A DNA stretch of 64,000 bases from Acidipropionibacterium sp. (GTDB taxonomy: Bacteria; Actinomycetota; Actinomycetes; Propionibacteriales; Propionibacteriaceae): positions 1 to 64,000 of the forward strand of contig JALCLH010000006.1 in NCBI GenBank assembly GCA_022647765.1, read 5' to 3'. Under the pieces are notes generated by a model, which was given only the letters and a program-made list of their open reading frames with translations, was not told where the DNA came from and ran no database searches. A program made the translations under genes and the position numbers. Every line of letters begins with the position of its first letter. Within the stretch, counting starts at the first letter, position 1. This document shows, piece by piece, positions 1-64,000 of the stretch.

Positions 1-114
1 GCCGAGCTGCTCGCCCTGCTCAACCGGATCCGCCGGATTCCCGGCGTCCGCGAGACCGAGACCATGACCTACCTCGACCTGAAGAGCCAGAAGTACAACT
101 GGGGGACCAGATAG
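1..114 (+). CDS. Lrp/AsnC-family regulator, C-terminal fragment (5' end outside window)
   Basis: Frame 1 reads ...LLNRIRRIPGVRETETMTYLDLKSQKYNWGTR*, typical Lrp/AsnC effector-domain C-terminus. Confidence 0.6.
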   Translation, partial: AELLALLNRIRRIPGVRETETMTYLDLKSQKYNWGTR

Positions 115-1599
115 ATGACAGACGAGAACACGACCATTGCTGAGAACGCGGCAATTACAGATGCAGTAATTCCAGACGCGGCAACTCAGGATGCGGCAAC
201 TTCAGACGCCGCCAACCGGGACGCGGCCGACCGGCATGCGGCCAATCAGGCGGCGCTGCGCGACCATCTGTGGATGCACATGGCCGGCCACAAGCACCTC
301 TTCGAGGGCGGGGAGACCCCCGTCATCACCCGCGGCGAGGGCCATCACATCTACGACGACACCGGCCGGGAGATCTTCGACGGGCTGGCCGGGCTGTTCG
401 TGGTGCAGATCGGCCACGGCCGCGAGGAGATCGCCCGGACGGCCTATGAGCAGACCAAGAAGCTCGGTTTCATGCCGCTGTGGTCCTACGGCCACGAGCC
501 GGCCATTCAGCTGGCTGAGCGGATCGCCGGATACGCCCCCGGCGACCTCAACCGGGTGTTCTTCACCTCTGGCGGCGGCGAGTCGGTGGAAACGGCGTTC
601 AAGCTGGCCAAGAATTACTTCAAGCTCACTGGAAAGCCCGGCAAGCACAAGGTGATCTCCCGGGCGGTTGCCTACCACGGCACCCCGCACGGGGCCCTGA
701 CCATCACCAGCCTGCCCGGGCTGCGCAACCAGTTCGAGCCCCTGGTGCCCGGGGCGCTCAAGGTGCCCAACACGAACTTCTACCGCGCCGACGAGCGGTT
801 CGCCGACGACGAGGAGGCCTTCGGGCGCTGGGCCGCCGACCGGATCGCCGAGGCCATAGAGTTCGAGGGCGCCGATTCGGTGGCCGCCGTCTTCCTGGAG
901 CCGGTGCAGAACTCCGGCGGCTGCTTCCCGCCGCCGCCCGGCTACTTCCAGCGGGTCCGCGAGATCTGCGACGAGTACGACGTGCTGCTGGTCTCCGACG
1001 AGACCATCTGCGCCTTCGGCCGGATCGGCGACATGTTCGCCTGCAACGACTTCGGCTACGTGCCCGACATCATCACTTGCGCCAAGGGGCTCACCAGCGG
1101 CTACGCACCGCTCGGCGCGATGATCGCCTCCGACCGGCTGTTCGAGCCCTTCGGGCGCGGTGGGGAGACCTTCTACCACGGCTACACCTTCGGCGGTCAC
1201 CCGGTGGCCTGCGCGGTGGCGATGACCAACCTCGACATCTTCGAGCGCGAGGGGCTCAACGACCACGTCCACCGCAACGCCCCGGCCCTCCGGGCGACCC
1301 TGGAGAAGCTGCTCGACCTGCCGATCGTCGGCGACGTGCGCGGCGAGGGGTACTTCTACGGCATCGAGCTGGTCAAGGACAAGGCCACCAAGGAGACCTT
1401 CAGCGCCGAGGAGAGCGAGCGGATGCTCAAGGGGTTCGTCTCGAACGCGCTGTGGGACGAGGGCCTGTACTGCCGCGCCGACGACCGTGGGGACCCGGTG
1501 ATCCAGCTTGCGCCGCCGTTGACCATCGGTCAGCCGGAGTTCGACGAGATCGAGTCGATGCTGCGCTCGGTGCTGACTCGGGCGGCGGAGAAGATCTGA
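115..1599 (+). CDS. class III PLP-dependent aminotransferase
   Basis: 494 aa ORF; FTSGGGESVETAFKLAK, YHGTPHGALTITS, VSDETICAFGRIGD, ITCAKGLTSGYAPLGA motifs. Confidence 0.92.
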   Translation: MTDENTTIAENAAITDAVIPDAATQDAATSDAANRDAADRHAANQAALRDHLWMHMAGHKHLFEGGETPVITRGEGHHIYDDTGREIFDGLAGLFVVQIGHGREEIARTAYEQTKKLGFMPLWSYGHEPAIQLAERIAGYAPGDLNRVFFTSGGGESVETAFKLAKNYFKLTGKPGKHKVISRAVAYHGTPHGALTITSLPGLRNQFEPLVPGALKVPNTNFYRADERFADDEEAFGRWAADRIAEAIEFEGADSVAAVFLEPVQNSGGCFPPPPGYFQRVREICDEYDVLLVSDETICAFGRIGDMFACNDFGYVPDIITCAKGLTSGYAPLGAMIASDRLFEPFGRGGETFYHGYTFGGHPVACAVAMTNLDIFEREGLNDHVHRNAPALRATLEKLLDLPIVGDVRGEGYFYGIELVKDKATKETFSAEESERMLKGFVSNALWDEGLYCRADDRGDPVIQLAPPLTIGQPEFDEIESMLRSVLTRAAEKI

Positions 1600-1639
1600 G
1601 GGGAGGGGGAAGGGGGAGAGGGTTCTCTTTCGCCCTCGT

Positions 1640-1718
1640 GGTCCCGATCACTCCCGAAAGGCCATGTTTCTGCACTCTCGGTGCCGGAACGTGCCCTTTC
1701 GGGAGTGATCGGGACCAT
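1640..1718. repeat. dispersed palindromic element, family A copy 1
   Basis: ggtcccgatcactcccgaaagg ... cctttcgggagtgatcgggaccat inverted arms. Confidence 0.9.
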
Positions 1719-1820
1719 CTCTCTTCCGGGGACCATCTCTCTTCCGGGACCATCTCTCTTCCGGGACCATCTCTCTTCCGGGACCATCTCTCTTCCGGGA
1801 CCATCTCTCTTCCGGGACCG
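1719..1820. repeat. 17-bp tandem repeat (ctctcttccgggaccat), ~6 units
   Basis: Direct reading; abuts the right arm of the family A palindrome. Confidence 0.95.
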
Positions 1821-1910
1821 CGTCGCCGTGGCCTCGGGATCCGCCCTTGCAGTGGACCGGTGTCGGTCGGAACCGACGCCCTTGGGCGGCCGGCTGTCAG
1901 GCCCTGAGAG

Positions 1911-1959
1911 TTATCCACAGCCCCGGCTCCCGGGGCCGAGGTCGTTTTAGTTATCCACA
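1911..1959. promoter_or_regulatory. two perfect DnaA-box-like TTATCCACA motifs 40 nt apart
   Basis: gttatccacag at 1910-1920 and 1950-1960. Confidence 0.5.
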
Positions 1960-2008
1960 GATTTCCGTCTGAGCGGCAAATCGGCGCTGCGACCACGAGA
2001 ACTTCAGT

Positions 2009-2950
2009 GTGGAGATACTTCAACTTCTGCAAGAACAGTCCGTCATCCGAATCCCCAACTCCGGGCCTCTCGCCCGCCAGGCCAGGCGCGCGGTCGCCGC
2101 AGGCCTGGCGATCCGCCCACTGCCCGGCATCCTGATGGCCAAACGGGTCGAGCACGACCCCAACGCCTGGATCTTCGCCAACTGGCTCTGGCGACCGACC
2201 TCCATCGTGACCGGGCGGGCCGTGCTGCGGTGGCGCGGGCAACCCCAGTTGAAGGTACCGGCGGTCGATGCCCTGCTGCCCTACTCCTTCCCCGATCACG
2301 GGTTGCTGAAATTCCATCGATCCTCCCTGCCGGGCGAGCTCACCGACGACGCCGGCAGGGGGCTGATCGCGACTCCAGCGGCGGCCAGCCTGCTGCTGGG
2401 CCAATCGGGCGACTGGGCGCCCATCTGCGAGGCCCTGCGCATCCAGGCTGTCACCGTCGGGGCGATCCGGGAGGCCCGCGAGCTGCTCTCCCGCCAGTTG
2501 GATGCCAAGACCATGGACCTCACCCTGCGCTACCTCAGTGAGAATCCGTGGTCGGTGGCCGAGCTCGAGTTGCACGAACTGCTGCGGATCGCCGGTATCA
2601 CCGGGTGGACGGGCAATTCTCCGGTCCTGCTCAATGTCGTGGACGGGGGCCGGGATGCGATCAAGGAGCGCTTCCCCGACGCGGCCTTCGAGGCCGAGCG
2701 ACTGACCATTGAGGTGGAGGGTGAGAGCTATCACAACAACTCGGAGACCTTCGCCAAGGACATCCTCAGGTCCCGGTGGTTCGCCGCCGCGGGCTGGACC
2801 AGGTTTCCGGTCACCCCGAAGCAGTTGAGAGCGGCGCCCAACGACTTCCTGCACAACCTCTGCTCGCTAGTCCATCGGCGTCACCGGCCGGCGAGCCTGC
2901 CGAGTGTGAGGTACTGCCCCGAGGCGCCGTTCTGGCGGAAGTCTCCCTGA
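2009..2950 (+). CDS. AbiEi-like/DUF559-type protein (N-terminal wHTH-like, C-terminal Vsr/DUF559-like region)
   Basis: 313 aa; C-terminal RLTIEVEGESYHNNSETFAKDILRSRWFAAAGWTRFPVTP resembles DUF559/Vsr-like nuclease fold. Confidence 0.5.
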   Translation: MEILQLLQEQSVIRIPNSGPLARQARRAVAAGLAIRPLPGILMAKRVEHDPNAWIFANWLWRPTSIVTGRAVLRWRGQPQLKVPAVDALLPYSFPDHGLLKFHRSSLPGELTDDAGRGLIATPAAASLLLGQSGDWAPICEALRIQAVTVGAIREARELLSRQLDAKTMDLTLRYLSENPWSVAELELHELLRIAGITGWTGNSPVLLNVVDGGRDAIKERFPDAAFEAERLTIEVEGESYHNNSETFAKDILRSRWFAAAGWTRFPVTPKQLRAAPNDFLHNLCSLVHRRHRPASLPSVRYCPEAPFWRKSP

Positions 2951-2985
2951 TGGCACCTCAAGGAGAGATCACGATGCTGGTTGCC

Positions 2986-3066
2986 ATGGTCCCGATCACT
3001 CCCGAAAGGCCGGAAACCGGCGCTGATGATGAAGAAACCTGGCCTATTGGGAGTGATCGGGACCAT
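2986..3066. repeat. palindromic element family A copy 2
   Basis: atggtcccgatcactcccgaa ... ttgggagtgatcgggaccat. Confidence 0.93.
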
Positions 3067-3122
3067 CCATCGGCCACCCCAAGATCCGACCCCCTCCGCC
3101 GCAAACCCAGAGTGATGGTGTA

Positions 3123-3169
3123 TACCTTCATCTTGTGTTGGTCCTCATCGGATTCACTACATGTAGTGG
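3123..3169 (+). promoter_or_regulatory. candidate tandem NrdR boxes
   Basis: taccttcatcttgtgt (3123-3138) and tCACTACATGTAGTGg (3154-3169), 15-nt gap, upstream of nrdD; 10/16 identical to each other. Confidence 0.6.
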
Positions 3170-3204
3170 CTGATGGGGGCAGGGAGGGCTCGTAGCCATC
3201 GGCT

Positions 3205-3495
3205 GCGAGATCTCTCAAGAGGGAAGCCAGTGAGAATCTGGCGCTGCCCCGCAGCGGTATCAGGAAACGAAAGACGGCATCGGAGTCCACACCGGCCGGC
3301 GGTCCACCCGGACCGTCCGGCAGATGCGCCCCGAAGCACTGTGCCCCCCGGCATGGGAAGCGCCGTCCAGAGAGTGCGCCGATGGGAATGGCCGCAACAG
3401 GCCGGACCCGTCGATGCACTCCGGTAGGAACCCGGCTCGAGCGAACGCTCGACAAGGCCGGAATGCCCTGGAGCCCGAAGACCTGCCAGCACCCG
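3205..3495 (+). promoter_or_regulatory. cobalamin (B12) riboswitch upstream of nrdDG
   Basis: gggaagccagtgagaatctggcgctgccccgcagcggt ... cactg...ggcatgggaagcgc ... gagcccgaagacctgcc (B12 box). Confidence 0.88.
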
Positions 3496-3585
3496 GGCCC
3501 GACCCGCCCGGACGCACGGCCCTGTGGGAGGGTCAAGTCGCAAGGCCTGCCCTCCGCGCCGCCCAGACGCTGCGAGGAGAAGCGC

Positions 3586-5991
3586 ATGACCACCACCACC
3601 GAATTCGGCCGCTCCGGCATCGACCGTCCCGCCACCAGCCTTCCCGCCCTGACGGGCACCGCCGTCCCTACCCGGGTCCGCAAGCGCGACGGCAGGACCG
3701 TCCCATTCGCCGCCGACCGGATCACCCGCGCGGTGACAAGGGCTTTCACCGCCACCGGCGTCCAGAACCCGGAGCCGCTCGCCCTCCAGGTCACCCTCGG
3801 CGTCCTGGCCCGGCTCTCGGCCCAGCAGACAGAGCAGACCGAAGAGCCCGGCGTCGAGGAGATTCAGGACATCGTCGAGAAGGTCCTGATGTCCCAGGGG
3901 CACGACGAAACCGCGAAGGCCTACATCCTGTACCGGCAGCGCCGCACGATGCGCCGCGAGGAGCAGTCCTCGCTGATGACCGCGCTGCGCGACATCACCT
4001 TCGCCCCGGCCGAGGACTGCGACGCCAAGCGGGAGAACGCCAACATCGACGCTCACTCGGCGATGGGCTCGATGCTGCGATTCGGCTCGGAGTCGGCCAA
4101 GCAGTTCAACATGCTCCAGGTGCTCGAGCCCGCGCACGCCGCCGCCCACCGCGACGGCGATATCCACATCCACGACCTCGACTTCCTCACCCTCACCACC
4201 ACCTGCTGCCAGATCGACCTCAGCCGGCTCTTCGAGCACGGCTTCTCCACCGGCCACGGGATCCTTCGGGCCCCGCAGAGCATCGGCTCCTACGCCGCCC
4301 TGGCGTGCATCGCCATCCAGTCGAACCAGAACGACCAGCACGGCGGCCAGGCGGTGCCGAACTTCGACCGGGACATGGCTCCCGGCGTCGCCAAGACGAT
4401 GCGGAGCCGGGCCCGCTCAGGTCTGGTTCAGGCCTGGCTGCTGATGGGTGGGGACCCGGAGCGGGCAGCAGAGGCCGCCAGGACAGCCTCCGACTGGGTC
4501 CTGGCGCCGGACGCCGACGCCCGCCAGGAAGAGCGGAACAGCGTCCGCACCCTCTTCGCACCCCTCGGACTCGGCGAACTCGCCTGCGACCGGATCGACG
4601 AGCGGGTCCGCCGGCAGGCCGTCGCCGAGACCGAGCGGCTCACCTACCAGGCGATGGAGGCGTTCATCGCCAACCTCAACACGATGAACTCCCGGGCCGG
4701 TGCCCAGACGCCGTTCTCCTCGGTCAACTACGGCACCGACACCAGCGCCGAGGCGCGACTGGTGGTGCGCAGCCTGCTGGAGTGCACCGAGGCCGGGCTG
4801 GGCGGCGGGGAGACGGCGATCTTCCCGATCCAGATCTTCCGCGTCGCCGAGGGGGTCAACTACAACCCCGGCGACCCGAACTACGACCTCTTCCAGCTGG
4901 CCTGCCGCACCAGCGCCAAGCGGCTCTTCCCGAACTTCTCCTTCCAGGACGCCCCCTTCAACGCCGCCTACCACCGGCCCGGCCACCCCGAGACCGAGAT
5001 CGCCTACATGGGCTGCCGGACCCGCGTGATGGCCAACGTCCACGACCCGTCCCGGTCGATCACCTACGGTCGGGGGAACCTGTCCTTCACCAGCATCAAC
5101 CTGCCGCGGCTGGCCATCCAGGCCGATCACGACGTCGACGCCTTCTTCACCAGCATGGACGCCATGACCGACCTGGTGATCGACCAGCTGCTCGACCGGC
5201 TCAAGATCCAGTCGCAGAAGAAGGTGCGCAACTTCCCCTTCCTGATGGGCCAGGGGGTGTGGATCGACTCCGAGGGGCTGGACGCCGGCGACACGGTCGG
5301 CGAGATTCTCAAGCACGGCACCCTGGCGGTCGGCTTCATCGGGCTGGCCGAGACCCTGGTGGCGCTGATCGGGAGCCACCACGGGCAGTCCGACGAGGCG
5401 CTGGACCTGGGCATGAGGATCGTCGGGAGGCTGCGCGAGCGCACCGACCGGGCCGGCGAGGAGACCGGGCTGAACTTCTCCACCTTCGCCACCCCGGCCG
5501 AGGGGCTGTCGGGCCGGTTCGTGCGCATCGACCGGGAGCGGTTCGGCGCGATCCCCGGCGTCACCGACCGCGAGTACTACACCAACAGCTTCCACATCCC
5601 GGTGTACTTCCCGATATCGGCGGCCGAGAAGATCAGCCGGGAGGCGCCCTTCCACGCGCTCACCAACGGCGGGCACATCTCCTACGTGGAGATGGACGGC
5701 GATCCCAGCCGCAACGTCGAGGCCTTCGAGAGGATCGTGCGCCATATGCACGACTGCGGGATCGGCTACGGGTCGATCAACCACCCGGTCGACCGCGATC
5801 CGGTCTGCGGCTACAACGGCATCATCGACGACGTCTGCCCCGGCTGCGGACGCCGCGAGGATCTGGCTGCGGGCGGCGACGGCATCGGTTTCGAGCGGAT
5901 CCGGCGGATTACCGGCTACCTGGTCGGCACCCTGGACCGGTTCAACGACGCCAAGCGCGCCGAGGTGGCCGACCGCGTCAAGCACGCATGA
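3586..5991 (+). CDS. nrdD: anaerobic (class III) ribonucleoside-triphosphate reductase
   Basis: ATP-cone VRKRDGRTVPFAADRITRAV; NFSFQDAPFN, GCRTRVMAN; C-terminal Zn site VCGYNGIIDDVCPGCGR; glycyl-radical-type RITGYLVGTLDRFNDAK. Confidence 0.95.
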   Translation: MTTTTEFGRSGIDRPATSLPALTGTAVPTRVRKRDGRTVPFAADRITRAVTRAFTATGVQNPEPLALQVTLGVLARLSAQQTEQTEEPGVEEIQDIVEKVLMSQGHDETAKAYILYRQRRTMRREEQSSLMTALRDITFAPAEDCDAKRENANIDAHSAMGSMLRFGSESAKQFNMLQVLEPAHAAAHRDGDIHIHDLDFLTLTTTCCQIDLSRLFEHGFSTGHGILRAPQSIGSYAALACIAIQSNQNDQHGGQAVPNFDRDMAPGVAKTMRSRARSGLVQAWLLMGGDPERAAEAARTASDWVLAPDADARQEERNSVRTLFAPLGLGELACDRIDERVRRQAVAETERLTYQAMEAFIANLNTMNSRAGAQTPFSSVNYGTDTSAEARLVVRSLLECTEAGLGGGETAIFPIQIFRVAEGVNYNPGDPNYDLFQLACRTSAKRLFPNFSFQDAPFNAAYHRPGHPETEIAYMGCRTRVMANVHDPSRSITYGRGNLSFTSINLPRLAIQADHDVDAFFTSMDAMTDLVIDQLLDRLKIQSQKKVRNFPFLMGQGVWIDSEGLDAGDTVGEILKHGTLAVGFIGLAETLVALIGSHHGQSDEALDLGMRIVGRLRERTDRAGEETGLNFSTFATPAEGLSGRFVRIDRERFGAIPGVTDREYYTNSFHIPVYFPISAAEKISREAPFHALTNGGHISYVEMDGDPSRNVEAFERIVRHMHDCGIGYGSINHPVDRDPVCGYNGIIDDVCPGCGRREDLAAGGDGIGFERIRRITGYLVGTLDRFNDAKRAEVADRVKHA

Positions 5992-6000
5992 GGATCCGGC

Positions 6001-6579
6001 ATGAGGATCGCAGGGGTCGAGCCGGAGTCGGTGGTGGACGGCCCCGGGGTGCGGTTCGCGGTCTTCACCCAGGGCTGCCAGCTGCACTGCCCGGGCTGCC
6101 AGAACCCGGAGACCTGGGCGGACGACGGAGGCTGCGAGGAATCCGTTCCGCGGCTCATCGAGCAGATGGACGACGCCGTCCTTGCCGGCGGGCTGACCCT
6201 GTCCGGCGGGGAGGCCAGCCGTCAGCCTTCCGGCTGCGCCGCGCTGGCCCGGCACGCCCACCGGATCGGCTGGGACGTCTGGTGCTGGTCGGGTCACACC
6301 GTCGAGTTCCTGATGCGCCTGGCCAGCGTTGAGCAGGCCAAAGGGGATGGGGCGCTGGCCGAGATGCTGTCGCAGATCGACGTCCTGGTGGACGGCCCCT
6401 TCCTGCTGCGCCGCCGAACCCTCGGGCTGGCGTGGCGGGGCTCGGACAACCAGCGTCTCATCGACATGCCGGCCACCCTGAGAAAGGGCCGGGCGGTGGA
6501 GTGGCGGCCTCCCGAGCGGGCTTCGTTGGCCGGCTCGTCAGGGGGAGACGCGGGACGGACCGGGGAGTGGTGGGTCTGA
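6001..6579 (+). CDS. nrdG: anaerobic RNR activating protein, radical SAM
   Basis: VVDGPGVRFAVFTQGCQLHCPGCQNPETW (CxxxCxxC), LTLSGGE. Confidence 0.95.
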   Translation: MRIAGVEPESVVDGPGVRFAVFTQGCQLHCPGCQNPETWADDGGCEESVPRLIEQMDDAVLAGGLTLSGGEASRQPSGCAALARHAHRIGWDVWCWSGHTVEFLMRLASVEQAKGDGALAEMLSQIDVLVDGPFLLRRRTLGLAWRGSDNQRLIDMPATLRKGRAVEWRPPERASLAGSSGGDAGRTGEWWV

Positions 6580-6601
6580 GGCGTTGGACCGGCGATGCTC
6601 A

Positions 6602-7822
6602 TCACGACGCACGAACAGGACGCACGATGAGGAGCACTGTCAGGGGGAGAATCGCGGCCAGAACGCCGAGCGGGCTGTAACTCCCGGTCAGGCCGACGAT
6701 GAGGGCCGCGGCAGAGGATGCGGCGAACTGGGCGAGGTACTGGGCGGAGCCGTTGAGGGCCAGGATGGTGCCCCGGGCTCGGGGGTCGAGGCTGGCGGCC
6801 AGCGTGGTGAGGGCGGGTTGCCCGGCCACGATCGCACAGCTCCAGATGACGTTCCCCGCGATTGACAGCCCCAGCACCCGGCTCAGCACCATGGTCAGGA
6901 CGCCCCCCGCAGCCACGGCTCCGCAGACCACGAGGTGGGTGAGCGTGCCCCACCGGGAGAGCAGCCGTCCGCCGCCGACCGAACCCACCACCCCGGCGAC
7001 CCCGGCAGCGAACATGACGCCGCTCATCGCGGCGGTGGTGATCCCGAATTGCCACTGGTAAAAGGCCCCGATCGAGGTGAACAGGACGGCGAGCCCCGAA
7101 TTCCACAGAAAGGTCGCGGCGAGGACGCGGGCGGTCTCACGGCTGGTCAGCGCTCCACGGAGTCGGCGCAAGAGATCTCGCACGGCGTCCCCGAATGCCT
7201 GGGAACCGGCGGGCACGGCGTTCCGCACCACCGGCGTTCCCGAGAAGGCGCGCGCCGCGGGCGGGAGGCAGCACAGCCCGGCAATCGCGATCGCGTGGAA
7301 CACCCACGGCCAGCCGGTCGCCGCGGCGAGCAGGGCGCCCAGCGGGACGCCGATCACCGTGGCGGCGGGCATCAGCCCCATCACCAGACCGATGTTCGCG
7401 CCCCGGGTGGCGTCGGTCGAACGGTCCGACACCTCGGCGAAGACCGTCGGCAGGATCGCACCCGCTCCGGCTCCGGCCACCGCGCGGCCCGTCATCGCGA
7501 CGGCGAATCCGGGCGCGAAGCCGGTGAGGGCCGTGCCCGCGGCGAAGACCACGATTCCGACCATGGCCACGCGACGGCGTCCCGCCCGGTCGGTGAGGGC
7601 GCCGAACAGGGGGCTGGTCAGCGCATAGGCCAGGGCGTAGGCGGCCACCAGCAGACTCGACAGCCCGGCGGGGACGCCCCAGCCGGCGAGGATCGTCGGG
7701 GCGATCGGCGCGACCACCATGGAGTCGCAGCCCACCAGGAAGGCCAGGACGCCGCCGACCGCGATCGCTGCTGCCGGGCGACTGGTCGGCGCATTCTCCC
7801 GGGTGGGGTGAGGATCTGTCAT
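6602..7822 (-). CDS. MFS transporter
   Basis: 12-TM-like; GALTDRAGRRRVAMVG motif; next to divergent ArsR gene. Confidence 0.85.
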   Translation of the reverse strand: MTDPHPTRENAPTSRPAAAIAVGGVLAFLVGCDSMVVAPIAPTILAGWGVPAGLSSLLVAAYALAYALTSPLFGALTDRAGRRRVAMVGIVVFAAGTALTGFAPGFAVAMTGRAVAGAGAGAILPTVFAEVSDRSTDATRGANIGLVMGLMPAATVIGVPLGALLAAATGWPWVFHAIAIAGLCCLPPAARAFSGTPVVRNAVPAGSQAFGDAVRDLLRRLRGALTSRETARVLAATFLWNSGLAVLFTSIGAFYQWQFGITTAAMSGVMFAAGVAGVVGSVGGGRLLSRWGTLTHLVVCGAVAAGGVLTMVLSRVLGLSIAGNVIWSCAIVAGQPALTTLAASLDPRARGTILALNGSAQYLAQFAASSAAALIVGLTGSYSPLGVLAAILPLTVLLIVRPVRAS

Positions 7823-7894
7823 GCCGTGCCTACCTTCTCGTGGCCTGCCTGCCACACAGATGCCTGCCTTCTTGTGATCGCACCGGACCCGTTC

Positions 7895-7922
7895 AGCATG
7901 TTCGATGTTCGTCGAACATGCT
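7895..7922. promoter_or_regulatory. inverted repeat operator between MFS and ArsR genes
   Basis: agcatgttcga-tgttcg-tcgaacatgct, 11-bp perfect arms. Confidence 0.75.
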
Positions 7923-7969
7923 AGACCGGACTAGAATGTGATGACAACTTCGACAGGAGGCGAACGGCG

Positions 7970-8287
7970 ATGGCGGTACTCCCACAGCCGACTGACGAGG
8001 ATCTCGACCTGTCGACGGTGCTCCGCGCCCTGAGCGATCCGACGCGCCGCCAGATCCTCCGGGCTCTCGTGCGTGGTCCGCGGCGCTGCGGCAGTTTCGA
8101 GCTGCCGATCGCGAAGTCCACCGTGTCGCACCATTTCAAGGTGCTGCGCGAGGCCGGCCTAATCGAGGTCGAGGTGCAGGGCAACGCCCGGACCGCCACC
8201 CTGCGTCGCGACGAGCTCGAGGCCCGCTTCCCCGGTCTGCTCGCGGTCACCGGAATTCTGGGTGGAAGCGGGACGCCGTCGCAGTGA
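7970..8287 (+). CDS. ArsR-family transcriptional regulator
   Basis: VLRALSDPTRRQILRAL ... KSTVSHHFKVLREAGLIE. Confidence 0.93.
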   Translation: MAVLPQPTDEDLDLSTVLRALSDPTRRQILRALVRGPRRCGSFELPIAKSTVSHHFKVLREAGLIEVEVQGNARTATLRRDELEARFPGLLAVTGILGGSGTPSQ

Positions 8288-8309
8288 CGCCGTCACCTCC
8301 CGGGCGGTT

Positions 8310-8482
8310 GCCGGACGCCGATGGCGCCGGGATATCCTGAAGGCGTCCGGCGACAGGGAATCCGGTGAGAATCCGGGACTGACGCGCAGCGGTGAGGTGG
8401 ACAGCGGGCGACACGCCACTGGGGAGACTCCCCCGGGAAGGCGCTCGACTGGGCGAAACCGAGTCCGAAGACCTGCCGGACA
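8310..8482 (+). promoter_or_regulatory. cobalamin riboswitch
   Basis: agggaatccggtgagaatccgggactgacgcgcagcggt ... gccactgggg...gggaaggcgc ... gagtccgaagacctgcc. Confidence 0.93.
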
Positions 8483-8682
8483 CTCTGTCCGCGGCCGCGC
8501 GAATCGGCCTCAGCGAAGATGAACGAGGTTGGTCAATGACGGGTCTGTCGTCAACCGCCGGTGCCCTTTTCGGCGTTCGGCACTTCCATTCTGGTTCTGT
8601 GCCTTCAGGGCCGTCGCTCACCCTCGTGGTCGCGTGCAGAGGACTGCCATTCATCGTCCGCACCACCGAGAAGGGAAATGCC

Positions 8683-8919
8683 ATGGCAGGCACGCGACCT
8701 ATGATCGACAACGACATTCTCACCACTTTGAGACGCCGGGGGAGGCCGACCTTGGGGCATTCCAGCCCGCAGGGGGCCGGTCGTTCACCGGTCCGGCAGG
8801 CGCGCCTCCCGGAGGATCTCAGCCAGCGCCTCGACGACTACGTGCTGAGGCACGGAGGAAACTCGTCGAAGGTGATCCGCGACGCCGTTGCGGAGTATCT
8901 GGACCGGGTTGGCGCATAG
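8683..8919 (+). CDS. small ribbon-helix-helix (RHH/CopG-like) protein
   Basis: LPEDLSQRLDDYVLRHGGNSSKVIRDAVAEYLDRVG; ORF open upstream to 8392. Confidence 0.55.
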   Translation: MAGTRPMIDNDILTTLRRRGRPTLGHSSPQGAGRSPVRQARLPEDLSQRLDDYVLRHGGNSSKVIRDAVAEYLDRVGA

Positions 8920-9170
8920 CTCAGGCGCACAGGCCGGAAGGCCGAGACTCGATGTGGCGGCCACCGCGGGCTCTTCAACAACGACTGTGGCTCGAAGAGG
9001 AATCCGTTCCCGCGGTGGCCACTTCTCATTGTGCACCATATTCCGGAAGTTTTAAAATGCCCGCTGGAGTACTCCCGAGGGTTCAGAAGTGTGCCGTTTT
9101 AATCGTGTCCAAGACTGGGCAACGCGATTGAAAAAGGTGTGACAAAAATACCTGTCCTCCCGCGGGATCA

Positions 9171-9596
9171 TCACGTATTCAGCGCGAGAGTCGCCGCCCG
9201 GCGGCGGACCACGACATAGACGAGCAGGCTTCCGACGAGAACGAGCGAGGAGATGCCGAGATGTTCCCGGGCGACCGCAACGCACTCGCGGGTGCTGGTC
9301 CGGTCGACGTCATCGGGTACTTCCCGGACCGCCTCCGCGGATCCGGCGAAGCCCAGAACCTCGGTCGTCGGGAACCACATGCAATCGGCGCCGGTCGACC
9401 GCGCATGGGTGGGAGCGTAGAGGAATGCCAGCGCGAGAACGGAGAGGCAGCTGCAGATCACCGCAGCGAGACTCCGGGCGGTCGAGCGGGCTTTTCGGCG
9501 CCACCAGATCGCATCGCGGAGAACCAGCAGTATCGTCACCGCCCCGATCAGGAGGAGCAGCACAAGAGCCAGCGCGGGAAGGAGCTCATCGGGCAT
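9171..9596 (-). CDS. hypothetical membrane protein
   Basis: 141 aa with several hydrophobic segments. Confidence 0.5.
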   Translation of the reverse strand: MPDELLPALALVLLLLIGAVTILLVLRDAIWWRRKARSTARSLAAVICSCLSVLALAFLYAPTHARSTGADCMWFPTTEVLGFAGSAEAVREVPDDVDRTSTRECVAVAREHLGISSLVLVGSLLVYVVVRRRAATLALNT

Positions 9597-9675
9597 GGGC
9601 GGCCCTCCTGCTGCGGGAACGCATCGGTGCTGTCATGGTCGGAGAGTAGACCCCGAGGCGGTGGCGCTGGGCAGC

Positions 9676-9756
9676 ATGGTCCCGATCGCTCCCGCAAGGT
9701 CATGTTTCTGCATCGCCGGCGCCGTTTCGTGGCCTTTCGGGAGTGATCGGGACCAT
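9676..9756. repeat. palindromic element family A copy 3
   Basis: atggtcccgatcgctcccgcaagg ... cctttcgggagtgatcgggaccat. Confidence 0.92.
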
Positions 9757-9822
9757 GCTGCCCGGCCAAGCCCGGAGTCCTGTGAGTGGGTGGCCTGCGG
9801 GATCACTTCGTGAGCGCGGTGC

Positions 9823-10657
9823 TCAGCATTTCGGCCCCCTTGAGGGACTGCGGTGTGGGGTGTTCGGTTGAGATTCAGACTGAGGTTGAGATTCAGACCC
9901 GGGGTCCGGGTCGAAGAGCAGCCAGGAACGCCCGGCGAACTCGATGCGGTGGACGTCGACCCCGTAGACCCGCGAGATGAGCGCCGGATCGAGGACCTCG
10001 TCGGCCGGGCCCGAGGCGATCAGACGGCCGCGGTCCAGCAGGATCAGCTGCTCGCAGGAGCGGGCGGCCAGGTTGAGATCGTGGAGCACCATCACGGTGG
10101 TTGCCGGGATCTGATCCACCAGGGACAGCAGGGCGAACTGATGGCTGATGTCCAGATGGTTGGTGGGTTCGTCGAGGACCAGGTGGTCGGCGTCCTGGAC
10201 GATGGCGCGGGCGATCAGGGCGCGCTGCCGCTCCCCGCCCGAGAGCTGGGTGATGAGACGGTCGGCCAGCCCGGTCATGTCGACGCGGTCCAGCGCCTCG
10301 TCGACCCGGGAGCGGTCCTCGGCGTCGCCGTAGCCTGCCAGCGACCGGTGGGACAGCCGTCCCAGCCCGACGGCGTCGCGCACCGTCAGCGGCAGGGCGT
10401 CGTCCCGCTCCTGGGAGACCACCGCCACCGATCGCGCGATGGCCCGCCGCGACATCGAGGTGATCTCGGCGCCGTCGATGAGGACCCGGCCGCCGGCCGC
10501 CGCCAGGGCGCGGTAGATGGCCAGGACGAGGGTGGACTTGCCGGCCCCGTTGGGTCCCGACGACGCCGATGGTGCGTCCGTCCCCGGCCGACAGGTCGAC
10601 CCGGTCCAGAACGACCCGGTGGCCCCGTCTCACGACGAGGGATCGTGCCTCGATCAT
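9823..10657 (-). CDS. FecE/HmuV-type ABC ATP-binding protein, 1-nt frameshift in Walker A (~10555)
   Basis: Upstream frame MIEARSLVVRRGHRVVLDRVDLSAGDGRTIGVVG; downstream frame continues to LSGGERQRALIARAIVQDADHLVLDEPTNHLD. Confidence 0.85.
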
Positions 10658-10682
10658 CGGTCTCTCCTTTCCTGAAGGGGCG

Positions 10683-11750
10683 CTATCGGGCGGGATTCAT
10701 CCTGCCGACCAGTGCCAGCAGGAAAGGGGCCCCGAACAGCCCGGTGATGACGCCGATGGGCAGCTCGGAGGGGCTGAAGACGGTGCGGGAGAAGGTGTCG
10801 GCCCACACCAGGAAGACGGCCCCGGCCAGCCCCGAGGAGATCACCAGGGTGCGGTGCCGATAGCCGGTGAAGGACCTCATCAGGTGGGGGATCACCAGCC
10901 CGACGAATCCGATGCCTCCGGCCATCGCCACCACCAGTCCGATCGCCGCCGAGACCGGGATGAGGATGGTCAGCCTGATGGTGGCGGGATTGATCCCGAC
11001 TGACAGCGAGGTGGCGTCACCGCTGGCCAGGGCGTCCAGCCAGGGGGCGCACAGCCACAGCATGGCGATCAGCGCGGCCGCCACCACGACCGTCCAGACG
11101 CTCTGCGTCCAGCCCACCTTGGACAGTGAGCCGAGGGTCCAGAACATCACCGAGCGGGCCGTTTCCGGGGAGTCGGAGGAGAAGATGATGAGGTTGGTGA
11201 CGGCCTGGAAGATGAACCCGATCGCCAGCCCGGCCAGCACCAGGGTGAGCGCCGTGCTGCGGCGTCGTCCCCCGATGGCCAGCACCATGAAGGTCGCCAC
11301 CAGGGCACCGGCGAAGGCGAGCCCTGCCACCCCGAGGGTGCTGGAGACCCCCACGATGATGATCGCCGTGGCGGCCCCGCTGGAGGCGCCCGCGCTCACC
11401 CCGAGCACATAGGGTTCGGCCAGCGGATTGCGCACGACCGCCTGCAGGGCCACCCCGGAGACGCCGAGCACCGCCCCCACCCCGATCCCGGCGATGATCC
11501 GGGGCATCCGGTTCTGCCAGACGATGGCGTCGGTGATCGGATCCATGCCGGTGGCGGGGTGAATGCCGAGATGGTCGGCCAGCACCCCGAAGACCTGGTC
11601 CAGCGGAACAGAGGCCGCGCCGAAGGCGATGCTGAAGACGGGGGTGGCCAGCAGCAGCACGACCAGGGCGGCGAGGTGGACGCGCCGGCTGCGAAACAGG
11701 GACGCGGCGGTCGACAGCGGCTGTGGCTGTGGCCGTGCTGTGCTGGACAT
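10683..11750 (-). CDS. FecCD-family ABC permease
   Basis: VRNPLAEPYVLGVSAGASSGAA, GGIGFVGLVIPHLMR, PIGVITGLFGAPFLLALV. Confidence 0.93.
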   Translation of the reverse strand: MSSTARPQPQPLSTAASLFRSRRVHLAALVVLLLATPVFSIAFGAASVPLDQVFGVLADHLGIHPATGMDPITDAIVWQNRMPRIIAGIGVGAVLGVSGVALQAVVRNPLAEPYVLGVSAGASSGAATAIIIVGVSSTLGVAGLAFAGALVATFMVLAIGGRRRSTALTLVLAGLAIGFIFQAVTNLIIFSSDSPETARSVMFWTLGSLSKVGWTQSVWTVVVAAALIAMLWLCAPWLDALASGDATSLSVGINPATIRLTILIPVSAAIGLVVAMAGGIGFVGLVIPHLMRSFTGYRHRTLVISSGLAGAVFLVWADTFSRTVFSPSELPIGVITGLFGAPFLLALVGRMNPAR

Positions 11751-11788
11751 TGATCATCCTCATTCAGGGTCGTTCAGGCTGAGCGGAG

Positions 11789-11867
11789 GGGCCCGATCAC
11801 TCCCGATAGGCCGAGTTTCTGCATCGCCGGCGCCGTTTCACGGGGTATCGGGAGTGATCGGGACCAT
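11789..11867. repeat. palindromic element family A copy 4
   Basis: cccgatcactcccgatagg ... tatcgggagtgatcgggaccat. Confidence 0.92.
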
Positions 11868-11889
11868 GCTTTCCTCCCCCTGCCGGTCC

Positions 11890-13330
11890 CTACCGCCCGA
11901 TCAGGTCGTAGGGCCTCGTGTCGGGGGAGACCGTCGCCAGGTAAAGACTGTCCGGCAGGGCGGCGGGCAGGGTGATCTGCGAGGTGCTGACCTTCCTGGC
12001 GCCGGGCTTCACCACGGTGACGATCTTGCTGCCGGAACGGCCCAGGAACAGGGTCTTGCCGTCCGGGTTCCCGGCGAGGAAGCGCGGGGTGGTGGCCGGA
12101 GCCTTCGACAGGGAGGTGACCTCCTTGACGCCGTTGAACAGCCCGGTGCGCGAGGATCGGTCGACGGTCACCAGGTTGTCTCCCGATGCGCCTGCTCACC
12201 ACCGCGGCGGCATAGGTGCGGGTCGCCACGGCGCGGGTGAAGGACCCGGTGCCGAGGTTGACCGAGGAGATCGCGGAGCTTCGCGTCGAGGACGCCGTCA
12301 GCAGGGCCGGCGTCTTGTCGGCGGGAGTGTTGGCCGCGGTGGCGCCGGCCTGGGTGCCCACGGCGGTCGTCCCGTCGGGGGCCATCAGCGGCCGGTAGCT
12401 CTGCACGGAGGGCAGCGGGTAGAGGGAGAAGGTCGCCGGGCCGAATCCGCGACGGTTCACCTTGACGGTCTGGACGCCGACCGCGACATCGGAGCCGATG
12501 ACGGTGCCGGAGCTGTTGGCGATGGGGCCGTGCGGGTAGCCGGACAGCGGGGTCGAGGCGTCGAGCTTCGGCGCGGCGCCGTTCAGCAGGGCGGAGAGGC
12601 GGTAGGCGTCCAGGTGCCCGCCGGCCGAGATGACGAGCCGCAGCGGGGAGCCCACCAGGAAGACCTCCATCTCCTCGGTCCCCATGCCGGAGGGGGTGGC
12701 GACCTGGGAGACCGGGAGCTTGACGGTCCGGGCCTTGTGCTGCGCGAGGTCGATGAGGGTGACCTGCTGGGTGGTGGATCCGTCGAAATCCGATCCGACC
12801 GCGATGTACCGGCGCCCGGTGTCGGTGGCCATCCAGGCGGCGCGCTCCCAGGTGCCGGCCAGGCTGGGAATGCCGTAGTGCTGCTCAATCGAGGGACGCC
12901 CTGCGGCGTCGATCCGCACGACGTCGAGCTGGGGCTTGGACTCGTCCATCAGGGCGACGCGACCGCCGCCCAGCTGGATGGTGCCGGCGTGGGTGCCCAT
13001 CGTGATGTTCGTCAGCGATCCGGTGATCTTTCCGGTGCGGGCGCTGGCGATGTCGACGCGCTTGGCGGTCGGGTTGGCGGCCAGCAGCCAGCTGTCGGCA
13101 CCCTTCGGGTGCGCGGGCCGGGCCTGCTTCTGCGACGCGGCGGCGCCGCGCTGCGGGGTGGGGCTTGCCTGGCTGCTGGCGGACGACAGGGAGCCGACCG
13201 CCAAGGTGGAGGCGACAAGGGCGGAGACCGCCGCGGTGGCGCGGAGGCGCCGCCGGGCGGTGGGGTGCGCGTGGGCGTCCGGGCGAGAGGAGGGGGGTAT
13301 CTGCGACGGATGCTGAGGGGTGTCAGTCAT
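11890..13330 (-). CDS. secreted beta-propeller-like protein (AztD-like metallochaperone candidate), frameshifted ~12187
   Basis: Signal-peptide N-terminus; repeating WLLAANPTAKRVDIASARTGKI-type blades; second frame NPDGKTLFLGRSGSKIVTV...PYDLIGR. Confidence 0.6.
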
Positions 13331-13372
13331 GGTGTCCTTCCGACAAGGGGGTACGTAGGCAGGACATACTAT

Positions 13373-13389
13373 ATGAGAACCATTCTCAT
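13373..13389. promoter_or_regulatory. Zur/Fur-like operator
   Basis: ATGAGAAccaTTCTCAT perfect palindrome upstream of the beta-propeller gene. Confidence 0.7.
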
Positions 13390-13422
13390 TAAAGAACGGC
13401 GGGGGTCTGCAACTCCGAGCGG

Positions 13423-13503
13423 ATGGTCCCGATCACTCCCGATAGGCCGAGTTTCTGCATTGCCGGTGCAGTTTCACGGGGTATCGGGAGTGATCGGGAC
13501 CAT
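13423..13503. repeat. palindromic element family A copy 5
   Basis: atggtcccgatcactcccgata ... tatcgggagtgatcgggaccat. Confidence 0.95.
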
Positions 13504-13549
13504 GCTGGCCACCGAACCCGGAGTTCAGCAGGTGCTGTGCCCCGCAGGA

Positions 13550-14554
13550 TCACTTCGTGAGCAGCTTGCTCAGCACCTCGGCCCCCTTGAGGGACTGCGG
13601 TGTGGGCGGATCGGTGAGTGAGAAGGGCATCACCACCACCTGGTTCTTCTTCACCGCCTGGAGCTGGGAGCCTCCCTTGAACTTGAGGAAGGTGGACTTG
13701 GTCTGATCCAGCGCGCCGTCCTGGGCGAGCAGCACGATCCACTCCGGATTGCGCTTGAGAACGTCCTCCATGGTGGCGTCGAAGACCCGCTTCTGCTGGT
13801 CGTCGTAGACATTGCGCAGCCCGTTGACCTCGAAGATCGGCTGCACCATGCTCGAGGTGCCGTAGGTGTAGAACTCGGTGCTGCCCGGCGCGACCCAGAA
13901 GGCGGCCGCGCTCCGGGTCTTGGTGCCGGCGGCCTTCTTGAGGTCGTCCGCCTGTTTCGTCAGCTGGACATTGAGGGCCTTCGCCTTGTCCTGGACCCCG
14001 AAGATCTCGCCGATCTTGGTGACCTCCTGGGTGACCAGATCGAAGCTGGCGTGCTTCACCGCGACCTTGGTGTTGCACAGTGCGGAGGGGGAGTAGACCT
14101 GCACCCCGGACTTGGCCAGCGCGGCCCGGTCGACCCCCTCGTCGTAGCCGATCACCAGATCCGCCCGCTCCTGCAGGACGGTCTCGGTGGCCAGCTTCGC
14201 ACCGCCGGTGTCCAAGGGGGTGCTGGCGATCGTCGGCACGGCTTTGATCCTGGCCAGCGTCGCGGCGTCGTACCCGTCGCTCTTGACCTCTCCGGCCCGG
14301 CCGATCACCTTGTCCATGACGCCGAGCGGCACGAGGATCGACGCGTCGGTGTCGCCCATCATGATCACCCTCTGCGGCGGCTTGGCGAAGGTGAGCTCGT
14401 GGTCGCAGCTCTTGACCGTCGTGACATGGGCCGAGGTCGCAGCGCTCGGAGACGCCGCGCCGGAGCCGGTCGAGGATGCGCTGGAGCATCCCGTCAGCAG
14501 CATGGCTCCGGCCGCCACGAGGGCGGCCATCCTGGCCATGGGACGAACAGACAT
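13550..14554 (-). CDS. FecB/BtuF-type substrate-binding lipoprotein
   Basis: Lipobox LLTGC; KSCDHELTFAKPPQRVIMMGD; ...VLSKLLTK. Confidence 0.88.
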   Translation of the reverse strand: MSVRPMARMAALVAAGAMLLTGCSSASSTGSGAASPSAATSAHVTTVKSCDHELTFAKPPQRVIMMGDTDASILVPLGVMDKVIGRAGEVKSDGYDAATLARIKAVPTIASTPLDTGGAKLATETVLQERADLVIGYDEGVDRAALAKSGVQVYSPSALCNTKVAVKHASFDLVTQEVTKIGEIFGVQDKAKALNVQLTKQADDLKKAAGTKTRSAAAFWVAPGSTEFYTYGTSSMVQPIFEVNGLRNVYDDQQKRVFDATMEDVLKRNPEWIVLLAQDGALDQTKSTFLKFKGGSQLQAVKKNQVVVMPFSLTDPPTPQSLKGAEVLSKLLTK

Positions 14555-14593
14555 TGGTCTTCTCCTGATCGCAGATGGGCGGTATTCACCCTG

Positions 14594-14611
14594 ATGATAG
14601 CGGTTATCGTT
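14594..14611. promoter_or_regulatory. Zur/Fur-like operator between divergent ABC operons
   Basis: atgatagcggttatcgtt; matches the 33506 and 13373 sites. Confidence 0.6.
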
Positions 14612-14875
14612 GGTGAATTTGGTACGACACAAATGACAGGAGGTGGTGCAGAGCATGTGTAGATCCGTCCGGGAAAAATGTGACGAGGACGAGGAATCAT
14701 CCGTTCCGCTCATTGCCCTCCCCCCGTGCAATTCCCGAGAGGATGGTGTTACTGTTCTCGGCGAGTCGATGGGGGATAGAAGCATCATGAAGAGCTGCGA
14801 TGTGGCACATACGCGTTCTCGCGGGAGGCATTCTCACAAGCTCGTTCATCGGCTTGGCCCGTGCGGGGCCCGGGC

Positions 14876-15918
14876 ATGACGCGGCGCAGACGCGGTCTGC
14901 CCCTCCTCCCGATCCTCGTCGTCCTGATCCTGATGGGGCTGGCCAGCGTCGTCGCGTCGTTGGCCTTCGGCGCCGAGCCCATCCCGCTCAGCGAGGTGAT
15001 GCGGGTGGTCGAGGACCGGCTGGCCGGCCACCCCATCGGCTCCCCCTTCGACACCATCGTCTGGGACCTGCGGATGCCCCGCGCCCTGCTCGCGCTGATC
15101 GTCGGCGCCGGTCTGTCGATCGGCGGAGCCGGCATGCAGACCCTGGTCCGCAATCCCCTGGCCGACCCCTATCTGCTGGGCATCTCCTCGGGGGCCTCGG
15201 TCGGCGCGACCGCCGTCATCACGATGGGCCTGCTCGGCGGACTGGGCACCTGGGCGCTGTCCGGTGGCGCGCTCATCGGGGCGATGGGTTCGGCGACCGC
15301 CGTCTACCTCATCTCGAGGGCTCAGGGCGGTCTCACACCGCTGAGGATGGTGCTGTCCGGGGTGGTGCTGTCGGCGGCCTTCTCCTCCATCGCGTCCTTC
15401 ATGGTCTTCATGTCCAACGACGACCACGCGGCCAACTCCGTGATGTTCTGGATGCTCGGCTCGGTGGCCGGCGCCACCTGGCAGCGGCTGCTGCTGCCCG
15501 CCGCGGCCCTGGTGCTGGTCGGCGTCGGGATGCTCGCCGTCCACAACTGGATGGACGCCCTCGCCGCCGGTCCCGAGACCGCCGCCGCCCTCGGTGTGCG
15601 CACCGGGGCTCTTCGGACCGCGCTCTTCGTGGCCCTCGGCGTCCTCATCGGCTCCCTGGTGGCCGTCTCCGGGGGCATCGGCTTCGTCGGACTCATCGTC
15701 CCGCACGCCGCCCGGATGCTGGTCGGCGCCACCCATCGCCGGATGCTGCCGGTGGCGGCCGCCCTCGGCGCCATCTTCCTGGTCTGGGTCGACGTCATCT
15801 CCCGGATGGTCGCCCCGCCGCAGGAGCTTCCGCTCGGCGTGGTCACCGGCGTCATCGGCGCCCCGGTCTTCCTCTTCCTGATGGGACGACGCCAGTACGC
15901 CTTCGGCGGGAGGGACTC

Positions 15919-15922
<4 letters not shown>
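14876..15922 (+). CDS. FecCD-family ABC permease
   Basis: LVRNPLADPYLLGISSGASVGA, GGIGFVGLIVPHAARM. Confidence 0.94.
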
Positions 15923-16721
<799 letters not shown>

Positions 16722-16725
<4 letters not shown>

Positions 16726-17819
16726 GAAAGTCACTCATCGCTCCCGTCGGCGTCGTCGCGCTGGCGATGCTCGCCGTCGGCTGTGGATCGGGGCAGGGCT
16801 CCGCCTCCTCCTCGGCCTCCGCGCCGGCCGCGGCGTCGGCGTCGGGGTCGGCCGGGGGTGTCACCGTCACCAACTGCGGGCAGCAGAAGACGTACCCGAA
16901 GACCACCCGGTTGTTCGCCCACGACAGCAACATCATCTCCATCGCGCTGTCCGCCGGCGCCGAGAAGGATCTCGTCGCGGTGAGCGGCCTGAAGGACGAT
17001 AAGCCGATCCTCGCGCTCAAGTACGGCGACGGCGTCAACAGTCTCAAGGTCGTGTCGCCGAAGCAGCCCTCCATGGAGAGCATCGTGGCGGCCAATCCGC
17101 AGGTGATGTTCGCCGGCTGGAACTATGGATTCAGCGAGTCGAAGAACCTCACCCCAGACATGCTCAACGCCAAGGGAATCGACACCTACCTGCTGAGCGA
17201 GTCCTGCAAGCAGGCCGACGGAAATCGCGGCACCATGCCGCCGTGGACGGCGCTCACCACCGATATCAGCAATATCGGGAAGATCACCGCGCACGAGGAC
17301 GTGGCCAAGAAGGCCGTGGACAATATCGACACGCGCCGAAAGGCTCTGGAGAATGCGCCGAAGGCCGCCAAGGAACCGGTCGGATTCCTGTTCGACTCCA
17401 CCAGTGACAACAGCATCTTCTCCAGTGGCTCCTTCGGCGCCCCGCAGGCGATGATGACCACCGCCGGCGTCAAGAATGCGCTGTCGGATGTCAAGGACAC
17501 CTGGACCAGCGTGTCCTGGGAACGCCTCACCCAGGCCAACCCCGACGTCATCTTCTTCGTCGACTACCCGCCGCAGACCTTCCAGCAGAAGGTCGCGGCG
17601 CTGAAGGCGAACCCGGCCAGCAAGAACCTCAAGGCGGTCAAGGAGGGGCGGTTCGTCAACCTGCCCTATCCGATGTGGACCTCCGGGCCGCTCAATATCG
17701 ACGGCGCGGAGTACATCCGGAAGTCTCTCGAGGCCTACGATCTGCAACCCAAGACCGACATCAAGCCGGAGCTGGACATCGCAAAGCTGAATCTTCCGGG
17801 GAACACCTGGCTCAAGTGA
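16722..17819 (+). CDS. FecB/BtuF-type substrate-binding lipoprotein
   Basis: Lipobox AVGCG; VTNCGQQKTYPKTTRLFAHDSN. Confidence 0.9.
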
Positions 17820-17918
17820 GCCTCGGGTGAGCCGGGTGGACTGGGGACGCCGGCTGATCGATCTTGGAGCGTGACCTTCCGGCTTCGGAATGGCCCCGTT
17901 TGCCCAATGCGGGGAAAG

Positions 17919-17960
17919 GGGGTGGCGGCAGCGGTATTTTGCTGCCGCCACCCGCTTTTC
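17919..17960 (+). terminator. rho-independent-like terminator
   Basis: gggtggcggcagc-loop-gctgccgccaccc followed by gcttttcc. Confidence 0.75.
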
Positions 17961-18117
17961 CTGTCGGGCAGACTCACACGGAGATACTCCTCAGCAGTGG
18001 TGACCCGGGAGGTCTTCGCGCCGTGTCACGCTAGCCGCCGGAAACTCTCTCGCTCGGAAGATCAGCGCAGGCCGTTCCGTCTTGCAATGCATCACTACCT
18101 GATGCAGAATATGCAGC

Positions 18118-18402
18118 ATGACCGAGACAACGAGAGCTGCAGCAGCGCACCGGCTGTCGCTTCCGCTGAGCCGACAAGATGACGAAGACCTCGCCAGGCT
18201 GCGTGATGACTTGGCCGAGTCGAGCTCGCGCCGCTCCCGGGCCTCGGTGGCCCACGAGGCATTCCGACGGGGGCTGGACGTCATGTGGGCCGAGCAGCAG
18301 GAGCGGGAGTACGCCGAGCTGGGTGAGGAGCTGCGGGCATCTGCGGAATCCCGCCGACGTCGTGCCCAGTCTCACCAACGCGGCACAGCGGGTCCGCAGT
18401 GA
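18118..18402 (+). CDS. antitoxin-like protein paired with MazF-type toxin
   Basis: Short ORF overlapping the toxin start; RLSLPLSRQDDEDLARLRDDLAESSSRRSRASVAHEAFRRGL. Confidence 0.65.
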   Translation: MTETTRAAAAHRLSLPLSRQDDEDLARLRDDLAESSSRRSRASVAHEAFRRGLDVMWAEQQEREYAELGEELRASAESRRRRAQSHQRGTAGPQ

Positions 18403-18731
18403 CCAGGATGCTCCGCGGTCAGGTATGGATGGCCACCCTGGACCGGGAGGTGGGGCCGAAGTACTGGGTGATCGTCTCCAACAACGGCCGCAACCGGAAC
18501 TTCGACACCGCGCTGGCGGTCCGGGTGACGACGACCAACCGCCATGCGAACCTGGACTCCGTGGTGGCGCTCCCGGCCGGCGAGGTGCTCAACGGGTGGG
18601 TGGCCTGCGACTCGCTCACTGAGATCTGGGACGACGATCTGGCGCGCAGCACGGCTGAGGGGGCTCTGTCCCGCCGGGCGATGAGCGCGGTGGAGGACGG
18701 GTTGATGGCGGCCCTCGGCTCCAGGCGGTAG
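18399..18731 (+). CDS. PemK/MazF-family toxin
   Basis: MLRGQVWMATLDREVGPKYWVIVSNNGRN...WVACDSLTEI. Confidence 0.85.
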   Translation: MTRMLRGQVWMATLDREVGPKYWVIVSNNGRNRNFDTALAVRVTTTNRHANLDSVVALPAGEVLNGWVACDSLTEIWDDDLARSTAEGALSRRAMSAVEDGLMAALGSRR

Positions 18732-18740
18732 TGGTTGGAA

Positions 18741-19646
18741 TCAGCTCCAGGTGAGCTGAGAGTGATCCCACATCATTCCCGAGGCATCGTCTCGGAGAAT
18801 CGGGTCGATGAATGTGGTCATCAGCGTCATAGCGATTTCGATGCTCCGATAGTTGGCACAAGCGGGAACGGTTTGCGCGTCCTTGGCGTAGCGACGTCCC
18901 CAAGATGCTGGGATGGTAAACCGATCAGGCAGTGAGAGAGTGCGGACTCGCGCCTCCGTGAGGAGAGCGTGCCGGAGCTTGTTTGCGCTCATATCCTCGT
19001 TCGTAGCTAGTATGACGAGGTCGACAAGATCCCATTCTCGGCTCGAAGGCCTGCCGCTGTACTGCGCGAGCGTTGCGCAGACTTTGTCAGCGATCTGATC
19101 AACAATCGGGTACAAGCGGTAGTTGTGGTGTGGCAGTTTCGGGATATTGAGCGCGTTGGCAGGCGGTGCAACTGTAGGCTCATCGGTAGAGACGACATTC
19201 ACCACGAGGTCCACGTTGAGGCTGCCATGCTTGTTCGCTCCGATATAGACGTCAAAGCTGACATGGTAGCCCTCGGAATAGGTCTGTTGACCGCCGATGG
19301 CATTCTCGTGTCCCGTGTATTCGAAGCGGAAGAAGTCGCCGATATCGATTGAGGCCAGCCGTCTGAGATCGCTCAGTGCGCCATCAAGTGATTGGCCTTT
19401 GCGAAAGAGGTCGACATCCCTGGTGGCTCTGGCGGATCCGACTCGCGCGAGCACGCCAGTGCCGCCCTTGAGCACCCACCCAGAGTCGTCGGCTTCGGAG
19501 AATATCCGGCTGAGGAAGCGGCGGAAGTACTCCTGAGTGATCCGATCTGAGATTGAGACTGAGGGCTCGACGGCTACCGCATTTCGCGCCGCATCCCGGA
19601 TCGCTGCTTCGACGGCGGCAGCTGACGTGTAGCGATCATCTGTCAT
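18741..19646 (-). CDS. AbiEii-type nucleotidyltransferase toxin
   Basis: VLKGGTGVLARVGSARATRDVDLFRKG (GG..R.T.D.D motif), next to AbiEi. Confidence 0.87.
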   Translation of the reverse strand: MTDDRYTSAAAVEAAIRDAARNAVAVEPSVSISDRITQEYFRRFLSRIFSEADDSGWVLKGGTGVLARVGSARATRDVDLFRKGQSLDGALSDLRRLASIDIGDFFRFEYTGHENAIGGQQTYSEGYHVSFDVYIGANKHGSLNVDLVVNVVSTDEPTVAPPANALNIPKLPHHNYRLYPIVDQIADKVCATLAQYSGRPSSREWDLVDLVILATNEDMSANKLRHALLTEARVRTLSLPDRFTIPASWGRRYAKDAQTVPACANYRSIEIAMTLMTTFIDPILRDDASGMMWDHSQLTWS

Positions 19647-19661
19647 GACTCCATCTCCTTA

Positions 19662-20615
19662 TCAAGGATGGGGGCTTTGATCTGTTGGTGCACGCCTGGC
19701 CAGCGACGCCCACGCCAGCGTGCTGATTGCCTCGCTCGGTCGTCGTTTCGCGTTGTCGCCACTCGGTGCTGTGCCTGCCCCAACGAGACTCGCGATTGCC
19801 TCCTGGATGTCCTCCAGGTCAGTCGTCCGCTGTGTGTGGTCTTCGAGCGCCGATCGCAGTGTGGGGTTGTCGAGGAACTCTGACACATCGAGCGAGGCCA
19901 GGTAGTTGTGTACCACCAGTGTGCTGAGGCCGGGTATCTTGGCAATCTGCCTCGACAGGCTCTCCAGGTCAATGTGCGCAGATTCGAGCAGCTCGTCGAG
20001 CAGCGCGCTGCCATCCCCCTTTGCGTGGCCGTTGCGTTCCGCGAGCGGACTGAGGAGTTCAGCGAGCCGGTCGGTGTCGAGACGCGACTTTCGGGCGGCA
20101 TCCCGGAGAGCGTCGCCTACGTGATCGAGCTGTGTGCGCTGCTCGACGAGATCGGCAATAGTGCGCTCCACAGTGGTCACCGGCAGACCTTCACGGACAG
20201 TCACATCGTTGCTTGTCAGCGTCCGTGTCCGATAGTGCACATCGGTGCGCTGGGTCTGCTTTCTGAATGAAGTTGTGAATTCGCTGCGCATGGCACGGAG
20301 ATTCCCGATGCCGTGCAGTGCGGCAGCTGATTCGCCGGAGACGACGACTTTGCTGGGCCTCTCCTGGAGCCGGTCCCATGCGAGTCGCGCCGGATCGGAT
20401 GCCAGCCATGCCGAGCGCAGGTCCTCGTATTCGTCGCCTGGTGCTCCAGCATCTCTGTAGACCCCGTGCGACAGGCGGAGAAGGTCCCCCGACTCGGTCA
20501 GTCGCGTGAGGTTCATATGGCTGACGCCGCGCGCGCGTGCCTGAGCTGAGGTGACCATCCCCCACTGGGACGAGGACACCTCGGCTAGGGCTTTGAGCGC
20601 GTCGCGCGTTCTCAT
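19662..20615 (-). CDS. AbiEi-type antitoxin/regulator
   Basis: N-terminal wHTH VTSAQARARGVSHMNLTRLTESGDLLRLSHGVYRD. Confidence 0.87.
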   Translation of the reverse strand: MRTRDALKALAEVSSSQWGMVTSAQARARGVSHMNLTRLTESGDLLRLSHGVYRDAGAPGDEYEDLRSAWLASDPARLAWDRLQERPSKVVVSGESAAALHGIGNLRAMRSEFTTSFRKQTQRTDVHYRTRTLTSNDVTVREGLPVTTVERTIADLVEQRTQLDHVGDALRDAARKSRLDTDRLAELLSPLAERNGHAKGDGSALLDELLESAHIDLESLSRQIAKIPGLSTLVVHNYLASLDVSEFLDNPTLRSALEDHTQRTTDLEDIQEAIASLVGAGTAPSGDNAKRRPSEAISTLAWASLARRAPTDQSPHP

Positions 20616-20616
20616 G

Positions 20617-20651
20617 CTTGGATACTAACACATTAAATGTTAGTATCCAAG
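20617..20651. promoter_or_regulatory. AbiEi operator palindrome
   Basis: cttggatactaaca-cattaaa-tgttagtatccaag, 14-bp perfect arms just upstream of abiEi. Confidence 0.75.
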
Positions 20652-20766
20652 CAGCACATTCTGACACCACGCTGACTCTTTGACCCGCCAGAGCGATCGC
20701 CCGAAGATGTGGAGTGCGACGGAGGGGTGCATCCATGGACCCGTTGGGATGCCCGAACCCAATACT

Positions 20767-20839
20767 GTGAAAACCGACGAAACGACCGGCCTCACGGCGC
20801 TGAAGGACCCAGAATCGGGGTGATCTCGTCGGTTTTCGC
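20767..20839. repeat. ~73-bp palindromic element (family E)
   Basis: gtgaaaaccgacga ... tcgtcggttttcgc. Confidence 0.7.
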
Positions 20840-20872
20840 AGCATCGGTCAGCCGGCTGACCAGCACGGACGG

Positions 20873-21740
20873 CTACTCGTCAACCTCCCAGAGAGCGGAT
20901 ATCGGCACGGCGACCTTCTTCGGGCCGAAGGGTAGTGTCTGCTGCCCGGTATAGAGAACGACACCGGCAACGGGATCATCGCCGATTCTGGAGGCAAGGT
21001 GATTGATCCCGCGGAAATCGTCGGAGCGGACGGTTGACGCCGATTTCACTTCGACGGCCACAACGCGCCCGCGCCGGTCCTCGAGGATGGCGTCGACTTC
21101 GACCTGGTCCTTCGTGCGGTAGTGGAAGAGTTCGGCTCGAGTGCGTGACCACGACAGCTGCCGCGCGATCTCGCTGACGACGAAGCCTTCCAGGAGGCCG
21201 CCCAGCGGGCTGTCGAACCGTCGCAACGACGAGTCCGTCTGCCCGAGTTGATCGGCTGCGATTCCGGAGTCGACAAAATAGAGTTTCGGTGTGCGGGTCG
21301 CGCGGGCGCTGAGATTTCTCGTCCATGCAGGCAGACGTTTGATGAGGAAGACCTGTTCAAGCAGGGCGATATAGTTCTCAGCCGTCCCGCGGGCGATGCC
21401 GAGATCCCCGGCGAGTGCGGCCGGAGTCAGCAGGTTTCCGCTGCGTGCTGCGAGCAGGCGTATGAGGTTCTTCATCTGCGGGCCTCGTTCGATGGCGCTG
21501 ACCTGGATGACATCGCGGTTGATCAGATCAGCGACGTAGTTGTCGAAGAATCTCTCTCGCCGTCGCCCCGTCCTGGCGACCGCCTCCGGGAATCCTCCCC
21601 GGACCAGACGGTCGATGTAGTCATTGCGGACGAGCCGGCTGTCGTGCCGGAACTCGGGACCAATTTCGAAGATCCTGTCGACAAAGCAACCGCCGGTGGT
21701 TCCTGGAAGCCCCTCGATCTCATCCCGGGAGAGCGGAGTG
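20873..21740 (-). pseudogene. DUF4143 ATPase remnant (C-terminal half only)
   Basis: LLAARSGNLLTPAALAGDLGIARGTAENYIALLEQVFLIKRLPAW ... VEVDAILEDRRGRVVAVEVKSA; no Walker A/B upstream. Confidence 0.7.
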
Positions 21741-21767
21741 TAGGGGTCACGTACTCCAGTCTGGCAT

Positions 21768-21836
21768 GTGTTGGCGTTTCGTCGCTGCTCATGTTGGCGT
21801 TTCGTCGCTCACTGTGTTGGCGTTTGGTCGCTTCCA
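21768..21836. repeat. three 23-bp tandem repeats (tgttggcgtttcgtcgct...)
   Basis: Direct reading at the junction between the DUF4143 remnant and the MFS gene. Confidence 0.85.
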
Positions 21837-23353
21837 GGAGCCGACTGCCGCAGTGTCTCGCCGTTGTCCGCGGCGTCGTGGGAGGCCATGATCTTCCCCG
21901 GCAACCACAGCGACACCACTGCCCCGAGCAGACTGATCGCCACCGCCGCGCCGAAGGCCCAGTGGAACCCCGCCACCCCGCCCAGGTGATGGGTGGCCAC
22001 CGCCGACTCCAGCACGACGGCGGCGACCGCCGTCCCTACGCAGGTGCCGACCTGCTGGGTCATCCGGGTGAGGATCGAAGCGTGCGCGGCAGAGGCCGCG
22101 TCGACGTCGCGGTAGGCCACGGTCATGGCGGGGATGAGCAGGGCGCCGATGGCGAGCCCGCGCAGCAGCAGCACCCCCGAGAGCACGAGATTGCTGGTGG
22201 TCGCGGTGGCGAAGCAGAACGGCAGCGTGGTGGCCGCGGTGAGCAGGAAGCCGACCAGAGAGACGACGCGCCCGCCGAGGCGGTCGCTGAGTCGACCCGC
22301 CACCGTCCGGCTGAGCAGCGATCCGACACCCTGGGGCACCAGCAGCAGCGCCGCCCGGAGCACCGACTGCCCGCGCAACTCCTGCCAGTACAGCGGCAGC
22401 AGGAACTGCGCGGCGTACATGGCCGCACCGCACAGGAACAGCGTCCCGGAGGCCGAGGCGACCGACCTGAATCGCAGCAGGGTGACGTCGACCAGGGTTC
22501 GCTGCGGATCCCGGGTCCGTGGCCACCACACGAAGAAGGCGAGCAGGCAGGCCCCGGCGATCAGCGGGAGGACGACGTCGGAATGGGTGGCGCCGCCCTC
22601 GCGGGCGATATTGGTCAGCCCCCACAGCAGCAGGGCGAGCCCGCCGGACACCGAGACGAGGCCGACGACGTCCAGACCGGGACGCCGTTCCGGCAGTGGC
22701 TCCTCGCCGCGGAAGGCGGGAATCGCGACGGCGATCGCAGCGATCCCGATCGGCACGTTGACCAGGAACAGCCAGTGCCAGGACAGCCAGTTGAGCACCA
22801 GCCCGCCGAGCACCGGGCCGAGGATGGGCCCGGCGGCGATCGGCAGGGACAGGGTCGCGACCATGCCGCCGAGCTCCTCGATGCCCCGGAGCTTCGCCTG
22901 CTGGACGGCCATGGTCTGCATGAGCGGCATGAGGATGCCGGCCGCGAAACCCTGGATGGCGCGGAATGCGATGAGCGAGCCGGGCCCCCAGGCCAGGGAG
23001 CACAGCACGGAGCCGGAGATGAAGGCGATGAGGCCGAACAGCCACAGCCGACGGCTCCCGAAGCGCAGCTGCGCCCAGCCGACGACCGGAACCGCCACGG
23101 CGAGGGCCAGCAGATAGGAGGTGGTCACCCACTGGATGGTGGACGCGGTGGTGCCGAAGGCGTCCATCAGGGTGTGAAGCCCGATCGAGACGATGGTGGA
23201 GTCCATCACCGGCATGATCCCGCCCAGGATGACGGCGGTCATCAGCAGTCCGAGGCCCGCCATCCCGGTGGGCTGTGCGGGCTTGGCTGCCGGAGCCGTG
23301 GCCCGAGTGTCCGTGTCCATTTTTCTCCTCCCGGCCGACGCGGTGTCGGTCAT
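21809..23353 (-). CDS. MFS drug transporter (DHA2/EmrB-QacA-like)
   Basis: 514 aa; MPVMDSTIVSIGLHTL, WVTTSYLLALAVAVPVVGW. Confidence 0.93.
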   Translation of the reverse strand: MTDTASAGRRKMDTDTRATAPAAKPAQPTGMAGLGLLMTAVILGGIMPVMDSTIVSIGLHTLMDAFGTTASTIQWVTTSYLLALAVAVPVVGWAQLRFGSRRLWLFGLIAFISGSVLCSLAWGPGSLIAFRAIQGFAAGILMPLMQTMAVQQAKLRGIEELGGMVATLSLPIAAGPILGPVLGGLVLNWLSWHWLFLVNVPIGIAAIAVAIPAFRGEEPLPERRPGLDVVGLVSVSGGLALLLWGLTNIAREGGATHSDVVLPLIAGACLLAFFVWWPRTRDPQRTLVDVTLLRFRSVASASGTLFLCGAAMYAAQFLLPLYWQELRGQSVLRAALLLVPQGVGSLLSRTVAGRLSDRLGGRVVSLVGFLLTAATTLPFCFATATTSNLVLSGVLLLRGLAIGALLIPAMTVAYRDVDAASAAHASILTRMTQQVGTCVGTAVAAVVLESAVATHHLGGVAGFHWAFGAAVAISLLGAVVSLWLPGKIMASHDAADNGETLRQSAPGSDQTPTQ

Positions 23354-23354
23354 T

Positions 23355-23424
23355 AGATACTGACTCGTATCTTCAAGGACGTGAGGAGCATACGTCGGTT
23401 CGATAAGATACTCAACAGGATCTT
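23355..23424. promoter_or_regulatory. two TetR operator-like sites
   Basis: agatactgactcgtatct (23355-23372) and agatactcaacaggatct (within 23405-23424) between divergent MFS and TetR genes. Confidence 0.65.
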
Positions 23425-23436
23425 GGAGGAGGGGCG

Positions 23437-24099
23437 ATGCCGACCGACAGTGCCACCGGGCAGAGTGGGACCAACAGACCGGGCGGGACGAACGGACCGG
23501 GCGGGAGACGACGCCGGGGAGCCGTGCTGGAGGCTGCGATTCTGGACGCCGCCTGGGATCAGATCCGTGAGGCCGGCGTCGCCGGATTCACCTTCGACGC
23601 CGTGGCATCGAGGGCCCGCACCTCCAAGCCGGTGCTCTACCGGCGCTGGCCCTCCCGCAAGGAACTCCTGGCGGCCACTCTGCATCGTCAGCTCGTCGTC
23701 AACCCGTTGGTGGTGCCCGACCTGGGTTCGCTGCGCGACGAGCTCGCCCGCCTACTCCGCGAGGACAGCGAGAAGCGGTTCCAGTTCATCGGGGTGTTCG
23801 GCAGCCTCGGCGTCGTCCTCGACGGCTCATCGGTGAGCTTCGCCGAGCTGCGCCGGCTGGCCATCGGCGGCTCGCAGAGCACCATGGACGCGATCCTGGT
23901 CAGGGCGCGAGAGCGCGGTGAGATCACCGTCGACCTTCCCGAGCGGGTGGCCGGGCTGCCCTTCGAGATGCTGCGCGGTCAGGTCCTCATGACCCAGAAG
24001 CCGCTGGACGAGGAGTCGATCGGCTCCATCGTCGATGAGGTCTTCCTGCCGTTGGTGCGGGCCTATGAGCACGGGCTGGACGCCGCGAACGAGGGGTAG
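23437..24099 (+). CDS. TetR-family regulator
   Basis: AAWDQIREAGVAGFTFDAVASRARTSKPVLYRRWPSRKELL. Confidence 0.93.
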   Translation: MPTDSATGQSGTNRPGGTNGPGGRRRRGAVLEAAILDAAWDQIREAGVAGFTFDAVASRARTSKPVLYRRWPSRKELLAATLHRQLVVNPLVVPDLGSLRDELARLLREDSEKRFQFIGVFGSLGVVLDGSSVSFAELRRLAIGGSQSTMDAILVRARERGEITVDLPERVAGLPFEMLRGQVLMTQKPLDEESIGSIVDEVFLPLVRAYEHGLDAANEG

Positions 24100-24142
24100 G
24101 TGCTGATCACTTCCGTGCCGCAGGGGTCCGATGCGGAGCAGG

Positions 24143-24226
24143 GGGTGGAAACTTTCACTCGCGTAAGGACCCTCTTCGGGATTGACTGCGCTCGGTCGGG
24201 CCTTACGCGAGTGAAAGTTTCACCCC
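24143..24226. repeat. ~84-bp palindromic element (family C)
   Basis: gtggaaactttcactcgcgtaagg ... ccttacgcgagtgaaagtttcac. Confidence 0.9.
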
Positions 24227-24360
24227 ACCGCGTCCCTGCTCTCCCGCCGGTTGGTCAGGAGGGCCTCGACCAGATGTCCGACATCCGCTGGATGGCCTCG
24301 GCGGGCGTCATCGTGCGGATCTCCGCCTCGGGAACTTCGCTGTTCGCAGGAGCTGGTGGA

Positions 24361-25059
24361 TCAGGCCGGCGGGGATCGCCGCGTCTTCACGTCCGGGGCA
24401 TTTGTCTCGCGGCCCCGAATCGCGTCCGCCCACCAGGTGAGCCGGTCTTTCACACCCTGCAACTGAGATGCAGTCACGTCGTAGTCTGTCACCTCGGACG
24501 GCAGGATCTTCGTGACGCGATCGAGTCGCTGAGCGAGATAGTCGGGCGTGAATCCGCCATCGGATCGCTCGGCCAGATGGTAGAGATCCTCGTCGTTGTA
24601 CAAACCGCTGGACCGGATAGCGTCTGCGTCGAGGTAGTCTCGAACCTCACCGCGAGAGAACAGCGCCGCGATCTTGTTGCCCACGGCTTCGTCGCGTGCG
24701 AGTACTGGGCCGATTTCCAGACGTACTGCTTGTTCCGACCGCCAGTCGACACCGATGTCCACCCCGACGTGAATTCCGGCGGGCGAGTTCACCTCGAACT
24801 GTGCGAACCCGGCTTGACGACGCAGGGTCTCGACCCTGTACCCGGCCTGTTCGAGTCGGTTGATCATTTGGTCCAGGGCCGGATCGAACTGTTCCAACGC
24901 ACCCTGCACCGTGAACAGGTCGACGTCCTTGGTAGGCCTGTCGATTAATCCATGCTCGCGGATTGCGCCCGATCCAGCCAAGGCGAAGTGGTCGGGCCCG
25001 AGCGCTTCGAGAGCGATCCTGGTGATCCGTCGCTGCTCGGCTACGAGCTCGGCGTCCAT
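24361..25059 (-). CDS. AbiEii-like nucleotidyltransferase
   Basis: FALAGSGAIREHGLIDRPTKDVDLFT; NKIAALFSRGEVRDYLDADAI. Confidence 0.75.
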   Translation of the reverse strand: MDAELVAEQRRITRIALEALGPDHFALAGSGAIREHGLIDRPTKDVDLFTVQGALEQFDPALDQMINRLEQAGYRVETLRRQAGFAQFEVNSPAGIHVGVDIGVDWRSEQAVRLEIGPVLARDEAVGNKIAALFSRGEVRDYLDADAIRSSGLYNDEDLYHLAERSDGGFTPDYLAQRLDRVTKILPSEVTDYDVTASQLQGVKDRLTWWADAIRGRETNAPDVKTRRSPPA

Positions 25060-25391
25060 GCCAGCCCGTGCAGTTGGGGGAATCGTCCTTCCCATAGCTG
25101 TATGACCCGTTTATCCAAGTTGAGATCGGGCCACAATTCGATCAGCCGAATCCGATTGAGGAACTGTCGTTGATCTTCGACCGTGCCTTCGGCCAGGACG
25201 GCCTGGTAGACGACGCGGGCTCCTCCGGTCTCCCCGACGTCGTAGGTGCGATCGCCGGGCACCCACCGCAAACGCAAAGGCAGGGTGACCGCGCCCGTGG
25301 CCGGTCCGTGCAACTCGTCGAGCGAGTCGGGCGCTTCGATCGGCTTGACGTCGCGGAACCGCAGATGCTCCGTGGTCTCGGTCATAGTCAC
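25041..25391 (-). CDS. small hypothetical partner of the nucleotidyltransferase (putative antitoxin)
   Basis: 116 aa ORF overlapping the downstream NTase ORF. Confidence 0.5.
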   Translation of the reverse strand: MTMTETTEHLRFRDVKPIEAPDSLDELHGPATGAVTLPLRLRWVPGDRTYDVGETGGARVVYQAVLAEGTVEDQRQFLNRIRLIELWPDLNLDKRVIQLWEGRFPQLHGLAWTPSS

Positions 25392-25453
25392 CCCCTCGTC
25401 TCCTTCGAGCCTACAAGATCCCCGATCCGGTGAGATCGTCCGGCGACGGCGAT

Positions 25454-25524
25454 GGATTTCACTCCAGACACGCCGTATTTCGGCCCGGAGAAGGCCTCGG
25501 GACGGCGAATCTGGAGTGAAATCC
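25454..25524. repeat. palindromic element family B copy 1
   Basis: ggatttcactccaga ... tctggagtgaaatcc. Confidence 0.88.
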
Positions 25525-25571
25525 TGCAGAGGGGCTGACGAACTCGCCCCAACCGCATCCCCTCCTCCCGA

Positions 25572-26394
25572 TCACGAGTCCTCCTCGGGCCCGAGGAGGT
25601 CGTCGAGGACCTCGGGAACCCGCTCCGCGGGCAGGCTCATCCACCTTCCGTCGGGGTGGACCACGACCAGGGGCGCGTGATTGCAGGGATACATGCATCC
25701 GGTCTGGGTCATCAGCACGTCCTCGTCGGTGACGCCGCGCCGGTGCAGTTCGGCGGACAGCGCGGCGTGGGTCCGGTCCCCGCCCCGGGCGTTGCAGCGC
25801 GGTCCCCGGCACACCAGCATGTGGTAGCGCACCGGCGGCACCTCCTGCCACGCCGGGCTGGTGAGCCCGGCCTCGCGTCCGGTCACCTCGCGCCAGCCCC
25901 AGTCGGGGCCCGAGTGGTCTCCGTTATCGGCGGTCGCGACTCCGGTTCCGGCGGTCGGGACGCCGGTTCCACAGCCCCCGACGCCCGACGCCGCCCCCGA
26001 CGGCGTCCTCGCGACCGGCGTCCCCGGCCCCCTCCGGCGTCTCCCCGGGACGCAGCACATGCCGGCAGACCCTCAGCACGAACTCGCCGTCCGGCTCGGT
26101 CTCCCGCCTCTCGCGCAGCCAGGCTCCGGCCACCCGGCGCAGCCAGGACAGCGGAACCGGACCGTCCAGGGTCGTCATCCCCATCAGATCGACCCGGCGC
26201 ACCCCGCGCTCGGCGAACCCATCCAGGGCGGCGTGCAGGGAGACGCCGTCCCCCTGCATCTGGGCGTGACCCCAGCCGCCGGCCGCGAAGGCCGCCGCCC
26301 GCGCGGCGCACTCCCCGGCGTCCGGGAAGGTCAGCCCGACCAGCAGCCTCCCCGTCGCGCCAGCCCCAGCCATACCGAAGTCAGTTCCGTCCAT
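25572..26394 (-). CDS. 2Fe-2S thioredoxin-like ferredoxin protein, frameshifted in linker (~26000)
   Basis: C-terminal YHMLVCRGPRCNARGG...VLMTQTGCMYPCNHAPLVVVHPDG; N-terminal half in other frame from 26394. Confidence 0.7.
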
Positions 26395-27151
26395 CGTCCA
26401 CCAGTCCCGTCCAGGAGAATCTCATCCGGTCGCTGCGGCGCACCCGCCCGTCGACCCCGAAGTGCCGTCTCACCATCTCCTCGGTGAGGACGTCGTCCAC
26501 CGGACCCTGGGCCACCAGCCGGCCCGAGTCCATCACCAGCAGATCGTCCGCGAAGGCCGCCGCCAGATCCAGGTCGTGGATCACCGCGACCGTCGTCGTG
26601 CCCAGCTCGCGCACCTTCTCCAGCAGCCCGATCTGGTGACGCTGGTCCAGGTGATTCGTCGGCTCGTCGAGCAGCAGCACCCGCGGCTCCTGGGCCAGCG
26701 CCCGGGCCAGCTGCACCCGCTGCTTCTCGCCGCCCGACAGGCTCGACCAACTGCGGTCGGCCAGATCTGCGACTCCGGTGGCCTCCATCATCGCGGCCAC
26801 CTGCGGGTCGGACCCGCCGCCGCGCCCCCACCGGCCCCGGTAGGGAATCCGGCCCAGCGCCACGACGTCGGCCACCGCGAGATCGACATTGGCCCGGGGC
26901 ACCTGCTCCAGCAGGGCGATGGTGCGGGCGCGACGCCGTCGCGGAATCTGCGCCAGATCCGTCCCCTCCAGCAGCACCCGGCCGTGGCTGGGGGTGCGCA
27001 GCCCCGCCATCAGATGCAGCAGGGTCGTCTTGCCCGAGCCGTTCAGCCCGACCACCATCGTCATCCGGCCGGCGATCACGCGGGTCGTCACCCCGGAGAT
27101 GATCGTGCGGCCATCGGCCTGCCAGGCCAGATCCTCGGTGGCCAGCGCCAC
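26381..27151 (-). CDS. BtuD/FecE-type ABC ATP-binding protein
   Basis: GLNGSGKTTLLHLMAG, LSGGEKQRVQLARALAQEPRVLLLDEPTNHLD. Confidence 0.93.
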   Translation of the reverse strand: MALATEDLAWQADGRTIISGVTTRVIAGRMTMVVGLNGSGKTTLLHLMAGLRTPSHGRVLLEGTDLAQIPRRRRARTIALLEQVPRANVDLAVADVVALGRIPYRGRWGRGGGSDPQVAAMMEATGVADLADRSWSSLSGGEKQRVQLARALAQEPRVLLLDEPTNHLDQRHQIGLLEKVRELGTTTVAVIHDLDLAAAFADDLLVMDSGRLVAQGPVDDVLTEEMVRRHFGVDGRVRRSDRMRFSWTGLVDDGRN

Positions 27152-27172
27152 CCGACCGTCGATCTGCCCGGC

Positions 27173-28214
27173 TCATGACCGCCTCGCCTGACGTCTCAGC
27201 AGCACCACGAGCACCGGGGCGCCGGCGGCCGCGGTGATCACCCCGACCGGGATCTCCGAGCCCGGCGCCAGGGTCCTCGCCGCGGTGTCCGACCAGAGGG
27301 TGAGCAGCGCGCCGGCCAGCGCCGACAGCGGCAGCAGGCCGGCGTGACGCGGGCCCCACCAGCAGTCCGCACGATGTGCGGCACGGTGAGCCCCACGAAC
27401 CCGATCGGGCCGACGAAGGCCACGCAGATCGCGGTCGCCAGGGCGGTGCCGACCATGAAGGCCCAGCGCACCGGCGTCACCGCGATGCCCAGGGACTGGG
27501 CGCTGACGTCGCCGAAGGCGAAGGCGTCCAGCACCCGCGCGTTGGCCAGGCAGACCGCCAGGGCGGCCAGCCGCGGTGATGAGCAGGGTGGACGCCGAGG
27601 CCCAGCGCAGCCCGGTGAACGCGCCGAGTGTCCAGGCCAGGGCCGAGCGGGCGGCGTCCTGCTGGCCGAAGACCATGATCATGAGGTTCACCGCGGCGGT
27701 GCACAACTGCCCGACGGCGACGCCGGCCAGGATCGTGCGGCCCGGCCGGCAACTGCCCCGACCGGCCGGTGGCCATCGCCAGCACGAGCACCAGGGCGAC
27801 GATCGCCCCGGCGAAGGAGGCCAGGGTCATCATCACCGTCTGCGACAGGGCACTGTTGACGCCGATCACCAGCACCGCCACCGCGCCGACCGAGGCCCCG
27901 CTGGAGATGCCCAGCAGATAGGGGTCGGCCAGCTCGTTGCCGGTGAGGGTCTGCAGGATCGCCCCCGACAGTGCCAGCAGCGCCCCGACCGCGATCGACC
28001 CGAGCACCCGCGGAGCCCGCATCTGCCAGACGATCTCGTCATTCAGAGGCGTGACGCCGGCTCCCGCGATGAGCCGCATCCGGCGGGCGACGACCCCCAC
28101 GACGTCGGCGGCCGGGATGTGCACCGAGCCGACTCCGAGCACCACGATGGCGCTGGCGATCAGCGCGGCCAGCAGGACCAGGGACCAGAGCGCGGTCCGG
28201 GCTGGCGGCGTCAC
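27173..28214 (-). CDS. BtuC/FecCD-type permease, interrupted by three apparent frameshifts
   Basis: Family motifs spread over three frames: GNELADPYLLGISSGASVGA; VFGQQDAARSALAWTLGAFTGL; GPIGFVGLTVPHIVRT; EIPVGVITAAAGAPVLVVLL. Confidence 0.8.
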
Positions 28215-28225
28215 GCCATCCCCGC

Positions 28226-29386
28226 TCACTTCTTGAACTTCGCCAGCCCGTCGCTCACCGTCTGCGCGCCGTCCGTCAGCTGGGCGCCCGGCGTGGTGGC
28301 CGCGAAGGGCAGGGTGATGAAGCTCTTGTTCTTGACCGCCCGCAGATTCTTCAGCACCGGGTCGGACTCCAGGTACTTGATCTTGTGGGCGGCGGTGTCC
28401 CAGGAGGCGTCGGCCAGCACGATGACGTCGGGGTCGGCGGAGACGACCTTCTCCCAGGATCCGTCGAACCAGTTGGCCTTCTGGCCGGCGAAGACGTTGG
28501 TGGCACCGGTCGCGGACAGGATCAGTTGTGGGCCGCCGGTGCCGCCGCCCAGGAAGGGGGTCTTGTCGCCGGAGTCGTACCAGACGACCTTGAGGCCCTT
28601 GCCGTTCTGGGCCTTCTGAACGCCCGCCAGCTCGGTCTTCTGCTGGTCGATCACCGGGGTAGCGGCCTCGGGCTTGCCGAGGATGGTGGCCACATCGGTG
28701 AGCTCGGAGTAGACGTTGGCCCAGGTGGCGTCGGCGGACTTGGCGTCCTTGGGGCAGCCGAAGGGGCTGATGTAGGTGCCGATTCCCTGCTTGGCCAGTT
28801 CGTCGCGGGTGCCCACACCCTTGTCGGTGAAGGCGCTGGAGTACGAGGCGAAGGCGAAATCCGGCTTGGCGGCCAGGAAGGTCTCCTTGTCGGGGTACTG
28901 CTTGGAGAGGACCTTTACCGAGTCGTAGGCCGACTGCCATTTGGCCGGGATGGCGCCGTCCAGGTAGGCGGTGCCCACCAGGCTCTTCTGCAGCCCGAGC
29001 GCCAGCACATCCTCGGTGGCTCCCTGGTTGAGAGTGACGCCCCTTGTGGCGGGCTTGTCGAGGGTGATCTTGCGGCCGCAGTTGGTGAGCGAGATGGTGC
29101 TCGAGGCCGCGGATCCTGCCGCTGTGGCCGAGCCCGATGCCGATCCCGATGTGGAGGAGCTGGGGGCTCCGGCGCAGCCGGACAGCCCGATCGCCAGTGC
29201 GGAGACGGCGGCTGTGGCCGCCATCGAAATGCGGGCGCGGCGGGAGGCTGTGGTGCGCGGTGCTGGGGTGGGTGGTGTTGCGGTGCCGGATGTTCCCGCG
29301 CTGGCGGCCGTTCCGCGCGGGATCGGGGTACCGGGCGTCGAGGTGCGGGGCGCGCCGATCCGGCGAAGTGGGGATGAGAAGGGCAT
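28226..29386 (-). CDS. BtuF-type cobalamin/corrinoid substrate-binding lipoprotein
   Basis: Lipobox GLSGC; LTNCGRKITLDKPATRGVTLNQG; directly behind a B12 riboswitch. Confidence 0.88.
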   Translation of the reverse strand: MPFSSPLRRIGAPRTSTPGTPIPRGTAASAGTSGTATPPTPAPRTTASRRARISMAATAAVSALAIGLSGCAGAPSSSTSGSASGSATAAGSAASSTISLTNCGRKITLDKPATRGVTLNQGATEDVLALGLQKSLVGTAYLDGAIPAKWQSAYDSVKVLSKQYPDKETFLAAKPDFAFASYSSAFTDKGVGTRDELAKQGIGTYISPFGCPKDAKSADATWANVYSELTDVATILGKPEAATPVIDQQKTELAGVQKAQNGKGLKVVWYDSGDKTPFLGGGTGGPQLILSATGATNVFAGQKANWFDGSWEKVVSADPDVIVLADASWDTAAHKIKYLESDPVLKNLRAVKNKSFITLPFAATTPGAQLTDGAQTVSDGLAKFKK

Positions 29387-29437
29387 GACGAAGCTCTTTC
29401 TGTATGACGGCTTGCGCGGCCGTGCGACCAACAGTTC

Positions 29438-29600
29438 TCGTCAGGTGGTCTTCGGACTCGGCCTCATCCCCGCACCGGAACCTTCCCGGCCGGATGCTCG
29501 CACACCCCGCCAGTGGTCACCCGTCTCCGGGCCGGTGCAGGTCAGCCATACCGCTGCGCGTCAGCTCCGGCATCTCACCGGATTCCCTTGACCTGACGGG
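29438..29600 (-). promoter_or_regulatory. cobalamin riboswitch
   Basis: Minus strand: gggaatccggtgagatgccggagctgacgcgcagcggt ... gaccactggcg...gggaagg ... gagtccgaagaccacctga. Confidence 0.92.
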
Positions 29601-29667
29601 GTCAGCCTAGGGCAGAGGCCCTCCCGACCGGCCGCCGGGGTGCGCCGGACGGGAGGAGGAGAGGGCC

Positions 29668-29748
29668 ATGGTCCCGATCACTCCCGATACGCCGTGTTCC
29701 TGCACCTTTCGTGCAGAAACCCCGCCTGTCGGGAGTGATCGGGACCAT
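29668..29748. repeat. palindromic element family A copy 6
   Basis: atggtcccgatcactcccgata ... tgtcgggagtgatcgggaccat. Confidence 0.95.
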
Positions 29749-29781
29749 GAGGTCGCTGGCGGCGCCGATCGGCGACCGTCG

Positions 29782-30621
29782 TCAGGCAGCGACCGCCTCA
29801 GCCTCCACCCTGGCGGTGTTCCGGGAGGCCGGGACCCTCCGCCGCAGTGCCGAGACCCCGCGACCGGCAACATAGATCAGCGCGCTGATGGCGGTGACGA
29901 AGAACCCCACCGGCCAGTCGCTCACGTAGGCCAGGGCGATCGACGCCCAGATGGTCACCAGGGCCAGCAGCACCGACAGCGGGATCGCCGTCACTGGACG
30001 CCGGGTGACGAAACGCGCCGCGGCCGGCGGGCCGACCAACAGGGCGAACATCAGCAGGGCCCCGACGATCGGCACGCTCATCGTCGTCGCGCAGGCGAGG
30101 ATGAAGCCGAAAACCACTGTGATGATCTGTGGGTTGACCCCGCGCGAGGGGGCCATCTCCGGCAGCACCGACGCGATCAGCAGTGGCCGGTACAGCAGGC
30201 CCACCGCCGCCAGGCACACCGCGCCGAGCACGATCATCGGGACGATCTGGACCGAGGAGACGCCGAGAATCTGCCCGAACAGCAGCGAGAAGACCTCGGC
30301 CGAGTACTCGCTGGACCGGCTGAGGAAGAACGATCCGAGCCCCAGCATCATCGCCAGCGAGAGCGCGGTGATGACGTCGCTGCGCGCCCTGCGGCCCAGC
30401 ACCGAGATAGTGAGGGCGCCGCCGGCGGCGAAGACCCCCAACCCGATGAGCGGGTCGACGCCGATCAGCACGGCCCCGGCGGCACCCGCGAAGGCGCCGT
30501 GCGGAACCGCGTGGGCCAGGAAGGAGTTGCCCCTCAGCACGACGAAGAAGCCGACCACCCCCGCGATGATCGCGACGATGGTGCCCGCCTCCCAGGCGTT
30601 GACCATGAAGTCCTCGAACAT
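29782..30621 (-). CDS. ABC-3 family metal permease (ZnuB-like)
   Basis: GVVGFFVVLRGNSFLAHAVPHGAFAGAAGAVLIG. Confidence 0.9.
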   Translation of the reverse strand: MFEDFMVNAWEAGTIVAIIAGVVGFFVVLRGNSFLAHAVPHGAFAGAAGAVLIGVDPLIGLGVFAAGGALTISVLGRRARSDVITALSLAMMLGLGSFFLSRSSEYSAEVFSLLFGQILGVSSVQIVPMIVLGAVCLAAVGLLYRPLLIASVLPEMAPSRGVNPQIITVVFGFILACATTMSVPIVGALLMFALLVGPPAAARFVTRRPVTAIPLSVLLALVTIWASIALAYVSDWPVGFFVTAISALIYVAGRGVSALRRRVPASRNTARVEAEAVAA

Positions 30622-31562
30622 CAGCCCATCACCTCCGCGACGTGCCGTCCCGCGTCCTTGGCGACGGCGGGTGCGGCGGAGGCCTCAGTGGCGGGCTTGA
30701 GCCGGCGACTGTGGATATGAGCGCCGATGCGCACCGCGAGATAGGTGAGGAAGATGAGGGCGACGATGCAGAAGCTGACCGGCCAGTTTGTCGGCCCGCC
30801 CCAGTTGTAGGACTCGTATGAGACCCACACCCCCACCCAGGTGGTGGCGACCGCAATGGCGGCGGACAGCAGCGCGGCAAGACCGAAACGCCGGGTGAGC
30901 AGCAGGGCGGTCGCCGCCGGGCCGATCAGCAGCGCGGTGGACAGGATCGCCCCGATGGTCAGCGAGGACAACTCGACGGCCAGAGCGAGGGCGATGAGGA
31001 ACATGATCCCGGTCAGCCGCACCGGCACCCCTCGGGCGGTGGCGAGGTCGGTGTCCAGGGAGGACATCAGCAGCCATCGATAGGCGGCGACGATGAGCAC
31101 CAGCGACGCGATGCTGAGCCCGATGACGGGTCCGATCACCGCGGGGTTGACGACGAACAGCGATCCGAACAGCACCGAGACGGCGGCGTTGCTGGAACTG
31201 CCGATGGTGGTGTCCCAGTACAGGAACAGCGCCGTGACACCCATTCCGAGACTCAGCACGACGCCGGTGGTGACGTCGCGGCCCTTGAGGCGCTGGACGC
31301 CGATGAGTTCCATCAGCAGCGCGGCGATGATTCCGGCGCCGACGAATCCCCAGACCTGATTGATGCTGACCAGGAATGCGCCGGCGCCGCCGACCGATCC
31401 CAGATCGGCCAGGGCGTGGCCGGCGAAGGACTGTCCGCGCACCACGGTGAAGACGCCCACGATGCCGGTGACGGCCGCGACGAATCCGCCGAGGATCAAC
31501 GCGGTCTGCACCGTGGGGCTGGCCAGGAAGCCGCCCGAGGCGACTGCGACATCGCTTCCCAT
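30621..31562 (-). CDS. ABC-3 family metal permease (ZnuB-like)
   Basis: GVFTVVRGQSFAGHALADLGSVGGAGAFLV. Confidence 0.9.
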   Translation of the reverse strand: MGSDVAVASGGFLASPTVQTALILGGFVAAVTGIVGVFTVVRGQSFAGHALADLGSVGGAGAFLVSINQVWGFVGAGIIAALLMELIGVQRLKGRDVTTGVVLSLGMGVTALFLYWDTTIGSSSNAAVSVLFGSLFVVNPAVIGPVIGLSIASLVLIVAAYRWLLMSSLDTDLATARGVPVRLTGIMFLIALALAVELSSLTIGAILSTALLIGPAATALLLTRRFGLAALLSAAIAVATTWVGVWVSYESYNWGGPTNWPVSFCIVALIFLTYLAVRIGAHIHSRRLKPATEASAAPAVAKDAGRHVAEVMG

Positions 31563-32446
31563 CAGAGACCTCCTCCCGACGATCCCGACAGTCCCGAGGA
31601 TCCAGATGCCCCCGCGACCTCGGCGGGCAGCTCGTGGTGCACCTCGTCGGGGATCCCGGCGTCATCGGCGATGACCATGACCCGGCCCTCGGCGCGGATG
31701 ACGCGGATCGGCCGCCCGTACAAGCGGGTGAGCACATCGCTGCGGACGACCGCCTCGGGTGACCCGGTGACCGCCCGGCCGCCGGCCAGGTAGACGATCC
31801 GGTCCATCACCGGCAGCAGCAGGTTCATGTCATGGGCGGTGATGACGATCGCCACCCGGTGGGTGCGGCGCAGCCGGTCGAGCAGCGTCACGATGTCATA
31901 GGCGCTGGCGGGGTCGAGGTTCGCCAGCGGCTCGTCGAGCAGCAGTAGCGCCGGATCGCTGATCAGCGCGTGGGCGAGTAGAACGCGTTGCTGCTGGCCG
32001 CCGGACATCTCGCCGATGCGCTGCTCGGCGAAGGAGAGGGCGTTGACGGCGTCCAGCGTCTCGTCGACCCGCTTGCGGGTGGCGCGACGATGCAGCGGGA
32101 TTCCGGGCCGGCCCCCGTCCAGACCGAGGGCGACGACGTCGCGGGCGCGCAGCGGGGCGTCGACATCCAGGGCGACCTTCTGCGGGAGGTAGCCGACCCC
32201 GCCGGTCCGAGCGTCCCGCCGGGGCCGCTCGACGGTACCGGAGGTGGGCTTCAGCACCCCGAGCAGAGACCGCAGCAGGGTGGTCTTCCCGGCGCCGTTG
32301 GCGCCGATCAGCCCCACGAACTCGCCGGGTGCCACATCAAGGTCGACGCCGTCGAGGATCAGTTTGCCGGACAGGGTAACCCGGATGTCCCGGGCGCTGA
32401 GCACAGCGCCCGGGACATCGTTCCACTCCTGTGTGGAGTGGGTCAT
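31562..32446 (-). CDS. metal ABC transporter ATP-binding protein (ZnuC-like)
   Basis: GANGAGKTTLLRSLLGVLKPTSG, MSGGQQQRVLLAHALISDPALLLLDEPLANLD. Confidence 0.93.
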   Translation of the reverse strand: MTHSTQEWNDVPGAVLSARDIRVTLSGKLILDGVDLDVAPGEFVGLIGANGAGKTTLLRSLLGVLKPTSGTVERPRRDARTGGVGYLPQKVALDVDAPLRARDVVALGLDGGRPGIPLHRRATRKRVDETLDAVNALSFAEQRIGEMSGGQQQRVLLAHALISDPALLLLDEPLANLDPASAYDIVTLLDRLRRTHRVAIVITAHDMNLLLPVMDRIVYLAGGRAVTGSPEAVVRSDVLTRLYGRPIRVIRAEGRVMVIADDAGIPDEVHHELPAEVAGASGSSGLSGSSGGGL

Positions 32447-33400
32447 AGCTTCTCGGTGGAGGTGCCGCTGGTGAGCGCCTGGTCGAGGGCCGTCATCTCG
32501 GCCTCCATCCACTTCTGGTAGGTGTAGCCGGTCGGCATCGTCTCGTAGACGCCGACAACCGGAATCTTGTTCGAGTGCGACAGGGACAGGTAACGAGAGG
32601 TGACGGCGTCGGTCACCTGCTGGTTGTAGAGGAACACCTTGACCTTCTTGCCGGTGAACAAGGAGTTCTGAGTCGCGGAGTCCTGAGGCGAGGGGTCCGT
32701 GTCATTCATGATTGCGGCCTGGAGGGACCACGGCGTCTTGATGTCGGTTCCGGCCGCCTGGAGCATGTAGTCCGCGACGGGTTCGGTCACCGCGACCGGG
32801 GTGTTCGGATGGTCCTTCTTGAAGGCGGCGATCTGGTCGGTCCAGGTGGCTCAGCGACTTGTCGAAGGTGGTGAGCTGGCTCTGGAAGTAGCTCTCGTGC
32901 GCAGGCTGGATCTTCCCGAGGTCCGCGGCGATCTGCTTCGCGACGGCCGGCATCGTCTTCGGGTCGTACCACAGGTGCGGGTTCGGGGTGTTGTCGGGCA
33001 GCCCCAGGACCTGCTGGGCGTCGATCACGGTGCGGTTGTTGTTCGGCGAGGCCTTCTCCAGCTTGGCCATGAAGTCGTCGTAGCCGACGCCGTTCTGGAT
33101 GACCAGCTGGGCCTTGCTCAGCTCCTTCGCCACGCTCGGACTGGCCTCGAAGGTGTGTGGGTCGGTGTTCGGGTCGCTCATGATCGCCGACGCCGTCACG
33201 TACTGGCCGCCGATCTGCGCGGCGACATCCGAGTACTCGTTCTCCGCGCCGACGACGTTGATCTTCGCGGTGCTGCTGGCCGCAGAACTGCCGCCGGAGG
33301 CGCTGGAGCCCGAGCTGCTACTGGAGCCCGAGCAGCCGGTGAGGCTGGCGGTCACCGCCATGATCGCGGCGCCAGCCGCGATCAGTTTCTTGATACGCAC
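32443..33400 (-). CDS. ZnuA-type metal-binding lipoprotein, frameshifted ~32847
   Basis: LTGCSG; NVVGAENEYSDVAAQIGG; DPNTDPHTFEASP; NPHLWYDPKTMPAVAKQI; second frame VTEPVADYMLQAAG...IPVVGVYETMP. Confidence 0.88.
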
Positions 33401-33505
33401 TTGCTCTGTCCAATCCAGGGACCGGAGTCCCAATCGCTGTGAGTTGTCGAGGAGCTTCTCGATAGGGGACGACCACAGCGGTTGGAGCGGTATCGGGGAG
33501 TTACC

Positions 33506-33523
33506 ACGATAATGGTTCTCGTT
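33506..33523. promoter_or_regulatory. Zur-like operator upstream of znuA
   Basis: acgataatggttctcgtt. Confidence 0.7.
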
Positions 33524-33767
33524 AGCAGACGATACGCGCCGGGACAAGCCGCCATCGGAGGGGGCGCCCGGGGGGCATTGAAGGGGGTCGTGGGGGTGTT
33601 GAGGGAGTGCGAGCCCACGCGGCAGCGTCGTTGAGCCGAGGGGGGATACTCGTCGTGGGATGCCCCCTCCGACAGGTCGATGGATCGTGTCGTGACTGTT
33701 CATTCCCCGGGCCAGAAGGGGCATCCTCTCACCTATCGCGGCGTCCAGCCCGGCATCCACCCCGGCG

Positions 33768-35207
33768 TCACATCTCCATCGCCATCGGCATCGCGAAGAG
33801 CGCGCAGTTGATGGCCACCAGCACCATGATCACCGCCGCGTTGACCGCGAAGGTGCCTCCGGGGCGGGGATCGGCGCGGTTGCCGTGGGCGATCCGGTAG
33901 GCGGTGAACAGGGCGCCCGCGGTGGCCAGGGCGATGAGGGTGTACTGGACGGTCTTGATGGCGTCGGGGGCCACGATCCCCATGTCCATCGTCATACCGC
34001 CGGCGGCCATCGGATGGCCCATCCCCAGCGCATGCATCAGCGAGTACCACAGCGCCTTGCCTTCGCCGAGCAGGTGGAAGCAGGCGTGGGCGATGTGCAC
34101 CCCCAGGCACAACGGGATCATGGGGTAGCCGAACTGGCTGAAGTTCTGCTTCACGGTCCGGCTGTTGATGGCGGTGGCTAGCAGCGCCGCCAGCAGCACC
34201 AGCACCGCGGGGATGGCCACGGTCGGCAGATAGGCGACGCTGAAGTCCACCGCGGTGTTGGCAGTCGTGGTGACATCGGCCTGAAGCACGGCCATGACGT
34301 CGTTCCAGATGGGCAGCATGGTGGCGTTCTCCAGCAGCACGATGCCCATGATCCCGACCGCCAGGCCGGCCACCGGGAAGCGCGGCTTCACGGTCGACCA
34401 CAGCTCGCTGGTGGGCATCCGCGGGCTGATCCGGATGGCGTTCGACGGGCAGGTCTTCACACAGTCGGCGCACAGCGTGCACTCGGCGCTGGTGTCCATC
34501 GCGCGGGGGAACTCGAACATCGGGCAGCCCGGGGCCTTGGCCGCCCCGCGGAAGCAGGCCTTGGTGTCGCAGGAGGAGCAGACCGACCGGTTCGCGCGCA
34601 GCTCCATCATCCCGGCCCGGGCGTAGTTGCTCGACAGGCCGCCCACCGGGCAGACATAGCGGCACCAGGTGCGCCGTTCGTAGAAGACGCCGAAGAAGAT
34701 CACCGCGCCGGCGAAGACCAGCAGCATGATCCCGGAGTACCGGGGCGCCTCGACGATCCCGGTGACGTGCTCGAACCAGGTGACCACCAGGAACAGCGCC
34801 AGGGCGATCCACATCGCGTTGCGCTTGAGAAACGCCGGGGCTCGGTGACGGCGTCCCGCCACTTTCTGGACCAGATCGTTGAGGTAGCCGAAGGGGCAGA
34901 CGGCGCACCACACCCGGCCGAAGAGCACCAGCACGATCGGCAGTGCGGACCACCACAGGATCCACATCACCGCGCTGCCGAAGTTCATGTCGGCGTCGCG
35001 CGGGCCGGCGAGGAGGTCGTAGACGAGGTAGACGGTGAACGCCAGGAACGGGATCTGGAGGACGGCCGGCCACCAGCGGCTGCTGAGGAACCGGTTGACG
35101 GCCCGGTTGTGCAGGGCGTCCGGGGGAGGGAACGGGTCTGAGGGCAATTGATCCAATTGATCCCGGGTGGGGATCTCGGGGCTGAGCAGGACTTCTGTGG
35201 TCGACAT
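33768..35207 (-). CDS. NapH/NosR-like membrane 4Fe-4S polyferredoxin
   Basis: WCAVCPFGYLNDLVQ, WCRYVCPVGG, CSSCDTKACF, CTLCADCVKTCPSNAI; multiple TM helices. Confidence 0.85.
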   Translation of the reverse strand: MSTTEVLLSPEIPTRDQLDQLPSDPFPPPDALHNRAVNRFLSSRWWPAVLQIPFLAFTVYLVYDLLAGPRDADMNFGSAVMWILWWSALPIVLVLFGRVWCAVCPFGYLNDLVQKVAGRRHRAPAFLKRNAMWIALALFLVVTWFEHVTGIVEAPRYSGIMLLVFAGAVIFFGVFYERRTWCRYVCPVGGLSSNYARAGMMELRANRSVCSSCDTKACFRGAAKAPGCPMFEFPRAMDTSAECTLCADCVKTCPSNAIRISPRMPTSELWSTVKPRFPVAGLAVGIMGIVLLENATMLPIWNDVMAVLQADVTTTANTAVDFSVAYLPTVAIPAVLVLLAALLATAINSRTVKQNFSQFGYPMIPLCLGVHIAHACFHLLGEGKALWYSLMHALGMGHPMAAGGMTMDMGIVAPDAIKTVQYTLIALATAGALFTAYRIAHGNRADPRPGGTFAVNAAVIMVLVAINCALFAMPMAMEM

Positions 35208-35301
35208 GGATACGCGTCCTTCGGGGACATGGCGTCGTCCCGGGGTGGAGCGCGGCGGGACCCGTGTGGGGCGACGCTCGGCAGGTCCCGCCGGCGTCAC
35301 G

Positions 35302-36079
35302 TCACTTGATCGCGGCGAGCATGTTCTGCATCTGGGTGATCTGGGCCGTCTGGGAGCTGATGATGTCGGCGGCCAGGCTGAGCGCCTGAGGGTTCTTGCC
35401 CTTGACGATCTCGTCCTTCGACATGTCGACGGCGGCTTGGTGGTGGACGATCATGAGCTGCAGGTAGAGCTTGTCGAAGGCGGTTCCGTGGGCCGCCTTG
35501 AGCTTGGCCATGTCGGCGTCGGTCATGCCCGGCATGTCATTGCCGCGGATGTCGATGCTGGCCGACGGCGCCGCCGAGCTGGGCATGTGCATTCCGTGCA
35601 TATCCATGCCGGACGCCGAGCCGGACATGTCCATGCCGGGCATGGAGGAGGAGCTCGGCATATCCATGCCGGACATCGAGGACGTGGGCATCGCCGAGGC
35701 GGGCATGCTCATTCCCGGCATCGCGGAGCTCGAGGAGCCGGCCATCGAGGCGTTCCACGTCTTCAGCCAGCTCTGCATCTCCTGGATCTCGGGCTCCTGC
35801 GCCTCCTGGATCTGGGCGGCCAGGGTCTTGACGGCGTCACTGCTGGCGCGGTCGGGGGCCAGGGCCGACATCTCGATGGCACCCTGATGGTGGATGCTCA
35901 TCATCTGGGCGAAGGACATGTCCGCCTCGTTGTGGACGGTCGACACTGTGACCGCACTGGTGGACGCCGTGGGGGTGGGCGAGGACGAGGGGTTGGTGGC
36001 GGCCAGACAGCTGGTGACGCCGATGACGACCACCACGGCGATGGCCGAGCCGGCCTGCGATGCGCGATTTGTTATTCAT
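35302..36079 (-). CDS. DUF305 protein with Met/His-rich insert; probable frameshift in signal peptide
   Basis: Two DUF305-type HHQGAIEMS / HHQAAVDMS motifs flanking SMPGMDMSGSASGMDMHGMHMP; MNNKSRIA start in adjacent frame. Confidence 0.85.
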
Positions 36080-36154
36080 GGGAACACGGACCTCCAGACG
36101 GACGCGCTGGAGTCAGATCCGGCACCGGTTCATCCGTCGTGAACTGTGGGAACG

Positions 36155-36250
36155 CGCCGAGTCAGGCGACCGGACTTCGCCATGAATGGCGTCACCGTTG
36201 CGGGACAGTGCCGGATTCTCACCGGCTTCGCTGAATCTCGATGCGGTCAC
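36155..36250 (-). promoter_or_regulatory. compact cobalamin riboswitch
   Basis: Minus strand: agccggtgagaatccggcactgtcccgcaacggtgacgccattcatggcgaagtccggtcgcctgac. Confidence 0.83.
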
Positions 36251-36394
36251 ATGGGTGTGACGTCGATGACGATAGCAATCCGGCCGGGCGGCGTCCGTCC
36301 CGGGGGTGGGTGTGCGGCGAAGCGTCCCGGCGGCGGATCTGGAGGTGCCTGGATCCCGTACCGTCGAATGCCGGGCGTCGAGGGGAGACGCCGT

Positions 36395-37583
36395 TCAGCC
36401 TGCGATCAGCTGGGACCGGGCTCGCAGGGAGGCGACGAAGGCGCCGATCCGCTCCATCCCCTCACGGATCTGCGCATCCGAGGTGGCGTAGGAGAGCCGG
36501 ACGTAGCTCTCGCCGAGGGAGCCGAATGAGATTCCGGGGGCCACCGCGACCCGCTGCTCGTCCAGCAGGCGCAGGGCGAAGTCCTCCGAGGACAGCCCGG
36601 TCTCCTCGATATTCATGAAGACGTAGAAGGCGCCGTCCGGGGTGTTGCAGCTCACGCCGTCGATGCCGTTGACGGCGTCCACCATGAGGTCGCGCCGGCG
36701 GAGGTAGCTGAGCCGCATCGTCTCGATGACCGACTGGTCGCCGTCGAGGGCGGCGGTGGCGGCCACCTGGGCGGGGGCGTTGACGCAGCTGAGCATGGGC
36801 TCCTGCATGGCGGGCATGTACTTGATGACCTCGCTCGGGCCCGAGAACGTAGCCGATCCGCCAGCCGGTCATGGCGTAGGCCTTCGAGACCGAGTCGATG
36901 CAGAAGGTCCGCTCCTTCATTCCGGGGAGCCGGGCGATGTTGAAGTACTCCCGGCCGCCGTAGACGAGATGCTTGTAGACCTCGTCGAAGAGCACGTAGA
37001 GGTCCTTCTCGACGGCCACCCGGGCGATCATCTCGAGGCTCTCGCGGGAGGCGGTGGCGCCGGTCGGGTTGGACGGGGAGTTGATCAGGATGACCTTCGA
37101 GCGGTCGGTGATGGCCCGCCTCAGCGGTCCCTCCTCGAGGTCGAAGCCGGTCTCCTCGCGGGTCGGTACGGGGACCGTGGTGCAGCGGTTGAGGGCGATC
37201 GTGCCCTCGTAGTTGGCGTAGCAGGGATCGGCCACCAGCACTTCGTCGCCGGGATTCGTCAGTGCCGCCAGGGTGAGAAAGACCCCCTCCATGCCGCCAT
37301 TGGTCACCATGATCTCGGTGGCCGGGTCGTAGTCGATCCGGTCGAAGCGATGGAACTCCCGGGCCACCGCCTCGCGCAGCTGCTTGATCCCGGAGTTGTC
37401 CGTGTAGCCGATCCGGTCGTTGCGGATGGTCGCGGTGGCGGCGTCGATGACGTGGGGCGGGGTGCCGAAGTCCGGCTCGCCGACCGCGAAGGAGATCACG
37501 TCGTCCATCCCGATGATCCGGTTGAAGATGACCCGGATGAGCGACAGCGGCGTGTTGCTGGCCGCGGAACTGATCGGCTTCAT
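36395..37583 (-). CDS. class I/II PLP aminotransferase, frameshifted ~36845
   Basis: DVISFAVGEPDFGTPPHVIDAA, NSPSNPTGA, SVSKAYAMTGWRIGYVLGP; C-terminal half in other frame. Confidence 0.88.
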
Positions 37584-37701
37584 CGGCGTGGTCCTCGCAC
37601 TTCTCCGGGCCGCGGCTCGCCCGCGGCAGTCGGAGGTGATTCTGCCCGATCGCGGTTACGCGCGCGTGACGGCAGCGGGATAGGCGGGTCTGGCGGTCGG
37701 C

Positions 37702-37781
37702 ATGGTCCCGATCACTCCCGATACGCCGAGTTTCTGCGTTGGCGATGCCGAAAAGGGGCCTGGCGGGAGTGATCGGGACCA
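37702..37781. repeat. palindromic element family A copy 7
   Basis: atggtcccgatcactcccgata ... ggcgggagtgatcgggacca. Confidence 0.93.
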
Positions 37782-37902
37782 GGTACCGACGTCGTTTCTG
37801 CTTGATGAGGACGCCGAGGCCGGGGGCACGCGCATGTCCATGGATTCGATTTCGCAGTATCGGGTTCGGGCAGCCCAGGATGCCGGAGATCCGGTTCGGC
37901 CA

Positions 37903-38874
37903 TCAGGACACCTTTCCGGTACTCGATTTCGTTTTCACGACTCCTTGAGGTTCTGCGCCGGCGGCTCTCCCGCCGCGGTCCGAGAACCAGACGCCCAGCA
38001 CCGCGAGAACCCCGCCGGCCAATGCTGCCGGGGTCGGGTGCTCACCCAGCAGCAGCACTCCCAGCACGAGAGATATGACGGGGACGACGAACATCAGCAG
38101 CGCCCCGCCGCTCGCTCCCCGTGTCCGAAGGGCCGCAGCCCAGGCGGTGTATGCGACGGCGGTGGAAAGGACCCCCAGCACGAGGACCGCGAGCACTCCC
38201 GGCAGGATCGGCACCGTACCCGTCGTCCGAGCCCATGGCAGAAGTACCAGGCTCAGCAGCGCGCCGACGACCGATGCCGCGGCGGTCACGCTCAACGGGT
38301 CCGTCCGAGCCAGCAGTTTCTGCTGGACGATCACGAACCCGGTCAGGGACAGCGCGGCGGCAATGATCCACAGGGCTCCGGGGCCGGTGCGCAGCGACCC
38401 GCCTCCGGAGAACGAGATGAGGGCAGTACCGAGGAAACCCCCGCACGTGCCGGCTATTCGCTGCCACGTCAGCCTTTCGCGGAGCGCCACCAGGCCCACG
38501 GCCGCGGTGATCACCGGTGCAGCGTTGACCAGAAGGCTCGTCGTCCCCGACGGCACGGTGCGTTGCCCGAGCGCCAGGAGCACGCTGTAGCCCGCGTATC
38601 CCAGCACCCCGCACAGCGTTACTGCGGGCAGGTCACGCATCCGGAGCCCCGGGAGCGGCGACCACCGCCGCCGGAGGGAGCGAACCGCCACGGCCACCGT
38701 CATCGCAGCGGCGCAGACCCCCAGTCGCAGCATGGTGAGCAGTGCGGGGTTCATCGCACGTCCCAGGTAGCCGATCGCCACGTAGGCAGGACCCGAGGCG
38801 CACACCATCACCACCGCGGGGGTCGCCAGACGATCCCGAAGACACCTGCCGACGCCGCCTACTCGAGGAGACAT
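37903..38874 (-). CDS. EamA/DMT-family transporter
   Basis: ten-TM-like; duplicated EamA-type halves. Confidence 0.85.
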   Translation of the reverse strand: MSPRVGGVGRCLRDRLATPAVVMVCASGPAYVAIGYLGRAMNPALLTMLRLGVCAAAMTVAVAVRSLRRRWSPLPGLRMRDLPAVTLCGVLGYAGYSVLLALGQRTVPSGTTSLLVNAAPVITAAVGLVALRERLTWQRIAGTCGGFLGTALISFSGGGSLRTGPGALWIIAAALSLTGFVIVQQKLLARTDPLSVTAAASVVGALLSLVLLPWARTTGTVPILPGVLAVLVLGVLSTAVAYTAWAAALRTRGASGGALLMFVVPVISLVLGVLLLGEHPTPAALAGGVLAVLGVWFSDRGGRAAGAEPQGVVKTKSSTGKVS

Positions 38875-38913
38875 GCCCGAACCAATCTCGTCATTCGTTA
38901 TAATCGTTCGCTC

Positions 38914-38930
38914 GTACGATTGATTCGTAC
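38914..38930. promoter_or_regulatory. candidate TetR operator
   Basis: gtacga-ttgat-tcgtac between divergent EamA and TetR genes. Confidence 0.55.
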
Positions 38931-39028
38931 AAACGAAAGAATAACAGACCTCACCGAACGTCCGTGTGACGATCCGTGTGACGATCCGTGTGACGAGTAG
39001 CGTCGGAAATGCCTGACGAGGAGGGCGA

Positions 39029-39706
39029 GTGCCGATCAGGGACACGAACGATTCACCCGAAGGCCACCGGCGTGCGCCGGAGGCGTCCGGAAGAACGCGA
39101 CAGCCGACGGAGGTGCGCCGTCGTCTCATCATTGAGGCGGCCGGCGACACCATCGCCCAACGCGGCTTGTTCGGCACCAGCATGCGGGACATCGCCCAGG
39201 CCAGCGGGGTGTCTCTGGGCACGGTGACGTACCACTTCAAGAGTCTCCAGAACATCCTCGCCAGCGTCCTCGACCACGAGATGACCGCGTTCTACGAGCC
39301 GATTCTCGAGGAGGCGCGACGATCCTCCAGCGGTCGCGAGGCGTTGCTCACCCTCATCTCGGCGTTCCTCGACGATTCTCCTCGGACCCGACGGCACTGG
39401 GTCCTCTGGCTGGACTTCTGGGCTCTGGCGGCGCACTACGACACGTACTCGGCGTGGCAGCACGATGTCTATCTGCGCTGGCACGACGACGTGCGAGCCG
39501 TGCTGGCCCACGGCATGGCGGACGGTACCTTGAGCGCCAAGGACCCCGAGCAGGACACGGTGGAGTTCATGGCCATGCTCGACGGCCTCGTCGTTCAGAC
39601 CTTCCTCCCGGACTCCCGGCTCACGCCGGCCGAGGCGCGTGACTCGTTGCGCAAGTTCGCCGAACGATTCTGGCTCAGCGCGGCCCAAGGCACAGGCGGG
39701 GCCTGA
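39029..39706 (+). CDS. TetR-family regulator
   Basis: AAGDTIAQRGLFGTSMRDIAQASGVSLGTVTYHFKSLQNIL. Confidence 0.92.
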   Translation: MPIRDTNDSPEGHRRAPEASGRTRQPTEVRRRLIIEAAGDTIAQRGLFGTSMRDIAQASGVSLGTVTYHFKSLQNILASVLDHEMTAFYEPILEEARRSSSGREALLTLISAFLDDSPRTRRHWVLWLDFWALAAHYDTYSAWQHDVYLRWHDDVRAVLAHGMADGTLSAKDPEQDTVEFMAMLDGLVVQTFLPDSRLTPAEARDSLRKFAERFWLSAAQGTGGA

Positions 39707-39791
39707 GTTCCGGCCCCGACAGACCCGATAGCGGCCGGCGCCATGATGGCCCACCGATCCCTTCGTGACAGGCACTTGGTGATGTTCTCGG

Positions 39792-41701
39792 CTACTCGGT
39801 CTCGGACAGCTCGTTGTCCAGGAAGTTCATGAACTCCTCGTAGCTGCGCACCTTGCGGATCTCCGAGTAGAGATTCTGGTCGTAGAGCAGGCTGATGAGG
39901 GGCTGATAGAAATGGATGAAGTCGTCGTAGTCATCGCCGTTGATGGCGAGCATCAGGACCAGACTGATATCGGCGGATTCCCAGTCGATCGGCGCCGACG
40001 GTATGAGCACCGCCACCTTCGTCTGGTGGGCCAGGAAGTCCATCGCATGGGGCACTGCGAATCGCCGGGCGAAGGCGGTGGGGGAGTAGGTCTCGCGCAG
40101 CAGGACGCTGTCGCGGAACTCGGCGGGGACGATGCCTCTTTCCTCCAGGGCGTCGCAGAGGAAGTCGATCGTCTCCTCGGAGGTCTTCGGGGAGACGCCG
40201 GTGAAGAACAGGTCGGGGTCGAGAAATCGGCGTACCGACTCGGCGATGCGTGACCTGGACTTCTGCTTCGCGGCGTGCAGCAGGGCGGCGTCCACCGCGC
40301 TGAGATCCAGCTCGGAGAGCAGCGCGCTGATCTGGATGCAGGGGTGGGCGCGGCTCGACTCGTCGGTGGTGGAGATCACCAGATCGCAGTCCTGGGCATC
40401 GGCCTCCTCCTTGGTGGAGACGATGTCGAGGATCTGGAGTCGTTCCCCGAACCGCTCGACCAGACCGGCCAGCAGCCAGTCGCGCAGGGTCTGATAGCGC
40501 GGGCAGATGACGATGCCGGAGATGGTGTGGTCATCGGCCGCCACCGGCCTGGAATAGAGCCCGAGATAGATCGCGAGCAGGCCGATCTCGTCGTTGGCGA
40601 AGGTGGTGCCCAGCATCCGGGCAAGCCTGTCGGCGAGATACACGGCGACGTCGTAGAGGAATGGTGAGCGCGACCGCAGCGACTCCTGCAAGGTATTGCG
40701 GAAATAGGGCAGCTCGCGCGCGTGCAGGGAGAGCCTTTCCACATGTTCTGAGACGTTCTCGTAGAGCTTTTCCCGAGACACTTTGAGATTGAAATGATCT
40801 ATGGTCTCGTCGAGGCAGATCCGCACGGCGTCGCTGATGCTCGTGCGCTTCGTCTCATATCCGCCGCCGTTCGTGTGGGGATCCAGGGCGATCCCCACGA
40901 TGGTTCGCAGATATTCCTGGTCCGGGGGCGACGGGATGCGGTCGGGGAACTCTCGGAGAGCCTGTCCAGCAATGCCGAGGACAGTTCCTCGGTGACCGAG
41001 TTCAGCACGACTCCCGGCGAGTCGTCCGGCTCGATGGGGAACCGGTACCGCTGCAGGCAGATGGCGATGTTGACGACGGCGTTGCCCATTCGGATGTCGT
41101 CGATTCCGAGCCCGCGCTCCCTCACCAGGGACTTGAGCAGGGCCGAGACGGCAGCGAGGCTGACGTCGGGCAGGTAGCGGCTGATCTTCTCCTTCTGACC
41201 GACGACGACGTCCATGGCGTTGTGGACGAGGTCTCCCAGCAGTCGGCGGAAGCAGATCTCCGGTCCGGTGAGACGAACCGAGGAGCCCTTCACCGCGAGT
41301 TCGAGCTGGTGGGACTCCACCTGGGGGCGCAATCGCTGGAGGGCCGCCCGGGTCACCGACTCGCTGAGATAGCAGTCCCGCATGATGTCGTAGACGTCGG
41401 TGTCGGGAGTCTCCAGGAGGTACAGCAGGATCCGCTCATGATGATCGAGCTGTGTGGCCAGTTGTGAATTCCTGGCAAGGAAATCATTGTACAAGGATCT
41501 GTTGAGCCGATACCCCTTGGGGGTTGCCTCGATGATCTCGATCTTCGTGACGCCGTTGATCCGCGAAATGTCATAGCGAAGCGTGCGCGTGCTGACGCCG
41601 AGAAGCGCAGCGAGATCCGAGCCTGTCGTGGCGTGGTCGACCTCGCTGAGAAGTTGCAGCAACAATGCTTGCCGTTCGGAGAATAAAATCACTGAGAACA
41701 C
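39792..41701 (-). CDS. PRD-containing PTS regulator (BglG/MtlR-like), frameshifted ~40945
   Basis: N-terminal HTH LLQLLSEVDHATTGSDLAALLGVSTRTLRYDISRI; PRD and IIA-like C-terminal domain in second frame. Confidence 0.85.
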
Positions 41702-41978
41702 CTGAACATAAGTCTATACGAAGTGTGGCGGGACTGGGGCCATCACGAGATTGCCACTCGGCAGGCAGCAGCGTCCTGCCGCCCCCGTGGCAACAGACGT
41801 TGCCGCCCCCGTGCCCGGGGCAGCCTGCCTGCCCGGTGGCAGGAACGCAACTGGCGCGACCCTCCCCGCCTGGGCCAGCATCGTCCTCACGAGATGGGAA
41901 CGGGGGCCGCAGCCATGACGGGCTGCGGGCGCCGCGGGGCATCGCAGCCCCACAGACCAACCAGAAAGAGCACACATC

Positions 41979-42281
41979 ATGGCAAACGAAGTCAAGATCC
42001 TCATCGCCTGCGGATCGGGGATTGCTACCTCCACTGTCGCCCAGGAGAAGGTCAAGGAGATCCTCAAGGAGGCCGGAATCCCGGCGAAGATCACCAAGGG
42101 AACCGTCGGTCAGTTGCCCTCGCTCCAGGGCAGCGTCGATGTGATCATGCTCACCACGCGGTACACGAAGCCCCTCGACAAGCCGATCGTGCAGGTGTTC
42201 GGCCTCATCTCCGGTATCAATGAGGACGCCGTGAAGGCCGAAGTCATTGACGCCTGCCGCAAAGTGCTCGACGAGTCCTGA
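41979..42281 (+). CDS. PTS galactitol/SgcB-type IIB component
   Basis: VKILIACGSGIATSTVAQEKVKEIL. Confidence 0.9.
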   Translation: MANEVKILIACGSGIATSTVAQEKVKEILKEAGIPAKITKGTVGQLPSLQGSVDVIMLTTRYTKPLDKPIVQVFGLISGINEDAVKAEVIDACRKVLDES

Positions 42282-42304
42282 TCCAACGAAGGAAATAGAC
42301 AACA

Positions 42305-43561
42305 ATGGAAATCATCAAGGGGATCCTTGACATCGGCGCAGTCGTCATGCTGCCGATCGTTATGCTCATCCTTTGCCTGATTTTCCGAATGCCATTCGGG
42401 AAATCACTCAAGGCCGGTCTGATGATCGGCATCGGCTTCGCAGGATTGACGATCGTCATCAACTTCCTGATGGCCACCGTGGAACCGGCGGTGAACTACT
42501 ACCGCCACATGGGAAGCGGATTCACCACCGTCGACGTGGGGTGGGCCGCGGTCGGCGCGGCATCCTTCGGGGCTCCCTTCGCGGCGCCTGCGATCCTGCT
42601 CGTGGTGATCATCAACCTGGTCATGATTCTTCTGAACTGGACCAACGTCCTCAACGTCGACATCTGGAACTTCATCCACTTCCTGGTTCCCGGAACTCTG
42701 GCCTACGCGATCACCGGGAACTTCTGGGTCGGCCTGGGCGTCACGCTCGGCCTGTCGGTCATCGACCTGATCGTCGCCAAGCACATCGCGCCGAGCTGGC
42801 AGGAGTACTTCGGGTTGACGGGCACCACCTGCTCGACCCTGTCCTACATCACCTTCGCCTGGCCCATCGGCCTCATCTTCAACTGGATCTTCGACAGGAT
42901 CCCGGGTTTGAAGAAGATCGACCTGTCGATGGAGAAGGTCGGAGACAAGCTCGGATTCTTCGGCGATACGGCCTTCATCGGTCTCGTCGTCGGCATCTTC
43001 CTCGGCCTCATGACCCGTCAGTCCTGGCAGGGAGTGCTCATCATGGGCATGGGCATCGCGACCGTCCTGGTGCTGCTTCCCCGCATGGTCTCGGTGATGA
43101 TGGAGGGCCTGACCACCGTTGGCGAGGGCGCCAAGACATTCATGAAGCGCCACCTCGGCAAGGACAAGGACGGAAACGAGCGCGAGCTCAATATCGGTAT
43201 GGATGTGGCTCTGGCGCTGGGCGACCCGACGGCCATCACCATCACCGTGCTGATGATTCCGTTGGCGATCGCTTTCGCGTTCATCATCCCCGGCATGAAC
43301 TACTTCCCGGTGGGAATGCTCACCGGAATCGTGTACATGGTTCCGCTGATCGTGCTGGGCTGCAAGGGAAACATGTTCCGCGCGCTCATCGCCAGCGCGG
43401 TCTTCCTCTTCTTCGTGGAATGGGGGGCCAGCGTGTTCGCACCCGAGGCAACTCTCATGATGCACGCCACTGGTGTGAAGGTGAACGGTTCGGTCACCGA
43501 TGCGTTCTTCGGGTACAACCTTCCGAACGTCATCATTTCCACGCTGCATCGCATCTTCTGA
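42305..43561 (+). CDS. PTS galactitol-family IIC component
   Basis: 418 aa membrane protein in IIB-IIC-IIA operon; GLAGTTCSTLSYITFAWPIG-type region. Confidence 0.9.
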   Translation: MEIIKGILDIGAVVMLPIVMLILCLIFRMPFGKSLKAGLMIGIGFAGLTIVINFLMATVEPAVNYYRHMGSGFTTVDVGWAAVGAASFGAPFAAPAILLVVIINLVMILLNWTNVLNVDIWNFIHFLVPGTLAYAITGNFWVGLGVTLGLSVIDLIVAKHIAPSWQEYFGLTGTTCSTLSYITFAWPIGLIFNWIFDRIPGLKKIDLSMEKVGDKLGFFGDTAFIGLVVGIFLGLMTRQSWQGVLIMGMGIATVLVLLPRMVSVMMEGLTTVGEGAKTFMKRHLGKDKDGNERELNIGMDVALALGDPTAITITVLMIPLAIAFAFIIPGMNYFPVGMLTGIVYMVPLIVLGCKGNMFRALIASAVFLFFVEWGASVFAPEATLMMHATGVKVNGSVTDAFFGYNLPNVIISTLHRIF

Positions 43562-43582
43562 GCCGTCTCTCAGAACGTCTCC

Positions 43583-43625
43583 CTCTGTTGGCCCCACGGT
43601 TCTCGGGACCGTGGGGCCAACAGAG
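43583..43625 (+). terminator. strong hairpin between IIC and IIA genes
   Basis: ctctgttggccccacggt-tctcggg-accgtggggccaacagag, 18-bp perfect stem. Confidence 0.6.
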
Positions 43626-43661
43626 GATTTTCAGTACATCATGACAGGAGTATCCACAACA

Positions 43662-44132
43662 ATGAGTGACCTGATTGCTCCGGAACTGGTCCATGTCGGC
43701 GTCGAGGTGTCGAGCCGCGACGATCTTTTCGCCCTCATGGCGACGAGACTCTGCGATGAGGGGAGAACCAAGGAGTCCTTCCTCCAGGGCCTCAAGGACC
43801 GGGAGAAGAACTACCCCACCGGACTACCGGTCAACGGCGGCGTGGCGATACCGCACACCGACGCCGAGCATGTCCTGCGCGACGCCGTCTCCATCGCGAC
43901 CCTGGCCACCCCGGTCGGATTCCGCGAGATGGCCGGCACCGACGACACCGAGATTCCGGTGGACGTTGTCTTCATGCTCGCGCTGAGCGGCTCGGGGGAC
44001 CACCTCGAGGTGCTCCAGAAGATCATCACATGCATCCAGGACGGCGAGTTCATGGATACGCTGAGATCCTCCCGGTCCGCTGCGGAGATCGCCAGGACGG
44101 CGTCCGCCAAGCTGGGACTCGACGCAGCCTGA
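43662..44132 (+). CDS. PTS IIA component
   Basis: GLPVNGGVAIPHTDAEHVLRDAVSIATL. Confidence 0.92.
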   Translation: MSDLIAPELVHVGVEVSSRDDLFALMATRLCDEGRTKESFLQGLKDREKNYPTGLPVNGGVAIPHTDAEHVLRDAVSIATLATPVGFREMAGTDDTEIPVDVVFMLALSGSGDHLEVLQKIITCIQDGEFMDTLRSSRSAAEIARTASAKLGLDAA

Positions 44133-44182
44133 GGCGCCGAACAGGGGTGGCAGAGCAGCCACCCGGACAGGAACGGAACACC

Positions 44183-45769
44183 ATGTCAGAAGCCGCAACA
44201 TCAACCGCACGGAGTTCGGAAGGGCCGCTCGTGGTGGCCATCGACTCCTCGACCACCTCGACCAAGGCCATCGTCGTCGATGTCGACGGCAACGTCTGGG
44301 AGACCGCCAAGCGCGAGATCCAGCTCCACACCCCGGCAATGGATCAGTACGAGCACAACCCGGTCCGCTGGTGGGAGACCTCCCGCGACACCCTCGGTGA
44401 GGTGCTCTCCCGCCTGACCGCCGCCGAACGGGCCCGGGTCGGGGCCATCGGCATCACTCAGCAGCGCGAGTCCTTCGCCCCCTTCGCGGCCGACGGCACG
44501 CCGCTGCGCAACGGCATCCTCTGGCTGGACGGCCGCGCCACCGACCAGATCCGCCGCTACGGCACCGAGCACGTCCATCAGCTGTCCGGCAAGCCGGCCG
44601 GCGTCACCCCCGCCATCTACAAGATGACCTGGGTGGCCGAGCACGAGCCCGGCGTCCTCGAGCGGGCCGACAAGGTGATCGACGTCGGCGGCTACATCAC
44701 CTTCAACCTCACCGGCCGCTGGGCCACCTCCGAGGCCTCCGCCGATTCGCTCGGGCTGTTCGACATCGAGGCCCGCGACTGGGCCGACGAGCTCCTCGAG
44801 ATCGCCGGCGTCCGCCGCGACCAGATGGCCGAACTGGTGCCGCCCGCCCAGCCGGTCGCCGATCTGCGTCCCGAGCTCGTCGAGGCATGGGGGCTGCCCG
44901 GCCCCATTCCCGTCGTCGCCGGGCTCGGCGACGGCCAGGCCGCCGGCATCGGCGCCGCGGCGATCAGCCCCGAGATCGCCTACCTCAACCTCGGCACCGC
45001 GGTGAACGCCGGCGTCGAGTCGCCCAGCTACGCCTACGACTCCGGGGTGCGCACCCTGGTCTCCGGCATTCCCGGCGAGTACGTCTTCGAGGTCCTGCAG
45101 TCGTCGGGCTCCTATCTGGCCGGCTGGTTCCGCGAGGCCCTGGGCGACCCGAAGCTGGTCGGCGCCCCCGACCCCGAGCTGGACGCCGCCGCGGCCGCCA
45201 TCCCGCCGGGCTGCGAGGGCCTCATCACCCTGCCCTACTGGAACGCCGTCCAATCGCCGTTCTGGAATCCGGTGGCCCGCGGCGCCGTCGTCGGATGGCG
45301 CGGCACCCACTCCCGCGCCCACATGTACCGCTCGATCCTGGAGTCCATCGGCTTCGAGATGCGCGCCAACCTCGACTCCATCGAACGGCGCACCGGGGTG
45401 AGGATCACCACTCTGAGGGCGATGGGCGGCGGCACCCGATCGGCCCTGTGGCGCCAGATCATGTCCGACACCGCGGGACTGCCCATCACCACCTGCGTGC
45501 AGGACGAGATCTCCGCCCTGGGCGCGGCAGTGCTCGCGATGGCGGCGATCGGCGCGCACGGCGGCCACGACGTCGCCGCCTCGGCCGCCGCGATGGCCCA
45601 CTTCGGCGAGACCACCGAGCCGGATCTCTCCCTGCACGACCAGTACAAGGACGTCGCCGCCGTCCAGCGACGGCTCTACCCTCAGCTCCAGGACATCTTC
45701 GAGGATCTCCACATCCTCTCCGAGAGATACCCGAGCACCAAGCCGGAATCCCCGAAGCCGGAAGCGTGA
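44183..45769 (+). CDS. FGGY-family carbohydrate kinase
   Basis: VVAIDSSTTSTKAIVVDVDG; ITQQRESFAPF; MGGGTRSALWRQIMSD. Confidence 0.92.
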   Translation: MSEAATSTARSSEGPLVVAIDSSTTSTKAIVVDVDGNVWETAKREIQLHTPAMDQYEHNPVRWWETSRDTLGEVLSRLTAAERARVGAIGITQQRESFAPFAADGTPLRNGILWLDGRATDQIRRYGTEHVHQLSGKPAGVTPAIYKMTWVAEHEPGVLERADKVIDVGGYITFNLTGRWATSEASADSLGLFDIEARDWADELLEIAGVRRDQMAELVPPAQPVADLRPELVEAWGLPGPIPVVAGLGDGQAAGIGAAAISPEIAYLNLGTAVNAGVESPSYAYDSGVRTLVSGIPGEYVFEVLQSSGSYLAGWFREALGDPKLVGAPDPELDAAAAAIPPGCEGLITLPYWNAVQSPFWNPVARGAVVGWRGTHSRAHMYRSILESIGFEMRANLDSIERRTGVRITTLRAMGGGTRSALWRQIMSDTAGLPITTCVQDEISALGAAVLAMAAIGAHGGHDVAASAAAMAHFGETTEPDLSLHDQYKDVAAVQRRLYPQLQDIFEDLHILSERYPSTKPESPKPEA

Positions 45770-45816
45770 TCGGGCGGCCGGGAGCAGCCGATCAAGCCAC
45801 CGAGAAAGGACATCAC

Positions 45817-46869
45817 ATGTCGACAATCACCGTTCTCGGCGCGGGCGCCATGGGCACCGCGCTGTGCAAGCCGTTCGTGGACGCCGGCTGGCAGGTCCAC
45901 CTGTGGGGCACCTGGCTCGACGACCACCTGCTGGACGCCATCGAGGCCGGACAGCCCCATCCGCGGATCAAGGTGGCGGCCGCGCCGGGGATCACCACCT
46001 TCCGCTCCGGCCGGCTGGCCGAGGCCCTGGCGGGGGCCGATGTCGTCGACATCGCCGTCACCTCCGAAGGCCTGCCGAAGGTGACCGAGATGGCCCTGGA
46101 CCATATCGGCGACATCGGCGACCTGCGGGCGCTGTGCCTGACCGCGAAGGGCTTCTGGACCGACCCCGAGGGGAAGATCCGACTGCTGCCCGAGGCCATT
46201 CGCGCCATTGCCGCCCGAAAGGGCGTCTCGCTGCCCCCGCTGGTGGCCATCGGCGGGCCGGTCAAGGCCAACGAGTGCGCCGCCGGGGAGGTGACCGCCA
46301 CCACCTACGCCTCCACCGATCTGGCGGTCGCCGAGGCCCTGGCCCGCGAGGCGGCCACCGAGACCTACGGCATCCGTCCCAGCGACGACGAGACCGGGGT
46401 GGAGCTGTGCGCCGCCCTCAAGAACGTCTACGCCATCGCCCTTGGCATCGCCGACGGACTCGGGGAGGCCACCGGCGTCCCGCGCCACAACCTCAAGGCC
46501 GCCTCCTTCGCTCAGGCGGTCCGCGAGATGTCCCTGCTGGTCGCCAGGGCCGGCGGCCACGCCGAGACTCCGTACGGGCTGGCCGGGGTGGGCGACCTCG
46601 AGGTCACCGGGCTGTCGGGACGCAACAAGCTCTACGGGGTGCGGCTGGGAAAGGGCGAGGGGCCCGACGAGGCGCTGGCCGAGATGAACCGGCTCGAGCA
46701 GACCGTCGAGGGATACCCGGCGGCACCGCTGGCGGTCGCCTTCGCGCACCAGTTCGGGGCCGGCGAGGAGGAGCTGCCGCTGCTGCACACGGTGGCCACG
46801 ATCCTCAAGGGCGGGGTCGAGGATGTCTACGGCGCGGTGGCCGCCGCCGTGAAGCCGGTCAGGCCGTGA
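45817..46869 (+). CDS. NAD(P)-dependent glycerol-3-phosphate dehydrogenase-like protein
   Basis: TVLGAGAMGTAL; AALKNVYAIALGIADGLG; AGVGDLEVTGLSGRNKLYG. Confidence 0.87.
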   Translation: MSTITVLGAGAMGTALCKPFVDAGWQVHLWGTWLDDHLLDAIEAGQPHPRIKVAAAPGITTFRSGRLAEALAGADVVDIAVTSEGLPKVTEMALDHIGDIGDLRALCLTAKGFWTDPEGKIRLLPEAIRAIAARKGVSLPPLVAIGGPVKANECAAGEVTATTYASTDLAVAEALAREAATETYGIRPSDDETGVELCAALKNVYAIALGIADGLGEATGVPRHNLKAASFAQAVREMSLLVARAGGHAETPYGLAGVGDLEVTGLSGRNKLYGVRLGKGEGPDEALAEMNRLEQTVEGYPAAPLAVAFAHQFGAGEEELPLLHTVATILKGGVEDVYGAVAAAVKPVRP

Positions 46870-46902
46870 TGGTGATCTGATCTCGCGTGGCCCTTCCTCC
46901 GT

Positions 46903-47017
46903 ATGGTCCCGATCACTCCCGACACACCGTGAAATCGCACTCGCGATGTAGAAACACGCGCCGTGTTTCTGCACGGCTCCGGACGGATAGCGACCCGGCG
47001 GGAGTGATCGGGACCAT
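46903..47017. repeat. palindromic element family A copy 8 (longer, ~115 bp)
   Basis: atggtcccgatcactcccga ... gcgggagtgatcgggaccat. Confidence 0.93.
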
Positions 47018-47124
47018 CTGCTGCGCTCCAGGTCCGGCCGACCGGACGGACTCTCTGGAAAGAGCTCCCACAGCCCCGGCCCCGCCATGGCCGACTCGCC
47101 GGCCACCATCGCCTGATTGGACAA

Positions 47125-47172
47125 CCTACGATTCCGTAGGCGTAATCTCTCTGTCGGGCTTACCTACGGGTA
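47125..47172. promoter_or_regulatory. two short palindromes upstream of the EPSPS-like gene
   Basis: cctacg-attc-cgtagg (47125-47140) and tacc-tacg-ggta (47161-47172). Confidence 0.4.
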
Positions 47173-47252
47173 CGTAACCGGCAAGTAATGATCGGGGTTG
47201 CGACCGAGGCATCGCCCCTCGCGGAGCATCGGCCGTTGTCAGGAGGATCACT

Positions 47253-48657
47253 GTGAGATTGCAGGTGGAGCCGGCGGAATCACCGCTGCACGGGTATCTG
47301 GACATCCCTGTCTCGAAATACCACGTCCATCGCGCGCTCATCCTCGCCGCGCTGGCCGAGGGGCGGAGCCGGATCCACGGCGTCTCGACCACCCGCCAGG
47401 TCGGCTGGACCATCGACGCGCTGCGCGCCCTCGGCGTCGGGGTCGAGGAGAACGGCGACGAGTACATCGTCGACGGCTGCGCCGGCCGCCCGCGGCTCAC
47501 CGACTATCAGCACGCCGGGACGGACGCCACCCACGGCCTCATCGACGTCGGCTCCTCGGGCACCTCCCTCTACTTCCTGGTCGGGCTCGCCAGCCTGGCC
47601 GACCGCCAGGTCACCGTCACCGGCATGAAGTACCTGCGCAACCGCCCGATCGAGGCCCTGCTGCGCGCCCTGCTCCAGATGGGGGTGGACCTCAAGACCC
47701 TCCACGAGGACTGGCGGCTGCCCGTTCAGATCCAGCCCCACCGCCCCGACGGCGGTCACGTCGAGATGCCCGGGACCCTCTCCCAGTGGCTCTCCGGCGT
47801 CCTGCTGCTGGCCCCCTTCGCCACCTCGGACACCACGGTCCACATCACCGGCGGCCCGCTCAAGGAGCGCACCTACGTCGAGCTCACCATCTCGATGATG
47901 GCCCACTGGGGGCTTCAGGTCGACCATGACGCCGACTGGCTCACCTTCCACGTCCCGGCCAACCAGAGCGCCCAGGCCGCCGAGTACACGGTGCCCTCCG
48001 ACATCGGCGCCTCGGCCTTCGGCGTCGCGGCCGCCGCGATCCACCCCTCCGACGTGCTGTTCCACGGCCAGACGGTGATCGCCGGATCGCAGACCGACCA
48101 TCCCGAGGGCCACTTCCTCGACATCGCCCGGGAGATGGGCGTCAACCTCTTCAGCGATCCGGAGACCGGCCTGGCGCGGGTGGTCAGCGACGGCTCCCCG
48201 CTGCGGCCGATCGAGCTGGACTGCAGCACCGTCCCCGACCTGCTCCCGGTGCTGTCGGCGATGGCCTGCTTCGCCGAGGGCACCAGCCGGCTGTACAACG
48301 TGAGCCACATCCGCCTCAAGGAGACCGACCGGGTCGCCGCGATGACCCAGCTCAACAAGCTCGGCGCCCACCTCGAGCAGGGCGACGACGAGCTCCTCAT
48401 CACCGGCATCGCGCAGGGCCCCGGCCCGCAGGCGGCCCGAGACCGGGCGGAGGAGCAGCGGTCGTAACGTTGACGCCGGCCCCGGCGTCGAGCTCCTTCA
48501 CGGCGCCGAGATGTCCTCCTTCAACGACCACCGGGTGCTGATGTCGCTGGCGGTGGCCGCCACCCGCGCCGCCGGCCCCAGCACCCTCACCTATCCACGC
48601 GCCTACCGGATCTCGTATCCGACCTTTCTCGAGGAGATGCACCGCATCGGTATGAAT
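47253..48657 (+). CDS. divergent EPSP-synthase-family protein (shikimate-acting candidate); frameshift ~48420-48440, then open into the ligase ORF
   Basis: IPVSKYHVHRALILAALAEG, HIRLKETDRVAAM, then (other frame) GVELLHGAEMSSFNDHRVLMSLAVAA. Confidence 0.85.
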
Positions 48658-50508
48658 ATGTCCGTTGTTCCATCACACAGCACGACCACTCCCGCTGGAG
48701 CCACCGCCGGCCCCAGCACCACGCCGGCCGGCCCGGCCACCCCCGCGACCGCGCCGGACACAGCTCCGGAGCGCTCCCGGCGGGACTCCCGCCGCGACAT
48801 CCCCGAGGGCATCACGCTGGCCTCCGAGGTGCTCACCGACCGCGTCCGCCGGCTCTCGGTCGACCAGCCCGACGCCCCGGCCGTCATCGACGTCGGCGAT
48901 GAGACGCCGATCACCGTCACCTGGTCGCAGCTCCAGACCGAGGCCGATCAGGTCTCGATGGCCCTGCTCGACATGGGCGTCACCAAGGGGGACGCCGTCG
49001 CCATCCAGGTCCCCAACTGGACCGAGTTCGAGACGATCTCGATCGGCGTCCTGCAGATCGGCGCCCTCATCACCCCGATCATGCCGGTCTTCGGCGCCCA
49101 CGAGATCGCCAAGATCGTCGGCATGTCGCGCGCGAAGGTCGCCTTCGTCACCGACGAGTTCCGCCACCGTCACGGCCCCGCCGACCTCTTGGAGGCCGCC
49201 GAGGGCACCGATTTCCAGCTCGAGCACGTCGTCGTGGTCAACGCCGAGGATCGCCGCGGCCACCTGGCCCCGGCCGGCTCCCGCCCGTCGGCCCTGCCGG
49301 CCGACCTGGCCACCGACCCCCGCTCCCGGCAGTGGAGCTGGATCACCTACCGCGAGGCGATCGCCGGGCAGAAGCCGGACGCCGACCTGCTCGCCGCGCT
49401 GGCCCCGCACCCGCACGACCTCGCCGAGCTGCTGTTCACCTCCGGCACCACCGGCGATCCGAAGGGGGTCCAGCACGACCACCTCGGGCCCTCCCTGGCC
49501 ACCGCCCTGGAGATCCAGCACCTGGGCCTGACTACCGAGGATCGGATCTACGTCCCCACCCCGATGGCCCACCAGACCGGCCTGCTCTACGGCGTCATGC
49601 TCGCCTGGCAGCTCGGGGTGGCCGCGGTGATCCAGGCCGTGTGGAATGTCGACGTCGCCCTGGAGCGCGCCTTCCCGCAGGCCCGCGCCAGCTTCGTCCA
49701 GGCCGCCACCCCCTTCCTCGACGACATGGTGGACGCCGTTCGCAACGGCGCCCAGACTCCCGAGTCGCTGCGCATCTTCGTGGCCACCGGCGCCGCCGTG
49801 CCGCGCGCCCTAGCCCGTCAGGCGGCCGGCGTCCTGGACTGCTCGGTGCTGGGCGGCTTCGGCTCCACAGAGAGCTCGCTGGCGGCCCTGGCCGCCCCGA
49901 CCGACGACCCGGAGCTGGCCCAGGGGGCCGACGGGCGGCCGCTGCCCGGCATCGCGCTGAGGGTCACCGACGAGGACGGCGTCGTGCTGTCCACCGGTCA
50001 CGAGGGGAATTTCGAGATCGACTCGCCGACCCTGTTCGTCGGCTACCTCGACCGGCCCGACCTCACTGCCCAGGCCTTCACCGAGGACGGCTGGTTCCGC
50101 ACCGGCGATCTGGCCCGTCTCGACGAGCACGGCTACCTGCACATCACCGGGCGGGTCAAGGACATCATCAACCGCGGCGGCGAGAAGATCCCGGTCGTCG
50201 AGGTCGAGAACCTGCTCTACCAGCATCCCGGGCTGGCGGACGCCGCCGTCGTCGCGATGCCCGATCCGCGGCTGGGCGAGCGGGCCTGCGCCTTCGTGGT
50301 CGCCGCCGACGGAGCTGCTGCGAATGGCGCCGAAGCGCCGACCTTCGAGCAGATGCAGAAGTATCTGCTCGACCACGGCCTGTCCAAGTACTACTGGCCC
50401 GAGCGCCTCGAGTACCTCGACGAACTGCCGCGCAACACGGTGGGCAAGATCCAGAAGAACGTCCTGCGCGAGAAGGCCAAGGGCCTGACCGTGGAGCGCA
50501 GGCACTGA
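48658..50508 (+). CDS. acyl-CoA synthetase/ligase (AMP-binding, cyclohexanecarboxylate-CoA-ligase-like)
   Basis: LLFTSGTTGDPKGVQHDH; GWFRTGDLARLDEHGYLHITGRVKDIINRGGEKI; PRNTVGKIQKNVLR. Confidence 0.93.
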   Translation: MSVVPSHSTTTPAGATAGPSTTPAGPATPATAPDTAPERSRRDSRRDIPEGITLASEVLTDRVRRLSVDQPDAPAVIDVGDETPITVTWSQLQTEADQVSMALLDMGVTKGDAVAIQVPNWTEFETISIGVLQIGALITPIMPVFGAHEIAKIVGMSRAKVAFVTDEFRHRHGPADLLEAAEGTDFQLEHVVVVNAEDRRGHLAPAGSRPSALPADLATDPRSRQWSWITYREAIAGQKPDADLLAALAPHPHDLAELLFTSGTTGDPKGVQHDHLGPSLATALEIQHLGLTTEDRIYVPTPMAHQTGLLYGVMLAWQLGVAAVIQAVWNVDVALERAFPQARASFVQAATPFLDDMVDAVRNGAQTPESLRIFVATGAAVPRALARQAAGVLDCSVLGGFGSTESSLAALAAPTDDPELAQGADGRPLPGIALRVTDEDGVVLSTGHEGNFEIDSPTLFVGYLDRPDLTAQAFTEDGWFRTGDLARLDEHGYLHITGRVKDIINRGGEKIPVVEVENLLYQHPGLADAAVVAMPDPRLGERACAFVVAADGAAANGAEAPTFEQMQKYLLDHGLSKYYWPERLEYLDELPRNTVGKIQKNVLREKAKGLTVERRH

Positions 50509-50537
50509 TGACCAGACACGATGTTAAGGGGAACAGC

Positions 50538-51711
50538 ATGATCAGCGACGCAGAGTTCGCGTCCCTCAAGTCCGAGATCGCCGAGTGGGTGGCCGGTCCC
50601 GGCGAGGAGTGGTCCGAGCGGATCGAGGCCACCGGCGCGGTTCCCGAGGAGCTGGTCGCCGAGCTGCGCAGCCACGGCTGGATGTCCCTGGCGGCCCCCG
50701 CCGGAGCTCGGCGGCCGCGGTGTCGGGTTCGCGAAGTTCCTCGAGCTGATGGAGTACTTCTCCCGCCTGCACGCCTCGATCCGGATGCTGGTGCACGTCA
50801 ACAACGGCATCTGGCGCGCCCTGGTCGATTACGTCGACGACGAGCAGCGCGAGCAGATCCTCATCCCCACCGTCAAGGGCGAGAAGCGGATCGCCTTCAC
50901 CCTCACCGAGGCCGACTCGGGCACCGGCGCCGACATCCGCACCACCCTGCGCCGCGAGGGCGACGTCTACTACATGAACGGCGAGAAGCACCTCATCACC
51001 TTCGGGATGACCGGTGACTACTGGCTGCTCACCGCCCGCCTGGAGGGCACCACCGGCCACGACGGCACCGTCGCCCTGCTGGTGCCCAACACCGGGCTTC
51101 CCGGCGTCGAGCTCGTCGACGACTCCCAGACGATGGGGATCGCCGGTACCGACCACGCGATCATGCACTTCCACGACGTCCCGGTGCCGGTCTCGGCCCG
51201 GGTCGGCGAGGAGGGTCAGGGGCTGGACGTCGCTCTCGGCGGCTTCCTGCTGCCCAGCCGGATCTCGGTGGCGATGAGCTGCGTCGGCCTGGCCGAGCGC
51301 GCCCAGCAGCTCGCGGTGGAGTACGCCAAGCAGCGCGTCACCTTCGGCAAGCCGCTGGCCAAGCGCCAGGCCATCCAGTTCCTGCTGGCCCGCAACCACG
51401 CCTCGATCCTGGCGGCCCGCTCCCTGGTGCTGGACGCCGGGCGGGGCTACGAGGCCGGCCGTCCGGACGCCGGAGCCCTGTCCAGCGCGGCGAAGATGAC
51501 CGCCGTCGATATGCTGGCCGAGGTGACCGACAACGCCCTGCAGGTCTTCGGCGGGCGCGGCTACTTCAAGCGTGAGACCATCGAGCGGGTCTACCGCGAT
51601 GCCCGCGCCCAGCGGTTCGAGGAGGGCACCAACGAGATCCAGTCCCTCATCGTGGCCCGCGCGGTGCTGGACGGCACCGCCCGGTACGCCGACGACGTGC
51701 CGGTGGCCTGA
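50538..51711 (+). CDS. acyl-CoA dehydrogenase, frameshifted ~50702
   Basis: IAFTLTEADSGTGAD; NGEKHLITFG; QVFGGRGYFKRETIERVYRDARAQRFEEGTNEIQ. Confidence 0.93.
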
Positions 51712-51852
51712 GAACCGTTCCGGTCGGTGCGCCATATGGTGCGCCGGCGCCGGGATTGTCGCCGCGGCTCCTTGTGTGTCCGGGTGTTTTTCGGCGCGGG
51801 GTTTTCGAGGCGCCTTCCGGGGCCCGGACATTTTTCAACCAGAGGACTTTGA

Positions 51853-52725
51853 ATGACTGAGCAGAATACCGAGAACAACAATGTCGTGGTGATCACCGGG
51901 GGCTCCCGCGGTATCGGCCGCGAACTGGCCCTGCGGCTTGCTGCCCACGGCGACCGCCTGGTGCTCAATTACAAGAAGAACGCCGAGATGGCCGAGCGCA
52001 CCCTCGAGGCCGTGCGTGCGGCCGGCGGGGACGGGATCACCGTCCAGGCCGATATCGAGACCGTCGAGGGGATCGACTCGCTTTTCGACACCGTCGCGGA
52101 AACCTATCCGACGATCAACGGTTTCGTGTCGAATGCCGCCGCCAGCGCCTTCAAGCCCGTCGACGGCATCAAGGCCATGCATTTCGAGCGCGGTTTCAAC
52201 ATGAATGTCCGTCCCCTGGTGCTGGGCGCCAAGCGGGCCGCGGCGATGATGGCCGACGGCGGCCGGATCCTCGCGGTCACCAGCTACGGCTCCCAGCGGG
52301 CCTTCCCGACCTACGCCCTGCTGGGCGCGGCGAAGGCCGCCGAGGAGGCCTTCGTGCGGTACATGGCCGTCGAGTACGGCCCGCGGAATATCACCGTCAA
52401 TGCGGTGAACGGCGGCCTCATCGACACCGATTCCCTGGACTTCTTCTACAACAAGGTGCCGGGAATGGCTCCGGTGGAGTCGGTGATCGACAAGATCCCG
52501 CTGCGCCGCCCGGGAAAGGCTGCCGATATGGCGGCGGCGATGGAGTTCCTGCTCTCTGAGAATGCCGGATACATCACCGGTCAGGTGCTCAATGTGGACG
52601 GCGGGATCACCGTCGTCGCGCCGCCCTACTGGGCCGACACGACCTCTCCGCTGCGCGACGCCGTGCTGCCCGAGGGCTCCGAGATCGTGACGCCGACCTA
52701 TGGCGCCCCGGGTGTCGAGGACTGA
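51853..52725 (+). CDS. SDR enoyl reductase, ChcA/FabL-like
   Basis: ITGGSRGIGRELALRLAAHG; NITVNAVNGGLIDTDSLDFF; ITGQVLNVDGG. Confidence 0.88.
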   Translation: MTEQNTENNNVVVITGGSRGIGRELALRLAAHGDRLVLNYKKNAEMAERTLEAVRAAGGDGITVQADIETVEGIDSLFDTVAETYPTINGFVSNAAASAFKPVDGIKAMHFERGFNMNVRPLVLGAKRAAAMMADGGRILAVTSYGSQRAFPTYALLGAAKAAEEAFVRYMAVEYGPRNITVNAVNGGLIDTDSLDFFYNKVPGMAPVESVIDKIPLRRPGKAADMAAAMEFLLSENAGYITGQVLNVDGGITVVAPPYWADTTSPLRDAVLPEGSEIVTPTYGAPGVED

Positions 52726-52803
52726 ATAAATCGGTCCCCGTCGTCAATCAATAGAAACAATCAAACCGGTGAGATATCGGTCCCAAGAGTGAGGTCCTGA
52801 GCG

Positions 52804-54923
52804 ATGACTGAGGTGCTGGCGAGCTGGCGGCTCGGCCGTCTGGAGGTGCCCAATCGGGTGCTGATGGGCAGCATGCACACCGGTTTCGAGCGGGACGGGG
52901 ATCGGCTGGCGGCCTTCTACACCGAGCGGGTGCGCGGCGGGGCCGGGCTCATCGTCACCGGCGGATATGCGGTCGAGGAGCGCGGTCGCTCGGTGCCCGA
53001 CGACATCGTGCTGGGCGACCCGGCCCTGGACGCATCGCTGGGCCGGTCGGTCGAGGCGGTGCACGCCGCCGGCGGGCTGATCGCCGTCCAGCTCTTCCAC
53101 TCCGGTCGCTACTCGGCAGGGCTTCCGGGTGCCGACGGCGTCCCGGTGCCGCCGGTGGCCCCGTCCCCGGTGGCCTGGCGGGCCGCCCGCGGGGTGGTGC
53201 CGGTGGCCATGACCGAGGCCGACATCGCCGAGACCCTGGCCCACTACGCCCGGGCCGGGGCCCACGCCGAGGAACTCGGCTACGACGCCATTGAGATCTC
53301 GGCCTCCGAGGGCTACCTCATCAACGCCTTCTGCTCCCCCCTCACCAACCTGCGCGAGGACGACTGGGGAGGGGACCCGGTCCGGCGCCGCCGGTTCGCC
53401 CGGGAGGTGGTGGCCGCGGTGCGCGGGGCCACCGGTCTGCCGTTGATCGTGCGGATCTCCGGGGACGACCTGATGGAGGGGTCGTCGACCCCCGATGAGG
53501 TGAGAGCGCTGGCCGAGGAGGTGGTCGACTCCGGTGCCGACGCGATCTCGGTCGGGGTGGGCTGGCACGAGTCGCCGGTGCCGACCGTCCAGTTCTCGGT
53601 GCCGCACGGGGCCTGGCTGGAGATCGACGAGCGGGTGGCCGCGCATCTTGCCGCCGAGCGCCCGGGGTTCCGGTGATCGGGTCCAACCGGATCTGCTCTC
53701 TGTCCGAGGCCCGCGAGGCCCTGGAGCGCACCCATCTGGCCGCGGTCGCCCTGGCCAGGCCCTTCCTGGCCGATCCCGACGTGGTCGCCGGGCCCCTCGC
53801 GGGGCGGACCGTGATCCCGTGCATCGGCTGCAATGAGGAGTGCATCGACCACTCGATGACGGGCCGCCCGATCTCCTGCCTGGTCAACCCGAGGGTCGGC
53901 AGGGAGGCTCACACCCCCCTCCCCTCGGCGCCCACCGAGCAGCCGCGGCGCCTGGCGGTGGTGGGAGCCGGTCCGGCCGGGCTGGTCGGCGCCGTCGACG
54001 CCGCTCGCCGGGGGCACCGGGTCACCCTGTTCGAGGCCGGTTCCGAGGTCGGCGGGCAGTTGAGGCTCGCCGGTCTGGTGAGTGGCAAGAGCGACTATCT
54101 GGCGGCCGCTAGGGCGATGGCGAAGCGTTTCGTCGAGCTCGGCGGGGAGCTGGTGCTGAACCGGCGGGTCGAGGTCGAGGAGCTGGCCGGATTCGATGCC
54201 GCGGTGCTGGCCACCGGCGTGCGGCCGCGCCGGATCGAGATCGACACCGATGGATCGTGCACGGTGCTGGGCTATGCCGAGGCGCTGGAGATGGCCGCCG
54301 GTTCTGGTCCCGGTGCCGGTGGGGGTGCAGGCGTGTCCGGTCCCGACGTGGCGGCCGGAATCGGCGCGCAACCGCTTCGTCCCGGAGATACCGAGCGGCC
54401 CTTCGGCGAGGTGCTGGTGATCGGCGGCGGGGGAGTGGCTGTGGATGTGGGGGCCACCCTGGCCCCGGCGTCCAGCGGCATGACCTTGATCCGCCGCGGC
54501 TCCCGGCGATTCGCCGCCGGCACCAGCCCCAGCACCCGATGGATCGGGCTGGGGGAGCTGCGCCGGGCCGGTGCTCGGATGTGGAACAATGCCCGTCTGG
54601 TGCGGGTCCGCGACGGTGTGGCCACCGTGGAGGTTCAGGTTCCCCCGGCTCACTCCTCCGCTCGGTCGGCGGTCGGTGCGGCTGGTTCCGCCACTCCGGT
54701 CGCCCCGGCCGGACATGGCCCGCAGATCCGGGCCGATGGGGAGGTCGAGCTGCGCGAGGTGCCGGTCGACACCCTGATCGTCGCCGTCGGGTCCGATCCC
54801 TGCGTGCTCCCCGGAAAGCTGTCCATTCCCCACCGGATCGTCGGCGGGGCCAAGGACGCCGGTGGTCTCAACGCCGCCCGCTCCACCCGTGAGGCCCTCG
54901 AGGCGGTCCGGGAGCTGGTCTGA
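52804..54923 (+). CDS. 2,4-dienoyl-CoA reductase-like (OYE + 4Fe-4S + FAD/NAD domain) flavoprotein, frameshifted ~53671
   Basis: OYE-type NRVLMGSMHTGFE; second frame IPCIGCNEECIDHSMTGRPISCLVNP, RRLAVVGAGPAGLVGAVDAARRGHRVTLFEAG. Confidence 0.9.
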
Positions 54924-54933
54924 CGGTCGCGGC

Positions 54934-55014
54934 ATGGTCCCGATCACTCCCGATCGGCCGTGAAACCGCACTCGTAGTGCAGAAACATGACCTATCGGGA
55001 GTGATCGGGACCAT
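54934..55014. repeat. palindromic element family A copy 9 (interior inverted)
   Basis: atggtcccgatcactcccgat ... atcgggagtgatcgggaccat. Confidence 0.95.
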
Positions 55015-55043
55015 CGTTCTCGTCGAACCGGCTTCACGATCTC

Positions 55044-55769
55044 TCAGATGGTGCTTCTCCGGTTCACCACGAAGCTCCCCGCGGCCGCGATGACGCCCAG
55101 CGCCGCGGTGCCGATGGTCACCAGCCACGCTCCCAGTGGCGCCAGGGTCGGGACCCAGGAGTCCCACTGCCACACGGTCAGCGCGATCCCGCCGCACAGC
55201 ACCAGTCCCAGCCCGATCGCGGCGGCCAGCACCGCGCGATGCCCCCAGGCCCGGAACACCGTCCCGAACCCGGCCCCCAGGAACAGCGAGCACAGGCACA
55301 CCGCGGTGATGGTGAGGAAGGTCTGCCAGGGATCGCCCTGACCCAGGAAGAAGACGTCCAGCGCCCGGGCCCCGATGAACCAGTAGTCGGTCGCCTTCTC
55401 GAGCCACAGCAGCAGGACGCTCCCGATCCCGGTCACCAGCGAGACCACCAGGAATCCCAGCGAGCTGCCGAGCCAGAAGTCGCGCCGGGTGGACCCGAAG
55501 GCCAGCGCGGTGGCGAACTGCCGGTTGACGGTGAGCGCGCCCAGGGCGACCAGGAAACCGGGTATCGACAGGATCGCGCCCATGTTGTAGTTCATCTCCA
55601 TCGACGCCTCCGGGGTCAGCGGGAGGCCGGACTGGATGCCGATGATGAGCACGATGAGCACCGAGACGGCCACCACCACCCCCAGGATGGCCAGCGGTGC
55701 CAGCAGCACATTGGTGGCGGAGTAGACGGTCAGCCGGAACGACCTCAACGGCCGTGGCATGCGGTTCAT
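55044..55769 (-). CDS. ABC transporter membrane protein
   Basis: Hydrophobic 241 aa protein overlapping an ABC ATPase gene. Confidence 0.7.
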   Translation of the reverse strand: MNRMPRPLRSFRLTVYSATNVLLAPLAILGVVVAVSVLIVLIIGIQSGLPLTPEASMEMNYNMGAILSIPGFLVALGALTVNRQFATALAFGSTRRDFWLGSSLGFLVVSLVTGIGSVLLLWLEKATDYWFIGARALDVFFLGQGDPWQTFLTITAVCLCSLFLGAGFGTVFRAWGHRAVLAAAIGLGLVLCGGIALTVWQWDSWVPTLAPLGAWLVTIGTAALGVIAAAGSFVVNRRSTI

Positions 55770-56749
55770 GAGTGGGCTCCTTCCAGAGTGGTGGCGGCCG
55801 GAGTCGCATCCAGGACGCCGAGGGCGGCGACCAGTTCCTGGAGTCCGGCCGGTTCGATCGAGACGTGCAGCTCATCGGCCCGGTGGTGGGCCTCGCCTCC
55901 CGCCAGACCGCGCACCATGGCCGACTCGATGCGGCCCATCGACTGCCGGGAGAGCACCTCGAGGCCGCCGATCAGCCGGTCGACGTCGTCTCCCAGTCCG
56001 CGGACGATGGACACCTGGGAGGTGATGGAGTCGACATCGGCGTGCATCGCGAGGCGGCCGTTGCGCATCAGGATGATGTCCTCCATCAGGGAGGCGGCCT
56101 CGTCGATCAGATGGGTGGACATGATGACGGTGCGCGGCACCTCGGAGATCTCGTTCAGCAGCTCGGTGTAGAAGATCGACCGGGCGCCGGCGTCCAGGCC
56201 GAGATAGGGCTCGTCGAGGAAGGTGTAGGGGGCCCGGGAGGCCAGCGAGATGGTGATGGCCAGGGCCGATCGCTGCCCCCGCGACATCTTCTTGAGCTTG
56301 GTGCGGCGGGGCAGTTTGAACCTCCCGACGAGGTTCTCGGCGGTCGCCGAGGACCATCGGGCGAAGAACCCCGGGGCCACCCTCAGCAGGATGTCGAGGG
56401 TGAAGTCGTCATTCCAGCGCTGGTCCTCGTGGATGAAACAGGTGCGCTCCAGGACGCCGGCGTTCTCGGCCGGGGGCTGCCCGTCGATGAGGACCTGCCC
56501 GGAGCTGGGGAAGATGTGGTGGCAGATGATCGACATCAGGGTCGTCTTGCCGACCCCGTTGGACCCCAGCAGGCCGTAGACCCGGTCGGGGGGCAGGTGA
56601 AGATCGATCTCGTGCAGCACCTCGGTGCGGCCGAAGGACTTGGACAGTCCGGTGATGGTGATGCCGTCGGCACTCGGCGTACTGCCGGGTCGGCCGAGGT
56701 GGTGGTTGCGGGGATGTGGGCGGTGGGCATCGGTGACTCCTTCCGTCAC
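55766..56749 (-). CDS. ABC transporter ATP-binding protein (YtrB-like)
   Basis: GLLGSNGVGKTTLMSII; MSRGQRSALAITISLASRAPYTFLDEPYLGLD. Confidence 0.9.
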   Translation of the reverse strand: MTEGVTDAHRPHPRNHHLGRPGSTPSADGITITGLSKSFGRTEVLHEIDLHLPPDRVYGLLGSNGVGKTTLMSIICHHIFPSSGQVLIDGQPPAENAGVLERTCFIHEDQRWNDDFTLDILLRVAPGFFARWSSATAENLVGRFKLPRRTKLKKMSRGQRSALAITISLASRAPYTFLDEPYLGLDAGARSIFYTELLNEISEVPRTVIMSTHLIDEAASLMEDIILMRNGRLAMHADVDSITSQVSIVRGLGDDVDRLIGGLEVLSRQSMGRIESAMVRGLAGGEAHHRADELHVSIEPAGLQELVAALGVLDATPAATTLEGAHS

Positions 56750-57138
56750 ATGCCGGGGTTGGTGTCCTCGGCGGTCAGGCGGTGGATCTGGGTGATGATG
56801 TCGTCGGTGGACAGGCCCACGAGCCGGGCCTCGTCCAGAAGGGGTGCCAGGAAGCTCTCGGTGAATCGGGCCCTGCGCTGACCCCGGAGCAGTTCGACGC
56901 CGTTCTCGGTGACGAACATTCCCCGGCCCCGCCGCTTCTCGAGGACCTGCTGGTCGACGAGGCGGTTGAGAGCCTTGCCCGCGGTGGCGGGATTGATCCG
57001 GTAGAAGGCGGAGAGCTCATTGGTCGACGGCACCTGGCTGCCGGCCGGGTAGACGCCGGCCAGGATGTCGTCGGCGATCTGGTCGGCGAGGACGAGGAAG
57101 ATCGGCCGTCCGTCGCCGTCGGCAGGGGTCATGTCCAC
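56746..57138 (-). CDS. GntR-family regulator (YtrA-like)
   Basis: IADDILAGVYPAGSQVPSTNELSAFYRINPATAGKALNRLVDQQVLEKRRGRGMFV. Confidence 0.93.
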   Translation of the reverse strand: MDMTPADGDGRPIFLVLADQIADDILAGVYPAGSQVPSTNELSAFYRINPATAGKALNRLVDQQVLEKRRGRGMFVTENGVELLRGQRRARFTESFLAPLLDEARLVGLSTDDIITQIHRLTAEDTNPGM

Positions 57139-57146
57139 CTCCTTGG

Positions 57147-57162
57147 TTAGTTACTCAACTAA
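57147..57162. promoter_or_regulatory. GntR operator candidate
   Basis: ttagtt-actc-aactaa upstream of the GntR gene. Confidence 0.6.
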
Positions 57163-57174
57163 TGAACCATAGAA

Positions 57175-57966
57175 GTGGATGGAAATCAAGAGGAAACGGG
57201 GGATTGGGGGAGAAGAGCCCGGCGAGAGCGTATGAGCCTCTCACTTTCGTGTCAGGATGAACCTGTGACAGAGCTGAGGAGTGTCGGCAGCGAGTCGTCG
57301 AGTGGCGGCGCGGCCGTCTCCGCCCGCCCGCTCACCCTCGCCGCGGTGGACGACGTCCCCGTGCTGCTGGAGGGGATTCGCGCGGTCCTGGAGACCCGGA
57401 TCGCCATCGCCGACTACGTCTGCACCGCCACCGTGAACGACCTTCTGTCGAGCGGCGTCACTCCCGATGTGGTGCTGCTCGACATCCGCCTCAACGACAA
57501 TTCCGTGCCCCATCAGAACGTCGAGCGGATCGTCTCCTCGCTCGGCGCGCCGGTCCTGATGTTCTCCCAGGAGGCCCGTCCCGGCGTCGTCCAGACCTGC
57601 CTGTCCGCCGGGGCCGCCGGTCTGCTGGAGAAGAACGCGGACGCCGACACGGTGGCCGAGGCGATCATCACGGTCGCCGCCGGAGAGCCGTGGCTCTCGC
57701 CGGAATGGGCGCGTCTGGTCGCCGACGCGCACTGGATCATGCCGGAGCTGGCGGAGCGCGAGCAGGAGGTGCTCCGGCTCTTCGCAGCGGGCCTGAAGAC
57801 CGCCACGATCGCCCACAAGATGGGCGTCCAGGACGACACCGTCGCCACCTGGCTGAAGCGGATCCGGCGCAAGTACATCAAGGCGGGGCGGCCGGCGTCG
57901 ACCCGGACCGAGCTGTACATCCGGGCCATCGAGGACGGCTACTGCGATGGGCCGCAGCGCCAGTGA
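57175..57966 (+). CDS. orphan response regulator with LuxR-type HTH
   Basis: LAAVDDVPVLLEGIRAVL; VVLLDIRLNDNS; LAEREQEVLRLFAAGLKTATIAHKMGVQDDTVATWLKRIRRKY. Confidence 0.85.
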   Translation: MDGNQEETGDWGRRARRERMSLSLSCQDEPVTELRSVGSESSSGGAAVSARPLTLAAVDDVPVLLEGIRAVLETRIAIADYVCTATVNDLLSSGVTPDVVLLDIRLNDNSVPHQNVERIVSSLGAPVLMFSQEARPGVVQTCLSAGAAGLLEKNADADTVAEAIITVAAGEPWLSPEWARLVADAHWIMPELAEREQEVLRLFAAGLKTATIAHKMGVQDDTVATWLKRIRRKYIKAGRPASTRTELYIRAIEDGYCDGPQRQ

Positions 57967-57990
57967 TCGCTGTCCGGAGCCGGGCGCCGG

Positions 57991-58429
57991 TCAGTCGAGC
58001 GGCGTCCCGTCGACCTTGAAGTCCACCCGGGTGTCGGCGGCGACCGTCCGGGCCACCGTGCACTCCTTGTCGCGCGACAGCTTCACCAGCCGCTCGACCA
58101 GGCCGGCCGCCTCGCGACCCTCGTCGGTGTCCTTGAAGTGGACGGCGAAGTCGATGCTGACAGGGGTCGAGCCGGTTGCCGCCGGCCTCGTCGACGATCT
58201 TCTGGCCGGTGACGACGACCTCGAACTTCTCCGGCTCGTCGTGCCTGCTGGTGACCAGGTCGACGTCCACCGACGAGCACCCGCCCAGCGCCGCCAGCAG
58301 CAGCTCGACCGGGGTGAAGTCGTCATCGGTGCCCGTTCCGAGGCGGATCTGGCCGCCGCGCGCGTTGGTGGCGACGTATCGCCCCTCCCCCCGGCGGAAC
58401 ACGGTGACCTTCTTGGTGGCTGACGGCAT
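57991..58429 (-). CDS. OsmC-family protein, frameshifted ~58165
   Basis: FTPVELLLAALGGCSSVDVDLVTSRH; second frame VSIDFAVHFKDTDEGREAAGLVERLVKLSRDKECTVARTV. Confidence 0.88.
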
Positions 58430-58675
58430 GGCGACCTCTTGATGCTCTTGCTCTGATACGACTCGTGCGCAGCTGCCCGCGACTCCCGCGGGCCCGGATG
58501 GGCCCAGCACCTCTTGGGCCCATTGCGCTTGAGGCCCATTCTGCGCTCGCGACCGGTGAATGTCATGCCGGCCCCGGGGCGTTGGGGTCGCGGGGTTCCA
58601 CTGGGCCTTCGACGCGGCTGGGCGCCGGCGTCGCCCACGATTCGTCACCGCGCGGCGGAGAACTACTGCGGAGAA

Positions 58676-59404
58676 CTACTTCTGTCCTGCGGCCAGCCTG
58701 GCCGCCTGCTGGGCGAGGTCGGCCAGATCCTGGCGCGACTGGTCCTGCAGCCCGAGGGCCAGGACGGCCGTGTTCTCCTGGAGGACGACGCAACCGGTGT
58801 CGTTGTGATCGGGGTCGACGCCGCACAGGGCGCTCCCCGACCTGTCCGAGAGCGGCTGCTCGCCGACGGCGGTCATCCCGGCGTCCGACATGAACTTCTT
58901 CAGATCGGTCTGCGGCCGGCTCATCAGCACCACGACGGCGTTCTTGCCCTTGCTGGCGTAGGTCGCCGAGGTGGTCGTGACGCCGTCCTGGGCGGTGGGG
59001 GCGGAGGTGGTGTTCGGATCGCGCGTGTAGTTGCCGATCTGGACCGGGAGGTCGAGGGCCCAGGTCGAGGTCGCCACCGGGGTCGCGGAGGGGGCGACGG
59101 GCTGTGAGGAGTTGATGAAATAGGACGAGACACCGACGATGATGAGAACGATGACGGCTGCGATGGTGCCGATCAGCAGGGCTTTGTGGGAGGGCGGGCG
59201 GTGCGGGTCGTCTGCCGCCCGGCCGGGGGCGCCGCGGTGACGGCCGGCGGCTCGGGAGGCGGATCTGCCGGCATCGCTGCTGTCCGGCCGGTTGCTCGGC
59301 CGGTTGTCCGATGTCTGGTACTCCGGCGTCTCGTCGTCGGGAAGGGCCGCCCTTCTGGGGGCCGTGCCGCGGTCGGGCCGGTTGGTGTCGTCGTGGCTAG
59401 TCAT
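58676..59404 (-). CDS. hypothetical single-TM protein
   Basis: Polar N-terminus, one TM segment (LLIGTIAAVIVLIIVGVSSYFI), extracellular C-terminus. Confidence 0.65.
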   Translation of the reverse strand: MTSHDDTNRPDRGTAPRRAALPDDETPEYQTSDNRPSNRPDSSDAGRSASRAAGRHRGAPGRAADDPHRPPSHKALLIGTIAAVIVLIIVGVSSYFINSSQPVAPSATPVATSTWALDLPVQIGNYTRDPNTTSAPTAQDGVTTTSATYASKGKNAVVVLMSRPQTDLKKFMSDAGMTAVGEQPLSDRSGSALCGVDPDHNDTGCVVLQENTAVLALGLQDQSRQDLADLAQQAARLAAGQK

Positions 59405-59413
59405 CGCAGATCA

Positions 59414-59758
59414 TCACACGTCATCACGCACTCCCACGAGGAACTCGTCGAGGGCCTTGAGCAGCGCCCGCCTGGACCTGCCTCCCGGCAGCGACTTCAC
59501 CAGGCGTCCGTCCTGCCAGACCTGGATCGTGGGCAGCGAGAGGATCTGCTGGTCGGTGGCGGTGCGCCGGTTGGCGTTGGTGTCCAGGCTGGCGAAGGTC
59601 ATCCGGTCCCCGAAGCGCTCCGACAGGTCGTCGATGACGGGGGAGAGCCGCTCGCACGGCGCGCACCGGTCGGCCCAGTAGTCGACCAGTACGGGTTTCG
59701 CCGAGCTCATGACCACCGACGCGAAGGTGGCGTCGGTGACCTCGATGACCTGGCTCAT
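59414..59758 (-). CDS. thioredoxin-family protein
   Basis: VLVDYWADRCAPCERLSPVIDDLSERFGDRM (CxxC). Confidence 0.92.
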   Translation of the reverse strand: MSQVIEVTDATFASVVMSSAKPVLVDYWADRCAPCERLSPVIDDLSERFGDRMTFASLDTNANRRTATDQQILSLPTIQVWQDGRLVKSLPGGRSRRALLKALDEFLVGVRDDV

Positions 59759-59949
59759 GGATGACCTCTCGGTGGGGACCCGACGATCTTAGAGGACGGG
59801 TCGACCTCGCGCGGAAGGCCCGGAGACCGGGCCGCGGGGCGCTGCGCTGATTGCTGCCCCCGTTCCGCACGCCGCTTTCGCCATTGTGCCGCGTGTCGCG
59901 TTGGGCCGCGTTGGGCCGGCGGCGCGAGGCGGGTCTGCGAGGAGAACTC

Positions 59950-60024
59950 GCGGATTTCTTACGAGATGAGCGTCGCTGCGCAGTCCGAGCCGCCGGAATG
60001 GCGCTGGTTTCGTAAGAAATCCGT
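59950..60024. repeat. ~75-bp palindromic element (family D)
   Basis: cggatttcttacga ... tcgtaagaaatccg. Confidence 0.85.
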
Positions 60025-60061
60025 GGATCGGCCCGGGAGACCTCCGCATAGGGTGGCGCTC

Positions 60062-61078
60062 GTGCCACCTCGTTCCCCGCTTCCGCAGCGTCACGGCCTG
60101 GAGTCGGCCTGGGTCCGGACCCCCGATCAGGGCGAGTGCCGGCGGCTGGTTGCGGGTCTGGCGGGTGCTGGGGCCGGCGGCGATGCTGTGCTGGACGGAG
60201 AGGTTGAGCGGCTGGGCGGGAGGGTCGCGCGCGATGCCGCGCCCTGGCGCACCATGAGGGACTTCCTGGTCTGGAAGCTGCCGAGGATCGGGGCGTCACG
60301 GGTCGATGGGATGCTCGCCGAGGGCCGCTTCGTCGGCTGCGACGGGACGGCCATGGATGGGACAACGCCGTTCACCGCCCAGACCTTCGTCTACTTCCAT
60401 CGGGACCTGCCGGTCGAGACGCCGGTGCCCTTCCCGATCGGCATCCTCTACCGCGACGATCGGATCCTGGTCGCTGACAAGCCCAGCTTCCTGTCCTCGA
60501 TCCCGCGCGGCGCCCACGTCCTGGAGTCGGTGGTGGTCAAGCTGCGCACCCAGCTGGGGATGCCCGAGTTGACGGTCGCCCATCGGCTGGACCGGGTCAC
60601 CTCGGGGGTGCTGCTATTGACCTGTCGACGGCAGTGGCGCCGCCCCTACCAGGAGCTCTTCGAGCACCATGCCGTGCACAAGACCTACCGTGCGGTGGCG
60701 CCCGTCCTTGATCTGCCGGAGGGCGGCATTGAGGTGGCCAGCCACATCGTCAAGCGGAAGGGCCAGCTGCAGGCCGTCGAGGTGCCCGGGGCGGTGCCGA
60801 ATGCGCGGACCCGGATTCGGCTGCTGGAGCGGCGCGGGGATCTCGGGCTCTACGAGGCGAACCCGCTGACCGGGAAGACCCATCAGATCCGGCTGCACTT
60901 CAACCGGCTGGGCGCGCCGATCCTCAACGACCCCTTCTACCCGGAGGTCCTCGACATCGCGGTGGACGACTTCACCCGGCCGCTCCAGCTCCAGGCCCAT
61001 GAGATGTCCTTCATCGACCCGGTCACCGGGGAGCCGCGGTGCTTCCGGTCCCGTCAGGAGCTGACCTGCTGGAGGTAG
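60062..61078 (+). CDS. RluA-family pseudouridine synthase
   Basis: ILVADKPSFLSSIPRG; AHRLDRVTSGVLLL; GKTHQIRLHFNRLGAPILNDPFY. Confidence 0.92.
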   Translation: MPPRSPLPQRHGLESAWVRTPDQGECRRLVAGLAGAGAGGDAVLDGEVERLGGRVARDAAPWRTMRDFLVWKLPRIGASRVDGMLAEGRFVGCDGTAMDGTTPFTAQTFVYFHRDLPVETPVPFPIGILYRDDRILVADKPSFLSSIPRGAHVLESVVVKLRTQLGMPELTVAHRLDRVTSGVLLLTCRRQWRRPYQELFEHHAVHKTYRAVAPVLDLPEGGIEVASHIVKRKGQLQAVEVPGAVPNARTRIRLLERRGDLGLYEANPLTGKTHQIRLHFNRLGAPILNDPFYPEVLDIAVDDFTRPLQLQAHEMSFIDPVTGEPRCFRSRQELTCWR

Positions 61079-61088
61079 CCGGGCAGGC

Positions 61089-61169
61089 ATGGTCCCGATC
61101 ACTCCCGATACGCCGTGATTCTGCGTTGGCGGTGCCGAAAAGGGGCCTGGCGGGAGTGATCGGGACCAT
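61089..61169. repeat. palindromic element family A copy 10
   Basis: atggtcccgatcactcccgata ... ggcgggagtgatcgggaccat. Confidence 0.95.
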
Positions 61170-61198
61170 CCGACCCGGGTACACCGGGGCGATCGGGC

Positions 61199-61801
61199 TC
61201 ACTGGGCGACGGTGAACCTGCCGCCGCGGTGGGCCGGGCTCTCCAGCTCGTCGAGGATCGCCACCGCGAAGGTGCCGGAGCTGACGAAATCGCCGGCCGG
61301 GGAGTCGTCGGCCACCGAGTACTCGGCCGCGGCCTCCCCGGGGGCGATCTCGGGGGCCGGGGAGATGAGGGTCCAGTCGAGGCCGTGCGAGCCGCGGTAG
61401 AGGTCGAGCACCGTGGAGAAGGCCTCGGCCTCGGACTTGTAGGCGGCCGGGAAGCCCGGGTCGTCCTTGAGCTGGGCGCCGTCGACGACCAGCGATCCGG
61501 CTCCGCCGACCACCAGGAGACGCCCGGTCGGGGCGGCCGCGATGAGGTCCCGGTGAGCGGTGATGACGGGTTCGGGCGAGCCGCCGGTGCGGTCGGTGGG
61601 CACCGCGATCACGGTGGCGTCGGCGGCGTCGACGAGCCTGACGATCGCCGCGGTGTCACCGAGATCGGCGGCAACTGCGGTCGCACCCTCGACGGCCTTG
61701 CCGGACCGGGTGGCGGCGGTGACCACGTGGCCGCGCTTGACGGCCTCGGCGACGACCTTCGAGCCGACCATGCCGGTGGCGCCGATGACGGTGATGTTCA
61801 T
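61199..61801 (-). CDS. NAD(P)-binding (NmrA-like/atypical SDR) protein
   Basis: MNITVIGATGMVGSKVVAEAVKRGHVVTAATRSG. Confidence 0.87.
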   Translation of the reverse strand: MNITVIGATGMVGSKVVAEAVKRGHVVTAATRSGKAVEGATAVAADLGDTAAIVRLVDAADATVIAVPTDRTGGSPEPVITAHRDLIAAAPTGRLLVVGGAGSLVVDGAQLKDDPGFPAAYKSEAEAFSTVLDLYRGSHGLDWTLISPAPEIAPGEAAAEYSVADDSPAGDFVSSGTFAVAILDELESPAHRGGRFTVAQ

Positions 61802-61871
61802 GAGTCCTCCTGGAACGGGTCCGTGACGTTGATAGCACCGACGGTATGCCGAATCGAAAGCGGAACGTCGG

Positions 61872-61944
61872 TGGAATCCACTCCCGCCTCGCCGTGTTTC
61901 AGGTCTGACGGGGCTCCGGGACGGCGAGTCTGGAGTGATTTCCA
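61872..61944. repeat. palindromic element family B copy 2
   Basis: tggaatccactcc...gcctcgccg ... cggcgagtctggagtgatttcca. Confidence 0.8.
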
Positions 61945-62028
61945 ACGGCGTCAGAGGACCGAGAGCGCTCAGTGAACTCAGATGGAGTTCGTAGCGGACT
62001 CACAGAATCGAGCGGGAGAATATCAGCT

Positions 62029-63594
62029 ATGGATGACACCAGCAGGGGCGTCGGCGGCACGCCCGACAGCGGCTCGGAGTGGCCTGCGCAGAACGGCCGT
62101 CCCGAGCAGCCCGGCCGGCCCGGGCAGTCCGGCCGGCCCGGGCAGTCCGGCCGGCCCGGGCAGTCCGGCCACACCGACCAGAACGGCCAGTTCGGGCATT
62201 CCGACCAGCCCTATCAGTATGAGGCCACCCAGCGCCTCCCCCAGGACCAGCAGAACACCCAGCCGGGTCAGTGGGGTACCGCGGGTCCGCAGTTCGAGAA
62301 CCAGTCCCAGTATCCGGACCAGACTGGTCAGCCGTGGGGTCAGGCGGCCGCAGTTGGCGGCCAGCAGCAAAGCGCCGGCACGTCGCAGACTCCCGGCCAG
62401 CCCCCGCAGGGCCCGGGCCGCCCCGGGGCCCCGACCGTCACCCCAGAGCGCGGAAACTCCAGCAAGGGGGGCAAGGCCGGCACCGTCGTCCTGGCGGCCG
62501 TCCTGGCCGCGGTGATCGGCGGGCTGTCCGGTTGGGCGGTCAGCAGCCAGAGCGGTGGCGACGCCGTCGCCGCCTCCAGCGCCTCGGCACTGCCGACCAG
62601 CACCGTCACCAGAGTGGTCCAGGGCAACTCCTCGAGCCCGGACTGGACGACCACCGCCAAGGCCGTCTCCAACTCGGTGGTCTCCATCACCGTGCAGTCC
62701 GGCCAGGGCGGCGGGGCCGGCTCGGGCGTCGTCCTCAACGCCAACGGCGACATCGTCACCAACAACCACGTGGTCGCCGCCGAGGGCAGCGGCGGCAGCA
62801 TCACGGTCGGGATCGGCGACAAGACCTACCCCGCCGCGGTGGTCGGCACCGACCCCTCGACCGACCTGGCCGTGATCCGGCTCAAGCAGGTCCCGAAGAA
62901 CCTCCAGCCGATCGACTTCGGCAACTCCGACACCCTCAACGTCGGCGCACCGGTGATGGCGATCGGCAACCCGCTGGGGCTGTCGGGATCGGTCACCACC
63001 GGCATCATCAGCGCCTTGAACCGCCCGGTGACGACCTCGGCCAGCGAGCAGGGTCAGGCCAGCGGGTCGGACTCCTCCGGAGTGGTCGTCACCAGCGCCA
63101 TCCAGACCAGCGCTCCGATCAATCCGGGCAACTCCGGCGGCGCACTGGTCAACGCCAGCGGGCAGCTGATCGGCATCAACTCGTCGATCGCCAGCCTCTC
63201 CTCGGGCTCCTCGGGCTCCCAGTCCGGCAGCATCGGGATCGGCTTCGCCATTCCCGCCAACCAGGTCCGCAACATCACCGACCAGCTGATCGCCACCGGG
63301 AAGGCGAGGCACGCTTTCCTCGGCATCACCACCGACGACGGCACCGCGACCGTCGACGGGGCGACGACCTCGGGCGCCGCGGTGCGCTCGGTCCAGCCCG
63401 GCTCCCCGGCAGCCAAGGCCGGCATCCAGCCGGGGGACGTCGTGGTCGAGATGAACTCGACCAATGTCACCTCCGGCGAGTCCCTGGTCGGCCTGGTGCG
63501 CGCCCGGAAGGTCGGTGAGCAGGTCACTCTCACGATCGTGCGCAACGGGTCCCAGCAGAAGGTGTCGGTGACCCTGGCCGCCGCGGTCCAGTAG
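62029..63594 (+). CDS. HtrA/DegP-like trypsin-type serine protease with PDZ domain
   Basis: TNNHVV, STDLAVIRLK, NPGNSGGALVNASGQLIGINS, PDZ-like PAAKAGIQPGDVVVEMN; N-terminal GRPGQS repeats. Confidence 0.93.
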   Translation: MDDTSRGVGGTPDSGSEWPAQNGRPEQPGRPGQSGRPGQSGRPGQSGHTDQNGQFGHSDQPYQYEATQRLPQDQQNTQPGQWGTAGPQFENQSQYPDQTGQPWGQAAAVGGQQQSAGTSQTPGQPPQGPGRPGAPTVTPERGNSSKGGKAGTVVLAAVLAAVIGGLSGWAVSSQSGGDAVAASSASALPTSTVTRVVQGNSSSPDWTTTAKAVSNSVVSITVQSGQGGGAGSGVVLNANGDIVTNNHVVAAEGSGGSITVGIGDKTYPAAVVGTDPSTDLAVIRLKQVPKNLQPIDFGNSDTLNVGAPVMAIGNPLGLSGSVTTGIISALNRPVTTSASEQGQASGSDSSGVVVTSAIQTSAPINPGNSGGALVNASGQLIGINSSIASLSSGSSGSQSGSIGIGFAIPANQVRNITDQLIATGKARHAFLGITTDDGTATVDGATTSGAAVRSVQPGSPAAKAGIQPGDVVVEMNSTNVTSGESLVGLVRARKVGEQVTLTIVRNGSQQKVSVTLAAAVQ

Positions 63595-63725
63595 TCGTCG
63601 TTGGGGGTAGGACGCCGGGGACGCCGGACGCCCAGGTCCCCTCCCGGGACGGATTCGGCAGAGTCCCCACAACGGCAATCGGCCGGCTCCTACATCAGGC
63701 CCGGCTCCTACATCAGATCCAGCCC

Positions 63726-64000
63726 CTACATCAGATCCAGCACAGCCCGGGCCGTCTCGTCGTCGACCACCAGGTCGGTGGCGACCCGGGCCCGCAGGGC
63801 CGCCAGCAGGCTCCGGGCCTTGCTCTGCCCGGCCACCACGCAGATCCGGCGGGGTATCCTCTGCAGCTGCTGCGGCGTCATCCCGCTGGCCCGGTCGTTG
63901 AACGGGATGTCCGCATACCCGCCGTCGGCCTTCAGGAAGACCGTGTTGACATCGCCGACGACCCCCCAGGAGAGCAGCTGGTGCATCTCGGCCTCGGTGA
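63726..64000 (-). CDS. SorC/DeoR-like sugar-binding regulator, C-terminal part (continues past window)
   Basis: LLSWGVVGDVNTVFLKADGGYADIPFNDRASGM...RRICVVAGQSKARSLLAALRARVATDLVVDDETARAVL. Confidence 0.75.
   Translation of the reverse strand, partial: TEAEMHQLLSWGVVGDVNTVFLKADGGYADIPFNDRASGMTPQQLQRIPRRICVVAGQSKARSLLAALRARVATDLVVDDETARAVLDLM

Follow-up and report, generated by a model that had tools for sequence, protein, structure and literature searches.

The window, by which we mean the whole stretch of 64,000 nucleotides of Acidipropionibacterium sp. that was analysed, carries an EPSP-synthase homologue at the head of what is almost certainly a cyclohexanecarboxyl-CoA (CHC-CoA) biosynthesis operon of the plm/ans type. 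Our main reading of the sequence, to which we give a probability of about 0.6, is that the EPSP-fold domain is one half of a two-domain fusion of the PlmJK type that opens this operon, and that it acts as a shikimate dehydratase feeding the CoA ligase to which it is joined. The domain is a relative of AroA whose substrate pocket, as read from its residues, has been rebuilt in a fixed manner. The feature is real and well conserved, and it belongs to a kind already known rather than to a new type of system. The operon in the window is made up of the following parts:

47253..48434, + strand: EPSP-synthase-like domain, N-terminal part of about 394 residues, frame 3, GTG start (PF00275, 225 bits; 89% identity to A. 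thoenii residues 1-394)
48435..48492, + strand: variable loop with a frame break, about 55 bp longer than in A. thoenii, read as a longer loop plus a one-base shift (pairwise alignment, gap of 55)
48493..48669, + strand: C-terminal part of the EPSP-synthase-like domain, frame 1, LLHGAEMSSFNDHRVLM...TYPRAYRISYP (PF00275 positions 369-417; translation)
48670..48798, + strand: linker joining the two domains of the fusion (open frame 48511-50508; fused in A. thoenii)
48799..50508, + strand: acyl-CoA (cyclohexanecarboxylate-CoA-like) ligase domain, PlmK-like (PF00501, 216 bits; TIGR03208)
50508..51711, + strand: acyl-CoA dehydrogenase/reductase, PlmL-like, with a frame break near 50700 (profile search; one base more than A. 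thoenii in the alignment)
51853..52725, + strand: SDR reductase, ChcA-like (1-cyclohexenylcarbonyl-CoA reductase) (PF13561, 187 bits; 92% identity to A. thoenii; chcA position)
52804..54923, + strand: OYE/2,4-dienoyl-CoA-reductase-type flavoenzyme, PlmM-like, with a frame break near 53650-53661 (PF00724 and PF07992)

Profile search identified the open reading frame at 47253-48467 (+) as an EPSP-synthase homologue (PF00275, 225 bits, E 1.5e-66), with aroA as the top curated NCBIfam model, and a ribosome-binding-like AGGAGG lies directly 5' of its GTG start at 47253. The first-pass annotation had described 47253-48657 as an EPSP-synthase homologue with altered motifs. The homology and the motifs were both confirmed, and the changes proved to be fixed in 81 homologues; the interval, on the other hand, is not a single reading frame, being broken near 48434-48493. 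Of the motif set that had been listed, IPVSKYHVHRA, DVGSSGTSLYF, GTLSQWLS and RLKETDR all fall within the open frame at 47253-48467, but NDHR sits in another frame, at about 48493-48669. Residues 1-394 of the gene are thus encoded in frame 3 and residues 382-454 in frame 1, which continues into the acyl-CoA ligase: the long open frame at 48511-50508 holds the C-terminal EPSP-like stretch with NDHR and then the AMP-binding ligase. In the sister species Acidipropionibacterium thoenii DSM 20276 (G003, loci L035/L044), which shares about 89% identity with the window copy over residues 1-394, the two domains form a single intact open frame of about 1056 amino acids with the EPSP-like domain as its N-terminal half, and genes for the acyl-CoA dehydrogenase, the SDR and the OYE-type flavoenzyme come next. 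The first-pass annotation had described neither the ligase fusion nor the frame break. The top NCBIfam model for the ligase domain was TIGR03208 (cyclohexanecarboxylate-CoA ligase), at 396 bits, which is under that model's cut-off.

The gene order of a CHC-CoA operon, with the EPSP-like domain and ligase followed by the acyl-CoA dehydrogenase, SDR and OYE genes, was found in the window. This is presumably the same gene set as ansJKLM-chcA of ansatrienin. Phoslactomycin-type clusters contain, as genes for the CHC-CoA starter unit, plmJK (AMP-dependent ligase), plmL (acyl-CoA dehydrogenase), chcA (cyclohexenylcarbonyl-CoA reductase) and plmM (NADH:FMN oxidoreductase; PMC5852498, Table 2), and both plmJK-plmL-chcA-plmM of phoslactomycin and lmP1-P4 of lactomycin match the window operon in gene functions and order (PMC5852498). 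The double name of plmJK, a fused two-part first gene, fits a fusion of the window type, a match that rests on gene function and order. The earlier suggestion of an adjacent, ansatrienin-type shikimate pathway was therefore well placed, the neighbouring genes being those of a shikimate to CHC-CoA operon of the ansatrienin/phoslactomycin type. Unlike the plm, lm and ans genes, the window operon belongs to a propionibacterium, and its flanking genes include no recognised polyketide synthase, so its product most likely goes into fatty acids. Upstream, at 42305-46869, lies a carbohydrate cluster common to A. thoenii, with genes for a galactitol-type PTS IIC, an FGGY (xylulokinase-like) kinase and a glycerol-3-phosphate-dehydrogenase-like protein.

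A search for the EPSP-like domain in a collection of species genomes gave 196 relatives; we kept 80 of them, and contig ends cut several of the loci. The EPSP-like, ligase, acyl-CoA dehydrogenase, SDR and OYE parts lie in one order on one strand in 67 of these 80 loci, and the EPSP-like and ligase parts form one open frame in 73. Among the seven unfused cases, six loci from Herbiconiux and its close relatives (L074, L085, L089, L090, L094 and L095) carry the two parts as adjacent genes, and one Frondihabitans copy is apparently frame-shifted. Polyketide synthase genes adjoin the operon in Streptomyces pacificus, Actinoplanes TFC3, Sinosporangium and one further genome (G301). The distribution is patchy: of five Acidipropionibacterium genomes, those of the window species and A. 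thoenii have the operon and the rest lack it, and a class-wide sample of about 395 genomes added just two more carriers. No plasmid-borne copy of the EPSP-like type was found among 72,556 plasmid records, where the best match reached 32% identity. One copy of the fused architecture (L113) came from outside Actinomycetota, in a Candidatus Eremiobacterota metagenome bin, where a binning error is possible.

Alicyclobacillus is the classic producer of omega-cyclohexyl fatty acids. The operon is present in the known cyclohexyl producers Propionibacterium cyclohexanicum (DSM 16859) and Curtobacterium pusillum, and Herbiconiux carries it too. The loci of P. cyclohexanicum and Curtobacterium (L045, L048-L078) have the same fused gene and the same gene order as the window, with identities in the EPSP-like domain of about 64-66% (P. 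cyclohexanicum) and 57-60% (Curtobacterium). Omega-cyclohexyl fatty acids have been reported from P. cyclohexanicum and C. pusillum (PMC5023266), Herbiconiux may contain cyclohexyl-C17:0 (PMC10011130), and in an asukamycin producer CHC-CoA also primes omega-cyclohexyl fatty acids (PMC4147253). We found no fatty-acid data in the literature for the window species or A. thoenii.

Pairwise alignment with A. thoenii showed three frame-changing differences: the longer loop with its extra base near 48434-48492, a single base at about 50701 and 11 bases at about 53650. Three of the four operon genes are hit, the breaks including what look like insertions of about 55 and 11 bp, as would be expected if the operon were decaying into a pseudogene in the window species and no product were made. 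We consider such decay rather unlikely: unrelated genes are broken too, at least two of them being split between frames in a 20-kb control region that surrounds the true aroA on a different contig (C4:76000-95900), and one within the window itself (36413-37583, - strand) being split relative to A. thoenii with a break at about 36.8 kb. The assembly, which is 86.65% complete, thus appears to carry scattered indel errors. Moreover, all long segments of the operon gave dN/dS values of 0.07-0.28, indicating purifying selection, and a longer variable loop together with one further base would account for the 55-bp difference. Together, the split genes elsewhere, the completeness of the assembly and the purifying dN/dS suggest that the breaks in the operon are probably assembly errors, recent decay being judged less likely.

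To compare active sites, we set the 81 homologues against 29 actinobacterial AroA proteins in E. coli numbering. Residues K22, R27, G96, R124, S170, Q171, Y200, D242, D313, K340, E341, R344, H385 and R386 were kept in all rows of the 81, or in all but truncated ones, and T97 was kept as well. Nine changes were present in all or nearly all of the homologues and in none of the 29 AroA proteins: S23Y (80/80), N26H, D49 to Q or H (81/81), A95S, R100Y (81/81), the loss of one serine from SSQ, F172W, S197E (81/81) and K411I (80/81). Chance or sequencing error as the source of the motifs was ruled out by this distribution, and the departure from AroA in the active site is fixed across the family. Two positions, F101 and N94S, were dropped as signs of altered catalysis: F101 is also found in actinobacterial AroA (29/29), and actinobacterial AroA is likewise without N94, having L or D there, so the departure from GNAGT at this position, which the first-pass annotation had treated as distinctive, is not peculiar to the window type. 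Its claim of an altered SSQF-like region holds in that one serine is lost, but S170-Q171 are kept.

The clearest change, which the first-pass annotation had not singled out, is at the site for the 3-phosphate of shikimate-3-phosphate (S3P). In a quantum-chemical study of tobacco EPSPS, the S3P phosphate is anchored by K358, R105, S206 and the S179 backbone, and the PEP phosphate is contacted by E359, R131, D50 and T102 (PMC12256929); by our own conversion, these correspond to K340, R100, S197 and S170 and to E341, R124, D49 and T97 of E. coli. All 81 homologues have R100Y and S197E and lack one SSQ serine, with K340 kept, so that the site is not of the AroA type. The 3-phosphate pocket is thus without R100 and S197, has gained one negative charge and has a loop one residue shorter, and the PEP side retains three of its four listed contacts. 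Because the pocket has lost anchors and gained negative charge, unphosphorylated shikimate is favoured as the substrate. Among the PEP-site residues K22, D49, T97, R124, E341, R344, R386 and K411, six are kept and D49 and K411 are replaced. The earlier proposal that normal PEP transfer is absent therefore goes too far, since most PEP-side residues (K22, T97, R124, Q171, E341, R344 and R386) remain, and the domain may still use PEP.

The fold itself is that of EPSP synthase. An AlphaFold model of the A. thoenii domain had a mean pLDDT of 94.3 and a pTM of 0.92, and its top PDB matches were S3P-bound EPSP synthases such as 1g6s (TM about 0.85-0.90). The domain resembles AroA (EPSP synthase, EC 2.5.1.19) in this fold, in PF00275, in about 29% identity and in the shared residues K22, R27, R124, Q171, D313, E341, R344, H385 and R386; it differs in the nine pocket changes and the CoA-ligase fusion, and it is not the AroA of the genome. 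A second AroA of the ordinary kind, or one tolerant of glyphosate, that lay by chance beside a lipid operon would agree with the finding that the intact CHC-type protein of A. thoenii (L044:10001-11362) clears the NCBI aroA equivalog cut-off (307.9 versus 287.25 bits). We find this barely credible, given the nine fixed pocket changes that the 81 homologues share and that 0/29 AroA proteins show, and an ordinary second aroA was rejected on the active site, the tree, the fusion and the presence of the true gene. The 81 rows form one deep clade (SH-aLRT 100) that is separate from AroA and MurA and has a very long stem; the tree was built by a quick method and carried a long-branch warning, and we rely on the separateness of the clade alone. 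The first-pass annotation had raised the matter of a separate canonical aroA, and one is indeed present elsewhere in the genome (C4:85053; 333 bits with PF00275, 341 bits with TIGR01356), together with one murA-type gene (C7:169238) and one chorismate synthase (C14:83650), so the window gene is not the only aroA.

According to labelling work, the route to cyclohexanecarboxylic acid begins with the 1,4-elimination of shikimate. To our knowledge, no reaction has been assigned to the EPSP-like domain in the first step from shikimate to CHC-CoA, and we know of no precedent for a PEP-independent 1,4-elimination by an EPSP-synthase fold. We propose the domain for the shikimate step because no other operon product has a fold that binds shikimate, and because the ligase to which it is fused is the one that must act on the resulting acid. 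The domain would bind shikimate without a 3-phosphate: the phosphate holders S197, R100 and one serine of the SSQ loop have given way to Glu, Tyr and a deletion, and R27, D313 and K340 would still hold the rest of the molecule. Less certainly, it would then remove water from shikimate in the opening 1,4-elimination, in which E197 and K340, near the 3-oxygen, may help the 3-hydroxyl depart. The diene acid would be handed to the attached ligase, the acyl-CoA dehydrogenase, SDR and OYE enzymes would reduce the ligase product to CHC-CoA, and in the window propionibacterium CHC-CoA would prime fatty-acid synthesis to give omega-cyclohexyl fatty acids. We tentatively propose, at slightly less than even odds, that the EPSP fold, originally that of an enolpyruvyl transferase, here serves as a shikimate dehydratase (1,4-eliminase) that is independent of PEP, works without any phosphate activation and feeds its product directly to a fused CoA ligase.

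The main rival to the dehydratase reading is that the domain transfers enolpyruvyl from PEP to unphosphorylated shikimate, the enolpyruvyl ether or a phospho-intermediate serving as the leaving group for a later elimination. Residues K22, T97, R124, Q171, D313, E341, R344, H385 and R386, which we take (in part from general knowledge, in part from PMC12256929) to be the PEP-handling and acid-base residues of AroA, are kept in the 81 sequences, as such a transfer would lead one to expect; yet D49, a contact of the PEP phosphate (PMC12256929), is Q or H in 81/81, K411I is found in 80/81, and no enzyme for removing the enolpyruvate is evident in the operon. We regard enolpyruvyl transfer as unlikely, though worth serious consideration. 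It is also conceivable, but very unlikely, that the domain is not catalytic and serves the ligase as a binding or scaffold part. It always adjoins the ligase or is fused to it, and its substrate-side residues are altered; against a purely structural part, even very divergent members all keep the cationic residues and the general acid-base residues D313, E341 and H385, and in Herbiconiux the domain is a separate protein. We continue to favour a shikimate dehydratase feeding the ligase.

Because the A. thoenii copy clears the NCBI aroA cut-off, an AroA label is likely in databases, and automatic annotation likely names this protein 3-phosphoshikimate 1-carboxyvinyltransferase (AroA). The operon has been put to use for antibiotics and in doramectin engineering, a shikimate-derived CHC-CoA pathway of this type having been transferred to Streptomyces avermitilis for doramectin according to the passage of PMC6693128 that cites Cropp et al. 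2000. The chemistry of the first step is the point of interest. In the 81 homologues, the fixed set R100Y, S197E, K411I and D49Q/H suggests a substrate free of phosphate and singles out the residues of interest. Finally, given the operon, A. thoenii and the window species are both predicted to make omega-cyclohexyl fatty acids.
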